The translations under genes and the position numbers were made by a program. The notes beneath the pieces were generated by a model. That model did no database searches. It saw nothing but the letters and a program-made list of their open reading frames with translations, and was not told the DNA's origin. DNA of 64,000 nt from assembly GCF_900258045.1 (NCBI RefSeq), contig NZ_OGVD01000001.1, positions 353,001 through 417,000 of the forward strand. Reading direction: 5' to 3'. Below, piece by piece: positions 1-64,000 of the stretch; the first letter of the stretch is position 1; each line of letters begins with the position of its first letter. Origin of the DNA: Sphingorhabdus sp. EL138 (lineage in GTDB: Bacteria; Pseudomonadota; Alphaproteobacteria; Sphingomonadales; Sphingomonadaceae).

Positions 1-144
1 GAAATCGCCTGTGATATCGGAACCGACGAGGAGATGAAGGAACTGCGCCGCGTCGCGCCCGAAATGCTCGAAGAATGGAACCGCACCAAAAAGGCACCGC
101 AACATGCCGCATGGCTGCATGAGAAGGCCCGCGACGAACATTAA
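1..144 (+). CDS. C-terminal end of an unidentified protein (partial)
   Basis: An open frame enters from the left edge in frame 1 and stops with TAA at 142-144, leaving the last 47 residues. The fragment is charged and helix-like, with the phrase EEMKELRRVAPEMLEEW, and ends in KARDEH. I do not recognise the family from this piece. It lies 65 bp upstream of the fumarylacetoacetase-family gene on the same strand, so the two could share a transcript. The frame, the GC-rich codon use and the clean stop support a real coding end. Confidence 0.6.
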   Translation, partial: EIACDIGTDEEMKELRRVAPEMLEEWNRTKKAPQHAAWLHEKARDEH

Positions 145-209
145 ACGCGTATGTTGATTGTTGCCGCGTTCCGGCGCACTATCCGTTTTCAACAAAAGAT
201 GGGAACTCT

Positions 210-1220
210 ATGAAACTCGCGACGCTGAAAAATGACACACGCGACGGCCGACTGGTCGTCGTCTCGAAAGATCTGACCCGTTGCTGCGAAGCGAATAATA
301 TAGCCCCGACCCTGCAAGCTGCCCTCGACAATTGGGAAGACTGCGCACCGAAGCTGGAAGCCCTCTACCGGGATGTCGAGCATCAGGTTGTCCCATGCGA
401 ACGCTTCCATGAAAATGACGCCCATTCGCCATTGCCGCGCGCCTATCAATGGGCCGACGGCAGCGCCTATATCAACCATGTCGAACTGGTTCGCAAAGCG
501 CGCGGTGCCGAAGTGCCGGAAAGTTTTTACAGTGATCCGCTCATGTATCAGGGCGGCTCCGACGCGTTTCTTGGCCCCCGTGAGGATATCCCGCTGGGCG
601 ATCCGAAATGGGGCTGCGACATGGAAGGCGAGGTTGCGGTGATCACCGACGACGTCCCGATGGGCGTTGGTGCGGAAGCGGCCGCGGGTCACATCAAACT
701 GGTCATGCTATGCAACGACGTATCCTTGCGCGGCCTGATTCCCGGAGAACTCGCCAAGGGCTTCGGTTTTTTCCAGTCCAAGCCGCCGAGCGCTTTCTCA
801 CCGGTCTGCGTGACACCCGATGAACTGGGTGATGCATGGAGAGGATCGGTGATCCACCTGCCGCTACAGGTCGACTATAACCGCGAGCCCTTTGGCCGTG
901 CCAATGCCGGCGTGGATGCGACCTTCAGTCTGGCGGACCTCGTCGCCCATGCGGCAAAAACACGGCCGCTATGTGCAGGAACGATTATCGGTTCGGGCAC
1001 GGTGTCCAATCAGGATGCCGATGGTGGCGCCGGCAAGCCAGTGTCCGAAGGCGGTCTCGGCTATAGTTGCATCGCCGAGATCCGGATGATCGAAACCATT
1101 GCCGATGGCGAAGCGAAAACGCCTTTCATGAGCGCTGGTGATACGGTGAAAATCCAGATGCTGGATGAGGATGGGCACTCGGTTTTTGGGGCTATCCGGC
1201 AGGAAGTGGTCGAGGTTTAA
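210..1220 (+). CDS. Fumarylacetoacetate hydrolase (FAH) family protein
   Basis: This 336-residue protein belongs to the FAH family of metal-dependent enzymes that hydrolyse C-C bonds in beta-diketo acids; fumarylacetoacetase itself is the last step of tyrosine/homogentisate breakdown. The metal-binding signature is visible: E139 and E141 in MEGEVAV and D170 in LCNDVSLR, followed by the Lys/Gly-rich GFGFFQSKPPSAFSP segment and a C-terminal GSGTVSNQD loop. The length is typical of bacterial two-domain FAH proteins. The ATG is preceded by a GGGAA-like site. An Lrp-type regulator follows on the other strand, as is often found near aromatic amino acid catabolism genes. Other hydrolase or decarboxylase activities in this family are possible; homogentisate dioxygenase is not in view. 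Confidence 0.88.
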   Translation: MKLATLKNDTRDGRLVVVSKDLTRCCEANNIAPTLQAALDNWEDCAPKLEALYRDVEHQVVPCERFHENDAHSPLPRAYQWADGSAYINHVELVRKARGAEVPESFYSDPLMYQGGSDAFLGPREDIPLGDPKWGCDMEGEVAVITDDVPMGVGAEAAAGHIKLVMLCNDVSLRGLIPGELAKGFGFFQSKPPSAFSPVCVTPDELGDAWRGSVIHLPLQVDYNREPFGRANAGVDATFSLADLVAHAAKTRPLCAGTIIGSGTVSNQDADGGAGKPVSEGGLGYSCIAEIRMIETIADGEAKTPFMSAGDTVKIQMLDEDGHSVFGAIRQEVVEV

Positions 1221-1240
1221 CGGGGAAGGATTCTTTTTTT

Positions 1241-1484
1241 GACCTCAAGCGCCGGGCGGGCACATCCGTGCCCTTGGCTACGCGCCAATAAGGCGCGGCG
1301 GACGCCATCCATTATTGGCGCCCTTGCCTCGCTTCGCTCGGACGATGCTCTTTAGGCAGGCGCCAGATAGATGACCGCTAGTTTGTCACCAGTCCGACGC
1401 ATAGCGTCGGCAAGCGCGACCGCGCGCCCGAGCTTATGCGAGGAAAGCCAAGCGGGCGGATGCCCGCGCCCGGCGCTTGAGGTC
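1241..1484. repeat. 244-bp MITE-like element with terminal inverted repeats
   Basis: The non-coding stretch is bounded by near-perfect inverted termini of about 28 bp. The left end starts GACCTCAAGCGCCGGGCG and the right end finishes CGCCCGGCGCTTGAGGTC, an 18-bp perfect match that then becomes imperfect. Several internal hairpins are visible: GGGCAC/GTGCCC at 1258-1273, CGCGCC/GGCGCG at 1281-1297, CCGACGC/GCGTCGG at 1394-1410 and GCGGGC/GCCCGC at 1452-1467. No open frame fits. It begins 20 bp after the FAH stop and ends 3 bp before the Lrp stop codon, so it separates two convergent genes. No clear target-site duplication is seen. It could be a non-autonomous mobile element or a structured bidirectional terminator/repeat. 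Confidence 0.7.
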
Positions 1485-1487
1485 AAA

Positions 1488-1946
1488 TTATAAAGGCACC
1501 GCCGTCTCGTATTTAATCCGCTCCATGGCAAAGCTCGCTGACACGTCGGACAAGGGTACCGCCTTGATCAGCTTCTTGTACACCCGGTCATAGTCCGCCA
1601 TATCGCGCACGAGCAGTTTCAGCAGATAATCCACCTCTCCGGCCATGCGGTAAAACTCGACCACCTCATCAATCGAAGATGCGGCAGCGGCAAATTTCTC
1701 CAGCCATTTGTCGCTATGATCATTGGTGCGCACCGCAACAAAGGCGGTCATGCCAAGGCCAACTGCCTCCGGTTCCACGATCGCCACCCGCCGTGCAATA
1801 ATGCCGTCCGCTTCCAGCCGTTTGACCCGCCGCCAGCAGGCGTTGGTCGACAGGCTAAGCTGCGCCGCCAGATTTTCCAGCGACAAGCTCGCATCCTGCT
1901 GCAAAGCTTTCAGGATATTTCGATCGTTGTCATCAATATTTTTCAT
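1488..1946 (-). CDS. Lrp/AsnC family transcriptional regulator
   Basis: This is a feast/famine regulator of about 152 residues. An N-terminal winged HTH (IDDNDRNILKALQQDASLSL, then SLSTNACWRRVKRLE as recognition helix) is followed by an alpha/beta RAM domain (FVAVRTNDHSDKW, then GEVDYLLKLLVRDMADY), the usual effector-binding and oligomerisation part. The frame stays open upstream to about 2126, but family length and the position of the HTH place the start at the ATG at 1946, or 1958 four codons earlier. It is divergent from the transporter at 2140, with about 190 bp between them, a classic arrangement for a local amino-acid- or keto-acid-responsive regulator of that transporter. The effector cannot be told from sequence. 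Confidence 0.88.
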   Translation of the reverse strand: MKNIDDNDRNILKALQQDASLSLENLAAQLSLSTNACWRRVKRLEADGIIARRVAIVEPEAVGLGMTAFVAVRTNDHSDKWLEKFAAAASSIDEVVEFYRMAGEVDYLLKLLVRDMADYDRVYKKLIKAVPLSDVSASFAMERIKYETAVPL

Positions 1947-2139
1947 GATATCATCCATAAACAGAATATTATCACATGAACTCTTCATTCCAAGTGAATT
2001 GTGAAAAATGGAAATGACCTGTCGGTTGATATTCTTTTGACCTGATGACGATGGATTTGAATAGCTGGATATTTGAAACGAACTTGCGCTAAGCAGGTCA
2101 TTGACGACTGCAACTCGCGTCAACAAAGCTGGAGATCAA

Positions 2140-3057
2140 ATGGCTACTTTCTATATCGAGCACGAATATTGGTTCGCCGTATTTCAGCTGGTACTTGCGA
2201 TGCTGGGCATGGGCGCGACGCTTACGCTTCGGGATTTTAAAGAGATACTGTTCGAACCAAAAGCCGTAACAAGCGGTTCATTGATACAGCTGCTGTTAGT
2301 GCCGGCCGTGGCCTTTATGTTTATTCACGCTTTTGGCATCGCAGGCGGAGTTGCATTCGGGATTGCCTTGATCGCCGCTATTCCGGGTGGCACGACCTCC
2401 AATATCTTTACGCACTTTGCCCGGGGTAATGTGGCATTGTCGATCACCATCACGGCATTAACCACCATAGCCTGTCTGGTAACGACACCACTGATCCTCG
2501 AATTTCTTATCGCTCAATATATGCCCGATGACTTTATTATGCCGCGCGGGCAGATCATGACGGAAATCGCGTTAAACCTTTTGCTGCCGCTGGCGGCGGG
2601 CATGGTTTATTTGCGTCTGTTCCCGCGTTCTGCAGCAAGATTCTCCAAATGGTGTGTGCGGGGCTCTCTATTGGGAATAATATTGATCATCATTGGCTCC
2701 TCCATGTCCGGACGGCTGGATGTCAACATGTTTGGCGTGAACAATATGCTGACGATCATATTGCTGATTTTGGTGCTGGCAGTGTCAAGTTGGCTTGTGT
2801 GTCGAACGTTGCGTTTATCCTCCATCGATTCCACGGCGATTGATATGGAAGTGGTTGTCCGCAACATTAATCTGGGGATCATGCTCAAGGCATCGCTGTT
2901 CCCGGCGGTAGTGGGCGAACCTGATCCGGTTGGCGATATGGTGCTGTTCTCGCTGTTATTTTACGGGGTAGTACAGATGATCATTGCGGTGGGGCTGATC
3001 AGTTGGGGCCGCCATAAAAACCGGGCAATAATTCTCGGCCATAATGCCGCGGTATAA
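2140..3057 (+). CDS. Bile acid:sodium symporter (BASS) family transporter
   Basis: A polytopic inner-membrane protein of 305 residues with about nine or ten hydrophobic segments. The family-typical crossover segment IPGGTTSNIFTHFARGN is present, and so is the second half with VVVRNINLGIMLKAS. BASS proteins move organic anions, such as bile acids, pyruvate, pantothenate and keto acids, with sodium. The ATG at 2140 is chosen because GGAG lies 5 nt upstream (ctGGAGatcaaATG); an earlier in-frame ATG 39 bp upstream has no good site. It is divergently paired with an Lrp regulator, which suggests an amino-acid-derived substrate (inference). Confidence 0.87.
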   Translation: MATFYIEHEYWFAVFQLVLAMLGMGATLTLRDFKEILFEPKAVTSGSLIQLLLVPAVAFMFIHAFGIAGGVAFGIALIAAIPGGTTSNIFTHFARGNVALSITITALTTIACLVTTPLILEFLIAQYMPDDFIMPRGQIMTEIALNLLLPLAAGMVYLRLFPRSAARFSKWCVRGSLLGIILIIIGSSMSGRLDVNMFGVNNMLTIILLILVLAVSSWLVCRTLRLSSIDSTAIDMEVVVRNINLGIMLKASLFPAVVGEPDPVGDMVLFSLLFYGVVQMIIAVGLISWGRHKNRAIILGHNAAV

Positions 3058-3164
3058 CGATCCAGTCCCGAAGTCCTCTTTCGGAATTTGGGCGCCCTCC
3101 CCGTCCAGATAGTTCTTTCCTACAATATTCCATATAGGTTATATTTTTTGGAGGAAAAAACCAA

Positions 3165-3773
3165 ATGGAGCATGATATGACCGATTCCTCCCTTCTTCCC
3201 GACGAAAATTCTCTGCCGGAACCCTCATTAAGACCCCAGCATAATGGCTGGACCAAGGCCAAGATGCGCCGTTTTCTCGAGGCGCTCGCGGCGTCCGGGT
3301 CGGTGACTGCGGCGGCGGAGTCCGTCTATATGTCACGGGACAGTGCTTACAAGCTACGTGCGCGGCTCGCGGGGACGCCGTTTGATCTGGCGTGGGAGGC
3401 GGCGCTGGAAAATGCCATTCGGCAGGTGACCCATGAAGCGATTGACCGCGCGATTAACGGCGTGGCGCAGCCGATATTCTGGAAGGGTGAACAGATTGGC
3501 GAAAAACGCGTGTTCAACGAAAATCTGACCAGGTTCATCATGTGCAATCCCTCCCGCATCGGACGCAATCCGGTGGCGCGGGAATTTGCCCTGACCAAAT
3601 GGGATAGCATTTTGGATCGTGTGGAACATGGTCCGCTCGACTGGAAGGATAGCGAGCGCGAAGACGATCCCGAAAGCGCAGCAATGGCCCGGGACTATAT
3701 GAAGGAAAGCAGCGAATATGCCGCAAGCTGGATGTGGGAACTGAATCCCGATATCCCGCGTACAATGCGTTGA
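3165..3773 (+). CDS. Helix-turn-helix-like conserved hypothetical protein
   Basis: A soluble 202-residue protein. Residues about 29-70 (TKAKMRRFLEALAASGSVTAAAE, then MSRDSAYKLRAR) look like a helix-turn-helix of the kind seen in phage terminase small subunits and LysR-like recognition helices. The rest is rich in charged residues with no known motif. The start is well defined: GGAGG lies about 10 nt upstream of the ATG at 3165, with another in-frame ATG 12 bp later. An A+T-rich stretch at 3120-3160 precedes it and may be the promoter. Proteins of this type are common in sphingomonads without an assigned role. No phage genes are adjacent, so a DNA-binding role is only inferred. Confidence 0.75.
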   Translation: MEHDMTDSSLLPDENSLPEPSLRPQHNGWTKAKMRRFLEALAASGSVTAAAESVYMSRDSAYKLRARLAGTPFDLAWEAALENAIRQVTHEAIDRAINGVAQPIFWKGEQIGEKRVFNENLTRFIMCNPSRIGRNPVAREFALTKWDSILDRVEHGPLDWKDSEREDDPESAAMARDYMKESSEYAASWMWELNPDIPRTMR

Positions 3774-3886
3774 TTTTATTTTTAGCGATCCTGTGTCGAA
3801 ACTGTATAAACTGGCCGGAGCCAAAACGACCCGAAAAGACGTTACCCTGTCATATTTCATCGCCCCGGACACTGCTGGATGAGAGT

Positions 3887-3959
3887 GCTCCGCACTTGAT
3901 GCGGAGCGGGGGAGGATTGTCACGCCCACTTACTCCTTGCTCCGCATCAAGTGCGGAGC
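3887..3959. repeat. Pair of mirrored hairpins (REP-like doublet)
   Basis: Two 21-bp palindromic units face each other. GCTCCGCA-cttga-TGCGGAGC at 3887-3907 and GCTCCGCA-tcaag-TGCGGAGC at 3939-3959 each form a perfect 8-bp stem with a 5-nt loop. The second unit is the exact reverse complement of the first, 31 bp away. They lie between the stop of the HTH-like gene at 3773 and the 3' end of the convergent epimerase gene at 3971. The layout is that of REP/BIME elements and could also end transcription from both sides. Confidence 0.75.
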
Positions 3960-3970
3960 ACCGCGCCTCT

Positions 3971-4954
3971 TCACGTGCGGATCATCACCTTTCCGCCAGC
4001 AAATTGCATGGCGTCCGGCCGGTCCTGCGCCAGAAGAAGCGGTCCGTCGAGGTCCGCCCACCGCGCCCGTTGGGCCAGCGCAAAGGCCGGACGGATCGCC
4101 AATGATGTGGACAGCATGCACCCGACCATCAGCTCCAGCCCCGCCTGCTCGGCCGCATCGGCAATACCTATGGACTCGGTCAACCCGCCGGCCTTGTCGA
4201 GCTTGATATTCACGGCTTGATAATAAGGCGCGAGAGCCGGGATATCGGCACTGGTGTGGCAGCTTTCATCCGCGCACAGCGGGATCGGAGAGCGAATACC
4301 GGCAAGCAGATCGTCGCGCCCCGCGCTCACCGGCTGCTCGATCAGCTCGACGCCCCACTGGGCCAGCGTGGTGGCTTCGGCAGCAATGTCGAGATCGTTC
4401 CAGCTTTCGTTGGCATCGACAATCAGGCGGGCCTCTGGCGCGCCGCGATGGACGGCGGCGACCCGCTCATGGTCATCGCTGCCCGACAGCTTGAGTTTGA
4501 GCAGGCTGTGGGTATCGGCAGCGGCGCGGGCGTCGGCCTCCATCTGCGCCGGATCGCCGAGCGAGATGGTGAAGGCAGTGACAAGCGGCCCGGGTTCCGG
4601 CAAACAGGCATGGCGCCACAGCGGCTGGTCATGTTGCCGGCATTCCAGGTCCCACAAAGCGCAGTCCAGCGCATTGCGGGCGGCACCTCTTGGCATGTGA
4701 TCAAGCAGGGTGAGCCGGTCAAACTTGGAATAGGCGCTGGCGAAACCTTCTATGGCAGCGAGGCAGCCTTCGGCCGTCTCGCCCTCATAATAGATCGGGG
4801 TAGCCTCGCCGACGCCCTGATGCGTCCCGTCGCTGACCGTACAGATGACGACATCAACATGGGTCTTGGCTCCTCGGCTGATGACGAAAGACCCGTTGAC
4901 TGGCCAGCGTTCGGTACTGGCGGAGACAGAAAGGGGAGCGGCGGGCAATGTCAT
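3971..4954 (-). CDS. Dipeptide epimerase (L-Ala-D/L-Glu type, enolase superfamily)
   Basis: A 327-residue enolase-superfamily enzyme of the muconate-lactonizing subgroup. The catalytic set is complete: K153/K155 in KLKLSG, metal ligands D180 in VDANESW, E206 in IEQP and D229 in CADES, and the second base K251 in NIKLDKAGG. This pattern matches L-Ala-D/L-Glu epimerases, which recycle the murein dipeptide in the cytoplasm. The N-terminal capping domain covers residues 1-120. It lies 68 bp downstream of, and on the same strand as, the O-glycosylation ligase gene. Dipeptide specificity varies in this family, so the exact substrate is inferred. Confidence 0.87.
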   Translation of the reverse strand: MTLPAAPLSVSASTERWPVNGSFVISRGAKTHVDVVICTVSDGTHQGVGEATPIYYEGETAEGCLAAIEGFASAYSKFDRLTLLDHMPRGAARNALDCALWDLECRQHDQPLWRHACLPEPGPLVTAFTISLGDPAQMEADARAAADTHSLLKLKLSGSDDHERVAAVHRGAPEARLIVDANESWNDLDIAAEATTLAQWGVELIEQPVSAGRDDLLAGIRSPIPLCADESCHTSADIPALAPYYQAVNIKLDKAGGLTESIGIADAAEQAGLELMVGCMLSTSLAIRPAFALAQRARWADLDGPLLLAQDRPDAMQFAGGKVMIRT

Positions 4955-5022
4955 ATGATGATCGTAGCGGACAGGGCGCGCCTGTCATCTGCTTTGTGGT
5001 GGTGGATAAGATCCGCTAGGGA

Positions 5023-6417
5023 TCAGGATACAGCTTGCGACCAGTTGCCGGCCGGAACACGCTTCGCGATCGGGTTCCATTTCGCTTCCTGAGAACGGCG
5101 AGTAAGATAGGTATCGAGACCGATTTGCAGGGCGACCAGCATATAAACGAACGGCTGGAACGCGACCCCGACGAACAGCGAGCCGACCATGTAGATTATA
5201 TGGGCATTTTCCAGCGCGATGGCGAGCGGGGCAACCCACATCTCACTTTCCTTGGTCGTCTTGCGATAGCGCCTTCGCAGCACCTCCATGCGCCAGATAC
5301 CGCCAAGGTGGATGAACAGCCACAGGGCGAGGCCGGGATAGCCTTGCTCACCGAGCATTTCGAAATAGCTGCTGTGGAAGGCGCGGGCTTCATCGACCAC
5401 TTCAATCGGGCCCTGATCCTCCAGCTCGTAGTCATACTCCTGTTCCGGCTCGTCGGCTTTTTTGTCGGGCGCCAGTTCGTAACGCAGCTTGTTAAGCCGG
5501 TAGACGTTAAACCCGCCGCCCATCGGATTGGCATTTGCATATTCAATCGTCCACTCCCAAACTGCGATCCGGGTGGAGGCGGATTCATCGGCCTTGTAGT
5601 TCTGGATCGTGCCCATGCGCTCCGAAAAGCTTTGCGGCAGGAAAGGGATCGCCATCAAACCGACGGTCACCGCCAGCCCGGCGTAGAGGAACCGGTATTT
5701 GACGAAGCGCAGCTGCAACACCGCCAGCACGGCGATGCATACCAGTCCGGTACGCGCCTGTGTGCCCACGGGGATCAGCAGCGCCGCAAAGATCAGCGCC
5801 ATGGTGAAATATTTGACCCGCCAGTCGGGGGGAAAGATCGTGCCATGTCTGGAAAGCCAGAGCATTAGTGGGATAATCGCAATCGCCACCATCGAAATAA
5901 TCGAGCCTTCGTAAAGCCCGGCATTATCATCAATCAACAATACCAGCGCACCATAGCCGCCACCTGAGCCCAGTGTCTTGATGCCGCCGGTGATGATCAA
6001 GGTCGCGGCGCACAGGACCATGAACAGGGTCAGCGCTTCGATACGCAGCTTGGTTCTAAGCGTGAGCGGCAGGAAGATGGCGAAGACCAGGGCCTTCCAG
6101 ACCCAGTCCCATTTTTCCATCGCATCTTCCGGCAAAGCGCCCTGAAAACTGGTATAACCGCAATAGATAAGCAGAATGACCATCGCGCCCTGCCGCACCG
6201 AAAAGCGGACGTCTTTCTTGTCATCAGCCACCATGAACCCGAGAAACGCCATGCCGAACACGATCAGCGAAAGCGGCACGGAATTGAGCAGAAAATAGCT
6301 CAGCCGCTGGGGTGCGACAATGTCGATATAGGCATAGACCAAAGTGAAGATGAACGGCCGCTTGAACGCCAGAAAGAGCAGGGCGAGCAGATAGGCGACA
6401 AAGACCAGATCACGCAT
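5023..6417 (-). CDS. Putative O-glycosylation ligase, exosortase A-associated (O-antigen ligase-like)
   Basis: A large multipass membrane protein (464 residues, roughly ten or more hydrophobic segments) with an O-antigen-ligase/polymerase-like fold. It has a GTQARTGL motif mid-chain and a long extracytoplasmic loop (about residues 300-370) that is acidic and carries the conserved FHSSYFEMLGEQGYPG segment. The beginning MRDLVFVAYLL and the overall layout match the exosortase-A-associated ligases thought to act in the same envelope pathway as PEP-CTERM proteins. I use the ATG at 6417 because ACGGAACC lies 4-11 nt upstream; an ATG 42 bp earlier has GGAG too close. It is divergent from the glycosyltransferase at 6687, which carries a matching exosortase-A association. 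Confidence 0.85.
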   Translation of the reverse strand: MRDLVFVAYLLALLFLAFKRPFIFTLVYAYIDIVAPQRLSYFLLNSVPLSLIVFGMAFLGFMVADDKKDVRFSVRQGAMVILLIYCGYTSFQGALPEDAMEKWDWVWKALVFAIFLPLTLRTKLRIEALTLFMVLCAATLIITGGIKTLGSGGGYGALVLLIDDNAGLYEGSIISMVAIAIIPLMLWLSRHGTIFPPDWRVKYFTMALIFAALLIPVGTQARTGLVCIAVLAVLQLRFVKYRFLYAGLAVTVGLMAIPFLPQSFSERMGTIQNYKADESASTRIAVWEWTIEYANANPMGGGFNVYRLNKLRYELAPDKKADEPEQEYDYELEDQGPIEVVDEARAFHSSYFEMLGEQGYPGLALWLFIHLGGIWRMEVLRRRYRKTTKESEMWVAPLAIALENAHIIYMVGSLFVGVAFQPFVYMLVALQIGLDTYLTRRSQEAKWNPIAKRVPAGNWSQAVS

Positions 6418-6686
6418 CGGGCTGGTTCCGTGTTGTATGAAAGCCTTCAGGTTCGGCATCGGGCTCCGGCGGGTCTTCAGAATCGAGATCGGGGCGATGA
6501 ATTAGCCGCCATACCGCAATCAGCAGCAATCCGTGCGTCAGTGCGATGGAAAAGTTGTCGATCATATCGGTTCAGGCGGCCCCGGCTTGTAAATCCACTG
6601 GTGCATCAGATTCATGCATATTCAGGCACGCGATACAAGTTTTGGGTTGACGGGACGTTAATCCTTTTCAGGCAGGACCAGCGGCA

Positions 6687-7919
6687 ATGACACGCATCTT
6701 GCACATCTTGGACCACAGCCTACCCCTGCATAGCGGATATTGCTTTCGCACAAGGGCGATCATGAAGGCGCAGATCGCCAGCGGCCTGCAAGTCGCCGGC
6801 GTGACCGGCGTGCGCCAGGACCAGCACGGGTTTGAGGCGAAAACACCTCTAGAACAAGCCGACGGGCTGGATTTCTTCCGCACTCTGACGGATGTGCAAG
6901 GTCCATCTCCGGTGCGTGAGTGGCGCGAGATATCGGTCTTTTCCGACCGGATTTCTCAGGTGGTTCAGGAGTGGCGGCCGGATGTCCTGCATGCCCACAG
7001 TCCGGCGCTAAATGGATTGGCCGCTTTGCGGGTGGCCCAAAAGACCGGGCTGCCGTTGCTCTATGAGATCAGAGCATTCTGGGAAGATGCCGCGGTCGGT
7101 AACGGGACGGGCCGTGAGGCTAGTCCGCGCTATTGGCTGACGCGGCAGCTTGAAAACCATGTCGTAAATGGTGCCGATGCCGTGGCGGTGATTTGTGAGG
7201 GCCTGAAATCAGATCTGGTCGCGCGCGGTGTTGCCAAAGAGAAAATAACCGTTTCGCCTAATGGCGTCGATATGGCCCTGTTCGGCAAACCGCCCACTCC
7301 GGACGAAGAATTGCGCAGCAAATTGGGGCTGAAGGGCAAATCCGTGCTGGGCTTTATTGGCAGCTTTTATGATTATGAGGGGCTGGATGACCTTGTTGCC
7401 GCCATGCCGTCACTCAAAAAACTGTCTCCAGATGCACACTTGTTGCTGGTCGGTGGTGGTCCCATGGAACAGGCGCTCAAAGAGCAGGTAGAGGCTTCAT
7501 CCGCAAGTTCCGCGATCACCTTTACCGGACGGGTGCCGCATGAAGATGTGGAGCGTTATTACGGCCTGATGGATGTCATGGTCTATCCGCGCAAATCGAT
7601 GCGGCTGACCGAACTGGTAACACCGCTCAAACCCTTGGAAGCCATGGCGCAGGGACGGATGGTTGCAGCATCGGACATTGGCGGCCATCGCGAGTTGATT
7701 GAGGATGGCGTCACCGGGACCCTGTTTCCGGCCGGTTCACCGGAAAAAATCGCCCAAAAACTGGACAAATTGCTGAAAAATCGTGCCCTCTGGCCACAAA
7801 CCATTGAGACAGCACGAAAATTTGTTGAGGCAGATCGTAACTGGTCGTCAAACATTTTGCGTTACAAACCTGTTTACCAAAGGTTGATCGCGCATAAATC
7901 CTATGAGCGGGCGGCCTGA
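6687..7919 (+). CDS. Glycosyltransferase, exosortase A system-associated (GT4-like)
   Basis: A 410-residue GT-B fold glycosyltransferase. The N-terminal half contains HAHSPALNGLAAL and the YEIRAFWEDA segment typical of the exosortase-A-associated subgroup. The C-terminal half has the nucleotide-sugar site GFIGSFYDYEGLDDL, an ELVTPLKPLEAMAQG stretch equivalent to the EX7E motif, and DIGGHRELIEDGVTG. It should transfer a sugar from a nucleotide donor in the cytoplasm to a lipid or protein-linked acceptor. It is divergent from the O-glycosylation ligase gene (270 bp between starts). No exosortase or PEP-CTERM protein is in the window, so the partners must lie elsewhere. Confidence 0.87.
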   Translation: MTRILHILDHSLPLHSGYCFRTRAIMKAQIASGLQVAGVTGVRQDQHGFEAKTPLEQADGLDFFRTLTDVQGPSPVREWREISVFSDRISQVVQEWRPDVLHAHSPALNGLAALRVAQKTGLPLLYEIRAFWEDAAVGNGTGREASPRYWLTRQLENHVVNGADAVAVICEGLKSDLVARGVAKEKITVSPNGVDMALFGKPPTPDEELRSKLGLKGKSVLGFIGSFYDYEGLDDLVAAMPSLKKLSPDAHLLLVGGGPMEQALKEQVEASSASSAITFTGRVPHEDVERYYGLMDVMVYPRKSMRLTELVTPLKPLEAMAQGRMVAASDIGGHRELIEDGVTGTLFPAGSPEKIAQKLDKLLKNRALWPQTIETARKFVEADRNWSSNILRYKPVYQRLIAHKSYERAA

Positions 7920-7920
7920 G

Positions 7921-8958
7921 ATGGCGGAGAACAGCGTGGAAGACACAGATCAGAAACTGGCACGGTTCAAAGAGCCGGTAATGGCGATTGCAGCAGGCGT
8001 TGGTGCCGCGCTGGTCGTTGTCACGCTGCCGCACGTCTATCTGGAAAGCGCTATCGGTGCGACCGGACTTTCCGAAATCCTTCCGGCAGCAGCACCGCCG
8101 CTAGGCAATACCGCACGCGGGCTGATCGCCGTCATGGCAGGTCTGGTCTCCGCATCAGCCATATATTTCTTTCTAAATCGCAAAGGGAGCTCTGACATGG
8201 GCGTTGCACTTCGAGAACAAATTAATGCCGCCAGTCCGATTGAACTGGACCTGGAAGAAGAGGCGAATGCCAAGAAGGGCCGGTTCAGCCTGCCGAAATT
8301 CGACGCAAAATCGCTGACCAAGTTTCTGAAAAAGCCGAAGAAGAACAAGGCCAGAGTGATGGACCTTGCCGATTTGCCGCAATTGCGGAAAGTCGATAGC
8401 GAGGCCGATGCGCCAGAACGCCCTCCGATATTTGCCGAAGCCGAGGCACCATCGCCCCTGCCAGAAGCGATCCAGCCTTTTGAAGAAGTCGAGCCAGCCG
8501 CACCGGTTCTCGCTGATATTCCATTTTCTCCGACCGAGGCCATTGCCGAAAACACGCCAGCAGTTGCGGAAGAAACAGCGGTGGAGCAGCCCGTGGTGGC
8601 TCCGGTAGCAATTGCGCAGACTCCGGCAGAAGATTTGTCGGATTTGAATATTGCCGAGCTGACTGATCGCCTTGAGTCCGGGCTACGCCGCCTCAAGCAG
8701 TTGGAGGCCGCAACTTTTGCGGCGACCCCCGCGCCAGCTGAAACCGTCATGACGTCATCTCAAATGACGTCAACACAACCGGCAGTTGAAACGCAGCCAG
8801 CCGCCGGCCCGATCAGTGAAGCGCCCGTAATGGCATCACCACCGCTCTCTGAGGTAGAGAAATCACCGCAAGACATGGCGGCCGTCCGTCAAGCGGATAT
8901 GGACGCTGCGTTGAAAGCGGCTTTGGGTACGCTGGAGAAGATGACTGCGCAGCGCTAA
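7921..8958 (+). CDS. Membrane-anchored Ala/Pro/Glu-rich hypothetical protein
   Basis: About 345 residues. Two hydrophobic segments near the N-terminus (starting VMAIAAGVGAALVVV and LIAVMAGLVSASAIYFFL) are followed by a basic patch (KFLKKPKKNKARVMD). A long low-complexity tail rich in Ala, Pro and Glu has two helical stretches, around LTDRLESGLRRLKQLEA and near the C-terminus (AALKAALGTLEKM). No enzyme motif is visible. The ATG at 7921 follows the glycosyltransferase stop by one base, so the two are probably cotranscribed; an in-frame ATG at 7903 would overlap that gene. It may be a scaffold or envelope-spanning factor; the function is unknown. Confidence 0.75.
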   Translation: MAENSVEDTDQKLARFKEPVMAIAAGVGAALVVVTLPHVYLESAIGATGLSEILPAAAPPLGNTARGLIAVMAGLVSASAIYFFLNRKGSSDMGVALREQINAASPIELDLEEEANAKKGRFSLPKFDAKSLTKFLKKPKKNKARVMDLADLPQLRKVDSEADAPERPPIFAEAEAPSPLPEAIQPFEEVEPAAPVLADIPFSPTEAIAENTPAVAEETAVEQPVVAPVAIAQTPAEDLSDLNIAELTDRLESGLRRLKQLEAATFAATPAPAETVMTSSQMTSTQPAVETQPAAGPISEAPVMASPPLSEVEKSPQDMAAVRQADMDAALKAALGTLEKMTAQR

Positions 8959-8979
8959 GCCGTCTTAAGCTGTCTGGCG

Positions 8980-9351
8980 CTAGACCGGCCGGTCATAGCT
9001 TACGACATGGTCTTTGATCGTCAGTATTTCGAGCGCAAGATGATCCGGCGGCGGCATATAGGGAATATTCGCCACCAAATCGGCGACAAAATGGCCGGGT
9101 AAGTCAAAGTTATGTTCCTGGAGCTGGGTGGCAAATGAGTAGAGAAATTCGGAATCATCGGAAACAGAGCCGGTGATACTGATACTGTGCCGTGTTCCGG
9201 AAAAGGTAATGCTGGCCCATGGGCTTTCACGTATGATCTTCACCCTGTAGTCGGAACCGATCCGGGATTGGATTTGGTCAACCAGCAGCGTCCCGATATC
9301 GCTACGTTGTTTGATAAGCAATTTCCTCGATCCATTTGACTCATGCAGCAT
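8980..9351 (-). CDS. Conserved hypothetical protein, 123 aa
   Basis: A small soluble protein I do not recognise. It has alternating beta-like segments (ITFSGTRHSISITGSVSDD) and a C-terminal ADLVANIPYMPPPDH stretch. The ATG at 9351 is preferred because GGAGA lies about 8 nt upstream; another ATG at 9357 is too close to that site. Its first codons overlap the end of the 62-aa gene at 9341, so the two are probably translated from one message. No metal or nucleotide motif is visible. Confidence 0.68.
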   Translation of the reverse strand: MLHESNGSRKLLIKQRSDIGTLLVDQIQSRIGSDYRVKIIRESPWASITFSGTRHSISITGSVSDDSEFLYSFATQLQEHNFDLPGHFVADLVANIPYMPPPDHLALEILTIKDHVVSYDRPV

Positions 9352-9529
9352 GGTCATTTCTCCAATTGTTCATGAAATGTTCCGCACGCCGCGAAATTTT
9401 TTCACCGGGTTGACGACCATTGCGTAGGTCCTCCACAAAGCGGGGATCGCGGACCGACAGACGGCCGAATTTGGTCCAGGGCATATCGGTTTCCCGCATG
9501 AATTTTTCGATTTCGCGTAACAAATGCAT
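9341..9529 (-). CDS. Small conserved protein, 62 aa (sphingomonad S24-repressor neighbour)
   Basis: A basic, helical small protein (MHLLREIEKFMRETDMPWTK, then FGRLSVRDPRFVEDLRNGRQPG). The middle reads like a short helix-turn-helix: TKFGRLSVRDPRFVEDLRNG resembles the 'tkfgr.avkdp..v..lr.Gr' pattern seen in small DNA-binding proteins of sphingomonads. The start at 9529 is firmly set by the ribosome site GGAGAGAAGCA directly before the ATG. The frame stays open further upstream but has no such signal. It is divergent from the S24 repressor gene at 9683, and the control region between them is packed with TAGGA/TCCTA boxes. A regulatory role is inferred. Confidence 0.72.
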   Translation of the reverse strand: MHLLREIEKFMRETDMPWTKFGRLSVRDPRFVEDLRNGRQPGEKISRRAEHFMNNWRNDHAA

Positions 9530-9590
9530 TGCTTCTCTCCGGTTGGAACTGGCTGCCCCATCCTGCTCATCAGCGCCGCCGACTCGATCG

Positions 9591-9647
9591 AGGATAGGTA
9601 AAATCCTATTTGAAATGTAATCTCCTACATGTCTAGGATATTTCCTA
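9591..9647. promoter_or_regulatory. Operator-like cluster of TAGGA/TCCTA boxes
   Basis: Within 57 bp of the divergent control region, five half-sites recur: AGGATAGG (9591), ATCCTATT (9603), TCTCCTAC (9621), TCTAGGATA (9632) and TTCCTATT (9642). TAGGA-TATT-TCCTA at 9634-9647 and TAGG-TAAAAT-CCTA at 9595-9608 form inverted repeats of 14 bp each. The region lies between the 62-aa gene and the S24 repressor gene, so autoregulation by that repressor is the simplest reading (inference). Confidence 0.6.
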
Positions 9648-9682
9648 TTGCCATTTTCGGCCAAAACGGATAAGCCCCGGTG

Positions 9683-10366
9683 ATGGCTCAAGCAAAACCC
9701 ATATCCAGTGGCGATCCACGTGCTAATCTGGAGCAGTTGATCCGGCAAAATGGCGATGATTTTTCGTCGTTGTCACGGATGCTGGGTAAGAACCCGGCCT
9801 ACATCCAGCAATATATAAAGCGCGGTACGCCGCGCAAACTGGACGAGGATGACCGCCGGAAACTGGCGGAGTTTTATGCCGTCGACGAGCAATATCTGGG
9901 CGCAACCGCTGCTGCTTCCAAAAACAACTTCAGTCCGCTGAAAAATGACACGGCTAATATGGTGCGAATCCGACAACTCCAACTGGGCGCATCTGCCGGT
10001 CCCGGATCGCTGGCGGATGATGAAGCGCCGCAAGATAGCATGGCCTTTGGCGCAAAATGGCTGAAACAGCTCGGCAGCGCCCCGGACAAATTATCGCTTA
10101 TCTCGGTGGACGGCGATTCCATGGACCCGACTTTGTGCGACGGCGACGATATCATGGTCGACCACAGCGCCGCTGAACGACCGTTACGAGACGGAATCTA
10201 TGTCCTGCGCATGGATGACGTATTGCTGGTAAAGCGGCTTGCCCTGCGCCCCTCCGGAAAATTGTCGATCCGTAGCGACAATGATCGCTATCCTGACTGG
10301 GATGATGTGGAACCACAAGAGGTGAATATCATCGGCCGGGTTGTTTGGACCGGGCGGCGGTTGTGA
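9683..10366 (+). CDS. S24 family (LexA/CI-like) transcriptional repressor with HTH
   Basis: A 227-residue repressor. The N-terminal residues 10-75 contain an HTH (LEQLIRQNGDDFSSLSRMLG, then AYIQQYIKRGTP). The C-terminal S24 peptidase domain holds the Ser/Lys dyad: S146 in DGDSMDPT and K184 in LLVKRL. The linker carries LGASAGPGSLADDE with an Ala105-Gly106 bond in the position where LexA/CI-type proteins cleave themselves. The start could be the ATG at 9683 or a GTG three bases earlier. It may respond to DNA damage or another stress by self-cleavage, releasing the nearby TAGGA/TCCTA operator. No prophage genes surround it, so it is probably a chromosomal regulator. Confidence 0.87.
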   Translation: MAQAKPISSGDPRANLEQLIRQNGDDFSSLSRMLGKNPAYIQQYIKRGTPRKLDEDDRRKLAEFYAVDEQYLGATAAASKNNFSPLKNDTANMVRIRQLQLGASAGPGSLADDEAPQDSMAFGAKWLKQLGSAPDKLSLISVDGDSMDPTLCDGDDIMVDHSAAERPLRDGIYVLRMDDVLLVKRLALRPSGKLSIRSDNDRYPDWDDVEPQEVNIIGRVVWTGRRL

Positions 10367-10386
10367 GGGCTGGCCAAAGGCGGGTT

Positions 10387-10408
10387 GATCCTGAAAGCGG
10401 ACATTGAC
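10387..10408 (+). repeat. Dispersed short repeat, copy 1 (GAAAGCGGACATTG type)
   Basis: The sequence GATCCTGAAAGCGGACATTG follows the repressor stop. It shares the core GAAAGCGGACA with intergenic copies at 11476, 12077 (one change) and 12702 (reverse strand). Confidence 0.5.
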
Positions 10409-10451
10409 GTCGCGATCAGAATAAGTGATCCACAGCTCCAAGGGGACTGTG

Positions 10452-11429
10452 ATGGCAAAGAAAATCGGAATCGCGTTAGTTATAGTCGTATTGCTGCTTG
10501 TTGTCGGCATCTGGCAACGCCACCGGATTCTGGTTCCACTCGCCACATCGGGTGAGCGGATATTGCCATCTGAAGAAGCCAGTCTTCCGGCCAATGGCAA
10601 ATCCGTTGGCCAGGATGCCTATTTTTATGTCGTGCAACTGGATGAACGCACTTTTGCCGTTGCCGAACCCTATTCCTGGCCAAAGAACGTCAACTATCTC
10701 ATCGCCGGAACGAACCGTGCGTTGTTGCTGGATGCAGGCGTGGGTTTTTATGACATCCGGCCGATAGTGGAGCAACTCACTGACTTGCCGGTAACCTTCA
10801 TTCCTTCACATCTTCACTATGACCATACCGGACAAGGCAATTACGAGCGCATCGCGCTTGTCGACCTCCCCCATTTGCGGGAACGTGCAACAGGAGGCAT
10901 GTTCAAACCCAGCTGGGGCGAACATTTGGGCGTTGCGGAAGGGCTGGAACCAACCGCTTGGAAAATTGACGAATGGGTCCAACCGGGATCGGAAATCGAT
11001 CTTGGAGACCGCCAGCTGACCCTGATATATACACCTGGCCATACCGACAATTCGATATCCCTATTGGATAACGCTAATAACATGATGTTTACCGGTGATT
11101 TTATGTCAGCTGGTAATATTTCCGCTTATTATCCCGGCGCCAGCATGGGAGATTATCTGCAATCCGCGCAGAAAATCATCCGGGCCACAGCCGACAATCC
11201 CGATATCGCCTTGCGCGGTGCCCATGCGGGAGACGATGGCCAGTTACCCGTAAAGTCTCGCGCAGATATCGAAATCCTCCGCGATCAACTGGTCAGGATC
11301 AAAAATGGAGAACTGGACGGTACAGGCTTCTATCCCCGGATTTACGCCATCAAGGAAGATGTCGTCATGCAGGCCGAACCGCGCTGGCTGCAGAACTGGT
11401 CAGCAACTTATCCAAATGATGAAGAGTAA
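10452..11429 (+). CDS. MBL-fold metallo-hydrolase, membrane-anchored
   Basis: A 325-residue protein with an N-terminal signal anchor (residues about 4-22, GIALVIVVLLLVVGIW) and a metallo-beta-lactamase fold. The zinc motif HLHYDH is present in PSHLHYDHTG, with a second histidine in YTPGHTDNS, the aspartate in FTGDFM and a final histidine in RGAHAGDD. The ATG at 10452 has AGGGG about 7 nt upstream. The anchor places the catalytic domain in the periplasm. The family hydrolyses thioesters, phosphoesters or lactams; nothing nearby fixes the substrate. Confidence 0.84.
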   Translation: MAKKIGIALVIVVLLLVVGIWQRHRILVPLATSGERILPSEEASLPANGKSVGQDAYFYVVQLDERTFAVAEPYSWPKNVNYLIAGTNRALLLDAGVGFYDIRPIVEQLTDLPVTFIPSHLHYDHTGQGNYERIALVDLPHLRERATGGMFKPSWGEHLGVAEGLEPTAWKIDEWVQPGSEIDLGDRQLTLIYTPGHTDNSISLLDNANNMMFTGDFMSAGNISAYYPGASMGDYLQSAQKIIRATADNPDIALRGAHAGDDGQLPVKSRADIEILRDQLVRIKNGELDGTGFYPRIYAIKEDVVMQAEPRWLQNWSATYPNDEE

Positions 11430-11466
11430 GGGGTGATCGGCCCACGGGTAGTGGGTCCTTTCAATA

Positions 11467-11496
11467 GTCCGCTTTATCCCGAAAGCGGACACTGGC
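11467..11496 (+). repeat. Dispersed short repeat, copy 2, forming a 9-bp hairpin
   Basis: GTCCGCTTT-atcccg-AAAGCGGAC is a perfect 9-bp stem with a 6-nt loop at 11467-11490. It lies 37 bp after the stop of the MBL-fold gene and continues ACTGGC. There is no T-run, so a terminator role is uncertain. Confidence 0.55.
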
Positions 11497-11554
11497 GATC
11501 TGGTTCATTGCTCCGACTTTGGATCAACAATACGCCTAAAGCTTAGCCAAACCG

Positions 11555-12022
11555 CTATTTTGCAGGATGGTCAGACTCCGAGCCATCATAGTACCGCTTC
11601 CACTGAAGCCGTACTTCTATGTCTGATGCGCCATCATCATATACCGGCGACAAGAGAGGACTGACCACGTCGACGGCCATAACGATGACAGAGCGAATCT
11701 TAGATTGAGCCCCTTGCTTGCGAAGAAATGCAAGAAAATGCTCATAATCCTCCCCGGATGAATGAACTTCACATTTGCCCTTGAATCGAAACCCTTTGCG
11801 TGTGTTCCGATCAACAACGTTCAATTCTGCAATTGGCTGGGTATGTAAATTCTCGATTGTACCGGGCGACCTAACTTCCCCTATTACAATCCGTTGATCG
11901 TCATAGATAAAGGTAAGCCCCTTCGGCGAAAGATTTGGCGATCCATCCGCACACACTGTGGCGAGAAACCCAAGCCGCTGGTTAGCCACAAACACTCTCA
12001 TCTCGTTCGATAGCTTTGCCAT
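11555..12022 (-). CDS. Pyridoxamine 5'-phosphate oxidase (PNPOx)-like FMN-binding protein
   Basis: A 155-residue split-barrel flavoprotein. The N-terminal part GFLATVCADGSPNLSPKGLTF is the usual PNPOx-like opening, followed by IVIGEVRSPGTIENLHTQPIA and NVVDRNTRKGFRFKGKCEV, which form the FMN-binding barrel. Proteins of this size are usually F420- or FMN-dependent reductases or flavin-binding stress proteins rather than true PdxH. The frame is open to 12184, but the family start pattern (MAKLSNEMRVFVANQ) points to the ATG at 12022; the extension holds no recognisable sequence. It is flanked by dispersed repeats and divergent from the GFA-family gene. Confidence 0.8.
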   Translation of the reverse strand: MAKLSNEMRVFVANQRLGFLATVCADGSPNLSPKGLTFIYDDQRIVIGEVRSPGTIENLHTQPIAELNVVDRNTRKGFRFKGKCEVHSSGEDYEHFLAFLRKQGAQSKIRSVIVMAVDVVSPLLSPVYDDGASDIEVRLQWKRYYDGSESDHPAK

Positions 12023-12076
12023 AGTTTGAGCCAATACCATTAAGTCGGCAGAAACGCACGTAGCTAAAGACCGCAA

Positions 12077-12100
12077 TACCCCGAAAGTGGACACTCCTGA
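12077..12100 (+). repeat. Dispersed short repeat, copy 3
   Basis: TACCCCGAAAGTGGACACTC differs from the 11476 copy by G in place of C within the core. It lies upstream of the flavoprotein gene start, in the divergent region facing the GFA-family gene. Confidence 0.45.
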
Positions 12101-12236
12101 CCGAACAGCTCTAGCTGTCTCCACCGAACTGCGTATGACCCAAAAACTGTGATATGGCCATTCAGGATGGGATAAGTGGAACAACCGAAAGTCGAGCCGA
12201 ACACAAGATCATTCAAAAGACCAACAGGAGTAGAAA

Positions 12237-12644
12237 ATGAAGGTTGATGGACATTGCCATTGTGGAAAGATCATCTACGAGGCCAATGTGGATCCAACAT
12301 CCGTTCAGATTTGCCATTGCCAAGATTGCCAAACCCTAACCGGTTCTGCTTTCCGGGTTGCGATACCGGCGACGCCGGAAAACTTTCGTCTCTTGCAGGG
12401 CGATCCGAGAGTTTATCTCAAAGTGGCTGACAGTGGGTCACGGCGCGGTCATGCGTTTTGTGGAGACTGCGGTGCTCCAGTGTTTCGACTGCCAACCGAT
12501 AATAATCCAAACTATGCACTGCGAGTTGGCGGCCTTGATCAACGGGACGAGCTTGAACCTCCTGCAAGGCAAATCTGGACTAAACGACGACTATCTTGGG
12601 TCACGGCGATTGGAAATATTCCGGAAGTATCATCTCAAATATAA
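12237..12644 (+). CDS. GFA family (glutathione-dependent formaldehyde-activating enzyme-like) zinc protein
   Basis: A 135-residue zinc-binding protein of the DUF636/GFA fold. The cysteine ligands are clear: C7 and C9 in HCHCGK, C26, C28 and C31 in CHCQDC, and C75 and C78 in FCGDCGAP. Gfa was proposed to speed formation of S-hydroxymethylglutathione, but most members are uncharacterised. It has a purine-rich leader (AACAGGAGTAGAAA before the ATG), a strong ribosome site. The gene stands alone between the flavoprotein and the MBL-fold hydrolase. Confidence 0.87.
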   Translation: MKVDGHCHCGKIIYEANVDPTSVQICHCQDCQTLTGSAFRVAIPATPENFRLLQGDPRVYLKVADSGSRRGHAFCGDCGAPVFRLPTDNNPNYALRVGGLDQRDELEPPARQIWTKRRLSWVTAIGNIPEVSSQI

Positions 12645-12701
12645 AGATCCTGTGTGGATCGCCACTAAAGATCAAACCCGGCCTTTCGAAAAGCCCAGTT
12701 A

Positions 12702-12720
12702 CAATGTCCGCTTTTGCGCC
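12702..12720 (-). repeat. Dispersed short repeat, copy 4 (inverted)
   Basis: CAATGTCCGCTTTTGCGCC is, on the minus strand, GGCGCAAAAGCGGACATTG. It matches copies 1 and 2 in the AAAGCGGACA core and lies in the 194-bp gap after the GFA-family gene. Confidence 0.45.
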
Positions 12721-12838
12721 CTTAGCAAACATACCGGTTTTTGGCGCACGATACGATAGCTTCAAACAAACACGAATTCAAAACGGAGGAATCATTCAAA
12801 CCTTGCAACTTGTCGGCCGCACCGCCAAATAGCTTTTC

Positions 12839-13501
12839 ATGACAGACGCTCCCTTAAAGGCTGTGATCATTCCGGTCACGCCGCTCCAACAAAATTGCAC
12901 GCTCCTTTGGTGCACCAAGACCAACAAAGCGGCGCTCAGCGATCCGGGCGGTGATCTGTCGCGGCTGAAAGCCGCAGTGGCCGAGCATGGTGTTGATCTG
13001 GAAAAGATCATCATCACCCATGGTCATCTCGACCATTGCGGACAGGCTGGGATGCTCGCGGAGGAATTGGGCCTGCCGATTGAAGGCCCGCACAAGGACG
13101 ATCTTTTCTGGATTGAGCAGCTGGATGGCGACGGCGCGCGGTACGGGATGGAAGCCAAAAGCTTTGAGCCTGATCGCTGGCTGAATGATGGTGATCAGGT
13201 GACCGTGGGCGATTTGGTGCTCGATGTCATCCATTGCCCGGGCCATACGCCGGGTCATGTGATATTTTACCACCAACCCTCGAAACTGGCGGTGGTCGGT
13301 GATGTTCTGTTTCAAGGCTCGATTGGCCGTACCGATTTCCCTCGCGGCAATCATCAGGACTTGATCAACGCGATTACCCAGAAGTTATGGCCGCTGGGCG
13401 ATGACGTCACCTTCATCCCCGGCCATGGTCCGACCAGCCAATTTGGCTATGAGAGGAAAACCAACGCCTTTGTAGCGGATGATGTTTTGGCGGCGCGTTA
13501 G
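12839..13501 (+). CDS. MBL-fold metallo-hydrolase (GloB/YcbL-like)
   Basis: A 220-residue glyoxalase-II-type MBL protein without the GloB C-terminal helical domain, like YcbL. The zinc ligands are complete: H61, H63, D65 and H66 in THGHLDHCG, a further His in CPGHTPGHV, the bridging Asp in VVGDVLF and the last His in IPGHGPTS. The RTDFPRGN segment is typical of the YcbL group. It probably hydrolyses a thioester such as S-lactoylglutathione in the cytoplasm. No strong ribosome site is visible before the ATG at 12839. Confidence 0.87.
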   Translation: MTDAPLKAVIIPVTPLQQNCTLLWCTKTNKAALSDPGGDLSRLKAAVAEHGVDLEKIIITHGHLDHCGQAGMLAEELGLPIEGPHKDDLFWIEQLDGDGARYGMEAKSFEPDRWLNDGDQVTVGDLVLDVIHCPGHTPGHVIFYHQPSKLAVVGDVLFQGSIGRTDFPRGNHQDLINAITQKLWPLGDDVTFIPGHGPTSQFGYERKTNAFVADDVLAAR

Positions 13502-13519
13502 ACGGACCCTCGAGGACCG

Positions 13520-13900
13520 TCATTCAGACGCCTTTCGATAGCGCAAATATACAAAGAACAATGCAATGACAGCCGGGACGGTCTGCACAAATATTATTCT
13601 CTGCGACACTGTCACCCCGCCAAAAATGCCTGCTACGGTCACAAATAACAAGAAGCATGTTGCGACCTTGAATCGCCACTGCTCATCCTTGATCAACAGC
13701 GACCATAGAAGCCCGGTGGCCAAAAACGCATTATATAACCCTTGATTGGCAGCCATCGCTTTGGTCGGCTCGAACAGGTCAGGAGGTAGTACGGAAAATA
13801 TTTGCGGTCCCCGTGTCACCCATGCGAACATTTCAAACCATGCAATGTAAAGATGAAGCGCAGCGATCAGGGCAATTAATATCGTCGCAATTCTGTGCAT
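13520..13900 (-). CDS. DUF1304 family membrane protein
   Basis: A 126-residue protein with four hydrophobic helices. It starts MHRIATILIALIAALHLYIA and carries FEMFAWVTRGPQIF and ANQGLYNAFLATGLLW, which are typical of the DUF1304 family of small membrane proteins with no settled function. It is convergent with the MBL-fold gene, 18 bp apart. A partly palindromic GACGGACCCTCGAGGACCGTC lies in between and may help end transcription. Confidence 0.84.
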   Translation of the reverse strand: MHRIATILIALIAALHLYIAWFEMFAWVTRGPQIFSVLPPDLFEPTKAMAANQGLYNAFLATGLLWSLLIKDEQWRFKVATCFLLFVTVAGIFGGVTVSQRIIFVQTVPAVIALFFVYLRYRKASE

Positions 13901-14098
13901 CTCATCGCCCTCCTATTCAACAGCTCGTATACAGGCCTTGATGGTCTATATTCAATGGCCAATAGATTGAAGCCGCAACAAGACGCCGCCGGGTTTCAAA
14001 ATTTGCTTTAGGGATGAATCAAATATCGGGTCTGTGCTATAACCATCGCCGTGGACCGCCATCCGTTGATGGTCATATCTCCGAAAGAGAGAAGCAAG

Positions 14099-14431
14099 AT
14101 GCAGAAATCTAATATAGTCCAAGAGCTTGACGCGCTGACGGAATATTGGTCGCAAAAGGTCCTGACCGAGGCCAATTGCCAGCAATTCAAGGTTGCCAAG
14201 GGTATCGGCGCGACCAACTGGCACAAACATGATGACCAGGATGAACTTTTCATCATTTTCAGCGGCGAAATGACCATCGGTCTGCGCAGCGGTGATGTAA
14301 CATTGAAGGAAGGCGATATGTTCACGGTTCCCAAGGGCGTGGAACATCGGCCGGTGGCAGAAAAAGAAGCAAAATTCCTGGTCGTGGGCCTGAACATCAC
14401 CTCGAATAAAGAGGGCGGGAAACCGAACTAA
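14099..14431 (+). CDS. Cupin domain-containing protein
   Basis: A 110-residue single-domain cupin. Motif 1 is visible as HKHDDQDELFIIFSGE, with metal-binding His and Glu, and motif 2 as FTVPKGVEHRPVA. The frame is open upstream to 14051, but the ATG at 14099 is preferred because GAGAGAAGCAAG lies just before it and family members start near this point. Such small cupins act as isomerases, as mannose-6-phosphate-isomerase-like sugar enzymes or as sensors. The neighbours do not say which. It is convergent with tyrA. Confidence 0.85.
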   Translation: MQKSNIVQELDALTEYWSQKVLTEANCQQFKVAKGIGATNWHKHDDQDELFIIFSGEMTIGLRSGDVTLKEGDMFTVPKGVEHRPVAEKEAKFLVVGLNITSNKEGGKPN

Positions 14432-14460
14432 TTGTCCCCTGCTCCGCAGAATCGTTTCCG

Positions 14461-15369
14461 CTATTCGTGGCTCCGGCCGAAATCCGGTGCTGCATCATCC
14501 TGACCCTCTTCGATAATCCGGCGGCGGATGGCGCGGGTCTTGGTGAACAGGTCGAACAGCTCGTCACCCTTGTCCCAGCGGATAGCGCGCTGCAAGGCGG
14601 TGAGGTCTTCTGAAAAGCGCTGCAGCATCTCAAGAACCGCATCCTTGTTCGACATGAACACGTCGCGCCACATGGTGGGGTCGGAGGCCGCGATACGGGT
14701 AAAGTCGCGAAACCCGCCAGCGGAATATTTGATCACTTCGCTGCGCGTCACATCCTCAAGATCAGAAGCCGTACCGACAATCGTATAGGCGATAAGATGC
14801 GGCAAATGGCTGGTGACCGCGAGTACCAGATCATGATGCTTGGCGTCCATAATCTCGATATTTGCGCCCAATTTCTCCCAAAAAGCGCGCACGCGTTCAA
14901 TATCGCCTTCCTGCGCATCATCGGGCGGGGTCAATATGCACCAGCGGTCGTGGAACAGGGTCGCGAAACCGGCATCCGGTCCGCTATGTTCGGTGCCGGC
15001 AACGGGGTGAGCGGGAATGATCCGCGCTCCCGGTAAAGCGGCTTGCAAAGAGGCGATAACATTGCCCTTGGACGATCCGACGTCGCTGATCACGGCATCT
15101 TTAGGTAGATCTTCCGCCATGTCCGCAGCGATTGACGCCATGGCACCAACTGGCACACAGAGCAACACCAGGTCGGCATCGATGACAGCTGCGCCAGCAC
15201 TATCGGCGACATCATCGCAAAAGCCCAGCTCCTGCACCCGGGCACGAACTGCGGCGTCGGCATCATAGCCCGTTATGCGAGCGGTCGGCATGCTGGCTTT
15301 CACAGCATGGGCTATGGAAGAGCCAATCAGGCCAAGTCCGATAATCGTGATGTGCGCGAAAGGCAGCAT
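14461..15369 (-). CDS. tyrA: Prephenate/arogenate dehydrogenase
   Basis: A 302-residue TyrA-family NAD(P)-dependent oxidoreductase that oxidatively decarboxylates prephenate or arogenate in tyrosine synthesis. The Rossmann start IIGLGLIGSSIAHAV (Gly 11-13-16) and the active-site stretch HPVAGTEHSGPDAG are visible. The C-terminal helical dimerisation domain is present, and there is no fused chorismate mutase or ACT domain. The start ATG overlaps the hisC stop (TGATG), showing translational coupling with the aminotransferase that can supply the amino group in this pathway. Whether it prefers prephenate or arogenate cannot be read from sequence. Confidence 0.9.
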   Translation of the reverse strand: MLPFAHITIIGLGLIGSSIAHAVKASMPTARITGYDADAAVRARVQELGFCDDVADSAGAAVIDADLVLLCVPVGAMASIAADMAEDLPKDAVISDVGSSKGNVIASLQAALPGARIIPAHPVAGTEHSGPDAGFATLFHDRWCILTPPDDAQEGDIERVRAFWEKLGANIEIMDAKHHDLVLAVTSHLPHLIAYTIVGTASDLEDVTRSEVIKYSAGGFRDFTRIAASDPTMWRDVFMSNKDAVLEMLQRFSEDLTALQRAIRWDKGDELFDLFTKTRAIRRRIIEEGQDDAAPDFGRSHE

Positions 15370-16466
15370 CAGTCGGCGGCGTCCAATATAGCGCGCAAGG
15401 CATCCATGAAACCGAGATTTTCTTCCTCTGTACCAATGGTGATCCGCAGCGCATGTCCCAAACCTTGGGCTGGCAGTCTCCGGGCCACATAGCCGGCCTC
15501 GACCAGTTTCCGGTCTGCCGTTTCCGCGGTCACCGCCCCGTCAAAAATTACCAGGATGAAATTTGCAGCGGATGGAATGGCGCGCAGGCCGTGATTGGAC
15601 AGGGCTGCTATCTCTCCGGTCATCCATTCACGCCATCTGGCATTATGCTCGCGGCTGTGGGTGACAAATTGCTGGTCCGCCAGAGCCGCGATCGCCGCGG
15701 CCTGCCCGGCACTCGTGACATTAAACGGCCCGCGGATCCGGTTAAGTGTATCGATAAGATGAGGCTGTCCGTAGGCCCAGCCAATGCGCTCTGCAGCAAG
15801 TCCGTAGATTTTGGAAAAAGTCCGTGTAATCAGAACATTGCCATGTCGTCGCGCCAGGTCGAAACTGCCGGCACCGTCATTGTCCAGATATTCGCCATAA
15901 GCCTGATCGAGCACCAGCACGACGTCTTGCGGCAGACCAGCATGCAGGCGTTCAATCTCACTGTCGGACGTAATCGTACCTGTTGGGTTGTTGGGATTCG
16001 CCAGATAGACAACGCGCGTTTTTGGCGTCACCAACGCCAGCAGCCCGTCCACGTCCGTGCCATAGTCATCGTCAGGGGCCATCACAACTTCTGCGCCAAC
16101 CTTGCGTGTGGCAATCTCGTAGACCATGAAACCGTAATTGACGTGGATAATCTCGTCACCAACACCGGCATAGCCAGCCGCGACCAGATTCAACAGCTCA
16201 TCGGACCCCGTTCCGCAGACGATCTGGTCCGCTTCCAAGCCATAGGTATCCGCCAAAGCAGCACGCAGCGCATGGCTGGCCGGGTCGGGATAGCGTGCGA
16301 CGTGGCCTGCCTGCGCCGCAAGCGCGCTGCTGGCATCTGTGCTACAGCCGAGCGGATTTTCATTGGCGGACAGCTTGACGAGCACGCGCCCGTCATCGGC
16401 TTTCGCCTTGCCGGGCGTATAGGCGTGAATCGCCGAGATATAAGATTTTGGCTCTGGTTTGATCAT
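15369..16466 (-). CDS. hisC: Histidinol-phosphate / aromatic aminotransferase
   Basis: A 365-residue fold-type I PLP enzyme. The PLP lysine is K219 in RTFSKIYGLA, with the phosphate-binding CGTGSDELL segment, LANPNNPTGT, and ALRITIGTEEEN near the C-terminus. HisC converts imidazole-acetol phosphate to histidinol phosphate; in many alphaproteobacteria the same enzyme also transaminates aromatic keto acids, which suits its overlap with tyrA. It is divergent from metX, with 111 bp between the starts. Confidence 0.9.
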   Translation of the reverse strand: MIKPEPKSYISAIHAYTPGKAKADDGRVLVKLSANENPLGCSTDASSALAAQAGHVARYPDPASHALRAALADTYGLEADQIVCGTGSDELLNLVAAGYAGVGDEIIHVNYGFMVYEIATRKVGAEVVMAPDDDYGTDVDGLLALVTPKTRVVYLANPNNPTGTITSDSEIERLHAGLPQDVVLVLDQAYGEYLDNDGAGSFDLARRHGNVLITRTFSKIYGLAAERIGWAYGQPHLIDTLNRIRGPFNVTSAGQAAAIAALADQQFVTHSREHNARWREWMTGEIAALSNHGLRAIPSAANFILVIFDGAVTAETADRKLVEAGYVARRLPAQGLGHALRITIGTEEENLGFMDALRAILDAAD

Positions 16467-16577
16467 GGCCCGGCCTTACCCGCGCTATCCGGAACGATCA
16501 ACAACAGTATTCATCTCCGCCGAGCTAAGCGCCTATAAACGCTTGCTAGTCTGTGCCTGCCTGATAATGCTACGCCG

Positions 16578-17702
16578 ATGAGTGAAGATGCGCGTTTTGG
16601 GCTCGACAAAAAGGTCCGCTTGCTGGGACCGTTGCCTTTGGATAGCGGCGGCGAATTGGCGCCTGTGGATCTCGCCTATGAAACCTATGGCGATTTGAAC
16701 GCTGACGCCAGCAACGCAGTGCTGATCTGTCATGCGCTAACTATGGACCAATATGTTGCATCCAAGCACCCGCTGACAGGCAAGGGCGGTTGGTGGACGG
16801 ACTTGGTTGGTCCTGGCAAACCGGTTGATACCGACCGGCATTTTGTCATCTGCGCCAATGTGATTGGCAGTTGCATGGGTTCATCTGGCCCGGCAACCAT
16901 CAATCCGGCCACCGAAAAACCCTGGGGCATGGATTTTCCGGTGCTCACGATCGCCGATATGGTGCGGGCTCAGGCCTTGTTGCTCGATCATCTTGGCATT
17001 GAGCGACTTCATGCCGTCATCGGTGGGTCGATGGGCGGAATGCAGGCGATCAACTGGACCACGCTTTATCCCGATAGGGTCAAATCTGCTGTGATTGTTG
17101 CGTCTGCCGCACGCCACAGTGCACAAAATATCGCCTTTCACGAAGTCGGGCGACAAGCGATCATGGCCGATCCGCGCTGGCGTGGCGGCGCTTATTATGC
17201 CGACGATGATCCGCCGAGCAGCGGCCTCGCCGTGGCACGTATGGCCGCGCATATCACCTATTTGTCGGAAGAAGGCCTGACCGAAAAATTTGGCCGACGC
17301 TTGCAGGACCGTGATAGCAAGACTTTCGGCTTTGATGCCGATTTTCAGGTGGAAAGCTATTTGCGGCATCAGGGCATCAGCTTTGTCGATCGTTTTGACG
17401 CCAACAGCTATCTCTATATCACCCGGGCGATGGACTATTTCGACCTGGCCGAGGCCCATGGCGGCACGTTGGCCAACGCGTTCAAGGGATCCAAAACGCG
17501 TTTTTGCCTGATCAGCTTTGATACCGACTGGCTCTATCCGACCAGTGAATCGCGAACCATCGTCCATGCGCTGAATGCGGCAGGCGCAGCCGCCAGTTTT
17601 GTCGAACTGTCCAGCGCCTTTGGGCATGACAGTTTCTTGTTGGCAAGCCCCGAGATGAACCGAATTGTCGACGGGTTTTTGAAGGCGGGGGAAAGTCTAT
17701 GA
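16578..17702 (+). CDS. metX: Homoserine O-acyltransferase (MetX family)
   Basis: A 374-residue alpha/beta hydrolase-fold acyltransferase that activates homoserine for methionine synthesis. The catalytic triad is S151 (GGSMGGMQ), D317 (SFDTDWLYP) and H350 (FGHDSFLL). The [12 protein letters not shown] stretch forms the oxyanion/substrate region. Members of this family use acetyl-CoA or, in a subgroup, succinyl-CoA; I cannot assign the acyl donor with confidence from sequence. The stop overlaps the metW start (ATGA), the usual metXW pair. Confidence 0.9.
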
Positions 17703-18289
17703 ACAAACTCCGCCCCGATTTACAGATTATTGCTGACAACGTGCGTCCCAATGCACGTGTGCTCGACATCGGCTGCGGCGATGGTGCATTGATGGCGGCC
17801 CTGCGCGATCAAAAACAGGTCGATGCCCGGGGGCTTGAAATTGACCCGGCCAATGTTGCGAGCGCAGTCAGCAAAGGCCTATCGGTCGTGCAGGGCGATG
17901 CCGATACCGATCTATCCGCCTATCCCGATGCCAGTTTCGACTATGCGATCCTCAGCCAGACGTTGCAGACCACCCACCGGCCAGATCAGATAGTCGATGA
18001 ACTGCTGCGCATCGGCAAACAGGCTTTTGTCAGCTTCCCTAATTTCGCTCATTGGCGGGTGCGTATGTCACTGCTGATCGGCGGCCGGATGCCGGTCACA
18101 CGATTGCTGCCGCAAACGTGGTATGATACGCCAAATATTCACCACGTAACGATCGACGATTTCCGCGCGTTGGTACGCGACGGGGAATTGAAACAAGAGG
18201 GCCAATGGTTCCTGAGTGGCGACAAGCAAACCGGGCGCGGTCTGGCCAATCTGCTTGCAGAACATGCGGTATTTCTATTGCGCCGCTAA
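17699..18289 (+). CDS. metW: Methionine biosynthesis protein MetW
   Basis: A 196-residue class I SAM-methyltransferase-fold protein with motif [13 protein letters not shown]. The conserved MetW segments [11 protein letters not shown] and [11 protein letters not shown] are present. MetW is required together with MetX for homoserine acylation in many proteobacteria, although its exact role is debated. It overlaps metX by 4 bp and is followed by an unrelated enoyl-CoA hydratase gene whose leader carries a poly-G tract. Confidence 0.9.
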
Positions 18290-18305
18290 TCTATCGCGAT
18301 TTCAT

Positions 18306-18315
18306 GGGGGGGGGG
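18306..18315 (+). repeat. Ten-G homopolymer in a ribosome-binding region
   Basis: A run of ten consecutive G bases sits 6 bp upstream of the ATG at 18322, with ACGTAA between. It provides the only Shine-Dalgarno-like pairing for the enoyl-CoA hydratase gene. Such tracts are prone to slipped-strand length change and could tune translation. Confidence 0.8.
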
Positions 18316-18321
18316 ACGTAA

Positions 18322-19155
18322 ATGGCTTATGATTACGAACTATTGTCAGTCACCAAAACTGGACGGCTGGGCGAAGTCATCATCTCCAATCCACCCATTA
18401 ACCTGATCACGCAGCAGCTTTTCGAAGAATGGATGGTGCTTGCCGAGGAGCTCGAGGCCGATTCCGATCTTACCGTCATTCTCTTCAAAAGTGCCGATCC
18501 TGATTTTTTCATGGCGCATTTCGACGTCGAACTGATCCTGTCCTTTCCGGTCGACAGACCTGCGGAACGCAGCACCGATCCCAATCCCTTCCACGTCATG
18601 TGCCAGCGCTTTCGCTCGATGGACAAGGTCACCATTGCACAGGTGGAAGGACGCGTGGGCGGAGGCGGCAACGAGATTATATCGAACATGGACATTCGCT
18701 TTGGCGTACGGGGGAAAACGATCATCAATCAGATGGAGGTCCCGCTGGGCATCTTGCCGGGTGGTACGGGTACCCAAAACCTTGCAAATATCATCGGTCA
18801 TGGCCGGGCGATGGAAGTCATTTTGGGCGGGGAAGATCTGGATGCCGAAACAGCGGAACGCTGGGGCTATCTGAATCGAACTTATGCGGCAGAGGACATT
18901 GATGGCAAAGTTCGCGCATTGGCACAGCGTATCGCCGGCTTTCCGATCGAAGCGGTCAGGTTTGCCAAGCAATCGATCAACAATGCCGCCGGTCCCTCGG
19001 ACAAGGGCCTTGCCGAAGAATCATTCCTCTTCCAGCAACTCATCCGTACACCGGACGCGCGATCAAAGATGCAGCAATTCCTGGATATTGGCGGTCAAAC
19101 GAGAGACGGCGAGCTGCAGCTTGATAGCTTGGTGAATCAGTTGAAAAACGCGTGA
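18322..19155 (+). CDS. Enoyl-CoA hydratase/isomerase family protein
   Basis: A 277-residue crotonase-fold protein. The oxyanion-hole segments are the early MAHFDVELIL region and VEGRVGGGGNEIISNMDIRF, followed by the EVPLGILPGGTGTQNLANIIG stretch of crotonases. The first oxyanion region is unusual (DPDFFMAHFD rather than the common AFSAGADL type), so substrate and reaction are uncertain; hydratase, isomerase or dehalogenase-like chemistry are all possible. Translation should begin at the ATG after the poly-G tract. It is monocistronic by appearance, with 32 bp to metW and 59 bp to the permease. Confidence 0.83.
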   Translation: MAYDYELLSVTKTGRLGEVIISNPPINLITQQLFEEWMVLAEELEADSDLTVILFKSADPDFFMAHFDVELILSFPVDRPAERSTDPNPFHVMCQRFRSMDKVTIAQVEGRVGGGGNEIISNMDIRFGVRGKTIINQMEVPLGILPGGTGTQNLANIIGHGRAMEVILGGEDLDAETAERWGYLNRTYAAEDIDGKVRALAQRIAGFPIEAVRFAKQSINNAAGPSDKGLAEESFLFQQLIRTPDARSKMQQFLDIGGQTRDGELQLDSLVNQLKNA

Positions 19156-19214
19156 TTCACTCATCGAAACCCTGTTAGATGTTGAGACGATCACGACAAA
19201 CGTAGGAGCGAGTT

Positions 19215-21008
19215 TTGGATTGGGCATATTATTGGGATATCGCGAAACCCTATGTCGGATTGGCGATATTATTTGCTCTCTTCACGGCCTTTGTTGGTGA
19301 GCGCCGCCCGCCGGCGGTGACGGCGGTTGTTGCGGCCGCATTAATGCTGTTGCTTGGACTTCTCAGCAGCAATGACATGCTATCGGTATTTTCCAATCCT
19401 GCGCCGCTGACCATTGGCGCGATGTTCATCCTGTCCGGTGCCCTGGTGCGAACCGGAGTAATCGAGGCACTTGCAGGTTTTGCGGCGCGCAAGGCAGAGA
19501 ACCGACCGTTCATGGCAATAGGTGGCTTTCTCGGCGGCACTTTTGCATCATCGGCGTTCGTCAACAATACACCGGTGGTCATCATCCTGATCCCGATCAT
19601 GCGCAAAATTGCAAAGGTTTCCGGCATAGCGGCGAGCAAGCTGCTCATCCCGCTATCCTATATATCCATTTTGGGTGGTAGCCTGACCTTGCTCGGCACA
19701 TCGACCAACCTGTTGGTCGACGGTGTGGCGCAGGAAAATGGGCAGGCGGCCTTTGGCTTGTTTGAAATAACCCAAGTTGGCCTGATCGCTGCGGCAACCG
19801 GGATTGTCATGATCGCAATATTGGGGCCGCTATTCCTGCCAAAGCGAGACAGTGAAAGCCTGTCAGACCAGATGCCAGAATCCTACTATCTGACCGATAT
19901 CCGGATAAGGGATGACAGCGCTTTCGTCGGGAAGCAGATTTCAAGCATCAGCGCCTTCACCCATTCGGGTGTAGACATCATCGGCCGCCGTGTCGGGCGC
20001 GATATCGACCGGTTCGAGTTTTCCGACCACATCTTGGAAGGCGGCGAGACGCTCGTTGCCGCCGTGACGCAGGAAGAACTTTTGTCTCTCGCCGAAATTG
20101 ACGGAATTTCATTGGGCTATGCTGGCGTCAAGCAACCGGATGTACCGATGGGTGACGAACATACGCGGCTGGTCGAGCTGGTCATTGGCCCCTCCCACCG
20201 GTCTGTCGGCAAATCCCTGCCCAGCCTGCCCTTTTTGTCGCGCGTGCCTGCGCGGGTACTGGGCCTGTCGCGACCGCGTCACATTGCCGGACCGACGCTG
20301 TCCGATGCGCGTATCCGCCATGGTGACAGCTTGCTGGTACAGACCGATGATATTTCCATCAGCACATTGCAGGAAAATGCCGATCTGGTGCACTTGCAGG
20401 AACCAGAAGCGCGATCCTACCGGCGGCGGCGGGCGCCAGTCGCAATCCTTACCCTCGCGATCATCATCGTCGCCGCGGCATTGGGCGTGATGCCGATTGC
20501 CGCTTTGGCGATGCTCGGTGTCGCGGTGGTTTTGCTGACCAAATGTATCGACAGCGAAGAGGCATGGGGGGCCATGGATGGCAATGTGCTGGTGCTGATC
20601 TTCGCCATGCTGGCGGTGGGCAAAGGGCTGGAAAATGCCGGGACGGTGCAACTGATCGTCGACACACTGCTGCCGCTGCTCAATATGATCTCACCGTTGT
20701 GGCTGATCATCGCGATATATTCGCTGACCTCCCTGCTTACCGAAACCGCCACAAACAATGCAGTCGCTGTCATAATGACGCCACTGGTCATTGGTATTGC
20801 CGAGCAAACCGGCGTGGATGTCCGCAGCCTGCTGGTCGCGGTGATGTTCGGCGCATCGGCCAGCTTCGCCACACCCGTTGGCTATCAAACAAATACTTTA
20901 GTTTATACGGCGGGTAATTACCGCTTTTCCGATTTTGTCCGGATCGGCCTGCCGCTGAATATCGGGGTAGGTTTGGCGGCCTGTTTTGCGATCCATTATA
21001 TCTTCTGA
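19215..21008 (+). CDS. SLC13/DASS-type permease with TrkA-C domains
   Basis: A 597-residue inner-membrane transporter. The N-terminal membrane half contains the FVNNTPVVIILIPI substrate-site motif. The middle holds two soluble TrkA-C (RCK-C) regulatory repeats, about residues 215-300 and 310-395. The C-terminal half carries the matching TETATNNAVAVIMTP motif. The paired NTP/NNA motifs mark the divalent anion:Na+ symporter group, which takes dicarboxylates, sulfate or similar anions. The start codon is TTG at 19215, supported by GGAG 6 nt upstream. The substrate is not fixed by context. Confidence 0.87.
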   Translation: MDWAYYWDIAKPYVGLAILFALFTAFVGERRPPAVTAVVAAALMLLLGLLSSNDMLSVFSNPAPLTIGAMFILSGALVRTGVIEALAGFAARKAENRPFMAIGGFLGGTFASSAFVNNTPVVIILIPIMRKIAKVSGIAASKLLIPLSYISILGGSLTLLGTSTNLLVDGVAQENGQAAFGLFEITQVGLIAAATGIVMIAILGPLFLPKRDSESLSDQMPESYYLTDIRIRDDSAFVGKQISSISAFTHSGVDIIGRRVGRDIDRFEFSDHILEGGETLVAAVTQEELLSLAEIDGISLGYAGVKQPDVPMGDEHTRLVELVIGPSHRSVGKSLPSLPFLSRVPARVLGLSRPRHIAGPTLSDARIRHGDSLLVQTDDISISTLQENADLVHLQEPEARSYRRRRAPVAILTLAIIIVAAALGVMPIAALAMLGVAVVLLTKCIDSEEAWGAMDGNVLVLIFAMLAVGKGLENAGTVQLIVDTLLPLLNMISPLWLIIAIYSLTSLLTETATNNAVAVIMTPLVIGIAEQTGVDVRSLLVAVMFGASASFATPVGYQTNTLVYTAGNYRFSDFVRIGLPLNIGVGLAACFAIHYIF

Positions 21009-21121
21009 TCACTATCCGGTTTGATATGTAATATCCCTGATTGCGCCCATACGTGGTCGCCATCATTTGTCTTCGTGAAACACAGGCCCGTCTTGAACGC
21101 GGCAAAACGAAGGAAATGATC

Positions 21122-21751
21122 ATGTCTCTCCATATTGGCGACGTTGCGCCCAATTTCGTCGCCGACAGCACCACTGGTGAAATCGACCTGCACACTTGGG
21201 CGGGGGATGACTGGGTCTTCTTCTTCAGCCACCCAGCCGATTTTACGCCTGTCTGCACGACCGAAATGGGTCGGACGGCCCAGCTTGCCGAGGATTTTAC
21301 CGCCCGCAATGTTAAGCCGTTGGGCCTTTCAACCGATATTGTCGAGGAGCATTGGGACTGGATTCACGACGTAAACGCCACGCAGAATACCAGTGTCCGC
21401 TTCCCGATCATCGCGGATCCGGATTGCAAGATCGCCAAATTATACGACATGATCCATCCCGATGAGAGCAATACGGAGGCGGTGCGTTCGGTCTTCATCA
21501 TCGATCCGGAGAAGAAAATCCGCCTGATCATGACCTATCCGATGAGCATCGGGCGTAATTTTGACGAGATTTTGCGCGCCATTGATGCGTTGCAGCTATC
21601 GGACAGGAAAAACATCGCCACACCAGCCGACTGGCGGTCCGGCGACAAGGTGATCATCCCGCCGTCGATTGAAAAGGAAGAGGCGGAGAAGTTGTTCCCA
21701 CAAGGGTGGGACGAACAGCGGCCCTACCTGCGCCTGACCGAAGTCTCTTGA
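21122..21751 (+). CDS. 1-Cys peroxiredoxin (Prx6-like)
   Basis: A 209-residue thiol peroxidase. The peroxidatic Cys45 lies in HPADFTPVCTTE with the usual Thr and Pro neighbours, and SVFIIDPEKKIR is the conserved following strand. The long C-terminal region (PADWRSGDKVIIPP) places it in the Prx6 group. I start at the ATG at 21122 because GAAGGA lies about 8 nt upstream and the family begins MSLHIGDVAPNF; the frame is open upstream without a better site. It reduces peroxides in the cytoplasm. No redox partner gene is adjacent. Confidence 0.88.
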   Translation: MSLHIGDVAPNFVADSTTGEIDLHTWAGDDWVFFFSHPADFTPVCTTEMGRTAQLAEDFTARNVKPLGLSTDIVEEHWDWIHDVNATQNTSVRFPIIADPDCKIAKLYDMIHPDESNTEAVRSVFIIDPEKKIRLIMTYPMSIGRNFDEILRAIDALQLSDRKNIATPADWRSGDKVIIPPSIEKEEAEKLFPQGWDEQRPYLRLTEVS

Positions 21752-21767
21752 AAGTTCCGTTTCTGCT

Positions 21768-23330
21768 TTACCGCTCTCGCGTTGCGCTGAACTTGATGTC
21801 CGGATTGCGCTCTTCCTGATAATTCACATCCCAGCCGGATTTGGCGAGAAATACCAGATTGTCGTCCCGATCCTTGGCAAGGCTGGTCTGGTTGATATTG
21901 GCGAAAGCGCTCAGCACCTCATCATTGCCGCTGATCCAGCGGGCGGTTTCGAAGGGAGCGGGCTCAAGACCGGCCTCGACCTTATATTCTGCTGAAAGGC
22001 GGCTCACCAACACTTCGAGCTGCAACTGCCCTACCACGCCGATAATCCAGTTGGCCCCGATTTCGGGATAGAAAACCTGCACGACGCCTTCTTCGGACAG
22101 GTCATCAAGCGCCTTGCGCAGTTTCTTGGTTTGGGTCGGGTCTTTCAGGATCACACGGCGCAGGATTTCCGGCGCAAAGTTCGGCAGGCCCGTAATCCGC
22201 ACCTGATTCTTCTCGCTGAGCGTATCGCCGACACGCAGTGTCCCGTGGTTGGGAATGCCGATAATGTCGCCGGGCTGTGCGGTATCGGCAATTTCGCGGT
22301 CCTGCGCGAAGAATAATATCGGGCTGTGAATGGCAATCGGTTTGCCGAGCGCTGACGGCGTCAGTTTCATGCCGCGTTTAAATTCGCCAGAACATAGCCG
22401 CATGAAGGCTATGCGATCACGATGCTGCGGGTCCATATTCGCCTGAATCTTGAAAATGAAACCCGTCACGTCTTTGCTATCCGGTCCAATCGGTGCAGGC
22501 TCGGCCGGTTGCGGGCGCGGCGGTGGCGCGTGGTCCGCAATAGCATCAATCAGCTCTTCCACGCCAAATTGTTTTAAGGCCGATCCGAAATAGACCGGTG
22601 TCAGATCGCCGTTGCGATAGGCTTCCAGATCGAAGCTATTATAGCCCCCCTGCGCCAGTTCGCCCTCGCTGGTCAGTCGTTCCAGCGCTTCGTCACTCAG
22701 CACATCGGCGAGTTTGGGATCCTCCAGCCCGTCAAATTGTTGCGCCCGGCCATCATAATTTTTGCTGTCGCCATCAGGTTGATGCAGCTGGTTTCGGACG
22801 AGGTCGTAAATACCCTCAAACTGCCCGCCCATGCCCGTGGGCCAGCTCATCGGACAGACGTCCAGTGCCAGTTTGTCCGCCACTTCGTCGAGCAGCTCAA
22901 ACGGATCGCGCCCCTCGCGGTCAACCTTGTTGACGAAGGTGATGATCGGCACGCTGCGCAGGCGGCAGACTTCAAACAGCTTCAGCGTCTGCGCCTCGAT
23001 CCCGCTTGCCGCATCAATCACCATGATCGCGCTGTCGACGGCGGTCAGCGTGCGATAAGTATCTTCCGAAAAATCCTCATGGCCCGGCGTATCGAGCAGG
23101 TTGAAGGTGATGCCGTTACGCTCGAACGTCATTACCGAGCTGGTCACGGAAATCCCGCGCTGCTGCTCGATCTTCATCCAGTCAGAGCGCGCCCGCCGGT
23201 TATCGCCCCGCGCCTTGACCTCGCCCGCCAAGTGAATAGCGCCGCCTTTCAGAAGAAGTTTCTCGGTCAACGTCGTCTTACCGGCATCGGGGTGAGAGAT
23301 AATCGCAAATGTGCGGCGTGGGTTGGTCAT
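21768..23330 (-). CDS. prfC: Peptide chain release factor 3
   Basis: A 520-residue translational GTPase that recycles RF1/RF2 after termination. The G motifs are clear: G1 SHPDAGKTTLTE, G3 DTPGHEDF and G4 NKVDREG. The RF3-specific GDNRRARSDWMKIEQQRGIS switch region is present, followed by domains II and III (QVRITGLPNFAPEI, then WIIGVVGQLQLEVL). The ATG at 23330 is chosen because residues before it are not conserved and match the neighbouring hairpin repeat. It is followed on its own strand by nothing close and is preceded by pheT, separated by a repeat pair. Confidence 0.93.
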   Translation of the reverse strand: MTNPRRTFAIISHPDAGKTTLTEKLLLKGGAIHLAGEVKARGDNRRARSDWMKIEQQRGISVTSSVMTFERNGITFNLLDTPGHEDFSEDTYRTLTAVDSAIMVIDAASGIEAQTLKLFEVCRLRSVPIITFVNKVDREGRDPFELLDEVADKLALDVCPMSWPTGMGGQFEGIYDLVRNQLHQPDGDSKNYDGRAQQFDGLEDPKLADVLSDEALERLTSEGELAQGGYNSFDLEAYRNGDLTPVYFGSALKQFGVEELIDAIADHAPPPRPQPAEPAPIGPDSKDVTGFIFKIQANMDPQHRDRIAFMRLCSGEFKRGMKLTPSALGKPIAIHSPILFFAQDREIADTAQPGDIIGIPNHGTLRVGDTLSEKNQVRITGLPNFAPEILRRVILKDPTQTKKLRKALDDLSEEGVVQVFYPEIGANWIIGVVGQLQLEVLVSRLSAEYKVEAGLEPAPFETARWISGNDEVLSAFANINQTSLAKDRDDNLVFLAKSGWDVNYQEERNPDIKFSATRER

Positions 23331-23346
23331 AATATTCTCTATTTTC

Positions 23347-23425
23347 TCGTCATGCTGAACTTGTTTCAGCATCTCTGTTGATATGGCTTGTTTCCTGAGA
23401 TCCTGAAACAAGTTCAGGATGACGA
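23347..23425. repeat. Inverted pair of 28-bp hairpin repeats (TCGTCATxCTGAACTTG type)
   Basis: Two copies of a palindromic repeat face each other: 23347-23374 on the plus strand and 23398-23425 on the minus strand. Each forms its own hairpin, ATGCTGAA-cttgt-TTCAGCAT and ATCCTGAA-acaag-TTCAGGAT. The two differ by a G/C exchange on both stem arms, so pairing is kept. This matches a repeat family widespread in alphaproteobacteria. It lies between pheT and prfC, and reaches the region just upstream of the prfC start. Confidence 0.8.
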
Positions 23426-23429
23426 ATGG

Positions 23430-25802
23430 CTAACCCCTCAATTCCGCACCCAATTTCGCGGCGCCGGCCACAACCTTGTCCGAAACGGCTTTTAAATCCT
23501 CGTCGGTCAGCGTTGCTTCCATAGGCTGCAGGGTAATCTCCACCGCCAGCGATTTCTTGCCCTCACCAACGCTTGCACCCTCGAACAGGTCGAACAGGCG
23601 CGCGCCGGTGATCAGTTTTTTGTCCGCACCTTTGACCGCGCGCACCAGGTCGCCGGCTGGCAGGTCTGCATCGACAATGAAGGCAAAATCGCGGGTTACT
23701 GCCTGCAGAACGGGCGGGGCGAAGGCCTCACGCATATGATCTTTGGCTCTTTTCACCGGGATGGCATCGAGGAAAATCTCTGCGGCAACCGCCGTGCCTT
23801 TCAGGCCCATGGCCTTGGTCACAGACGGATGCAGCACGCCATAAGCAGCCAATATTTTCTTGGGACCCAACCGCAACGTACCCGACTGACCGGGATGATA
23901 ATGACCACCCGCTTCTGCAAAATCCATCAGCTTGGCCGTAGGAGCGCCCACGGCTTCCAAAATCGCAAGTACTTCGGCCTTGGCATCGAAAGCATCATAT
24001 CTTGTCGCCGATCCTGCCTGCCAGCTGCGCGCCCGGTTCTCGCCCGCTAGCACGAGACCAATGGTCTGATGCTCGGTGGATTCCAGATAGCGCCGACCCA
24101 CTTCGAACAAGCGAATGGACGATGCGCCGCGATCGGCGTTGCGTTGCGCCGCGGCAATCAGGCCGGGCAATAAGGATGGCCGCATCACTTTCAGCTCTTC
24201 GCTGATCGGATTGGCAAGTGACCATGTGCCGCCGCCAAAGGGCGCGGCTTCTTTGTCGGAGATAAAGCTCCAGGTCACGGTCTCATTTAACCCGCGCGCG
24301 GCCGCCGCACGGCGCGCCTTGCGTTCGGCCAGTTGCTCCGGCGATGCCGTGGGTTTGGCAACGCCAGCTTTGCGCGGCAGCGGTGTGGACGGAACGCTAT
24401 CCAGCCCTTCGATCCGCACCACTTCCTCAACCAGATCCTGCCAACCGGCAATGTCCCGGCGCCAGGTTGGCGGCGTGACTTGCCAGTTGTTGTCGACCGC
24501 GAAACCCAGAGATTCCAATATGGATTTCTGTTTCTCCGGCGTAACGTCAATACCCCCCAAGGCGGCACATTGCCTGGGATCATAGCTGATCATCGGCATG
24601 TCTGTCGGCGGTGTCCCGGCGCGGGTTATGTCGCTGGCCTTGCCGCCGCAAAGCTCGAGCACCAGGGTGGTCGCGATATCAAGGCCATCGTCCAGAAATG
24701 CCGGATCCACACCGCGTTCAAAGCGCTGGCGCGCATCGCTGGTGAGCATCAGTTTCTGGCCGATTTTGGCAATCGAAGCGGGATCGAAATAGGCGCACTC
24801 GATCAGGACTTCGGTGGTAGATTCCTCCGAACCAGTGTCGGCACCACCCATGATGCCGCCAATGTCATGCGCGCCATTGTCATCGGCGATCACTGTCATG
24901 GTCTCGTCGAGCACATACTCCTTGTCGTTCAGCGCCGTGAGCTTTTCGCCCGCCCTCGCCTTACGCGCCACCAGACCGCCGTTGAGCTTTGCCACATCAT
25001 AGACATGCAGCGGTCGGCCATGGTCCAGCATCACATAGTTGGTGATGTCGACCAGGGCGTTGATCGGCTTCTGGCCAGCGGATTTCAGCCGTGCCTGCAT
25101 CCAGTCCGGCGATGGACCATTGGTCAGGCCGGTTACCGTGCAGCCATAAAAGGCCGGGCAGCCCTCGGCATCATCAGTCCGGATATCGGGGCCTGCGCCG
25201 CTTCGCCCCACCGAACCGATTTCGAGCGGTTTCAGTGTACCGAGACCAGCCGCCGCCAGATCACGGGCAATGCCGCGTACGCCCATGCAGTCCTGTCTGT
25301 TGGGCAGGACAGCCGCATCAATAACCGGATCATCCAGCTTGGCATAATCCGCATAGCTGGTACCGACAGCACCAGCCGCATCGGTGGGCAGTTCAATGAT
25401 ACCATCATGATCATCGCCCAGTTCCAGCTCGCGCGCACTGCACATCATGCCAAAGCTTTCGACATCGCGGATTTTTGCGGGTTTCAGCGTGAAATCACTG
25501 CCCGGAATATAAGTGCCGGGAGGGCCGAATACGCCAACCATGTCCTTGCGCGCATTGGGCGCGCCGCACACCACTTGCCATGGCTCATCGGAGCCATCGT
25601 CGACCTTCAACAGCTGCAGCTTGTCCGCATTGGGATGCGGGCCGGCCTCGATGACCTTGGCCACGCGGAACGGGCGCAGGGCATCGGCAGGGTTCTCCAA
25701 CCCTTCCAGTTCCAATCCGATTGCTGTCAGCTTTTCGGTAATTTCGGTCAGGCTTGCATCGGTATCGAGATGGGCTTTGAGCCAGCTTAGCGAGAATTTC
25801 AT
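23430..25802 (-). CDS. pheT: Phenylalanine-tRNA ligase beta subunit
   Basis: A 790-residue subunit of the (alpha-beta)2 enzyme that charges tRNA-Phe. Domains in order: an N-terminal EMAP/OB-fold tRNA-binding domain (residues about 40-150, [18 protein letters not shown]), a B3/B4 editing domain (residues about 210-390), B5 and the core catalytic-like domain, and a C-terminal FDX-ACB anticodon-binding domain (about 695-789, ending [11 protein letters not shown]). The length is typical. The start overlaps the pheS stop by 4 bp (ATGA), so the two are translated together. Confidence 0.95.
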
Positions 25803-26914
25803 GCGCCCACTCCTCCGCTCAATGTGGGTACGTCGAGCGCGTCAAATCCATAATGCTCCATCCAGCGCAGATCGCCGTCAAAGAACGCCCGCAAATCATC
25901 CATGCCATATTTCAGCATGGCAAGCCGATCGATGCCGCAGCCAAAGGCAAAGCCCTGCCAGACATCGGGATCAAGTCCGCAATTGCGAATGACATTGGGA
26001 TGCACCATGCCGGAGCCTAGGATTTCCATCCAGCCGCCTTCATTGCTGCGCGCGTCACCGCCGATGATCCGGCGGCCTTTTTCGACCGAGAAGCCGACAT
26101 CGACTTCGGCACTGGGCTCTGTGAACGGGAAATAGCTTGGGCGCAGGCGCAGTTCGATATCGTCGCGTTCAAAAAACGCACGTACAAAGGTTTCGAGTGT
26201 CCATTTGAGATGACCCATATGAATATTCTTGTCGATCACAAGGCCTTCGACCTGATGGAACATCGGCGTATGGGTGGCATCGCTATCACTGCGATAGGTG
26301 CGGCCCGGCGCGATAATGTAAATCGGCTCGCCCTCACCGTTAGTTTGCTTGGCAACATCCATCATCGTGCGGATTTGCACGGGCGAAGTGTGTGTACGCA
26401 GCAGTTTTGGCATGCCCTGATCGTCGGTTTGCGGGAAATAGAAAGTGTCATGCATCGCGCGCGCCGGATGGGTTTCCGGAATATTGAGTGCGGTGAAATT
26501 ATGCCAGTCATCTTCGATTTCCGGACCCGTAGCGACCGAGAAACCGAGGTCGGCGAAAATCTCGGCCAGCTCGTCCATCACCTGCGAAACCGGATGAATG
26601 CTGCCTTTGGGCGCGCTTGGTGGCGGCAAGGTCATGTCGAGTTTTTCGGTGGCGAGCCGTGCGTTCAGCGCTTCGGTTTCAATGCTGTCCTTGCGCGCGG
26701 CAATTGCATCGGCCACGGCCTGACGGGCACCGTTGATTTTTGGGCCTTCACTCTGGCGTTCTTCGGGGGTCATTTTGCCAAGCGTTTTAAGCAGCAGCGA
26801 AATCTCGCCTTTCTTGCCCAGCGCAGCAACGCGGATCGCTTCCAAGGCATCGCCATCGCTGGCCGCTGCTATCTGTCCGAGATAATTCTCTTTAATTGCT
26901 TCGATGTCACTCAT
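25799..26914 (-). CDS. pheS: Phenylalanine-tRNA ligase alpha subunit
   Basis: A 371-residue catalytic subunit. An N-terminal coiled-coil arm (residues 1-85, with [20 protein letters not shown]) precedes the class II core: motif 2 ([19 protein letters not shown]), the [11 protein letters not shown] segment and motif 3 ([19 protein letters not shown]). [10 protein letters not shown] is the usual family landmark. It sits 111 bp downstream of rplT on the same strand, with a hairpin/T-run between them that may act as an attenuator. Confidence 0.95.
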
Positions 26915-26971
26915 GACTTTACCCTATTTTCCCTGCTGACCGTCTAAAGCAGGCTGCGGTGAAAAACCCAA

Positions 26972-27006
26972 TAAAAAAGCGCCGCGAGATTGCTCTCCGG
27001 CGCTTC
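26972..27006 (-). terminator. Rho-independent terminator or attenuator between rplT and pheS
   Basis: Read on the minus strand, AAGCGCCG and CGGCGCTT form an 8-bp GC-rich stem around a 13-nt loop and are followed by a run of six T bases. It lies 20 bp after the rplT stop and about 60 bp before the pheS start, so it either ends the ribosomal protein transcript or attenuates pheST. Confidence 0.75.
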
Positions 27007-27025
27007 TTTGAAATTATTTAAACAC

Positions 27026-27388
27026 TTAAGCTTTCGCTAGAGCATCCTGCGCCTGTTTGATGAGGCCGCTAAACACTGCGGGTTCATTCATCGCTAGGTC
27101 GGCCATGACTTTACGGTCGAGCTCAATGCCGGCCAGCTTGGTGCCGTGAATGAACGTGCCATAGGTCATGCCTTCTGCACGGACCGCAGCGTTGATACGC
27201 TGAATCCAGATGGCGCGGAAAGCCCGCTTTTTAACTTTACGATCGCGATACGCATATTGACCGGCTTTTTCGACAGCCTGCCGCGCAACGCGGATGGTAT
27301 TTTTGCGGCGGCCATAATAGCCTTTTGCCTGATCCAGTAATCTTTTATGTTTTGTACGAGTGGTCGTACCCCGTTTTACACGTGCCAT
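27026..27388 (-). CDS. rplT: 50S ribosomal protein L20
   Basis: A 120-residue basic protein with the L20 signature: start [40 protein letters not shown] and [13 protein letters not shown] at the end. It binds 23S rRNA early in 50S assembly and in many bacteria represses its own operon. It follows rpmI by 44 bp. Confidence 0.96.
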
Positions 27389-27432
27389 TTTCTATATCCT
27401 TGAATTCTATGAAGCTATGGGAGCGCGAGCTA

Positions 27433-27633
27433 CTAAAGCCCGTAAGGTGCCCATTTCTTGACTGTCCGCGCATCGGCATCACACAATTTCTTGGTGCCGC
27501 GCTGCTGACGGATATATTTGCTGTTATGGCTCATCAAACGGTGGCGTTTGCCGGCTACGCCGTGCTTTACCTTGCCGGTTGCGGTGATTTTGAAGCGTTT
27601 CTTCACACCACTTTTGGTCTTCAACTTGGGCAT
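27433..27633 (-). CDS. rpmI: 50S ribosomal protein L35
   Basis: A 66-residue, very basic protein ([20 protein letters not shown], then [20 protein letters not shown]) of typical L35 length. An AAAGGAGA ribosome site precedes the ATG. infC and thrS are not seen upstream; the 147 bp before it separates it from the AraC regulator. Confidence 0.96.
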
Positions 27634-27780
27634 TTTGGTCTCCTTTGAAAAGTTACCGTTACGGACACATGTGGCAGCCCAACACTGGCCAGTGCGTCAC
27701 ATCGGAACGGCGGCAATAGCTAGATTCGCCCAAAATGCAAGAAATAATGCAGTTTCATCGTCGCTTTGTGCAGTTGTTCG

Positions 27781-28689
27781 TTAAGCAGCGTTACAATTAT
27801 CGTCAGAGTCAGGGTCTTCGGGCCTGTCCATCGCCTGTAAAGGTCGCCCCAGTGCCTTCGTGCGCTCGCTCGCACCGATCCCGAAGATGGGATGCGGCTG
27901 GGCCATATACTGCCGCGGCGTCAGTCCCATGAATCGCTTGAAGTCACGGTTGAAATGCGCCTGGTCATAATAGTTGAGATCGACACACTCGCTCCAGTTT
28001 TGGTTTGGGTTCATGAGGGCCTGACCCAATGTGCGAACAAAACGCTGTCTGCGAAGCAGCAATTTCGGAAGAAATCCAAAAACGCGGCTCGAAAATCGGC
28101 TCAGTTGCTTGGTATCCATTTGCAGTCGTTCACTCAGCGCGCCAACGCTGTCAATATCAGGATCTGTCAGTGCCAGATGGGCAGCCTCAATCTGCTCCTC
28201 TTCCGGATCCGGTGGTGACAGGGCTTCCAGCAACAACCGGTTAAAGACATCGATCATTTCTGCTTCGGTCTCGGCAACCCTGATGGCGTTCCAGATTTTG
28301 GCAAAGAGGTCGAACTTGTGCGCCGTTTCAACGTCCACCACTTTGTTGGCCCACCGCGATGCGGGTTGCCCGACAAATTTGTACCAGCCTAGCGGTAGCA
28401 GACCAATTGCGGCAATTCGTGATGATTTGCTCGAAATTGGAGCCGCCAAACTGGTCGGCCCGGTCATTGCTGCCAGCGGCGAATCCTGAGGCTTGTGGTC
28501 AGGAACTGTCATTTTGACGCTACCGCAGTGGATATAGCGGACACTGGCCCATTGTGGCAGCAGCATGTCCGAGATGTCCGACCCGTCCGGACTCTCAATA
28601 TCGGTGAAATAATAGGTTGTCAGATAGCGTTGCAGCGGTGGCGGCGGCAGGACGAACCGTGTTTTGCTGACAGGCTCTAGTGGTTGCAT
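27781..28689 (-). CDS. AraC family transcriptional regulator
   Basis: A 302-residue regulator with an N-terminal sensing domain (about residues 10-150) and a C-terminal AraC-type double HTH. The first helix pair is around DIDSVGALSERLQMDTKQLSR, and the second, with the family tail, is NYYDQAHFNRDFKRFMGLTPRQYM. The start overlaps the end of hisN by 13 bp, so the two may be cotranscribed. The effector and target genes are not evident. The C-terminal tail after the HTH (about 35 residues) is acidic and low in complexity. Confidence 0.86.
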   Translation of the reverse strand: MQPLEPVSKTRFVLPPPPLQRYLTTYYFTDIESPDGSDISDMLLPQWASVRYIHCGSVKMTVPDHKPQDSPLAAMTGPTSLAAPISSKSSRIAAIGLLPLGWYKFVGQPASRWANKVVDVETAHKFDLFAKIWNAIRVAETEAEMIDVFNRLLLEALSPPDPEEEQIEAAHLALTDPDIDSVGALSERLQMDTKQLSRFSSRVFGFLPKLLLRRQRFVRTLGQALMNPNQNWSECVDLNYYDQAHFNRDFKRFMGLTPRQYMAQPHPIFGIGASERTKALGRPLQAMDRPEDPDSDDNCNAA

Positions 28690-29456
28690 GCAATAGCCTC
28701 CAGCACGTCATCGACACGCGCCTGATCGCCGATGGCAAGCACATGACCGTCCGAATCCGCATGAAGCGGTTCGCCATTCCAATCACACATCATCCCGCCG
28801 GCGCCATCAATAATCGGTGCAAGTGCAGCATAGTCATGAAGCATGAGCCCTGCCTCGCAGACCACATCGACATGGCCGCTGGCAACCAAGCCATAATTGT
28901 AGCAATCGCCGCCATAGATAATCTTGCGCGGCGCAACTTTACTCGCAAGATCCATGAAATGATCGGCGTCATGCTCGTCAAACTGATGCGGGGTTGTGGT
29001 TGCCAGCACGGCATCCTTCAACTCACGGCAGCGCGCCGATTGAGCCGCAGCTCCATTAAAGGTTGTAGGCCGGCCTACCACTCCGACCCATCGCTCTCGC
29101 GCTATCGGCTGGTCAATAATCCCGATAACCGGCCAATCATCCTGCATCAACGCAATAAGTGTTCCGAAAATCGGTCGCCCCGCGATGAAGCTGGTGGTTC
29201 CATCAATCGGATCAAGGACCCATTGGCGAGAAGCACCTTCGTTGATCGTGCCATATTCTTCGCCGATAATGCCGTCTTCAGGGCATTCTGTTTCGATAAT
29301 CTTGCGCATCGCGGCTTCCGCAGCGCGATCAGCTTCGGTTACCGGGGTCGAATCACTCTTTGATTCCTGATCAAATTTCGTACGGAATAAGGGACGAATG
29401 GCATCGCCCGCAGCATCGGCCAGCTTTTCAGCAAGAGTGATATCCTTGGGTGTCAT
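28677..29456 (-). CDS. hisN: Histidinol-phosphatase (inositol monophosphatase family)
   Basis: A 259-residue Mg-dependent phosphatase. Metal ligands are visible in GEEYGTIN, WVLDPIDGTTSF and, near the C-terminus, LMLHDYAALAPIIDGAGG. The HisN type replaces HisB phosphatase in many alphaproteobacteria and removes phosphate from histidinol phosphate in histidine synthesis. CAD-type phosphatases in this family can also act on inositol phosphates, but the length and the GGDCYNYGLVASGHVDVV segment fit HisN. Confidence 0.88.
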   Translation of the reverse strand: MTPKDITLAEKLADAAGDAIRPLFRTKFDQESKSDSTPVTEADRAAEAAMRKIIETECPEDGIIGEEYGTINEGASRQWVLDPIDGTTSFIAGRPIFGTLIALMQDDWPVIGIIDQPIARERWVGVVGRPTTFNGAAAQSARCRELKDAVLATTTPHQFDEHDADHFMDLASKVAPRKIIYGGDCYNYGLVASGHVDVVCEAGLMLHDYAALAPIIDGAGGMMCDWNGEPLHADSDGHVLAIGDQARVDDVLEAIACNH

Positions 29457-29521
29457 ATTCCCTTAATTGGCAGCAAAATGGTCCTTTGACCAGCGTCGCT
29501 CATTGAAAAACACAGCGCGAA

Positions 29522-29923
29522 TCAAGATAACTCCGGTTTAGCAGGCCGCCAAGCCCAGAGATAAAGGATCAATCCTGTTATTATAAATAGGGCACAGCCA
29601 GACAATACCCAGGAATTTGCATACCAATATTCACCCCAGGAAAATTCTCCCGCCATGATCTTTTTCCACCCATTGAAATGCTGCATGGCCGCGACGACCA
29701 GCCCGAGGACAGCAAGTACCGATGATGTCCAGCGATTTAGCCAGTGTTGCGGGTTGGCCAAGAGAAGGAGCCCCAATAGTCCGATTACGGTTCTTTGCGC
29801 ACGGCAATATGGGCAGATATAAACCCAGCCTGCCAACTCGGTGATCCATGCGAAGACCGAAATCGCGATCGCAAGGACCGCAATATGAGTGCGATATTTC
29901 ATCAATGTTTCTAGATTTGGCAC
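29522..29923 (-). CDS. DsbB-like four-helix membrane protein
   Basis: A 133-residue polytopic membrane protein with four hydrophobic segments. The first helix ends at a CPYCRAQR motif (C37/C40), reminiscent of the DsbB quinone-proximal CxxC followed by Arg. DsbB's second periplasmic cysteine pair is missing; only one more Cys (in SGCAL) is seen. The start codon is GTG at 29923, backed by a strong GGGAGGG site about 9 nt upstream. It may be an incomplete or divergent disulfide oxidase relative. The function is not proven. Confidence 0.65.
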   Translation of the reverse strand: MPNLETLMKYRTHIAVLAIAISVFAWITELAGWVYICPYCRAQRTVIGLLGLLLLANPQHWLNRWTSSVLAVLGLVVAAMQHFNGWKKIMAGEFSWGEYWYANSWVLSGCALFIITGLILYLWAWRPAKPELS

Positions 29924-29968
29924 AATGGCTTTCCCTCCCCCTAGGGATTCTTGAAACCGGAATTCAGA

Positions 29969-30904
29969 TCAATCAAACAGGCTCGAAACAGAACTTTCGT
30001 CGGCAATACGTTTGATCGCTTCGCCCAACAAAGGCGCGATCGTCAAGTGGCGCACGCGATCCGATTCTTGAACCGCTTCGGTTGCACCAATGGAATCGGT
30101 GATCACCAACTCCTTAAGCGCGCTGTCATTCACCCGGGCCACGGCTCCGCCGGAAAGAACGCCGTGGGTACAATAAGCGACAACTTCGGTAGCGCCTTTA
30201 TCTTTCAGCGCCTGCGCAGCGTTACAAAGCGTTCCGCCGGAATCGACAATATCATCGATCAATATACAAAAACGCCCGGAAACATCGCCGATGATGTTCA
30301 TGACTTCAGATTCGCCGGCACGTTCACGGCGTTTATCGACAATTGCCAGTGGCGCGTTGTCCAACCGTTTGGCGAGCGCGCGGGCACGAACCACACCGCC
30401 AACATCCGGCGACACAACCATCAGCTCATGACCAGCAAAACGGGCCTGAATGTCCGCCGACATTACCGGTGCACCATAAAGATTGTCGGTAGGGATATCG
30501 AAAAAACCCTGAATTTGGCCTGCGTGCAGATCAACCGAAAGCACCCGATCAGCGCCCGCTTCAGTGATAAGGTTGGCGACGAGTTTGGCTGAAATAGGTG
30601 TTCTCGGGCCCGGTTTCCGGTCTTGTCGTGCATAGCCGAAATAGGGAATCACGGCAGTAATACGCTTCGCAGAGGCACGGCGCAGAGCGTCGATACCGAT
30701 CAACAATTCCATCAAATTGTCATTGGCCGGGAAGCTGGTCGATTGCATGATGAAGACGTCTTCGCCGCGCACGTTTTCATGGATTTCTACAAAAATCTCA
30801 TCGTCCGCAAAGCGTTTCACGCTCGCATCGGTCAACTTGATATCCAGATAATCGGCTACGGATTGAGCGAGCGACAGATTGCTGTTGCCGGACATGAGTT
30901 TCAT
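29969..30904 (-). CDS. prs: Ribose-phosphate pyrophosphokinase
   Basis: A 311-residue PRPP synthase that makes PRPP from ribose 5-phosphate and ATP for nucleotide, histidine and NAD synthesis. Signatures are [10 protein letters not shown], the GYARQDRK flexible-loop region, [23 protein letters not shown] and the PRPP-binding [13 protein letters not shown]. The start at 30904 follows AGGGGAAGCC; the frame is open 36 bp further up without a better site. It stands alone between the DsbB-like gene and the LytTR regulator. Confidence 0.94.
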
Positions 30905-31015
30905 TGATTGGCTTCCCCTCGAACAGGCCAGCCATTGCATCAGAATCGCCGACCCTATGTGAATGTTTCGAGGCTCCGTTTAACAGGTGCGCCGCAAATC
31001 GAAAGTGCCTTTCGG

Positions 31016-31813
31016 TTAAATCCAGCCAGATTGTTTCAGTTTGGTGACATAGGCGCGGGAAACCGGAACTTCTAACCCGCCAAATAGCACCAATCGCAGA
31101 TTCCGTCCTTCGCGCTTTGACGTCACAATGGCGTCGCGCGCCACCCACCAACTGCGATGGACCTGCATTCCCTCCAGCGGTTCCATTTCCCTGATAGCAT
31201 CACTCAGCCGCATCAACAGCATTTCGGCGCGGTCGGGGCCATGGACGCGGACATAATGATCTTCCACGCCAAGAGCGATGATACTGTCAGGGAAACCCGA
31301 TAGGCGGTCATGCAATTTTGTCTGCACCGGAGCAATTTTCGCAGAATCAGATACTATTTGGGGCGGTTCCTGCACCCCTTCGCTTTCGGCGCTCGACCCA
31401 TCCGGCCCAAAGAGCAGCCGCATGAAAAGGAAGATGCCGAAACCGATCACGGCGCATTGCAGATAGAGTATGAGAAAGCGGTCGCCCCAAAAGGAGGGAT
31501 CGAACCGCATGCCTGACATGGCGAAGCCGATCAGGAAGGTAAGCGGCAAAGCCGCAATCGCCGTTGCCAAAAGCTCGGCGGTCCAAAAAGGCATGGCAAT
31601 AGTTTCCCGCAGCCATCCAGCGCTAATCGAAACCGGTCTGAAAATCGCATAGCCAATGATGATGAAGCCGACCCAATAGGCAAGGCGCAGGGCCACCGGC
31701 ATCCCGTAAGTGCCAAACGGACCGAGGAAACCGAAGACCAGCCCGATAAGCGCCATGACCAGCAATTCGACAGCAATCCATCTCACGGACCATTTTCTAA
31801 CACTGCCGCCCAT
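31016..31813 (-). CDS. Membrane-bound LytTR-type DNA-binding regulator
   Basis: A 265-residue protein. The N-terminal half has about four transmembrane segments (residues about 12-30, 40-60, 75-95 and 115-135). The C-terminal half is a LytTR DNA-binding domain (about 165-265, with DHYVRVHGPDRAEMLLMRLSD and the typical MQVHRSWWVARDAI). No receiver domain or histidine kinase is present, so sensing probably occurs through the membrane part. It is divergent from a DUF2306 membrane protein, and palindromes lie between them. Confidence 0.87.
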   Translation of the reverse strand: MGGSVRKWSVRWIAVELLVMALIGLVFGFLGPFGTYGMPVALRLAYWVGFIIIGYAIFRPVSISAGWLRETIAMPFWTAELLATAIAALPLTFLIGFAMSGMRFDPSFWGDRFLILYLQCAVIGFGIFLFMRLLFGPDGSSAESEGVQEPPQIVSDSAKIAPVQTKLHDRLSGFPDSIIALGVEDHYVRVHGPDRAEMLLMRLSDAIREMEPLEGMQVHRSWWVARDAIVTSKREGRNLRLVLFGGLEVPVSRAYVTKLKQSGWI

Positions 31814-31850
31814 TTAACCCCCAAACCGCCATCCAACCTGTCCATTGACG

Positions 31851-31895
31851 CTTCGTGAATGGGCAAATTGCCTGTTTCTGGCGCAATTCACGAAT
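31851..31895. promoter_or_regulatory. Inverted repeats between LytTR and DUF2306 genes
   Basis: TTCGTGAAT (31852-31860) and ATTCACGAA (31886-31894) form a perfect 9-bp inverted repeat with a 25-bp spacer. Inside it, GGCAA-A-TTGCC (31862-31872) is a separate palindrome. The site sits in the 169-bp divergent promoter region, as expected for an operator of the LytTR protein or a regulator of both genes (inference). Confidence 0.55.
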
Positions 31896-31982
31896 AAGAG
31901 ACAACCACCGGCGTAAGCAAGCTGGAATTGCACTTTCGGATAGCCAATCTGGTCGGCAACGAATTGAACCAACGGGGAAATC

Positions 31983-32537
31983 ATGGCGAAGCCGAAAAGC
32001 GCAGTGCAATCTGAGATACTCAAGAAAAGCGGATATGCTATTCAGAATGTCATTCTGGTAGGCGGCGCAACACTATTGGCCACGTTGGTTTTGATGGCAC
32101 TATCTTCCCTCTACGGCGGCTTTGCTTACAGCGCCGATGTAGAGATTGCGCAAAAGCGATCGATCAGCCTGCCAGTCATCATTCATCTTGCCACTGTAAT
32201 CCCGGCCCTTCCGCTAGGCGCTTATATCTTGTGGCGGAAAAAGGGTGATCGGCTCCATATGCATATGGGACGTATCTGGGGGATATTGATGGTAACCACC
32301 GCCATTGTCAGCTTCTGGATCGGTCGTCCGGGACAAGGCATTGGTGGAACAGGACTAAGCTTCATCCATATCTTCTCGGTTGTGACGTTGCTTTCGATTC
32401 CTTACGGTATCTGGCAAATCCGGCGCGGCAATGTTGTAGAGCATTACCGGGCGATGCAGGGCCCTTATATCGGGCTCTTGGTTGCTGGTCTGTTTGCTTT
32501 CATACCCGGCCGGATCATGGGATCGTTGATCTTCTAG
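31983..32537 (+). CDS. DUF2306 family membrane protein
   Basis: A 184-residue protein with about four or five hydrophobic helices. The family landmarks HMGRIWGILM and HYRAMQGPYIGLLVAGLFAFIPGR are present, with HLATVIPALPLG earlier. The function of DUF2306 is unknown. The pairing with a membrane LytTR regulator recalls small regulator-target pairs in which a transmembrane protein controls LytTR activity. A start at the ATG at 31983 follows CGGGGAAATC. Confidence 0.82.
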   Translation: MAKPKSAVQSEILKKSGYAIQNVILVGGATLLATLVLMALSSLYGGFAYSADVEIAQKRSISLPVIIHLATVIPALPLGAYILWRKKGDRLHMHMGRIWGILMVTTAIVSFWIGRPGQGIGGTGLSFIHIFSVVTLLSIPYGIWQIRRGNVVEHYRAMQGPYIGLLVAGLFAFIPGRIMGSLIF

Positions 32538-32594
32538 TCAATCATTTGGAACAATTCATTTGCCGAGCGCAGCACTGCTTTCTATCAGGGCGGG

Positions 32595-34250
32595 ATGACA
32601 GCAAAGCTTACCATCACCCTTGCCCAAACGACCCAGGCGGTTGGCGATTTGCGCGGCAATGCCGACGCGATGATCGCCGTCTATCGGTCAAAACCGGATA
32701 GCGACCTGATTGTCTTTCCGGAGCTGCAGCTCATTGGCTATCCGCCCGAAGATCTGGTGCTGAAACCGGCGGTCGTCGAACGTGCGGAAACAGAACTGCA
32801 GCGATTGGCCGACGCGACAAAAGATAGCGCGCCAGCCATGTTGGTAGGGTCGATTTTCCGTGACAAGGGCCATCTCTATAACGGCATTGCGCTGCTTGAA
32901 AGCGGCCAGATCAAAGAGGTGCGATATAAGGTTGAGCTTCCCAATTACGGCACGTTTGATGAAAAGCGCCTGTTCACATCCGGGCCGCTACCAGAACCCA
33001 TCGACTTTCGCGGCTGTAAAATTGGCCTGCCCATTTGCGAGGATGTCTGGTTCCCGACCGTCTGTGAACATCTGAAAGCACAGGGCGCGGAAATGCTGAT
33101 TTCTGTCCATGGCAGCCCCTATGAGATTGAGAAAGATGATCGGCGGCTGGGCCAGGTGGCAACGCAGCGCGTACGGGAAACACAGCTGCCGTTGCTTTTC
33201 CTCAACCGGATTGGCGGCCAGGATGAAGTGGTGTTCGATGGAGCGAGCTTCGTCCTCAACGGCGACACCAGTGTAATGCACCAGCTTCCTGACTGGGACG
33301 AGGCCATCGTTGATACCTATTGGTCGAATGAGGGTGGGGACTGGACTTGCGCGCCCGGCGAGATTCACAAGCTCGATGATCATCCGGCCGATATTTATAA
33401 CGCGATGATAGTTGGCTTACGCGACTATGTGAATGCCAACCGCTTTCCTGGCGTCATTCTTGGTCTGTCTGGCGGCATCGATAGCGCCCTGTCTGCGGCA
33501 GTGGCGGTTGACGCCTTGGGCGCGGATCGGGTGTGGTGCGTGATGATGCCGTCGCGCTTTACCAGCCAAGAAAGCCTCGACGATGCGGCAAGCTGTGCTC
33601 AGATGCTTGGCACGCGGCTCGACACGATTTCAATTGTGCCCGCAGTCGAAGGTTTTGACGCCATGCTCGAAGGTAGTTTTGCCGATGAAGAGGTCGATAT
33701 TACCGAAGAGAATATCCAGTCACGCATCCGCGGCGTGACGCTGATGGCGATGAGCAACAAATTTGGCCATATGTTGCTGACCACCGGTAACAAGAGCGAG
33801 ATGAGCGTCGGCTATGCCACCATCTATGGCGATATGGCGGGCGGCTATTCGGTGCTAAAAGACGCCTATAAGCTGACCTGTTTCAAACTGTCGGAATGGC
33901 GCAATCGCAACAAGCCATCGCTCGGCATGGGGCCTGATGGGCCTGTCATGCCCGACAACATCATCACCAAACCGCCAAGCGCGGAGCTGCGTGAAGACCA
34001 GAAGGACAGCGACAGCCTGCCGGACTATGAAGTTCTCGATCCCCTGCTCCACGGGCTGGTGGAGGAAGAATTATCGGTTTCTGATCTTGTCGAACGCGGC
34101 TTTGATCGCGAAACCGTGATACGGATCGAAAAATTGCTCTATATAGCCGAATATAAACGGCGTCAGGCGCCTCCCGGCGTAAAACTGGGCACAAGAAATT
34201 TTGGCCGAGACCGGCGCTATCCCATTACCAATGCATTTAGGACGATATGA
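32595..34250 (+). CDS. nadE: Glutamine-dependent NAD+ synthetase
   Basis: A 551-residue two-domain enzyme. The N-terminal nitrilase-like glutaminase has the E43-K112-C148 triad (FPELQLIGY, YKVELPNYG, GLPICEDVWF). The C-terminal NAD synthetase domain has the PP-loop LSGGIDSALS and GNKSEMSVGY. It amidates deamido-NAD with ammonia from glutamine. The stop overlaps the gltX start by 4 bp (ATGA), so the two genes are translationally coupled. Confidence 0.94.
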   Translation: MTAKLTITLAQTTQAVGDLRGNADAMIAVYRSKPDSDLIVFPELQLIGYPPEDLVLKPAVVERAETELQRLADATKDSAPAMLVGSIFRDKGHLYNGIALLESGQIKEVRYKVELPNYGTFDEKRLFTSGPLPEPIDFRGCKIGLPICEDVWFPTVCEHLKAQGAEMLISVHGSPYEIEKDDRRLGQVATQRVRETQLPLLFLNRIGGQDEVVFDGASFVLNGDTSVMHQLPDWDEAIVDTYWSNEGGDWTCAPGEIHKLDDHPADIYNAMIVGLRDYVNANRFPGVILGLSGGIDSALSAAVAVDALGADRVWCVMMPSRFTSQESLDDAASCAQMLGTRLDTISIVPAVEGFDAMLEGSFADEEVDITEENIQSRIRGVTLMAMSNKFGHMLLTTGNKSEMSVGYATIYGDMAGGYSVLKDAYKLTCFKLSEWRNRNKPSLGMGPDGPVMPDNIITKPPSAELREDQKDSDSLPDYEVLDPLLHGLVEEELSVSDLVERGFDRETVIRIEKLLYIAEYKRRQAPPGVKLGTRNFGRDRRYPITNAFRTI

Positions 34251-35584
34251 CCATTAAAACCCGCTTTGCACCCTCGCCCACCGGGCATCTTCATGTCGGC
34301 AATATCCGCACGGCGCTCCACAACTGGATGTTCGCCAAGAAAAAGGGTGGCGAATTTCTGCTGCGGCTGGATGATACCGACAAGGAACGCTCCAAGGAGG
34401 AATATGTCACCGCTATACGCGCTGATCTCGCTTGGCTCGGCATCCATCCCGATAGCGAAGAGCGGCAGTCGGCACGTTTCGACCGCTACGAAGAGCAGTT
34501 CGAGACGTTAAAGGCAGCGGGCCGGGTTTATCCCGCCTATGAAACCGCGCAAGAACTGGATCTGAAGCGCAAGGTTCAACTCGGTCGCGGCAAGCCGCCG
34601 ACATATGATCGGGGAGCCCTGGAACTAACCGATGCGGAAATTGCAGCCTTTGAAGCAGAAGGCCGAAAGGCACATTGGCGCTTCAAGTTGGATCACGACA
34701 TATCGATTGAGTGGACCGACCTGATCCGCGGCGACCAGCATTTTGATCCGGCCTTGCTGTCCGATCCGGTCATCCGCCGTGAAGATGGCAGTTGGCTTTA
34801 TATGCTGCCATCGACCATCGATGATATGGATATGGGCATCACCCATGTCGTGCGCGGCGAGGATCATGTCGCCAATACCGCGGTCCAGATTCAGATGTTT
34901 CAGGCCTTTGGCGCTAACACACCGGAATTTGCCCATGAGGCATTGCTGGTGGGGACAGAGGGCAAGCTTTCCAAGCGCTTGGGGTCCTTGGGCGTAGGCG
35001 GTTTTCGCGAGCGCAACATTGAACCGCAATCGATTGTCGCGTTACTTGCCCGTATCGGCACCAGCGACCCGGTGGAGCCAATTGCAGACGTTATGACGTT
35101 GGTGGAAACTTTTGATTTTTCACGCTTTGGACGGGCGCCAGCGCGCTTTGATGACGAAGAATTGACCCAGCTGAACCAGAAGATAGTGCACCTGCTGGAC
35201 TATGAAGATGTGCAGGATCGGCTGCCTGATGCAATGTCTGCGGCGGCTTGGGACGTCGTCCGGCCCAATCTGCATGATATGGGTGAAATCGATGCCTGGT
35301 GGCAGGTGGTGACGGGCCCGGTAGCCGCTCCCGACTTGTCGGCCGAAGATCAGGACTTCCTGGATCAGGCCCGAACAACCCTGGAGGGCTTGTCCTGGTC
35401 AGAGACGATCTGGAAAGACTGGACCGGAGCATTGAAGGAAGGCACCGGCCGCAAAGGCAAGTCATTGTTCATGCCGCTGCGTCAGGCGCTGACCGGATTG
35501 GATCACGGACCGGACATGGGCGCATTGCTTCCGCTCATTGGCCGAGAATCTGCCCTCGCACGGCTGCAAAACATCTTTTCATAG
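34247..35584 (+). CDS. gltX: Glutamyl-tRNA synthetase
   Basis: A 445-residue class I aminoacyl-tRNA synthetase. The HIGH-type motif reads PSPTGHLHVGN and the KMSKS-type motif reads KLSKRLGS, with DTDKERSKEEYV near the N-terminus. The protein is somewhat shorter than the usual 460-480 residues and belongs to the SKR-type group, which in alphaproteobacteria often coexists with a second GltX; mischarging tRNA-Gln for later amidation is typical. It overlaps nadE by 4 bp. Confidence 0.92.
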   Translation: MTIKTRFAPSPTGHLHVGNIRTALHNWMFAKKKGGEFLLRLDDTDKERSKEEYVTAIRADLAWLGIHPDSEERQSARFDRYEEQFETLKAAGRVYPAYETAQELDLKRKVQLGRGKPPTYDRGALELTDAEIAAFEAEGRKAHWRFKLDHDISIEWTDLIRGDQHFDPALLSDPVIRREDGSWLYMLPSTIDDMDMGITHVVRGEDHVANTAVQIQMFQAFGANTPEFAHEALLVGTEGKLSKRLGSLGVGGFRERNIEPQSIVALLARIGTSDPVEPIADVMTLVETFDFSRFGRAPARFDDEELTQLNQKIVHLLDYEDVQDRLPDAMSAAAWDVVRPNLHDMGEIDAWWQVVTGPVAAPDLSAEDQDFLDQARTTLEGLSWSETIWKDWTGALKEGTGRKGKSLFMPLRQALTGLDHGPDMGALLPLIGRESALARLQNIFS

Positions 35585-35637
35585 CCGCCGATTTCCCTAC
35601 CCTACACCGCTTTGGCGAGCCATGTCCTTGATTTTAA

Positions 35638-35663
35638 ATATGTAATAGTATAACATCACATAT
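35638..35663. promoter_or_regulatory. 26-bp imperfect palindrome upstream of tonB-like gene
   Basis: ATATGT-(14 bp)-ACATAT with a partly symmetrical core ATxxTATAxxAT: 20 of 26 positions agree with the reverse complement. It is A+T-rich in a GC-rich setting, 76 bp before the start of the TonB gene. The form resembles Zur/Fur-family operators, but the regulator is not proven. Confidence 0.5.
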
Positions 35664-35738
35664 GACGGTGCGGGATATAGCGCCAATAAATGGGGCAGCT
35701 GCACTGTCATCCGAGGAGATGGATGAAAGGACAGACTT

Positions 35739-36410
35739 ATGAGCTTCACATCAACTTACGCGCATAAACCACCCAATTATAAAGGCATTGGACTGGCCGT
35801 GGGGGTTCACGCTTTGCTTTTTGCCGGCGCTATGGCTTTGCCTGCGATAACCGCAGAGATACCATTTGAGGGCGTGATTACGGCCTATCCGATCGAGGTT
35901 GATAAAGAGCCGCCGACACCTGCCACCAAGATTGAGGAGCCGATTGTCGCGACCAATCCACCGCCAAAGTCGGTCACGGCTGTTACACCCATAGTGAATC
36001 CACCGGTGTTCAATGATCCGCCCGCGATAACGTTTGCCGGTATCGAAGATGGCATAGACATCGGTAGTTTAGGGGATCGGATTACGACTCCAATAGCTCC
36101 AATCGAGATCATTCCGGAACCGGTCATTGCAGATGCGAAATTGAATAACCGCTTTAGCGCTCAGTTTCAGCCGCCCTATCCATCCGGATTGCTGCGAATG
36201 GGCGAGGAAGGAATGATCACTGTACGCGTTCTCGTCGGAACCGATGGTCGGGCCAAGCAGATTGAACTGGTTGATAGTCCGCACGAAGGCTTTTGGACCG
36301 CAACCAAACGGCATGCCCTGAAAAAATGGCGTTTCGAACCGGCGACGAAGGATGGTGCGCCTTTTGAAAGTTGGATGACCCTGAAAGTCCGGTTCCAGAT
36401 TAACAGCTGA
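35739..36410 (+). CDS. TonB family energy transducer
   Basis: A 223-residue protein. One N-terminal anchor (about residues 17-36, GLAVGVHALLFAGAMAL) precedes a proline-rich periplasmic linker (VDKEPPTPATKIEEP, NPPPKSVT). The C-terminal TonB domain (about 135-222) contains YPSGLLRMGEEGMITVRVLVG and the closing WRFEPATKDGAPFESWMTLKVRFQI. It transfers proton-motive energy to TonB-dependent receptors. exbB and exbD are not adjacent. Its promoter carries a palindrome of the metal-regulator kind. Confidence 0.87.
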   Translation: MSFTSTYAHKPPNYKGIGLAVGVHALLFAGAMALPAITAEIPFEGVITAYPIEVDKEPPTPATKIEEPIVATNPPPKSVTAVTPIVNPPVFNDPPAITFAGIEDGIDIGSLGDRITTPIAPIEIIPEPVIADAKLNNRFSAQFQPPYPSGLLRMGEEGMITVRVLVGTDGRAKQIELVDSPHEGFWTATKRHALKKWRFEPATKDGAPFESWMTLKVRFQINS

Positions 36411-36427
36411 GCCTGAAAATGCGAAGT

Positions 36428-36480
36428 CCAGCCCCGATGATACAGAATATGCCGCAACGGGGCTGGTCATCCGCGTTTTT
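36428..36480 (+). terminator. Probable terminator after the TonB gene
   Basis: CCAGCCCCG (36428-36436) pairs with CGGGGCTGG (36458-36466), a perfect 9-bp stem around a 21-nt loop. TCATCCGCG and then five T bases follow. The gap before the T-run weakens the case for a strict intrinsic terminator. Confidence 0.45.
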
Positions 36481-36498
36481 GCACCCTATTTAACAATA

Positions 36499-36909
36499 AT
36501 GAAGATGCTAAAAGATGTTTCCGTCGGCGGCGGTTTAAAGGACTTGATTACTCTTTTGCGCCGGAGTCCAAAGGAACAGGCGATGCCGGCCTTTCTGGCC
36601 TTTCTCTGTTCCGGTTTCATCTTCTTCCTGTTTATCATCGACCCGAAGGTCAATACGGACGTCTATGTTCCACAAGAAGTTATCTATGTCGAAAACTGGA
36701 CACTTGACCGCACGGACGAAGATATCATGAAAGACCGCTGGGCCGTACAATGCCTGAAAGACAAGCAGGAAACGAAACGCAGAGAAGCGATGAAATCGTT
36801 GGGCCGAATCTCGGGCATGGATGTTGACGCGATTGAACGCGAAGCAAAAGCGGACCGATTGGCGCGCGGCGAAGTGGAAGTGGAACGGCCAGCCGGCCTG
36901 ACATGCTGA
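36499..36909 (+). CDS. Small membrane protein of unknown function
   Basis: A 136-residue protein with one transmembrane segment (about residues 30-47, FLAFLCSGFIFFLFII) and a charged C-terminal domain containing DIMKDRWAVQCLKDKQETKR and a long Lys/Glu/Arg-rich helix. It ends in an odd Cys (GLTC). It resembles small sphingomonad hypothetical proteins, and I assign no function. Its last bases overlap the ribD start, which implies translational coupling with riboflavin synthesis. Confidence 0.7.
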   Translation: MKMLKDVSVGGGLKDLITLLRRSPKEQAMPAFLAFLCSGFIFFLFIIDPKVNTDVYVPQEVIYVENWTLDRTDEDIMKDRWAVQCLKDKQETKRREAMKSLGRISGMDVDAIEREAKADRLARGEVEVERPAGLTC

Positions 36910-37880
36910 TGGCTCAGAGTGACGCACGCTATATGGCGGCGGCGATCGCCTTGTCGGAACGCGGACGCGGCCGAACCGGTGATAATCCCAACGTTGGCTG
37001 CATCATCGTCAAGAACAATATTATAGTCGGCCGCGGCTGGACGCAGCCAGGGGGGCGGCCGCATGCTGAAGCGATGGCTCTGGCACAAGCGGGCAAGGCC
37101 GCCAAGGGGGCCGACATCTACGTCACGATGGAACCATGTGCGCATGAAAGCAAACGCGGGCCGACTTGCGCCAATCTTGTAAAGGAAGCAGCGCCTGCGC
37201 GCGTCATCGTCGCAACCCTGGATATTGACGAACGCACTCGGCGGCAAGGGATCGATCGCTTGGGTGATGCGGGTATTTCCGTATCTGTCGGTCTGTTGGA
37301 ACAGCAGGCGCACCGCGCAATGGCTGGATTTTTTGCGCGCATGGAAAAAGGCCGTCCGCATGTCACGCTGAAACTCGCCTTGTCCTTGGACGGATGTATC
37401 GCCATGGCCGACGGTACCAGCAAATGGATCACCAGCGACCGCGCGCGCGCGCATGCCCATCTCGAAAGGGCACGGTGTGATGCCATATTGGTTGGGGCCG
37501 GTACGGTAGCGGCCGACAATCCTGGACTGGATGTCCGTCTTGCCGGATTGGAAGGTCGCTCACCCCAACCGGTGGTTCTCGGCAAAGCGGAGGTCGGAGA
37601 TCACTGGACCGAAATTTCCGAACCCCAGGCTATTGCGGAGTTGGATCAAGCAAACTGGCTGCTGGTCGAGGGGGGTGCTACTACCGCTGCCTCTTTCCTG
37701 CAAGCCGATCTGGTCGATCGCTTACTGCTTTATCGGGCACCGATCATCATTGGCGGCGGTTTACAAGGCATTGGCGATATTGGCATTGGCAGTCTTGACG
37801 TCGCTCACGGTCAATGGACCCGGCTGGATCGCCGCGATTTGGGCAACGATGTGCTTGAGATATATGAACGGGCCGCCTAA
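36903..37880 (+). CDS. ribD: Bifunctional pyrimidine deaminase/reductase in riboflavin synthesis
   Basis: A 325-residue RibD. The N-terminal deaminase domain has zinc ligands in HAEAMALA (H54, E56) and PCAHESKRGPTC (C79, C89). The C-terminal RibD-C reductase domain has KLALSLDGCIA, LVGAGTVAADNPGLDVRL and LLVEGGATTAASFL. It catalyses the second and third steps from GTP toward riboflavin. The start overlaps the previous gene by 7 bp; an ATG at 36909 would be a TGATG-coupled alternative. ribE follows 31 bp downstream. Confidence 0.93.
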   Translation: MLMAQSDARYMAAAIALSERGRGRTGDNPNVGCIIVKNNIIVGRGWTQPGGRPHAEAMALAQAGKAAKGADIYVTMEPCAHESKRGPTCANLVKEAAPARVIVATLDIDERTRRQGIDRLGDAGISVSVGLLEQQAHRAMAGFFARMEKGRPHVTLKLALSLDGCIAMADGTSKWITSDRARAHAHLERARCDAILVGAGTVAADNPGLDVRLAGLEGRSPQPVVLGKAEVGDHWTEISEPQAIAELDQANWLLVEGGATTAASFLQADLVDRLLLYRAPIIIGGGLQGIGDIGIGSLDVAHGQWTRLDRRDLGNDVLEIYERAA

Positions 37881-37911
37881 GTTCGCGGCCTGGATTTTAT
37901 AAAGGCTTCCC

Positions 37912-38526
37912 ATGTTTACAGGCATAGTTTCCGATATCGGTACAATAACCAAGGTTGAGGAGCGCGGCGATCTGCGGCTGGTGATATCCTGTCACTATGA
38001 CATGAGTAGCGTTGACATTGGTGCATCCATAGCCTGCTCTGGCGCTTGTTTAACGGTTGTTGACAAAGGGTCAGACTGGTTTGCAGTGGATATCTCAGCT
38101 GAAAGCATATCCAAAACCGCGAAATCCATGTGGTCACAAGGCGGCAAGCTCAATCTTGAGCGGGCCTTGAAAGTCGGCGATGAACTTGGCGGTCATATTG
38201 TCACAGGCCACGTCGATGCAGTGGGCGACATAGTGTCGGTGGAAACAGAGGGCGATTCGCATCCGGTCCACATCCACGCCCCCGCCGACATTGCGCCCTA
38301 TCTGGCACCAAAAGGTTCCATCACCGTCGATGGCATTTCACTCACCGTCAACACTGTCGATGATCAGCCGGATGGCAGTACGATTTTCGGCCTGAACATT
38401 ATTCCGCACACCGCGAGCGTCACGACTTTCGCAGATTTGAAAGCCGGTGATCAGGTCAATCTGGAGATTGATATACTGGCGCGCTATCTCTCACGCATGG
38501 AGAAATTGCGCGCCGTTACGGCTTAG
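37912..38526 (+). CDS. ribE: Riboflavin synthase alpha chain
   Basis: A 204-residue protein made of two lumazine-binding repeats (MFTGIVSDIGTI... and GGHIVTGHVDAVGDI...), the typical homotrimeric synthase that dismutates 6,7-dimethyl-8-ribityllumazine. The motif SIACSGACLTVV carries the first-barrel active-site region. It follows ribD closely, giving a ribD-ribE unit. ribBA and ribH are not in the window. Confidence 0.93.
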   Translation: MFTGIVSDIGTITKVEERGDLRLVISCHYDMSSVDIGASIACSGACLTVVDKGSDWFAVDISAESISKTAKSMWSQGGKLNLERALKVGDELGGHIVTGHVDAVGDIVSVETEGDSHPVHIHAPADIAPYLAPKGSITVDGISLTVNTVDDQPDGSTIFGLNIIPHTASVTTFADLKAGDQVNLEIDILARYLSRMEKLRAVTA

Positions 38527-38533
38527 ATTCGCC

Positions 38534-39391
38534 TTAGAACGGCAGCCATCTCTGCTTTTTGCTGAACTTCATATAGCCAACATTTGCGCCTAGCCGCAAA
38601 CCTGCACCCAGTCTCACCGGGATCAGGACCTTGTCGCCGCTGCGCAAATAGCTCACATGGAAACCGCCAACAAAATAGGCCGCGCCCTCCCCCGCAGGAA
38701 AGCGCTGATAAAGATCTTCAGTGTCGTAGAGATTATAAACTAGGACAAAACTGTTCGCCGCGTTGCCACCAACATCAAAACCGATAGATGGTCCGGTCCA
38801 GTAGACGGGTCGTTCACCCTCAATCTTGTGGTGCAACTTGCCGGAGCCGTAACGCAGACCTACCACGAAAGCGCCAGATGCTTCACGCCCCGCAATATAG
38901 GCATTGGGCCGACCCTGTTTCTTCAAGATGTCTTCAATAACTCCGGCAAGGCCCTTGGCGCCTTTGCCGAATACGCCCTCAGCCGCGCCGATAAGGTCAT
39001 CGTCCTGATAAGTGGTCGCTTCGTCAACATTCGCGATAACATTCCCGTTTTCGTCGTAGCCATTTTGGTCATAGCTGTTCTCGTTGACGGCATCGTCATA
39101 GCCTGTGCCATCATCAACCTGACCGGGTTGGGCGATGTCGCTGTTAATATCGCCGCTGACGGTAGTATTTTGCTCTGGCTCAGGCGTTTCAAAATTTCCA
39201 TCATAGTCAGGAGTATCGAGATCAGCATCAATCGCGTCATTCGGATCAATCGTCTGTACCTGCGCAAATGCAGGCGACATGGCTGGTGTGCATGCCAATG
39301 CGGCGACGGCGAACAGGCCAAGCAATCTCGAACCGAGACTCTCGCGGATATTTTTTTTCACAAACATTTCCTTTGGGCACGACTTAGACAT
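38534..39391 (-). CDS. eipA: DUF1134 (EipA-type) envelope protein
   Basis: A 285-residue secreted protein. A signal peptide (about residues 1-44, with LLGLFAVAALACTPAMSPAFAQ) precedes an acidic Asp/Asn/Glu-rich low-complexity stretch of about 90 residues (DDGTGYDDAVNENSYDQNG). The C-terminal DUF1134 domain (about 150-285) has ANAYIAGREASGAFV-like and GPSIGFDVGGNAANSFVLVYNL segments. In Brucella the DUF1134 protein EipA supports envelope integrity, so a periplasmic envelope role is inferred. The start at 39391 is chosen because AAGGAG lies about 8 nt upstream. The acidic region is longer than I would expect for the family. Confidence 0.82.
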   Translation of the reverse strand: MSKSCPKEMFVKKNIRESLGSRLLGLFAVAALACTPAMSPAFAQVQTIDPNDAIDADLDTPDYDGNFETPEPEQNTTVSGDINSDIAQPGQVDDGTGYDDAVNENSYDQNGYDENGNVIANVDEATTYQDDDLIGAAEGVFGKGAKGLAGVIEDILKKQGRPNAYIAGREASGAFVVGLRYGSGKLHHKIEGERPVYWTGPSIGFDVGGNAANSFVLVYNLYDTEDLYQRFPAGEGAAYFVGGFHVSYLRSGDKVLIPVRLGAGLRLGANVGYMKFSKKQRWLPF

Positions 39392-39661
39392 GGGTAAACT
39401 CCTTCCCATACCAGCCGCTTTCGACTTTGGCGTTTCGTGATGACTACGCAATGAACGGACGACGACCCGAGTCGATTTTACGACCTGTTGAGTGTTCGAA
39501 CCCGCGTTTGGCTTCAAACATGGCCGGATTGCGCTAAACAGACCAGGTTCCGCATGGTTTTTGTCCACTAAGCCAAATTGACAGCTTCAGCAGGCACTTT
39601 ACCCATTGCAGCCACTGCGATGCCCCGTTATAGCGCATGGCCTTGGCCAAGCCAGTCGTGC

Positions 39662-39753
39662 GGACACGTGGGTGAGCGGCTGAAACCACCTCCCTGCTAA
39701 GGAGGCAAGGGCCTCACGGTCCTTCGAGGGTTCGAATCCCTCCGTGTCCGCCA
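39662..39753 (+). tRNA. tRNA-Ser (anticodon GCT)
   Basis: The acceptor stem GGACACG pairs with CGTGTCC, and a long variable arm and a T-arm GGGTTCGAATCCC follow. The anticodon stem CCTCC/GGAGG holds the loop CTGCTAA, giving anticodon GCT (serine AGC/AGU). Discriminator G and an encoded CCA end at 39753. The size with the long extra arm (about 92 nt) fits class II tRNA-Ser. It stands at the boundary to the A+T-rich polysaccharide cluster. Confidence 0.95.
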
Positions 39754-39910
39754 TCTATTAACATGACTAGCACCAATAGCCCTGATCGCATTTAGGTCAT
39801 TGATGCCCTCCACAGAAGACCTTATAGCGACCTCTCACAGCACCAAATTTTTGTCATTTTGATTACAGACAAGAACGGAGCGCAATACTTGAAGCGTGGT
39901 TGAGACTGAG

Positions 39911-41380
39911 ATGGGATATGGCTTGAAAACAGTAAAATTGAACAAGCTAACAGCCAAATGGCTGTCGGCTTTCCCGGCAGCAGTATCCTCCGCCAACGCT
40001 AGATTTTATGCGTTTACGTTATTCATCGTTTGTATTTTTCTGATGGGTGGCGGATCGCGAGATGACATCCAATCGCTCTTGTTGCTGAGGCCATTGTCTA
40101 TTATTTTCGTGGCATATGCTTTCTCGGTTTCGAGCCATAGGCGTTGGACTGGAAACCTGCTCCCGGTCTTTATGCTAGCTACCTTAGCCATACTTATGAT
40201 GCTGCAACTTGCACCATTACCGCCTTCGGTTTGGTCAGAATTGCCACAAAGGCAGATTTACTTTGATATCGCAACGCTAGCAGGGATGGAGCAGCCGTGG
40301 CGTCCGCTCACACTTTCGCCTTCAAAAACACTCAATAGCTTGTTCTCACTGTCTGTCCCCCTAGCCGCGATGCTGCTATTCATGAATTTGGAGAGGCCCG
40401 ACCAACGGCGAGCACTTGTAGTCATATTATTACTGGCATATTTTAGCGCCATTTTGGCGATGCTGCAGTTAGGCGGCTCTTCAAGTGGCCCATTGTATTT
40501 CTACCAAATTACCAACAACGGACAAGCTGTTGGCCTGTTTGCCAATCGAAATCATCAGGCTGTCTTGCTGGCATGCGCAATAGTTATCGCAGCCTGGTAT
40601 GCCGGAACAATAAAGCGGTCTGAGAAATCTGCCACAATTAAAGTCAGCGCGGCAATCGCATCAATATTTGTGCTGTTGCCACTAATTTTTATTACCGGTT
40701 CTCGCGCCGGACTTGTACTGGCACTGCCCGCCTTTATTTTTGCCTTGCTATTCGTTTACAATGGCAAATTTTTTTCGGATGCGCCCAAAAAAAATACCAA
40801 ACGAGTGAGAAAGTCAAAGTTCAAATTCTGGCAGAGATTTTCTATCAAAAATTTGATTGCGGGGGCGTTCATATTGACGCTTGTATCGATAGTGGGCGCC
40901 GCTTTTTATGCATCAAGAACTGCTGCATTTGATCGTCTTACAAGTGGTGATGCACAGGCAGAACTGAGGCTTGATCTTCTACCGACGCTGCTAACAATGG
41001 TTCAAGAATATATGCCGTGGGGTACCGGCTTTGGGTCTTTTGAACATGTCTATAAGATTTTTGAACCACTTGACCTGCTCAAAGCAGAGTATCTGAATCA
41101 AGCTCATAGCGATTGGTTGCAAATTTTGATCGAGGGCGGGTTGCCGGTAGTAGTTCTAATTGTTGTATTTCTGGGGTGGCTGCTTGCCCGAAGTCGGCGA
41201 GTGTTTGATAGTTCAATTACAAAAAGCAGACGTAGTCGCATATTCCTCTCGGTCACTATAATTGGGTTTCTTGTCGCAGCGAGCATCGGTGACTACCCTC
41301 TCAGGGTACCATCCATGATGGCTGTTCTAGCGGTTTTTCTTTGTGTATTTTCTGAAGCGACGGCTCGGTCTAACCGTTAG
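39911..41380 (+). CDS. O-antigen ligase/polymerase family membrane protein
   Basis: About 489 residues with ten or more transmembrane segments. A large extracytoplasmic loop holds FANRNHQAVLLACA and, later, a second conserved region with GTGFGSFEHVYKIF and NQAHSDWLQILIEGGLP, typical of O-antigen ligase/Wzy-type proteins (PF04932). It joins or polymerises glycan units at the periplasmic face. I start at the ATG at 39911; a GTG at 39896 is also possible. It opens the cluster, 157 bp after the tRNA-Ser gene, and a second polymerase-like protein occurs at 57624. Confidence 0.85.
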   Translation: MGYGLKTVKLNKLTAKWLSAFPAAVSSANARFYAFTLFIVCIFLMGGGSRDDIQSLLLLRPLSIIFVAYAFSVSSHRRWTGNLLPVFMLATLAILMMLQLAPLPPSVWSELPQRQIYFDIATLAGMEQPWRPLTLSPSKTLNSLFSLSVPLAAMLLFMNLERPDQRRALVVILLLAYFSAILAMLQLGGSSSGPLYFYQITNNGQAVGLFANRNHQAVLLACAIVIAAWYAGTIKRSEKSATIKVSAAIASIFVLLPLIFITGSRAGLVLALPAFIFALLFVYNGKFFSDAPKKNTKRVRKSKFKFWQRFSIKNLIAGAFILTLVSIVGAAFYASRTAAFDRLTSGDAQAELRLDLLPTLLTMVQEYMPWGTGFGSFEHVYKIFEPLDLLKAEYLNQAHSDWLQILIEGGLPVVVLIVVFLGWLLARSRRVFDSSITKSRRSRIFLSVTIIGFLVAASIGDYPLRVPSMMAVLAVFLCVFSEATARSNR

Positions 41381-41422
41381 GAGAAGGCAATTTCGATTGA
41401 ACGAAAGCCCAATACGGTCGAG

Positions 41423-42217
41423 ATGAGCGACAGACCAAATCGGATGGTTTACGTCACCGGATCACTCGTCTATCAACCGGTTCGAAAAAAATGGAAACTC
41501 GTATTTATGTTGATTCGCCTCCCCCTGCTTTTGTTACCCGTGCTGCTTGCATCATGTGCGGGCTCTTCAGTTGTAGGCTCCAGTCCCAATGTGACACTTG
41601 TTTCTTCGGACGATTTGCCGGAACCATCACGAGCAGACTTGCTGGCAACGAACAGACCCTATTTGATTGGGCCATTTGACAAACTCAACATCGATGTTTT
41701 CGGGATTGAAGATTTAAATAAGAAAGTCCAGATCGATGCTAGTGGCCGTTTGTCCTTTCCACTGGTTGGCGTAATTGAGGCTGCGGGCTCGACACCTGAC
41801 GAACTCGCAAATGAGATTGAAAAAAGGCTTCGCGGTCGTTATGTTCGGGATCCTCAGGTGACGGTCAATCTGGACGAAACGGTTAGTCAGGTCATCACCG
41901 TTGACGGACAAGTTGATAAGCCTGGCCTCTATCCTGTAATTGGAAGAATGACCTTGATGCGTGCCGTTGCAACTGCGGGCGGCACAACAGAATTTGCTAA
42001 ACTTAACGATGTCGTTATTTTTCGTAATGCTGATGGCCAACAAATGGCTGGCCTATACAACCTTAAGGATATCCGCCGCGGCAACTATTCAGATCCAGAG
42101 GTTTTTGCAAACGATGTCGTTATTGTTGGCGATTCCCAAGCAAGAAGAATATTCAAAGACTTTTTACAGGCCTCGCCGCTGCTAACTACACCCCTGATCA
42201 TTTTATTCCAAAACTGA
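41423..42217 (+). CDS. Polysaccharide export outer-membrane lipoprotein (Wza/BexD-like)
   Basis: Up to 264 residues. After a hydrophobic stretch comes a lipobox LLASC (Cys near residue 45 of the longest frame), then a polysaccharide export domain (YLIGPFDKLNIDVFGIEDL, with VQIDASGRLSFPLVG) and a SLBB-like repeat (VITVDGQVDKPGLYPV). It should form the outer-membrane export channel with the co-polymerase that follows. The ATG at 41507 would give a standard-length signal peptide, but the longer start is not excluded. It lacks the C-terminal amphipathic helix of E. coli Wza. Confidence 0.87.
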   Translation: MSDRPNRMVYVTGSLVYQPVRKKWKLVFMLIRLPLLLLPVLLASCAGSSVVGSSPNVTLVSSDDLPEPSRADLLATNRPYLIGPFDKLNIDVFGIEDLNKKVQIDASGRLSFPLVGVIEAAGSTPDELANEIEKRLRGRYVRDPQVTVNLDETVSQVITVDGQVDKPGLYPVIGRMTLMRAVATAGGTTEFAKLNDVVIFRNADGQQMAGLYNLKDIRRGNYSDPEVFANDVVIVGDSQARRIFKDFLQASPLLTTPLIILFQN

Positions 42218-42261
42218 AACAGATAATCTTGTCAGCGTTAAATTTAGGTAGTACTTTTTGA

Positions 42262-44442
42262 ATGACCATTTTTGAAGAAAACAATGAGCGAGAGCGGGAT
42301 AAAAAACGGTTGTACGAGGGCGCTGCTCAAGAAAACCCGGTTCTGTTACAATACTGGCAGGCCATACTCCGCCACAAAATCGCTATTATAGTAATCATTA
42401 TTACGGCAGTTATTTTATCCGTAATCACGACGCTGCTTATGACGCCTCACTACACAGCAACGTCCCGGATTGAAATCAACCGAACGCAAGACAAGGTAAC
42501 AAACGTCGAAGGCGTAAAAAATGATGATGTTGGTCAGAATCTAGAATTCTACCAGACCCAATATTCTCTTCTCGAAGCTCATTCGCTGGCAGAGCGGGTG
42601 GTAAGACAGAAAAATCTGGCCTCGCAGGAATCATTTTTCGATTTATTTGGTGTTGATGCGGACAACAGCGGTTTAATTGCCTCGAATACAAATAGAATGA
42701 GTGCCGCCGAGAGAAACAAGAGGCAAAATCTTGCTGCCCAAATCCTGCTAGAAAACGTTTCCATCTCTCCCATCCGTGGCTCCAGCCTGATTGATGTCAG
42801 CTTCAATAGCCCTGACCCGCAATTTTCTAGTGAAATTGCCAATACGTGGGTCAGTGAATTTATTGAGTCCAATCTTGATCGGCGATATGATTCAACTTCC
42901 GATGCAAGAGAGTTTCTTTTGGAGCGACTGGCTCAACTTCGCCAAAGTCTTGAAGAATCAGAACGAAAACTGGTTCTATATGCCGACAACAATGAAATCG
43001 TGACTCTTTCTTCCAAGCAGGACAGTGCTGGCAGAACGATAAGCAATCAGACATTGGCATCCGCGAATTTGGAAGCATTGAACACTTCGCTGGCTAAGGC
43101 GACTGCTGAAAGAATAGCCGCGGCGAGTGAAGTTCAGTCCAACGGAACTGACAAAAACTCTTTGGCAAATCTCGCTCTTCATGGAATTCGAGAACAGCGA
43201 GCTTTAGCAGCTGCAGAATATGCCAAGTTACTTGTTCAGTTTGAACCTGAATACCCGGCAGCGAAAGCATTGGCGTCACAAATTGCCGACCTTGACGCCA
43301 GTATTGCCCGCGAAGATGCACGATCTCGGTCAGGCACGATTGCTCGCTATCGCGAAGCGTTGAAAAGTGAACAAGACCTACAGCGAAAAGTGGAACTTTT
43401 GAAAGCAGAGTTTAGCGGTGAGCGGCGGACCTCCATCCAGTATAATATTTACCAGCGTGAAGTGGATACCAATCGTCAGCTGTACGACGGATTGTTGCAG
43501 AGATATAAAGAAATTGGCGTTGCTGGAGTAGGTAGTAACAACATTTCGGTAGTTGATCGCGCGCGCGCGCCCGAGAGGCCGTCAAGCCCGAATGTGATTC
43601 TGAACCTGCTGTTTGGCATTCTGGCCGGCCTACTGGTTGCCCTGGGATATGTTTTCGTATCAGAGCAAGTCGACCAATCTATCAAGGACCCCTCGGAATT
43701 GAAAAACAAACTGGGCATCGCGGTTCTTGGGTCGATACCCGACTTGAACAAAGAAGATATCATTACATCCCTGCAAGACAAGAAATCTCAAGCCTGGGAA
43801 GCCTATCTTTCGATAAGAACCAGTTTGTCCTTTTTGACTGATCATGGCGTTCCCCGGTCCTTTCTGATGACAAGTACCCGTCCAAACGAAGGAAAAAGTA
43901 CGTCCGCTTTCGCTCTTTCTTCTGTTTTAGCAAGTGCGGGTAAAAGAGTGTTGCTTGTAGATGGCGATATGCGAAATCCATCACTTCATCGGATGTTAGG
44001 TATCGAAAATGTAGCCGGGCTCAGCAACTACCTGTCTGGTTCGAATGACATGAAGAATATGATCCAGAATACAGCGATAGAGAATTTCCACGCCATGACG
44101 GCTGGTCCGATACCCCCCAATGCAGCGGAACTTTTGAGCAGTGAGCGTATGTCGGACTTGGTGGTGCTACTCGGGAAAGAATTTGACCATATCATCGTGG
44201 ATGCTCCTCCGGTGTTGGGGCTTGCAGACATACCCTTGCTCAGCAATTCGGTTGAAGGTGTTATTTACACTGTTGAAGCGAATGGTGTGAAAATGAAGGG
44301 TATTGAGTCTGGGTTACAACGTGTACGATCTTCGAAGGCACATATATTTGGAGCAATCGTGACAAAAGTTTCGACGCAGCAGTCAGGTTATGGATATGGC
44401 TATGACTATCAATATAGCTATGGAGCCAAAGTGGAAGCATAA
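42262..44442 (+). CDS. Polysaccharide co-polymerase/BY-kinase (Wzc-like)
   Basis: A 726-residue inner-membrane protein. Transmembrane helices lie near residues 34-58 and about 455-475, bracketing a coiled-coil periplasmic Wzz domain. The cytoplasmic BY-kinase has Walker A TRPNEGKST (about 537), Walker A' LLVDGDMRNPS (about 565) and Walker B HIIVDAPPVL (about 645), and ends in a Tyr-rich tail GYGYGYDYQYSYG. It controls chain length and export by phosphorylation cycles. It is followed without a gap by the next gene (TAAATG). Confidence 0.93.
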   Translation: MTIFEENNERERDKKRLYEGAAQENPVLLQYWQAILRHKIAIIVIIITAVILSVITTLLMTPHYTATSRIEINRTQDKVTNVEGVKNDDVGQNLEFYQTQYSLLEAHSLAERVVRQKNLASQESFFDLFGVDADNSGLIASNTNRMSAAERNKRQNLAAQILLENVSISPIRGSSLIDVSFNSPDPQFSSEIANTWVSEFIESNLDRRYDSTSDAREFLLERLAQLRQSLEESERKLVLYADNNEIVTLSSKQDSAGRTISNQTLASANLEALNTSLAKATAERIAAASEVQSNGTDKNSLANLALHGIREQRALAAAEYAKLLVQFEPEYPAAKALASQIADLDASIAREDARSRSGTIARYREALKSEQDLQRKVELLKAEFSGERRTSIQYNIYQREVDTNRQLYDGLLQRYKEIGVAGVGSNNISVVDRARAPERPSSPNVILNLLFGILAGLLVALGYVFVSEQVDQSIKDPSELKNKLGIAVLGSIPDLNKEDIITSLQDKKSQAWEAYLSIRTSLSFLTDHGVPRSFLMTSTRPNEGKSTSAFALSSVLASAGKRVLLVDGDMRNPSLHRMLGIENVAGLSNYLSGSNDMKNMIQNTAIENFHAMTAGPIPPNAAELLSSERMSDLVVLLGKEFDHIIVDAPPVLGLADIPLLSNSVEGVIYTVEANGVKMKGIESGLQRVRSSKAHIFGAIVTKVSTQQSGYGYGYDYQYSYGAKVEA

Positions 44443-45678
44443 ATGCCAAAGCGAGACCCATCTCGGCACGCTCCCCATTCACGCAAAGTCTCGGCTTTGC
44501 TGGGTATTTGGACAATCGCGATCGTGCTGGCCTTCGTCTCCATAATGATATCTCTAGGTGGTATTACCAAGAAAAAGGCACCAGAACTTGCTACATCCGT
44601 TTGGCCGATAAATGGCTTCGCATTGCAATCTTCTGCGGGAAGAAGCGTTCGAGAAGCGATTATTAACAATAAGAACAGCTTTCCCGATTCAATCAATGCC
44701 TCCACAACAGAAATTGCCGAGCGCGCTTTCGCTCATGAACCAAATGCCTCTAGCGCAGTAACAGTTATGGCGCTGGGCGCTCAGGAGCAAAGCAGGCGAC
44801 GTTTGATGGAGCAAAGCGTCGAGCTTTCAAGGCGAGACAGTCTGACAAGCGCTTGGATGATCTTTGACAATGGAAAGCGCGATGATCTGGATGGTGTGCT
44901 TAAGTATTATGATATCTCCATGCGGACGAGCGGTATCGCTTCATCGACTTTTCTGCCGGTAGTTGCCAAAGTGTTAGCGGATGATCGTTTTATCGATCCC
45001 CTGGCAAAACTACTCGCCAAAAATCCTCCTTGGGCAAGGCGATTCTGGGAAATAATTATCTATGAGAAACCGTCTTTAAGCAACGCTGCGACACTGCGCT
45101 TGGAACTAATTGACGAGAAAAAAATCCCGGCAAATGTCTATGCGGACAATGCATTAATTCAAAATCTGGTTGCAGCCGGGTTATTTGATGAGGCGCTGCA
45201 GCTATATCATAGGTTGACGGGACGGAAAGCCACTGGGGGATCATTTGTTCGCGGCGGTAACTTCGAACAAGCTTCGACTTATCCACCGTTGGATTGGCAG
45301 GTTGTGTCCAACGGTGATTTCGGCTCAGATATAGATAGCACAAACGGCACCATGAACGTCAGTGCCATTGGCAGCGCAGGCGGCATCTTCGCGCGCCAGC
45401 TTATAAAGCTTCCCGCAGGAGATTTTATTTTTAGTGCCACTCTTAATTCTGCGCCAGAAGGTATAGGCATATTGATCGCGGAGTTAAAATGTGCCCAAGC
45501 CATCACACCCAGATTCAAGCCGGTAAAAATCCCATTACGTGCAGGAAAAAATGTTAGGATGGTGGAAGGTATTCGAAGCAATTGTTCCTATTACTGGCTG
45601 GATATTTCCGGACGCGCAAACGAAGGCTCTGACGGTTTTGATGCGACAATTACTAATATATCATTTGTCAGTGAATAA
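44443..45678 (+). CDS. Unknown membrane-anchored protein of the polysaccharide cluster
   Basis: A 411-residue protein with one N-terminal transmembrane segment (about 20-40), a helical middle part (about 85-260, TPR-like but without clear repeat motifs) and a C-terminal beta-rich region (about 265-411, with WQVVSNGDFGSDIDSTNGTMN) that looks like a carbohydrate-binding or sandwich domain. It lies directly against the Wzc gene and the sugar transferase gene (adjacent starts and stops), so it is almost certainly part of the same operon. No enzyme motif is seen. Confidence 0.75.
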   Translation: MPKRDPSRHAPHSRKVSALLGIWTIAIVLAFVSIMISLGGITKKKAPELATSVWPINGFALQSSAGRSVREAIINNKNSFPDSINASTTEIAERAFAHEPNASSAVTVMALGAQEQSRRRLMEQSVELSRRDSLTSAWMIFDNGKRDDLDGVLKYYDISMRTSGIASSTFLPVVAKVLADDRFIDPLAKLLAKNPPWARRFWEIIIYEKPSLSNAATLRLELIDEKKIPANVYADNALIQNLVAAGLFDEALQLYHRLTGRKATGGSFVRGGNFEQASTYPPLDWQVVSNGDFGSDIDSTNGTMNVSAIGSAGGIFARQLIKLPAGDFIFSATLNSAPEGIGILIAELKCAQAITPRFKPVKIPLRAGKNVRMVEGIRSNCSYYWLDISGRANEGSDGFDATITNISFVSE

Positions 45679-46284
45679 ATGGCAAGCGTTATGAAGCGAA
45701 TTTTTGATATATGTGTAAGCATATTTCTTATGCTGCTTTTAGCACCACTTATTTTGATTATTGCAATACTTATATTGATGGTGATGGGAAAACCGGTTCT
45801 GTTCACCCAAAAGCGCCCGGGTATTAAAGGCTCTCCATTCATGATGGTGAAATTTCGAACCATGCGCAATGCTGTTGATAAAAAGGGAGATCCATTGCCT
45901 GATTCCAAAAGACTCACAAAATTTGGAATTTTTTTGCGCAATACAAGCTTGGATGAACTTCCTGGGCTCTGGAACGTTTTGAATGGGGACATGAGTATGG
46001 TCGGCCCAAGACCATTGCTTATGCAATATATGCCTTTGTACAATCAAGAGCAGCTTCGCCGTCATGAAGTAAAGCCGGGCATTACCGGGTGGGCACAGAT
46101 TAATGGTCGTAATGCGATCAGTTGGGAACAAAAATTTAAATATGATGTCTGGTATGTGGACAATCAGTCATTTTGGCTGGATGTTAAGATATTGTTTCTT
46201 ACGCTTGGGAAGACGATTGCACGCAAAGGCATAAATGCTGCCGATGACGCAACCATGCCCATATTTACAGGCTCCAAAAGCTAA
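45679..46284 (+). CDS. Initiating sugar-phosphate transferase (PglC/WbaP-like)
   Basis: A 201-residue monotopic phosphoglycosyltransferase. A hydrophobic N-terminal helix (about 9-34) precedes the catalytic region with FTQKRPGIKG, MVKFRTM, TSLDELPGLWNVLNGDMS and VGPRPLL, ending WAQINGRN. The size is that of the small PglC type, not the long WbaP type. It should move a sugar phosphate from a UDP-sugar to undecaprenyl phosphate and so start each repeat unit. The stop overlaps the next start (TAATG). Confidence 0.92.
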   Translation: MASVMKRIFDICVSIFLMLLLAPLILIIAILILMVMGKPVLFTQKRPGIKGSPFMMVKFRTMRNAVDKKGDPLPDSKRLTKFGIFLRNTSLDELPGLWNVLNGDMSMVGPRPLLMQYMPLYNQEQLRRHEVKPGITGWAQINGRNAISWEQKFKYDVWYVDNQSFWLDVKILFLTLGKTIARKGINAADDATMPIFTGSKS

Positions 46285-46934
46285 TGGTATCAACATCCTA
46301 TGGCATTTACGGCGCTTCTGGATGTGGTCGGGGTGTTATGCCCTTGTTGGGCTCAAGCACACAGGAATTTGATGGTGAAAGGCTTTTTATCGACGATGGG
46401 TGTGCCTTAGAATCAGTGAACGATTTCCCAGTCCTTACTTATCACGACTTTCTCGATCGGCCGTCAATCAGCAAATTTGTGACAATAGCCATCGCAGATG
46501 GGCAGGTTAGAAGAAGGTTAGCCGAACGATGTGCAAAGGACGGTCTGCGTTTTCATTCGGTAGTCGCACGCGAGCACGTTAGAATGGCCGATTGTGAAGT
46601 CAAAGAGGGCGCCATTTTCTCGCCCTATACAACGTTGACTAGCAACATACGAATAGGGCGGCATTTTCACTGCAATCTTTATAGTTATGTCGAGCATGAC
46701 TGTATCATCGGAGATTATGTTACGTTTGCCCCCGGAGTGAAATGCAATGGAAACGTCCACATTGGCGACCAGGCATATATTGGTGCCGGTGCCGTCCTGA
46801 AGCAGGGTACGCCTGAAAAGCCCCTGATCATTGGTCCTAGGGCGGTCGTTGGGATGGGGGCGGTAGTTACCAAAGATGTGCCGGCGGACGCTGTTGTTGC
46901 AGGAAATCCGGCGCGCTTGTTGAAAGAAAACTAG
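46284..46934 (+). CDS. Sugar acetyltransferase (PglD/NeuD-like)
   Basis: A 216-residue trimeric left-handed beta-helix acyltransferase. The N-terminal part is a small Rossmann-like sugar-binding domain (YGIYGASGCGRGVMPLL). The C-terminal hexapeptide repeats (IRIGRHFHCNLYSYVEHD, then VHIGDQAYIGAGAVLKQG) end in VVAGNPARLLK. A PglD relative next to a PglC-type transferase points to a UDP-4-amino sugar being N-acetylated, as in bacillosamine-type pathways. The 4,6-dehydratase needed is not seen here. Confidence 0.88.
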   Translation: MVSTSYGIYGASGCGRGVMPLLGSSTQEFDGERLFIDDGCALESVNDFPVLTYHDFLDRPSISKFVTIAIADGQVRRRLAERCAKDGLRFHSVVAREHVRMADCEVKEGAIFSPYTTLTSNIRIGRHFHCNLYSYVEHDCIIGDYVTFAPGVKCNGNVHIGDQAYIGAGAVLKQGTPEKPLIIGPRAVVGMGAVVTKDVPADAVVAGNPARLLKEN

Positions 46935-46948
46935 CGCTATTGCCAGAT

Positions 46949-48517
46949 ATGAAAAGCAATCGAAAACACCGGCGAGGCGTTCTGAAAGCGATAATCACTG
47001 CGATGTCGTCGATGGCATTGGTCCAAAAGACAAGCGCACGACAAAACGAGCAAATCGCCCGGAATAAAGATGATGAGGAACTTCCGAAGCGAAGTTCTAC
47101 CTCCGCGCGGCAAAGCGATGGAGCAACTCCATTTATACAGTCTGGGACTGGCGCGCGGGCACGAAGCTCAGATTTAAAGCTGAGGGAGGCGCCGGTCTCG
47201 CTTGAAGATTTTGGTGGCGGAATAAATGTTGAGGACAATACGCCAGCAATAATCGCAGCGCTAAAGACCAATCGACCTTTACATCTTGTTTGCCCTGTAC
47301 CTTTTGTGCGAGCCACATATCGCTTTGCCAAGACCGTTGATTTTGGCACCCTTTTTCAAAAAGATACTACCAGGGTACCAGTGGTGATCATTACCGGCGA
47401 AGGTAAAGATAAGACTGTATTGCAGTATACTGGCCCAGGTATCGGATTAATAGGCGGCGCGAACGCGCCCGTTTCAGGCGGCTACACACAGTCACTGATT
47501 ATGCATAATCTTTCATACATTGGTACGGGGCGCGTACCCGACGAAGTGATCCCATCTATTCCCTTGAGCTACTTTCGGTTTAAAACGGAGGCAAACGTCT
47601 TTGCAGGAAGCGACTCAAGCCAGACCGGCATTTACTGGGAGTTTGATGCAGCTTCAACCATCAGTAATTGCGAGATTGCTCGCTTTGGGGTGGGGATCAA
47701 AACCAGGTTGGGTTACGGAGCAACGATAAGAAGCAACCATTTTCGTTACAACAACATCGCCATTGAGCTTACGCAAGCCGTCACAACCATTACCGTGGTG
47801 GACAACGTTATTGAGCGAAACGGTATCGGCATCGCACTATATCAATCTTCGCTATGCTCGTTTCGGGGTAACGCAATACAGGGAAACTACGGCGGTTGTG
47901 ATGTCTATTCTTTTATCTGGAACAAAGGACACAAGTTCGATTCAAACTATTTTGAGGCTTCTTCCAGGGTCGTTGTTCAGGACGGTGGCAATTCCAATTC
48001 GTCGTTGGTCAATACAGCTTTTGAATTTATAAATAATATCGGGCTGAAAGTTGAACTGAAAGAGTTCGCTGAAAATTGGTCCTTTCGTCGCAACTTAATG
48101 GGGGATGTCAATACCACCAGTTCGGCTCCTGCCTTTTATTGCACAGATAATAACATCAGAGGGATTGTTGTCGAAGACAATCTCGAAAATCACGACGCTC
48201 GACTCAGATTCACTAACTACACCGGCGCAGGTGTTAAGAATCTGATAGTGCGGGATTCTCCGATAACCATAAGAACGAAATACAATATGGAAAAAATGGA
48301 AATCGGTGACAGCTCTCTCCACAAGTTGGTTGTTCCAGGTTCGAAGTCCGGTGATGCGGTCAGCGTTTCTTTCAACAAGCCGATCAACGCGGTTCAGTTG
48401 CATGGCTGGGTAACAGAAAGCGAAACTGTATCAGTCGTATTTTACAATCCGCCTTATGGCCAATTCACCAATTCAGTTGCGGGGGAACTAACAGTCGAGG
48501 TTTTTCCTAAACTATGA
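46949..48517 (+). CDS. Right-handed beta-helix (pectate-lyase-like) protein with possible Tat signal
   Basis: A protein of about 522 residues. The N-terminus has a twin-arginine-like KHRRGVLKAIITAMSS stretch, so it may be exported by Tat. After a linker, the body from about residue 90 looks like a parallel beta-helix, beginning with a pectate-lyase-type VSLEDFGGGINVEDNTPAIIA and rich in Asn turns (RSNHFRYNNIAIELTQ, DNVIERNGIGIALYQS). The start is either ATG 46949 or TTG 46940; both lack a good ribosome site. It may cut or bind the polysaccharide made here; catalytic residues were not identified. Confidence 0.75.
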   Translation: MKSNRKHRRGVLKAIITAMSSMALVQKTSARQNEQIARNKDDEELPKRSSTSARQSDGATPFIQSGTGARARSSDLKLREAPVSLEDFGGGINVEDNTPAIIAALKTNRPLHLVCPVPFVRATYRFAKTVDFGTLFQKDTTRVPVVIITGEGKDKTVLQYTGPGIGLIGGANAPVSGGYTQSLIMHNLSYIGTGRVPDEVIPSIPLSYFRFKTEANVFAGSDSSQTGIYWEFDAASTISNCEIARFGVGIKTRLGYGATIRSNHFRYNNIAIELTQAVTTITVVDNVIERNGIGIALYQSSLCSFRGNAIQGNYGGCDVYSFIWNKGHKFDSNYFEASSRVVVQDGGNSNSSLVNTAFEFINNIGLKVELKEFAENWSFRRNLMGDVNTTSSAPAFYCTDNNIRGIVVEDNLENHDARLRFTNYTGAGVKNLIVRDSPITIRTKYNMEKMEIGDSSLHKLVVPGSKSGDAVSVSFNKPINAVQLHGWVTESETVSVVFYNPPYGQFTNSVAGELTVEVFPKL

Positions 48518-48563
48518 TATCTACGATGGAAGATATAATGGCCCGCAGAAAGTCATATCGGGC

Positions 48564-49739
48564 CTAAGCCGAAGCTCTCTCCATTACCTGTTCTATCGCA
48601 TTGCAATAGGCATCTAGATCCTTGTCCGTAATAGTCGGATGAGTCAGAAACATTAAACTGGTTTCGCCCAACTCTCTGGCCACTGGAAGCCGTCTTGATG
48701 GACGGAAGCCGGTATCGTCGAACGCTTTCTCCATATATACTTCGGAACAACTGCCTTGGAATGCAGGAAAACCAATTTCATTTATCTCGGCTACAATCCT
48801 ATCGCGATGCCAGCCGCTTTTTAGACCTTGGGGTTTAACGTAGGCGTAGAGACGGTAATAGGCATGCGTAGCGTTATGATCTGGTTTCGGAACTCTTACC
48901 GCATCTGAAAAATGTTCGAGTTTTTGAGAAATCGCGCGTGCTATTAGATTCCGCCTTTTGATCCAATCCTCTAGACGCTCAATTTGTATCCTGCCAATGG
49001 CAGCTTGTACTTCAAGCATCCGCCAATTTGTACCAAAGCTCTCATGAAGCCAACGAAAGCCAGGTTGATGCTCTCGATTATATACAGCATCCCAACTTTT
49101 GCCGTGGTCTTTGTAGGACCACATTTTTGACCACAGATTCTCACTATTGGTTGTGACCATGCCGCCTTCCCCACCCGTTGACATGATCTTATCCTGGCAA
49201 AAGGACCAAGCTCCTATATCACCCATGGAACCAACCATTTTATCGCCTATTTTGGCCCCATGGGCTTGAGCGCAATCCTCAATAACATAAAGCCTGTGAG
49301 CCTTGGCTAGAGCTGTTATTCCAGCCATGTCGCAGGGCCAACCCGCCAAATGCACGGGAATAATGGCTTTGGTCTTTTTACTGATAACTGCTTCAATGGT
49401 CGTCGGATCAATATTGCCGCTATCACGATTGACGTCCGCAAAAACTGGGGCCGCTCCTGCATTTACGACAGATGAAACAGAGGCAATGAAAGTTCTCGGG
49501 GTAACAATAACCTCATCGCCAGGCCCAATCCCCAGTGCCTTGAGAGCTAGATCAAGGGCGAGCGTCCCGTTTGCCAAAGCCACAGCTTGGTTGACCCCGC
49601 ATAATTTTGCAAACTCAGTCTCAAACCTCCGCCCTTCCTGCCCAGTCCAGTAATTGACTTTGCCAGACTCAATAACACGGCTAACGGACTCAATCTCTCG
49701 CCCTGAAAAGAACGGCCAGACACCAGCTAATTTGGTAAT
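48564..49739 (-). CDS. DegT/DnrJ/EryC1 sugar aminotransferase with apparent ATT (or ATC) start
   Basis: A fold-type I PLP sugar aminotransferase. The PLP lysine is in FCQDKIMSTGGEGGM, with VIEDCAQAHGAK and NWRMLEVQAAIGRIQIERL typical of the family. The first standard start codon, GTG at 49583, falls inside the conserved VALANGTLALDLAL region. In frame upstream the sequence continues with good family homology (TKLAGVWPFFSGREIESVS, then GKVNYWTG) up to a stop at 49758. The only start-like codons there are ATT (49739) or ATC (49742), placed 6-9 nt after an AAAGGA ribosome site. It probably makes the amino sugar acetylated by the PglD-like enzyme. Confidence 0.8.
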   Translation of the reverse strand: MTKLAGVWPFFSGREIESVSRVIESGKVNYWTGQEGRRFETEFAKLCGVNQAVALANGTLALDLALKALGIGPGDEVIVTPRTFIASVSSVVNAGAAPVFADVNRDSGNIDPTTIEAVISKKTKAIIPVHLAGWPCDMAGITALAKAHRLYVIEDCAQAHGAKIGDKMVGSMGDIGAWSFCQDKIMSTGGEGGMVTTNSENLWSKMWSYKDHGKSWDAVYNREHQPGFRWLHESFGTNWRMLEVQAAIGRIQIERLEDWIKRRNLIARAISQKLEHFSDAVRVPKPDHNATHAYYRLYAYVKPQGLKSGWHRDRIVAEINEIGFPAFQGSCSEVYMEKAFDDTGFRPSRRLPVARELGETSLMFLTHPTITDKDLDAYCNAIEQVMERASA

Positions 49740-50011
49740 GATATCAGATCCTTTGGATTACTCGTTGGAAGCCCGTATTCCTATAATACTGGCTGTTATT
49801 ACTCTAAATACAGTTATTTTTTCACTTTTCCATCCAGAAAGGTTGGTTCAGGGGTCCCCTTCTATCGGAAAATTCAATAAAGTGGAATGGAGCTCTGCTG
49901 AGCTATTGAATGTTGAATCTTATATGCTATTTAGGCGTCTTTCACACTCAGAGCTTTATCGATCAATTCGCTCTTTTCCCGTTGCAGGTTTGACAAAATC
50001 ATGAACAGTTT

Positions 50012-51148
50012 ATGCGCGTACTAAGTGTATTTGGCACACGACCTGAAGCCATAAAAATGGCACCTGTGGTGAAAGCAATAGCGGAAGCCCCTGAATTGAA
50101 AAGCATGGTATGTGTGACGGGACAGCATGCTGAAATGCTCAAGCAGGTTAATGACCTTTTTGAAATAGTACCCGACATAGATCTGAAGATAATGAGGGCA
50201 GGACAAGGACTGACCCACATTACAACGACGGTCTTGGAAAAAATGGAAGAGGTCATCACAGAATTTCAACCGGATTTTGTTCTGGTGCATGGAGACACTA
50301 CGACATCAACCGCTACAGCTCTTGCTGCCTTCTACGCTGGCATCCAAATTGGCCATGTCGAGGCGGGATTGCGAACATATAATCTGCAATCTCCGTGGCC
50401 TGAAGAAGCGAACCGTCAAATCACCGGCCGACTTGCAAACATACATTTCGCTCCAACAGAAACTGCGGCCGAAAATCTGTTGAGAGAAGGCGCACCTGCT
50501 TCTTCGATCGAAGTCACCGGCAACACAGTCATTGATGCGTTAAAACTTGTTGTTTCCAAGCTTGATAAGGATGAAGAACTTCGCGCAAGCATGAAAGACA
50601 ATTTCACCACCTTGCGCGAAGATTCTCGTTTGATCTTGGTGACGGGTCACAGGCGCGAAAGCTTTGGCGGTGGCTTTGAACGTATTTGTGCTGCTCTGGT
50701 CGAGATAGCGGAAGAGTTTCCAGATGTTGATATTGTTTATCCTGTGCACTTGAACCCGGAAGTCCAACGGCCGGTTGAAAGGTTCTTGTCTGGAATATCG
50801 AATATCCACCTTGTCGAGCCGCAGGGATATTTGCCCTTCGTCTATCTCATGAATCGCTGTGACCTGATAGTGACCGATTCCGGCGGAGTGCAGGAAGAGG
50901 CACCGTCGTTAGGCAAGCCTGTGCTGGTCATGCGCGACACAACTGAAAGAATGGAGGCAGTGGATGCTGGCACCGTCAAACTCGTTGGAACCGATGTGCA
51001 AAAGATCGTGGATAACGTTCGGCTATTGCTGACAGATCAAACCGCCTATGCAAAAATGAGTGGCAGTCATAATCCATACGGGGACGGTAATGCTTGTGGC
51101 CGGATAGTTCGAAGGTTAGTTGAGCACTCGTCCGCGAAGCGCCAATAA
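50012..51148 (+). CDS. wecB: UDP-N-acetylglucosamine 2-epimerase (non-hydrolysing)
   Basis: A 378-residue enzyme that converts UDP-GlcNAc to UDP-ManNAc. It carries the family signatures [39 protein letters not shown] and [25 protein letters not shown]. The length is typical. It is followed 23 bp later by wecC, and together they make UDP-ManNAcA. A 270-bp A+T-rich divergent region with the aminotransferase gene precedes it. Confidence 0.94.
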
Positions 51149-51171
51149 AGAAAGCCACAGAGCAGTCGATC

Positions 51172-52443
51172 ATGAAATTCAAAAAAATCTGCGTAGTAGG
51201 CCTGGGTTATATTGGGCTGCCAACTGCAACTATTATTGCATCGCGAAAACACCATGTTGTGGGTCTGGACGTTAACCCAAAAGCGGTTGAAAGCATAAAT
51301 AATGGCCAAAGCCATATTGTGGAACCGGAATTGGACGAAATGCTCCACGCTGCTGTTAGTGATGGCTATCTTACAGCGGTCAGCGCGGCGAAACCGGCGG
51401 ACGCCTTTTTGATAGCAGTTCCGACGCCATTCAAAAATGATCATGAGCCCGACATCAGCTACATCGAGGCCGCCGTTAAGGCAATTGCCCCAGTGTTGCA
51501 GCCTGGAAACTTAGTGGTTCTCGAGTCAACATCACCTGTCGGCACGACGCAAAAAATCTCGGAATGGTTAGCTGACGAACGACCCGATATGACCTTCCCG
51601 CACATCTATGGGAGTAACTCAGACATTCGGATTTCTCATTGTCCGGAGCGAGTATTGCCAGGAAAGATATTGAGGGAACTTGTTTCCAATGATCGTGTAA
51701 TCGGCGGCCTTACACCTCAATGTTCAGAGCTTTCAAAAGAGCTTTATGAAATATTCGTGGAGGGGAACTTTGTTTGTACGGATGCGCGCACCGCAGAAAT
51801 GTGCAAGTTGGCGGAGAACAGTTTCAGAGATGTCAATATTGCTTTTGCCAATGAACTGTCACTGATCTGTGACAAGCTGGGTATTGAAGTCTGGGAATTG
51901 ATAGAGCTGGCGAATCTGCACCCCAGAGTTAATATATTGCAGCCGGGCCCAGGCGTAGGGGGGCACTGTATTGCCGTTGATCCATGGTTCATTATCCATT
52001 CCGCCCCAGAAGAAGCCAGATTAATAAAACAGGCCAGGCTGGTTAACGACGGCAAGCCAGATTGGGTTGTAGATAAAGTTGATTCAGCCGCAGAGCTATT
52101 GCGATCTCGTGATGCAATGACAACCGTTCGGGTCGCTTGTCTAGGCCTAGCGTTCAAACCTAACATAGATGATCTCAGGGAAAGCCCGGCCGTTGATATA
52201 TGTGAAGTTTTGTCACGTAATAATGCAATGGAAGTACTAGCGGTAGAACCTCATATTGAGAAACTTCCCGAATCTCTTGGTCAGGCTGCTAAATTGACAT
52301 CGGCAAAACAGGCAATTGCTCAAGCAGACATCGTCTTGTTGCTGGTCGACCATAGTGCTTTTAAGGATATCCCCCTAGAATCCTTGTCAGGCAAGCAAAT
52401 CATTGATGTAAGAGGTTTTTGGAGCGGCAAGACCCCGGTCTGA
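51172..52443 (+). CDS. wecC: UDP-N-acetyl-D-mannosamine dehydrogenase
   Basis: A 423-residue UDP-sugar 6-dehydrogenase. Segments in order: Rossmann GLGYIGLPTATIIA, ESTSPVGTT, CPERVLPGKI, AENSFRDVNIAFANEL, the catalytic-cysteine loop PGVGGHCIAVDPWF and a C-terminal UDP-binding domain (GLAFKPNIDDLRESPA). It oxidises UDP-ManNAc to UDP-ManNAcA. A UDP-Glc dehydrogenase is less likely given wecB next to it. Confidence 0.93.
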   Translation: MKFKKICVVGLGYIGLPTATIIASRKHHVVGLDVNPKAVESINNGQSHIVEPELDEMLHAAVSDGYLTAVSAAKPADAFLIAVPTPFKNDHEPDISYIEAAVKAIAPVLQPGNLVVLESTSPVGTTQKISEWLADERPDMTFPHIYGSNSDIRISHCPERVLPGKILRELVSNDRVIGGLTPQCSELSKELYEIFVEGNFVCTDARTAEMCKLAENSFRDVNIAFANELSLICDKLGIEVWELIELANLHPRVNILQPGPGVGGHCIAVDPWFIIHSAPEEARLIKQARLVNDGKPDWVVDKVDSAAELLRSRDAMTTVRVACLGLAFKPNIDDLRESPAVDICEVLSRNNAMEVLAVEPHIEKLPESLGQAAKLTSAKQAIAQADIVLLLVDHSAFKDIPLESLSGKQIIDVRGFWSGKTPV

Positions 52444-52474
52444 CAGAGCCTATAATCAGATTTAGAAGGATAAT

Positions 52475-53512
52475 ATGATGAAAGTTGCGATCATAACCGG
52501 CATCACCGGCCAGGACGGCGCATATCTGGCGAAATTCCTGCTTGGTAATGGTTACAAAGTGATCGGGACATATAGAAGAACAAGCTCGGTCAATTTCTGG
52601 CGACTGGATTATTTGAACATCACGCATCGTGATAATATGGAACTGGTTGAATATGATCTCACCGATTCCGGGTCTGCCATTCGCCTGATTGACAAATATC
52701 GACCTGACGAAATCTATAACCTTGCGGCACAAAGTTTTGTTGGCGTATCTTTTGACCAACCAGTTACAACCGCACAGATAACCGGTATCGGCCCTGTGAA
52801 TCTACTTGAAGCAATCAGAGTGATCGATCACAAGATACGGTTCTACCAGGCTTCCACCTCAGAAATGTTTGGATTGGTTCAACAAGTACCTCAAACCGAA
52901 AAAACTGCATTCTATCCCAGAAGTCCTTATGGCGCAGCAAAGCTATACGCGCATAGTATGGTCGTGAACTACCGTGAAGCCTATGATATTTTTGCATGCA
53001 GCGGAATATTGTTCAATCATGAGTCCCCGCTTCGTGGGAAAGAATTTGTAACAAGGAAAATTACGGACGGGGTCGCAAGAATCAAACTAGGCAAGCAAGA
53101 CCGCCTGGAGCTGGGTAACATTGATGCCAAACGTGATTGGGGATATGCAGACGATTATGTGCAAGGGATGCATGCCATGCTTCAACATGATGTGGCAGAT
53201 ACTTTTGTCCTTGCTACTAACCGTACGCTTTCGGTGCGGGACTTTGTTACAATGAGCTTTGCTGCCGCGAATATTGATTTGGATTGGCAGGGAACAGGCG
53301 TTGATGAGTTTGCTCTGGATCGTTCAACAGGTGTGAAACGCGTCTCGATAAACCCTGATTTTTACAGGCCAAGTGAAGTTGATCTTTTGATTGGTGATGC
53401 ATCTAAAGCTGATAAATTGCTGAATTGGCGACCAACAACCGATCTTGAGAAGCTTTGTCTTCTGATGGTTGAAGCAGATATGAAAAGGGTTGGCGCGGAG
53501 AAGATTAACTGA
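52475..53512 (+). CDS. gmd: GDP-mannose 4,6-dehydratase
   Basis: A 345-residue short-chain dehydrogenase/dehydratase. The Rossmann motif [36 protein letters not shown] and the YxxxK pair in [13 protein letters not shown] are typical of Gmd. It makes GDP-4-keto-6-deoxymannose, the precursor of GDP-D-rhamnose, L-fucose, colitose or perosamine. The next gene is a reductase of the Rmd type (1-nt overlap), which fits GDP-D-rhamnose. Confidence 0.92.
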
Positions 53513-54399
53513 TGCGTGTTCTGATCACTGGGGCATCTGGCTTCACGGGGCTCCATTTGACGCAATATCTGCGGCAACTCGGCCACGATGTGATCCCCAT
53601 TGGTCAAGAACGAGACAGCGAACTTCATAACTATCGCCAGGTTGATCTTCTGGATAACGATCGCCTTCTAAAGACCATAACAGAAACTTTACCGACACAT
53701 GTGGTTCATTTGGCTGCGAAATCTCACGTTGTCGGAGAACCGCTCGATTTCTATCATATTAACCTAAGGGGTACCGAAAATTTACTCGCAGCGTTGGGCA
53801 AGTCGGACATAAACCTCAAGAAAGTTGTGATCGCTAGCAGCGCCAATGTTTACGGAAATGCCGATAGTAAGTATATTGCTGAAACCCAAGCTTATCAGCC
53901 GATGAACCACTATGGGATGAGTAAGGTTACCGTCGAACTGGCTGCCCTTCATTGGTTTACAAAGCTTCCTATCGTCATCGCTCGACCGTTTAACTACACC
54001 GGCCCCGGTCAATCAGAAAATTTTGTCTTCCAGAAAATTGTAAAAGCCTTCAAGCGCCGCGACACTGCATTGAAACTTGGACGTACCGATGTTTTCCGCG
54101 ATCTATCAGATGTGCGCTTTGTCGTTTCTGCTTATAAGGCGTTGCTCGACCAGGGAGTAAATGGCGAGATCTATAATATTTGTTCCGGACAAGCCGTCTC
54201 AATCGAGCAGACCATTCAGATCGTAGCTGAGATATCTGGGCACATGATCGACATTCAAACGGATGAGCGGCTAGTACGAGACAACGAAATAACTTATCTT
54301 TGCGGCGACCCATCCAAGCTTCGCGCACTCGCCCCCAACTTGGATCATTTTGATTTAGTTGAAATCTTTCGGAATATGTATAACGCGGCTTCGGACTGA
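53512..54399 (+). CDS. rmd: GDP-4-keto-6-deoxymannose reductase (Rmd-like)
   Basis: A 295-residue NAD(P)-dependent extended SDR: GASGFTGLHLTQYL for cofactor binding, ASSANVYGNADS, and the catalytic YxxxK in NHYGMSKVTVEL. Coupled to gmd (TGATG overlap), it is most likely Rmd, giving GDP-D-rhamnose. A fucose-type epimerase/reductase (GMER) is less likely because the protein resembles simple reductases, but the product has not been shown. Confidence 0.82.
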   Translation: MRVLITGASGFTGLHLTQYLRQLGHDVIPIGQERDSELHNYRQVDLLDNDRLLKTITETLPTHVVHLAAKSHVVGEPLDFYHINLRGTENLLAALGKSDINLKKVVIASSANVYGNADSKYIAETQAYQPMNHYGMSKVTVELAALHWFTKLPIVIARPFNYTGPGQSENFVFQKIVKAFKRRDTALKLGRTDVFRDLSDVRFVVSAYKALLDQGVNGEIYNICSGQAVSIEQTIQIVAEISGHMIDIQTDERLVRDNEITYLCGDPSKLRALAPNLDHFDLVEIFRNMYNAASD

Positions 54400-54422
54400 C
54401 AGAAATAGTAAGTTGAAAATTA

Positions 54423-55457
54423 GTGCGGATATGTTTTTTTGCTAATCTCTCCCAGCATGAAAATTGGCGTGAGATGTTCGATAAAATTGAATTTTATCGT
54501 GTAGATATCATGCTTCTCCGAGAAATGGGCCATGAAGTCATATTGGCTGGTTCTCCTGCAATGATCGATAAAACAGCCGACCTCTATTATTGTTGGTGGT
54601 GGGGGCATGCACCTTATGTTTTACCGAGGGCTTGGTTGAGGAAAAAGCCAGTCGTTGTAACTGGGGCATTCGATTACGCGACATGCAGAGAAGAATTGCC
54701 TGGCACCTGCTATTTGGATAGGCCAGCTTGGCAAAAGCTGATCCTTGCCGGGATGTTGCGCGCTGCAAACGCCAATCTTTTTATATCGCAATATGAATAT
54801 ACTGAAGTCACTTCCAATTTGAAGGTTCGGAGACCTTCGTTAGTGCCCCTTGCTATTGATATGGAAAAATATACCCCATCATCAAATGCAGCTAAAGGCG
54901 ATTATTTTTTTGCTGTTGCACTTTCGACCCGCGAGAATGCAATTAGAAAAGGTTTACCTCAAACCATTCGAGCCTTTGCTCAAGTAGCAAAAGATTATCC
55001 TGAAGCATGCTTGAAGATCGCCGGCAAAACCTCTGAATATACTAAAAGCCTAAAAGCATTGGCTCGAGAACTGGGTGTCGAACGAAAAGTCGAGTTTTTG
55101 GGTATGGTGTCCGAGGAAGACAAGATTAGGCATTATAGACATTGTGTTGCCTATATTCAGCCCTCGCTATATGAGGGCTTCGGGCTAGCGATAGCAGAAG
55201 CGGTTGCGAGCGGCGCGCGCATCATCACCTCTAACAGGGGTGCTGTCCCCGAGGTAGCAGGCCCAGATGGTATAATCGTTGACCCAAATGATATTGAAGC
55301 TATCGCAGCCGGAATGGCGGCTGTGATCGAAGCACCGACTGATGTGAAAGAGGATGTTTTGCGGCATAACTGGATAAAAGATAGGTATTCATATAACAGG
55401 CGACGAAACGCCTTGGAGGAAGTCATTAATAATGCTGCAGCTATAAAATCGCGCTAA
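54423..55457 (+). CDS. Glycosyltransferase family 4 protein
   Basis: A 344-residue GT-B glycosyltransferase with GTG start at 54423. The C-terminal donor site shows SLYEGFGLAIAEAVASGARIITS (EX7E motif) and GAVPEVAGPDGIIVDPND. The N-terminal part is short and begins RICFFANLS. It would add one of the sugars of the repeat unit at the cytoplasmic side, with D-rhamnose from the preceding gmd-rmd pair a plausible donor. No good ribosome site was seen near the start. Confidence 0.84.
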   Translation: MRICFFANLSQHENWREMFDKIEFYRVDIMLLREMGHEVILAGSPAMIDKTADLYYCWWWGHAPYVLPRAWLRKKPVVVTGAFDYATCREELPGTCYLDRPAWQKLILAGMLRAANANLFISQYEYTEVTSNLKVRRPSLVPLAIDMEKYTPSSNAAKGDYFFAVALSTRENAIRKGLPQTIRAFAQVAKDYPEACLKIAGKTSEYTKSLKALARELGVERKVEFLGMVSEEDKIRHYRHCVAYIQPSLYEGFGLAIAEAVASGARIITSNRGAVPEVAGPDGIIVDPNDIEAIAAGMAAVIEAPTDVKEDVLRHNWIKDRYSYNRRRNALEEVINNAAAIKSR

Positions 55458-55572
55458 TATGCCGATCCAGTTAATTTGACCAGCTACCGCTATATTTACA
55501 AGAAATCAGCGCTTTTTTGAGGTTGCGCTATTCAAAAAACTTCTCACGCGACGATAGAGGTATCCAGTAACT

Positions 55573-56337
55573 ATGAATAACCAGGCTGTTTTGGGTCAAT
55601 TTCTTCGACCTGTAGGTAAATTTGATCTTGTCAGACTGGGTAGCGATGGCGACGGCGGGTATTTGGTGGTTAAGCAGGACGTCGAAAATGCCGACATCCT
55701 GATATCGCTTGGGATATGCGATGATTGGTCATTTGAGGATGCTTTTTTGAAAGTGAACAATGTTCCATTGGAGGCATTCGATGGCAGTATAAGCCTGTAT
55801 GACCTGTTTAAAATGTTGATCAAATCATCACTACAGTTCTTCAAACTGAAAAGGCTGTTCCATTCTATTTTTGCCTTAAGTACCTACAACTTGTTTTTTT
55901 CAGGATCAAAACGCCATCACAAATATTTTGTAGGGTATGACAAGAAGCCAAACTTCGTCTCCCTGAAGTCGATTTTCGACAAGCATGTCGTTGCAGATCA
56001 ACGGGCTTTCCTGAAAATCGATATTGAGGGTTGGGAATATCGGATTTTAGATGATTTGATTGCTGTCGCTGACAGGCTCTCCGGTCTGGTAATCGAGTTT
56101 CACGACGTTGACCTACATATTGACACCATAAAGCGCTTTGTAGACAAGCTACCCTTGGGGGTCGCACATGTGCATTGCAATAACTTTGCGGATGTTAATC
56201 CCGGTCAAACTCCCCTCGTCATTGAAGTTACATTCTCCGATCCAAATGGCAGCTCAGAGGGTGATTTGAGTTTCCCGCACGAATTGGATGCCCCTAACAA
56301 CGTGACCAAGGCTGACTATCAAATTGCTTTTAAGTAG
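55573..56337 (+). CDS. FkbM-like methyltransferase-domain protein
   Basis: A 254-residue protein. The N-terminal DLVRLGSDGDGGYLVV and the middle FLKIDIEGWEYRIL are typical of the FkbM family of SAM-dependent methyltransferases that modify sugars. Classical motif I is degenerate (ILISLGICDDWSFED), and a His/Phe-rich linker is inserted. It may O-methylate a glycan residue, or be a related protein with unknown activity. It sits among the glycosyltransferase and flippase genes. Confidence 0.7.
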   Translation: MNNQAVLGQFLRPVGKFDLVRLGSDGDGGYLVVKQDVENADILISLGICDDWSFEDAFLKVNNVPLEAFDGSISLYDLFKMLIKSSLQFFKLKRLFHSIFALSTYNLFFSGSKRHHKYFVGYDKKPNFVSLKSIFDKHVVADQRAFLKIDIEGWEYRILDDLIAVADRLSGLVIEFHDVDLHIDTIKRFVDKLPLGVAHVHCNNFADVNPGQTPLVIEVTFSDPNGSSEGDLSFPHELDAPNNVTKADYQIAFK

Positions 56338-56370
56338 AGTTCTGACAACAGGCCACTCCGAGATCCGGTT

Positions 56371-57624
56371 GTGCTAGGGGCCAGTTTTTTGCGCAACCTG
56401 AAGAGCCGTTTCGAGTCCGGTGGCTTCTTACCTCTATTTGTTTTGATGATCGCCGTTCAAGGAACGGTATTGGTCAGCCAAAGTCTATCAACACTTATTC
56501 TGAACCCTTCGGAAATTGGTTCCATTCGTACGTTTGAAAGTGTTGTCTCTGTACTTGTTATCGTTGCGGGCTTTGGAGCACCCACTCTTGCGATGCGCGA
56601 CACAGCAGCTGCCAATATTGAGCATCGGGGAGAGGCCATTCGCAATCTTCTCATTTTACCGATAATAGGGATTGCGATTGTTGCAATCCTTTTGCTTGCG
56701 ACGCTGCTTCTCGACTTTGACTTCGTGCAGCCTTTGAAAGAACTGGCCGCCTTTGCTCTATTTTTGATCTTAAGCATCAATATTACACGACTCGTCTCTG
56801 CCATCAGTCAGGGCCTGATGATAGTTCCAAGGATTTACATAGTGGTGTTCATTGGATCGCTACTTGCGATTGCTGCTCATCTTGTGGGAGCTGGTCAGAA
56901 AACACTTTTCTCTTGGATATCTGGGCGGGTGGTCGGTGAGTTGATATTGGCCGTTTCAATTTTGGCGGCTTCTATGAAATATTGGCCAAAAATCCAATGG
57001 ACAAGAAGGTTCCAATTCTTGCCATTGCTTAAGACTGCAGCGCGCGCCACGCTGGTCAATTTTTCACTAATTTTTAGAATGGCTGCAGATGCCGCTCCCA
57101 TCGTTTTGCTTGGCATATACAGCGCCGCAAGCGATGATATTGGAAATTTCGGTGTAGCGACATTGCTTATGACTTTTGCGACCCTACCCTTGACGATAAT
57201 AACCCAAAACGGATTACCTCAACTCGTTTCAGCTGACGGAACACGGCAGCCTGAATTGATACACATCCTAAAAAGGCGCTTATTGTTGGGATCGGGACTT
57301 ATCGCAGCAATAATTATTGCAGTAATTTCGCTGCTACGTTTTGCAATTGAGACGGAATATGATGATGCATTATTGGCGGCGATGATCTTAACGGCCACAT
57401 TGCCTTTGAAATCGTACGTTGTTTTCAGTGGAACAATCCTATTGGCATATAATCGTTATATATTAGCTTTGATAACCAATTTTCTTGAGCTGCTACTGAT
57501 CGCGCTAATCTTTTTAGTTCTCGGACAACAGGCCGATATTGAATTGGCTGTTATTGCCGTCATAGCCGGAGCTTCACTGTCTTCATTTGTGTTGTTCCTT
57601 TTTAGGCACAAAATTCGGAAGTGA
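56371..57624 (+). CDS. Oligosaccharide flippase (Wzx-like)
   Basis: A 417-residue multipass membrane protein with about 12 hydrophobic segments, typical of the polysaccharide-transporter branch of the MVF family. GTG start at 56371. It should flip the undecaprenyl-linked repeat unit across the inner membrane. It overlaps the next gene by one base (TGATG), so flippase and polymerase are coupled. Confidence 0.84.
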   Translation: MLGASFLRNLKSRFESGGFLPLFVLMIAVQGTVLVSQSLSTLILNPSEIGSIRTFESVVSVLVIVAGFGAPTLAMRDTAAANIEHRGEAIRNLLILPIIGIAIVAILLLATLLLDFDFVQPLKELAAFALFLILSINITRLVSAISQGLMIVPRIYIVVFIGSLLAIAAHLVGAGQKTLFSWISGRVVGELILAVSILAASMKYWPKIQWTRRFQFLPLLKTAARATLVNFSLIFRMAADAAPIVLLGIYSAASDDIGNFGVATLLMTFATLPLTIITQNGLPQLVSADGTRQPELIHILKRRLLLGSGLIAAIIIAVISLLRFAIETEYDDALLAAMILTATLPLKSYVVFSGTILLAYNRYILALITNFLELLLIALIFLVLGQQADIELAVIAVIAGASLSSFVLFLFRHKIRK

Positions 57625-58928
57625 TGCACATGAAATCCATCATCGACAAAACCGACAAAGACATACCACTGGGTCTGAAAATCGTACTTTTCTTGGCCCC
57701 AACTTCAATATTTATTGACCCGACTAACCCTACGCTAATCTACAATATTGTTGGATTTGAAGACACAACGTTAGGAATACCCTTAACCCTGATTTCGATA
57801 CTAATCACGCTGCCGACCATCATTCAAAACATGACTAAAAACTCTTTTAGATTTTTAGCAATTGTGATGGCGATTATATTTATAAGCTTTTTCAACGCCA
57901 TTTTTAATGGCGTCACTGAACCGCTGGCCATGGGCGTCGTCTGGAGTCTCCCATTCTTATGGCTGTCATACTATTTCGCGATTGAGTTAAACCCCATATC
58001 TCCGAAAGTATTGCGACCGATTGCTTTTGGTACGATAGCAAATGGCCTCTATTTATTTGCTGCTGGCGTTGGTGAATTCTTGATCTATGGATCGCTCCAG
58101 CAGGATGGCAGGATTTCAAGCAATTTGGTACTCCCAGGACACTACCAAATGTATGTCTATATTCCCACCATGATTTGCTTCAGCTTTATTTTATTGATAT
58201 CGATAACCAGATCCCGGATAATAAATTTTATCCGCTTTGAAACATTGATATTTATAGGCATTGGTTTTTCATGCTTAGCTTTTATGGCTTCGAGAGAAGC
58301 TATATTGGCGTTTTTGTTATCTTTAGTTATGATTTTTGTTATAAATAGTAGAGCAAGGCTATTGGTATTATGCATATCATTTCCTGCCGTTATCATATTA
58401 TTTCTATCCAATTTGACATATCTGACTGATCAGGCGGCGGGCAGTACATACACATCAATAAGCAAATTTTCTCAATTCACTGAATCAGGGCAGTCTTATG
58501 GTGGTAGAGATCTTGCAGTAACTCAATATTATGAGTTTTTCGCAAATCAACCACTATTTGGCACAGGTATGCGGTCACCACTCAACAACTATTTGGGACT
58601 CTATACAGACTTCCCTAGTGCCCATAATTATTATGTCGATACGCTTGCATGGGGAGGTTTGGCTCTCTTTATACCTATAGCATATGTAGTAATTTTGTTC
58701 TTATACAGAGCCTGCGCAGGTTACATTATGGTTCTAGGAAAGGGGGGAGAGTATATATTGGTCAGAGCATTTTTTACGATCACAATCGTATGCCTGCTGT
58801 TTAGCAACAACATCAACGTCCCTCTGAGACAGCCCTTACTGGCTTCATTTATCGCTCTTGTGCTGTATTCAACCTTCGTATGCTATGATCAACTGATCTC
58901 CGACAAAAAATCATCGACGGGAAGCTGA
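57624..58928 (+). CDS. O-antigen/EPS polymerase (Wzy-like)
   Basis: A 434-residue membrane protein with about 11-12 transmembrane segments. A large periplasmic loop precedes GTGMRSPLNNYLGLYTDFPSAHNYYVDTLAWGG, which resembles the conserved loop of Wzy/WaaL proteins. Very A+T-rich codons (Ile, Phe, AAT, TTT) set it apart from genes left of 39 kb. The start is taken at the ATG at 57624, inside the TGATG overlap with the flippase; a GTG three bases earlier is possible. Confidence 0.82.
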   Translation: MHMKSIIDKTDKDIPLGLKIVLFLAPTSIFIDPTNPTLIYNIVGFEDTTLGIPLTLISILITLPTIIQNMTKNSFRFLAIVMAIIFISFFNAIFNGVTEPLAMGVVWSLPFLWLSYYFAIELNPISPKVLRPIAFGTIANGLYLFAAGVGEFLIYGSLQQDGRISSNLVLPGHYQMYVYIPTMICFSFILLISITRSRIINFIRFETLIFIGIGFSCLAFMASREAILAFLLSLVMIFVINSRARLLVLCISFPAVIILFLSNLTYLTDQAAGSTYTSISKFSQFTESGQSYGGRDLAVTQYYEFFANQPLFGTGMRSPLNNYLGLYTDFPSAHNYYVDTLAWGGLALFIPIAYVVILFLYRACAGYIMVLGKGGEYILVRAFFTITIVCLLFSNNINVPLRQPLLASFIALVLYSTFVCYDQLISDKKSSTGS

Positions 58929-58932
58929 CAAT

Positions 58933-60849
58933 ATGTGCGGAATTTTTGGCAGCCTTGGTGCGTTTGATGGTGCAGCAAAGGATCCACTTTCAATAATTCG
59001 TCGCAGGGGGCCGGACAGTTCAGGCGAATGGTGCGACAAAGAGAATAATGTTTTTCTTGGCCATCGCCGCCTATCAATATTGGATTTATCGCCCGCCGGG
59101 AACCAACCGATGGTCTCTGAAGACGGCCGATATATCATGGTCTACAATGGTGAAATTTACAATTATCAGGAACTGCGCCTTGAGTTGGAAGCTGCAGGCC
59201 GGAGCTTCCTGGGTCATTCGGATTCGGAGGTATTGCTAAAATTATTCGAGCAGCAAGGAACTGCGGCATTCGAAAAATTAAACGGCATTTTTGCAGTTGC
59301 TTTTTGGGATCGGGATCAGCGAGTATTGACTTTGGCTCGCGATGCGGTCGGTGTTAAGCCTCTATACTATTCTGAAGTGTCTGATGGCGTTGCCTTCGCA
59401 AGTGAAATGAAGGTTTTGATACGAGGAGGTTTTGTAAACCCGTCCATCAATCCAAGGGCGGTGCTTCATCATCTTTCATATCTCTATTCTCCCGGCCGCG
59501 AGACCATCGTAAATGAAGTGCAAAAACTATTACCCGGTGAATATGTCCAGTACAAAGATGGTCAGAAGGTAAATCAAGCGATCTTCTTTGATCCGATTGC
59601 ACCTCCCGGCACAAAGCAAGAAATTTCGGTAGAGAAAGCAGTTGTAAGTGTTCGAGATGCCTTGGAGACTGCCATTGGCCGACAGTTGATTTCAGATGTT
59701 CCTTTAGGTGCTTTCTTATCTGGTGGCTTGGATTCTTCCTCGATTGCGGCGTTCGCAAGCCGTATCCATAACGGACCCGGAAAGCTTGAGTGCTTTTCCA
59801 TCGATATTTCCGAACAAATTGGAGCGGAGGGATTAGTCGATGATTTGCGTTATGCACGCAGCGTAGCAAAGCACCTAGACGTAAACCTGAATGTCATAAA
59901 AGCTGAAGGGAATATGATAGATCGATTGGGAGAGATGATTTACTTTCTCGATGAGCCGACAGCCGATTTTGCTGCACTCAACACCCTGTATATTGCCGAA
60001 TTGGCTCGATCCAAGGGCATTAAAGTGCTTCTATCAGGATCAGGTGGCGATGACATATTTACTGGTTATCGGCGCCATTTTGCTTTGATGCAGGAGAGAT
60101 ACTGGTCCTGGTTACCAAAAACAGGCCGATCCATTTTGAGCAGCGCAGCCAAGACCTTACCATCATCTCCACCCATATCTCGCCGGGTGGGAAAAGCATT
60201 TCAATATGCGGACCTGAACGTTGACGAGAGGTTGGCCAGCTACTTTTTATGGTTGGATCCTGCAGAGGCTTTGGGCTTGCTGTCGCCAGAATTGCGGGCC
60301 GGATTATCGGATGATGATGTGTCTGCACCTATGCTGAAGTCTCTTGAAGGTTTGCCCAGTGGCCATTCTCCGCTGGAGCGGATGTTATATTTGGAAGGCA
60401 AGCATTTTTTGGCAGACCATAATCTTAATTATGCAGATAAAATGGGCATGGCCGCAAGTGTCGAAATCCGGGTTCCACTGCTTGATAGAGATTTGATAAA
60501 TACCGTTTTGTCGCTACCGGATGACTTCAAACAACGCGGTGGAACCGGAAAGTGGATATTTAAGAAAGCTATGGAAGGAATTCTGCCCGACGATATTATC
60601 TACAGGAAGAAAACCGGATTTGGTGTGCCCTTGCGCGAATGGCTAAAAGGACCGTTGAAGAGTCAAGTAGCCTCGCTGCTGAGTGACGAAAACATAAAAC
60701 GGCAAGGATTGTTCGACCCTGTGGCCGTTCAACAACTTATTGCTGCCAATGATGCCGGGAAAGTGGATGCTTCTTACACCATATTTGCTGTGCTTTGCTT
60801 ACAGATATGGTGTGACCAGTTTATTGATGGCAATTTTGCGATAGACTGA
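58933..60849 (+). CDS. asnB: Asparagine synthase-type amidotransferase
   Basis: A 638-residue glutamine-dependent amidotransferase. The N-terminal nucleophile Cys2 (MCGIFGSLG), the RRGPDSSGEW glutaminase region and the synthetase PP-loop LSGGLDSSSIAAFA are present, with DEPTADFAALNT and VEIRVPLLD in the synthetase half. The classical product is asparagine, but homologues in O-antigen clusters amidate uronic acids; the WecBC genes make that a good guess here. It follows wzy by 4 bp. Confidence 0.87.
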   Translation: MCGIFGSLGAFDGAAKDPLSIIRRRGPDSSGEWCDKENNVFLGHRRLSILDLSPAGNQPMVSEDGRYIMVYNGEIYNYQELRLELEAAGRSFLGHSDSEVLLKLFEQQGTAAFEKLNGIFAVAFWDRDQRVLTLARDAVGVKPLYYSEVSDGVAFASEMKVLIRGGFVNPSINPRAVLHHLSYLYSPGRETIVNEVQKLLPGEYVQYKDGQKVNQAIFFDPIAPPGTKQEISVEKAVVSVRDALETAIGRQLISDVPLGAFLSGGLDSSSIAAFASRIHNGPGKLECFSIDISEQIGAEGLVDDLRYARSVAKHLDVNLNVIKAEGNMIDRLGEMIYFLDEPTADFAALNTLYIAELARSKGIKVLLSGSGGDDIFTGYRRHFALMQERYWSWLPKTGRSILSSAAKTLPSSPPISRRVGKAFQYADLNVDERLASYFLWLDPAEALGLLSPELRAGLSDDDVSAPMLKSLEGLPSGHSPLERMLYLEGKHFLADHNLNYADKMGMAASVEIRVPLLDRDLINTVLSLPDDFKQRGGTGKWIFKKAMEGILPDDIIYRKKTGFGVPLREWLKGPLKSQVASLLSDENIKRQGLFDPVAVQQLIAANDAGKVDASYTIFAVLCLQIWCDQFIDGNFAID

Positions 60850-61020
60850 TCCGATGCTTTTCGGAGCAAAGCCCTGAAGAACCCTGCCATACAGAGAACA
60901 CCTCGACTTCAGCCATTCCATTCACTTGTTGCCCGAAACCGGCGGTGTGTTTAGGGGAATAGCAATCCGGCAAGATGACGACCTAGATGCCATCAAATAG
61001 CAGTAACTTATTAGGACACC

Positions 61021-63156
61021 ATGAAACAGATTGTTCAATACTTTAGTACCGGTGAAACACAAATTGTCGATGCTCCGGATCCGGCGGTTGGGCCAAATGA
61101 CGTTCTGATTCGAACCTCTACATCTCTGATTTCCGCTGGCACGGAACGAATGTTGGTCGATTTTGGCAAGGCATCCCTGCTACAAAAGGCACGAAAGCAA
61201 CCAGAACGGGTTGCCGACGTTCTAAACAAAGTCAAAACGGATGGACTAATGACGACTGTCGATGCGGTCAGATCGAAGCTCGGTCAACCTATTCCGCTTG
61301 GCTATTCCAATGTTGGGGTCGTCATAGATGTCGGCTCCAGAGTGACTCAATTCGCAGTGGGAGACAGGGTCGTTTCGAATGGCCCTCATGCGGACGTGGT
61401 TCGTGTTTCTCAAACTTTGTGCGCTCCCATCCCCAGCAATGTGAGTAATGATACCGCTGCTTTTGTAGTCATTGGTAGTATTGGATTGCAGGGAATCAGG
61501 CTCGCCCAACCGACATTGGGCGAAGCGATAGTTGTGACCGGCGCAGGTCTTGTCGGATTGCTGACAATTCAACTCTTGATTGCGCAAGGGTGTCGTGTGC
61601 TGGCCATTGATTTCGATCAGAACAAGTTGGAGATTGCCAAAGGATATGGTGCCGAAATATGTAATCCGTCCAATGGCGAAGACCCAATCGGTGCGGGTAT
61701 GGCATTCAGTCGTGGCCGCGGAGTTGATGCCGTAATCATCACTGCATCAACTGAATCAACGGACCCTGTGACTCAAGCAGCGCAAATGAGCCGAAAACGA
61801 GGTCGGATTGTTTTAGTTGGAGTGACCGGCCTCAATCTCAATCGGTCAGACTTCTATGAAAAAGAGCTCTCTTTTCAGGTTTCTTGTTCGTATGGTCCCG
61901 GGCGATACGACCCTGAATATGAAGAAAAAGGCAATGATTATCCAGCGGCCTTCGTCAGATGGACAGAGGGGCGCAATTTTGAAGCGATACTGGATATGAT
62001 GGAGCGGAGAGCAGTCAGCACTGATGAGCTAATCTCATCAAGGTTCTCTTTTGAAAACGCGGTCAATGCCTATGATCGGCTTACTAGCGACAAATCCAGT
62101 CTTGGTATGCTGCTTGATTATCCGCCAACTGCTGAGGATCGCGTTTGCAGAACAATTCCGCTCAAACAAACAGATGAATATTCATCCGGAGCAGCGGTCG
62201 TTGGTTTCATTGGCGCAGGCAATTACGCATCTAGGATTTTGATACCTGCATTCCAGAAAGCGGGCGCGAAACTTGATACAATCGTAAGCTCGGGCGGATT
62301 GAGCGGATCTATAAGCGGCACCAAAGCAGGTTTCGCCAAAGCCTCCAGCGACGTCGATGAAATGTTGACCAATGACGCCATTAATGTCGTTGCGATCGCG
62401 ACACGTCACGATAGTCACGCCGATCTGACCGTTAAAGCGCTGAATGCAGGCAAACACGTGTTTGTAGAGAAACCTCTGGGACTGACACGAACAGAAGTAT
62501 CGGCAGTGGAAGAAGCTTATGCCCAAAATCATAGCAATGGCGGCAATAATCATCTGATGGTCGGTTATAATCGGCGCTTTGCACCACAGATATTGAAGAT
62601 GAAATCGTTGTTGGAGCAAGTTAACGAACCCAAGTCATTTTTGATGGTCATGAATGCGGGCGCCATCCCAGCAGAGCATTGGACCCAGGATCCAGACGTG
62701 GGTGGGGGACGAATAATCGGTGAAGCATGTCATTTTATTGATCTTATGCGGTTTTTGGCGGACTCTCCTATTGTTTCATCACAAGGTCGGACTATGGGCA
62801 AAAATCACGCAATGGGTGTGACAACGGACAAAGCTTCGATTACACTAGGCTTTGAAGATGGATCATTCGGGACGATTATGTATCTCGCAAATGGAGCCGC
62901 AAGTTTCCCCAAAGAGCGAATAGAGGTATTTGCCGCCGGTCGTACACTTCAATTGGATAATTTTCGGAGTCTCAAGGCTTTCGGGTGGCCTGGCTTCTCA
63001 AAAATGAACTTGGCACGCCAAAATAAAGGGCAAGAACACTGCCCGAAAGCGTTTCTGGCAGCTATCGCAAACGGCAGCTCTGCCATTCCTGCCGAGCAGA
63101 TATTCGAAGTCGCCAGAGTCACCGTTGACGTTGCAAATTCACTTCGCGATCAGTGA
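61021..63156 (+). CDS. Fused MDR dehydrogenase and Gfo/Idh/MocA oxidoreductase
   Basis: A 711-residue two-domain protein. The N-terminal half (about 1-370) is a medium-chain dehydrogenase-like domain (GVVIDVGSRVTQFAVGDRV, and VTGAGLVGLLTIQLL as the nucleotide fold). The C-terminal half (about 390-710) is a Gfo/Idh/MocA domain (VVGFIGAGNYASRILIP, GKHVFVEKPLGLTRTEV). This bi-domain type occurs next to heparinase-like genes in polysaccharide clusters. Its substrate is unknown. The stop overlaps the heparinase-like start by 4 bp (GTGA), so the two are coupled. Confidence 0.87.
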   Translation: MKQIVQYFSTGETQIVDAPDPAVGPNDVLIRTSTSLISAGTERMLVDFGKASLLQKARKQPERVADVLNKVKTDGLMTTVDAVRSKLGQPIPLGYSNVGVVIDVGSRVTQFAVGDRVVSNGPHADVVRVSQTLCAPIPSNVSNDTAAFVVIGSIGLQGIRLAQPTLGEAIVVTGAGLVGLLTIQLLIAQGCRVLAIDFDQNKLEIAKGYGAEICNPSNGEDPIGAGMAFSRGRGVDAVIITASTESTDPVTQAAQMSRKRGRIVLVGVTGLNLNRSDFYEKELSFQVSCSYGPGRYDPEYEEKGNDYPAAFVRWTEGRNFEAILDMMERRAVSTDELISSRFSFENAVNAYDRLTSDKSSLGMLLDYPPTAEDRVCRTIPLKQTDEYSSGAAVVGFIGAGNYASRILIPAFQKAGAKLDTIVSSGGLSGSISGTKAGFAKASSDVDEMLTNDAINVVAIATRHDSHADLTVKALNAGKHVFVEKPLGLTRTEVSAVEEAYAQNHSNGGNNHLMVGYNRRFAPQILKMKSLLEQVNEPKSFLMVMNAGAIPAEHWTQDPDVGGGRIIGEACHFIDLMRFLADSPIVSSQGRTMGKNHAMGVTTDKASITLGFEDGSFGTIMYLANGAASFPKERIEVFAAGRTLQLDNFRSLKAFGWPGFSKMNLARQNKGQEHCPKAFLAAIANGSSAIPAEQIFEVARVTVDVANSLRDQ

Positions 63157-64000
63157 CAGATATTGCAACCAAACTGGGTACATATTGGGCGTTAGGTGTT
63201 GAAAACCTGTTGCGCGTCGCGCGCTACCGCTATGGCCTTAAAACCGGTTTCCACCCGGTTCAATCGTTAAAGCCGGTAAAGATAGACGGCAAATTCTTTG
63301 ACCCAACCGAGTCTCCGCCGGTCGGCGAGAACCCCCCGGACAATTGGAAAGAAAACGGTCACTTATTTGGCCATATCCCTATAGACATAGCAGATACGCC
63401 TCCCAATTGGCTGACCAATCTTCTGACAGGTGCATCGCTGCAACAACCTCTCCGGCCGTGGTGGGAAATCGCGGATTTTGATGTATCGGTTGGAGACATA
63501 AAAACTATATGGGAATTGTCCCGCTGGCATTGGCTTCTACCGATGGCTCAACGTGCCCGAAACGGCGATTTGCATAGTTTGAAGCGCATGAATATTTGGC
63601 TTTCGGATTGGAACAGGAACAATCCTCAGTATCTGGGGCCCAACTGGAAGTGTGGTCAGGAAGCCTCCATCAGACTAATTCATCTGGCTACGGCAGCTAT
63701 GATCATGGATTCTCATCTCACGCCATGCAATGCGATCTATGCTACTGCAGAGGCGCATGTACAGCGCATTGCGCCTACCCTATCATATGCAGCGGCACAG
63801 GATAACAATCATGGCACATCAGAAGCGGTCGCGATGTTCATTGGTGCAAGCTGGTTGCTCAACAAGGAACCCAACAGTCAATATACTAAATGGCTGAAAA
63901 CTGGCCGCAAACGCATTGAAGAGCGGGTAAACCGATTGATTGGTCCGGACGGGAGTTTCAGCCAGTATTCCGTCAATTATCACCGCATGATGCTGGACTG
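63153..64000 (+). CDS. Heparinase II/III-like protein (partial, cut at window end)
   Basis: A GTG at 63153 opens a frame that runs past the right edge, so the first 282 residues are visible. The N-terminal alpha/alpha toroid features are seen: WWEIADFDVSVGDIKTIWEL, RWHWLLPMAQRARNGD, GPNWKCGQEASIRLIHLA and QDNNHGTSEAVAMFIGAS, which match the heparinase II/III N-terminal domain. Cut from a cluster that makes a uronic-acid polymer, it may be a lyase for trimming the polysaccharide or its precursors, or a related enzyme with another role. The C-terminal catalytic domain is outside the window. Confidence 0.83.
   Translation, partial: MTDIATKLGTYWALGVENLLRVARYRYGLKTGFHPVQSLKPVKIDGKFFDPTESPPVGENPPDNWKENGHLFGHIPIDIADTPPNWLTNLLTGASLQQPLRPWWEIADFDVSVGDIKTIWELSRWHWLLPMAQRARNGDLHSLKRMNIWLSDWNRNNPQYLGPNWKCGQEASIRLIHLATAAMIMDSHLTPCNAIYATAEAHVQRIAPTLSYAAAQDNNHGTSEAVAMFIGASWLLNKEPNSQYTKWLKTGRKRIEERVNRLIGPDGSFSQYSVNYHRMMLD

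Follow-up and report, generated by a model that had tools for sequence, protein, structure and literature searches.

How is a gene translated if its reading frame offers no regular start codon ahead of its conserved coding sequence? This question is raised by an aminotransferase gene on the minus strand of the window, a stretch of 64,000 nucleotides from Sphingorhabdus sp. EL138, whose genome (G000) was compared to others of the same genus (G025, G028, G022 and G002). The stop-to-stop frame of the gene comprises 397 residues with no internal stop and ends at 48564. Between the TAA at 49760-49758 and a GTG at 49583, it contains neither ATG, GTG nor TTG, and the longest open reading frame with a standard start runs from this GTG to 48564 and encodes 339 residues. 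The 5' end reads TAA TCC AAA GGA TCT GAT ATC ATT ACC AAA TTA GCT GGT GTC TGG CCG, where the end of the AAAGGA precedes ATC 49742 by 6 nt and ATT 49739 by 9 nt. Both the lack of a standard start ahead of the GTG, which itself resides within conserved sequence, and the spacing of the AAAGGA had been described in the original prediction, and both were borne out by our reading of the minus-strand frame. If ATC is counted as codon 1, the GTG corresponds to Val54, and initiation at this position would remove residues 1-53, including Trp9-Pro10 and the motif NYWTG (residues 30-34). The comparisons described below point to an intact and selected UDP-sugar 4-aminotransferase gene, which is very probably translated from the non-canonical AUC 49742, with AUU at the same place in two of its relatives.

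The identity of the protein and the length of its N-terminus are illustrated by its relationship to an enzyme of known structure. In its 397-residue reading, the protein matches the Pfam family PF01041 (DegT/DnrJ/EryC1/StrS) with 326 bits (cut-off 19.8, E 3.9e-97), and none of the 17 NCBIfam families listed reaches its own cut-off. The closest solved structure, PDB 7L7X (E 7e-161, with homology over residues 12-391 of 397), is Pcryo_0638 from Psychrobacter cryohalolentis, described as a UDP-4-keto-6-deoxy-GlcNAc 4-aminotransferase acting toward UDP-2,4-diacetamido-2,4,6-trideoxy-D-glucose (PMC8040287). Trp14 of the stop-to-stop reading, which becomes Trp9 when numbered from ATC 49742, pairs with Trp9 of Pcryo_0638 in the phmmer alignment. 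With this numbering, Trp9, Pro10, Thr60, Asp156, Gln159, Ser180, Gln183, Lys185, Lys215 and Asn239 agree in all 10 cases, and since the alignment is gap-free this agreement amounts to one fact, the equal N-terminal length, and not to ten. In Pcryo_0638, Trp9 and Pro10 are connected by a cis bond and the indole nitrogen of Trp9 is in contact with the carbonyl of Lys185, the Schiff-base lysine; the first residues are disordered, with density starting at Ala5 (PMC8040287). Given this contact of Trp9, an N-terminally truncated form should be impaired. The window gene thus resembles Pcryo_0638 in the residue count before Trp-Pro, in the catalytic residues and in the proximity of an acetyltransferase gene, but it differs in lacking a standard start codon and in containing Phe instead of Tyr229. 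The latter is a uracil/phosphate ligand contact and does not belong to the five residues named as strictly conserved in the paper (PMC8040287), and we do not take its replacement as defining for membership of the Pcryo_0638 type.

Table 1. Features of the aminotransferase locus and its surroundings in the window.
Feature	Position	Strand	Basis or remark
Aminotransferase gene, DegT/DnrJ/EryC1/StrS	48564..49742	-	392 codons and a stop when counted from ATC 49742; by homology, a UDP-4-keto-sugar aminotransferase of the Pcryo_0638 kind
ATC, most likely start codon (ATT in G028 and G022)	49740..49742	-	Codon column in four genomes
ATT, alternative start codon	49737..49739	-	ATT in 3/4 genomes, ACT in G022; 9 nt after Shine-Dalgarno site
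Shine-Dalgarno site AAAGGA (GAAGGA in G022)	49749..49754	-	Duplex energy to anti-Shine-Dalgarno sequence
In-frame TAA closing the frame upstream	49758..49760	-	Shared by G025 and G028 but not by G022
GTG, first standard in-frame start codon, in VALANGT motif (Val54)	49581..49583	-	Unlikely start
Leader/intergenic region, common to the divergent wecB gene	49761..50011	-	3-codon ATG open reading frame and two stretches conserved in G022
NeuD/PglB/VioB-family sugar acetyltransferase	46284..46934	+	TIGR03570 172.8 bits, cut-off 160.8; likely next pathway step
Polyprenyl-phosphate sugar phosphotransferase (probably PglC-like)	45679..46284	+	TIGR03025 E 1.3e-76, below cut-off

The peculiar state of the start region extends to other species. 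A search of the genus found matches in 26 of 32 genomes, nine of which (its own included) are at least 69% identical. A comparison with related genomes had been suggested along with the original prediction, and it revealed three relatives that equally lack a nearby standard start, with no ATG found at the position in question, at protein identities of 99.5% (G025), 98.7% (G028) and 81% (G022). The codon located eight before Trp-Pro is ATC in G000 and G025 and ATT in G028 and G022, and in all four genomes it is found 6 nt after (A/G)AAGGA; together with its successor it reads ATC ATT in the first two, ATT ATT in G028 and ATT ACT in G022. The DNA identity to the window between 41001 and 58000 is 98.5% for G025 and 97.9% for G028 (17.0 kb each) and 75.4% for G022 (14.6 kb). 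The alignment of G028 to the window is unbroken over these 17 kb, and the ORF lists of G000, G025 and G022 reveal the same gene order around the aminotransferase except for a gene encoding a beta-helix protein, which is missing in G022. In G002, the position and orientation of the gene are unchanged, an ATG occupies the codon after the start column, and a GTG is found upstream. A tree of 32 homologues unites the genes of G000, G025, G028 and G022 in a single clade (support 100/100), and one origin is thus sufficient. Since G000, G025 and G028 differ very little in this region, independent support comes essentially from two lineages.

These 32 sequences belong to a census of 107 distinct homologues with a match at E 1e-100 or better, taken from 137 loci (L001-L137), which combine the best 80 of 588 candidates of a contig search, the genus search and 30 of the 64 places of a family search, some of them overlapping. 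In 103 of the 107, the distance from the nearest standard start to the Trp is 3 to 13 codons. Upstream of this residue, the open frame contains no such codon in G000, G025 and G028 and only a TTG, 25 codons before the Trp, in G022. The column of the ATC is occupied by a standard start in 92 of the 107 homologues (76 ATG, 13 GTG and 3 TTG), with ATG in the Psychrobacter sequences L046, L050, L103 and L106, and the column one codon later provides one in eight more (7 ATG, 1 TTG). The seven sequences with a standard start in neither column comprise the four-member clade and L127, L133 and L096, where an ATG is located elsewhere nearby.

Which of the two adjacent codons serves as start had been left open in the original prediction, and the comparison favours ATC. 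We consider ATC 49742 the probable start since its column holds ATC or ATT in all four genomes, its distance to the Shine-Dalgarno site is fixed, and it coincides with the commonest start column of the family. For this codon, the duplex energy of the Shine-Dalgarno site to the anti-Shine-Dalgarno sequence is -5.6 kcal/mol in G000, which is better than in 8 of the 12 window genes tested, and it is -5.6 in G025, -5.6 in G028 and -5.9 in G022. In one sequence, weak pairing over part of this site is predicted. A variant of the same explanation, whose probability overlaps with that of the preferred reading, would place the start at ATT 49739 in G000, G025 and G028 and at another codon in G022, or would involve both tandem codons. 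Its duplex is slightly better (-6.1 compared to -5.6 kcal/mol), and with the site aligned to the full anti-Shine-Dalgarno sequence, a hand count gives a more usual spacing of about 7 nt instead of about 4 nt for the ATC. The presence of ATT in three genomes, the eight homologues with a standard start in this column and the ATG of G002 at the same place also speak for it. The ACT found in this column in G022, set against the consistent occupancy of the ATC column in the clade and in the family, renders this variant rather unlikely.

The pattern of substitutions bears on whether the gene is functional. As judged from the comparison of G000 and G022, the aminotransferase gene is under purifying selection, with a dN/dS of 0.044 over codons 59-375 and of 0.264 over codons 2-58. 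The 20 codons upstream of the start display a value of 2.3, as in untranslated DNA, and codons 2-8, a stretch of only 21 nt, show with a value of about 1.1 no visible constraint. Among the positions that are near-invariant (at least 97%) in the other 103 homologues, 14 of the 15 located between Trp9 and Ala53 are kept in all four genomes, the exception being Ser26, which is replaced by Thr in G025, and so are 101 of 103 in the rest of the protein. The segment Trp9-Ala53 has nevertheless evolved fast, since its nonsynonymous rate relative to the rest is 1.92 for G000/G022. The control median is 0.99, and among the 460 control pairs, which are not independent of each other, only 3 attain the ratio of G000/G022. 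Against G022, the equivalent ratios are 1.86 for G028 and 2.06 for G025. The segment may thus be somewhat relaxed, or it may have changed by chance or adaptation; at the same time its pN of 0.173 is well under its pS of 0.515 (G000/G022). This roughly twofold acceleration is what a decaying or weakly expressed pseudogene, whose start was lost in the ancestor of the clade, could account for. The intact frame in four genomes, the strong constraint over codons 59-375, the retention of near-invariant positions in both parts of the protein and the absence of a second match to the protein in its own genome at E 0.001 all argue against such decay, which we regard as improbable.

Other explanations appear less plausible still. 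The original prediction had also considered that an ATG might recently have mutated to ATT or that the base might be a sequencing error. We found no support for either; a nearby standard start is missing in four separate assemblies from four species genomes, and the state is shared by G022, whose protein is only 81% identical and whose synonymous divergence is near saturation (pS 0.70 over codons 59-375). The chance of an error or a recent mutation in this strain is therefore close to nil, and it is the non-standard start codon, the remaining proposal, that is supported by the same state in four species. The 339-residue form starting at GTG 49583 could draw on a G-rich stretch resembling a Shine-Dalgarno sequence, with a duplex energy of -6.2 kcal/mol, but it would be devoid of Trp9-Pro10 and NYWTG, which the family conserves and all four genomes retain, and we thus regard its use as hardly credible. 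It is also very improbable that ribosomes enter the frame from a standard start further upstream, through a frameshift or translational coupling. In G000, G025 and G028, none of the ORFs with a standard start in the 290 nt upstream extends to within 30 nt of the codon, the nearest longer minus-strand ORF upstream in the window (at least 80 residues) ends at 49999, and the ORF of an ATG in the leader (49833-49822) is only 3 codons long. An upstream frameshift of the kind envisaged by the original prediction is thus conceivable only in G022. There, the same ATG opens an ORF of 32 codons (L004/L140) that is in another frame and overlaps the start; an in-frame TTG is located 17 codons upstream of the column (-51), with a Shine-Dalgarno energy of -0.4 kcal/mol compared to -5.9 for the ATT.

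Several further properties of the region were investigated. An invertible segment that would supply a different 5' end was rejected; 48400-50150 contains a single 12-nt inverted pair, which does not flank the gene, and the gene resides in the same orientation beside wecB in G000, G025, G022 and G002, with G028 being collinear over 17 kb. The region contains no match to a known structured RNA at the Rfam gathering score, and a promoter scan returned one site compared to a shuffle mean of 2.5. In the leader shared with wecB, which has otherwise diverged, the minus-strand stretches TTCAACATTCAATAGCTCAGCA (49896-49917) and TTTCTGGATGGAAAAG (49825-49840) are conserved in G022. Neither was retained as the signal of a regulon; an exact match to TTTCTGGATGGAAAAG occurs once in the genome and sites with 2 mismatches four times, compared to three for the reversed control, and TTCAACATTCAATAGCTCAGCA is found in the genome only at its own site.

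The surroundings of the gene place it into a polysaccharide cluster, in which genes for a tyrosine autokinase, a sugar-phosphate transferase, a NeuD-family acetyltransferase and the beta-helix protein are followed by the aminotransferase on the opposite strand, wecB, a UDP-ManNAc dehydrogenase and gmd. A candidate for the 4,6-dehydratase partner, a match to PF02719 (G000:C4:184631-185509, E 3.3e-121) in an open frame of 649 residues, is found elsewhere on the same contig. On the basis of this match, the cluster and the homology to Pcryo_0638, the aminotransferase likely catalyses a step toward a 2,4-diacetamido sugar, with substrate and product assigned by analogy. The gene is convergent with the beta-helix gene (46940-48517) and divergent from wecB, opposite to the surrounding polysaccharide genes, and it has the same orientation in G002. 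At the equivalent place in G022 (L140 7732-8090), the alignment suggests that only a remnant of the 3' end of the beta-helix gene remains. The closest named loci are from sphingomonads, and the upstream region of L006 (G024, of the same genus) reads like that of L031 from an uncultured Sphingomonadaceae bacterium. In a search of plasmids, the best match among the best 10 of 117 records is 66.6% identical. Two plasmid records from Neisseria gonorrhoeae (NZ_CP119142.1 and NZ_CP119140.1) are about 2.17 Mb each, a size that suggests chromosomes.

Initiation at codons of this kind has precedents, one of which is probably found in the same genome. We located infC in 31 of the 32 genomes of the genus at 33 places and read 28 of these loci (L142-L169, with L155 from G000). 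In 27 of the 28, an ATA follows GGA GTA, a site of the Shine-Dalgarno type, and two further codons and precedes GCT GCA; in the 28th, L164, the translation reads Ile. No ATG, GTG or TTG is found between the upstream stop and the ATA in 20 of the 28, including G000; a TTG or ATG is present somewhere upstream in the other eight, and in four loci an ATG follows eight codons after the ATA. From this conserved context, infC of the genus, including G000, seems to start at ATA, which would make it a second gene of this genome that probably starts at an AUH codon. The titles and abstract openings covered by our search contain no report on an AUA-started infC in this genus, a weak negative. In other bacteria, infC starts with ATT in E. 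coli and ATC in Streptomyces, and IF3 represses such starts in both (PMC5472188). The aminotransferase gene shares the ATH start codon with infC, whose own start is repressed by IF3, but infC is autoregulated, and a comparable reason is not known for a sugar aminotransferase.

A similar state is described for sigR of Streptomyces, whose IF3-repressed start is GTC in 32 and GTT in 2 of 34 species (PMC5472188). Common to both genes are a conserved non-canonical start, a conserved Shine-Dalgarno site and a third base that is C or T among species; they differ in the first base and in that sigR encodes a regulator whose start has been proven by experiment, whereas the aminotransferase is an enzyme known here from its sequence. 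Another case is pncA/bbe22 of Borrelia burgdorferi, for which an AUU start is supported by experiment and a crystal structure (PMC13398362). It also encodes a metabolic enzyme and has a required N-terminus before the annotated start, so that databases list a truncated pncA, but its start rests on those experimental data and that of the aminotransferase on sequence comparison. The use of AUU was also reported for a fragment of Yersinia rcsD (PMC10191623), and in an in vitro system, a smaller share of the products that start at AUU with the anticodon CAU was full-length when more IF3 was present (PMC10158994). Conserved starts outside AUG, GUG and UUG are very rare, and in the reconstruction by Belinky et al., only one of 61,358 ancestral AUG starts and one of 5,080 GUG starts had changed to AUU (PMC5622118). 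Our literature search, with most subscription papers outside its range, found no polysaccharide aminotransferase with an AUC or AUU start, which is a weak negative. Such starts are thus known as a kind, and the aminotransferase is a new example.

From these properties we infer a mechanism in which the AAAGGA Shine-Dalgarno site would hold the 30S subunit at the start and the initiator fMet-tRNA would decode AUC or AUU despite the third-base mismatch. Since IF3 represses such starts in E. coli and Streptomyces, the yield of protein would probably be low and might respond to IF3, whose control of the aminotransferase start is plausible by analogy; an effect on surface polysaccharide may follow. 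If restricted to standard starts, a gene finder would remove 53 residues, including Trp9, or call the gene broken. Within one genus, the AUC and AUU starts of the clade can be compared to orthologues that start with AUG, and whether the unusual codon is regulatory or tolerated is thus directly testable. As a tentative and on balance doubtful possibility, the AUC/AUU start may be kept by selection, in which case the supply of the diacetamido-sugar precursor, and with it the composition or amount of surface polysaccharide, would depend on the level of IF3 or on initiation fidelity, and a small clade of sphingomonads would have such IF3-sensed control of an envelope sugar.
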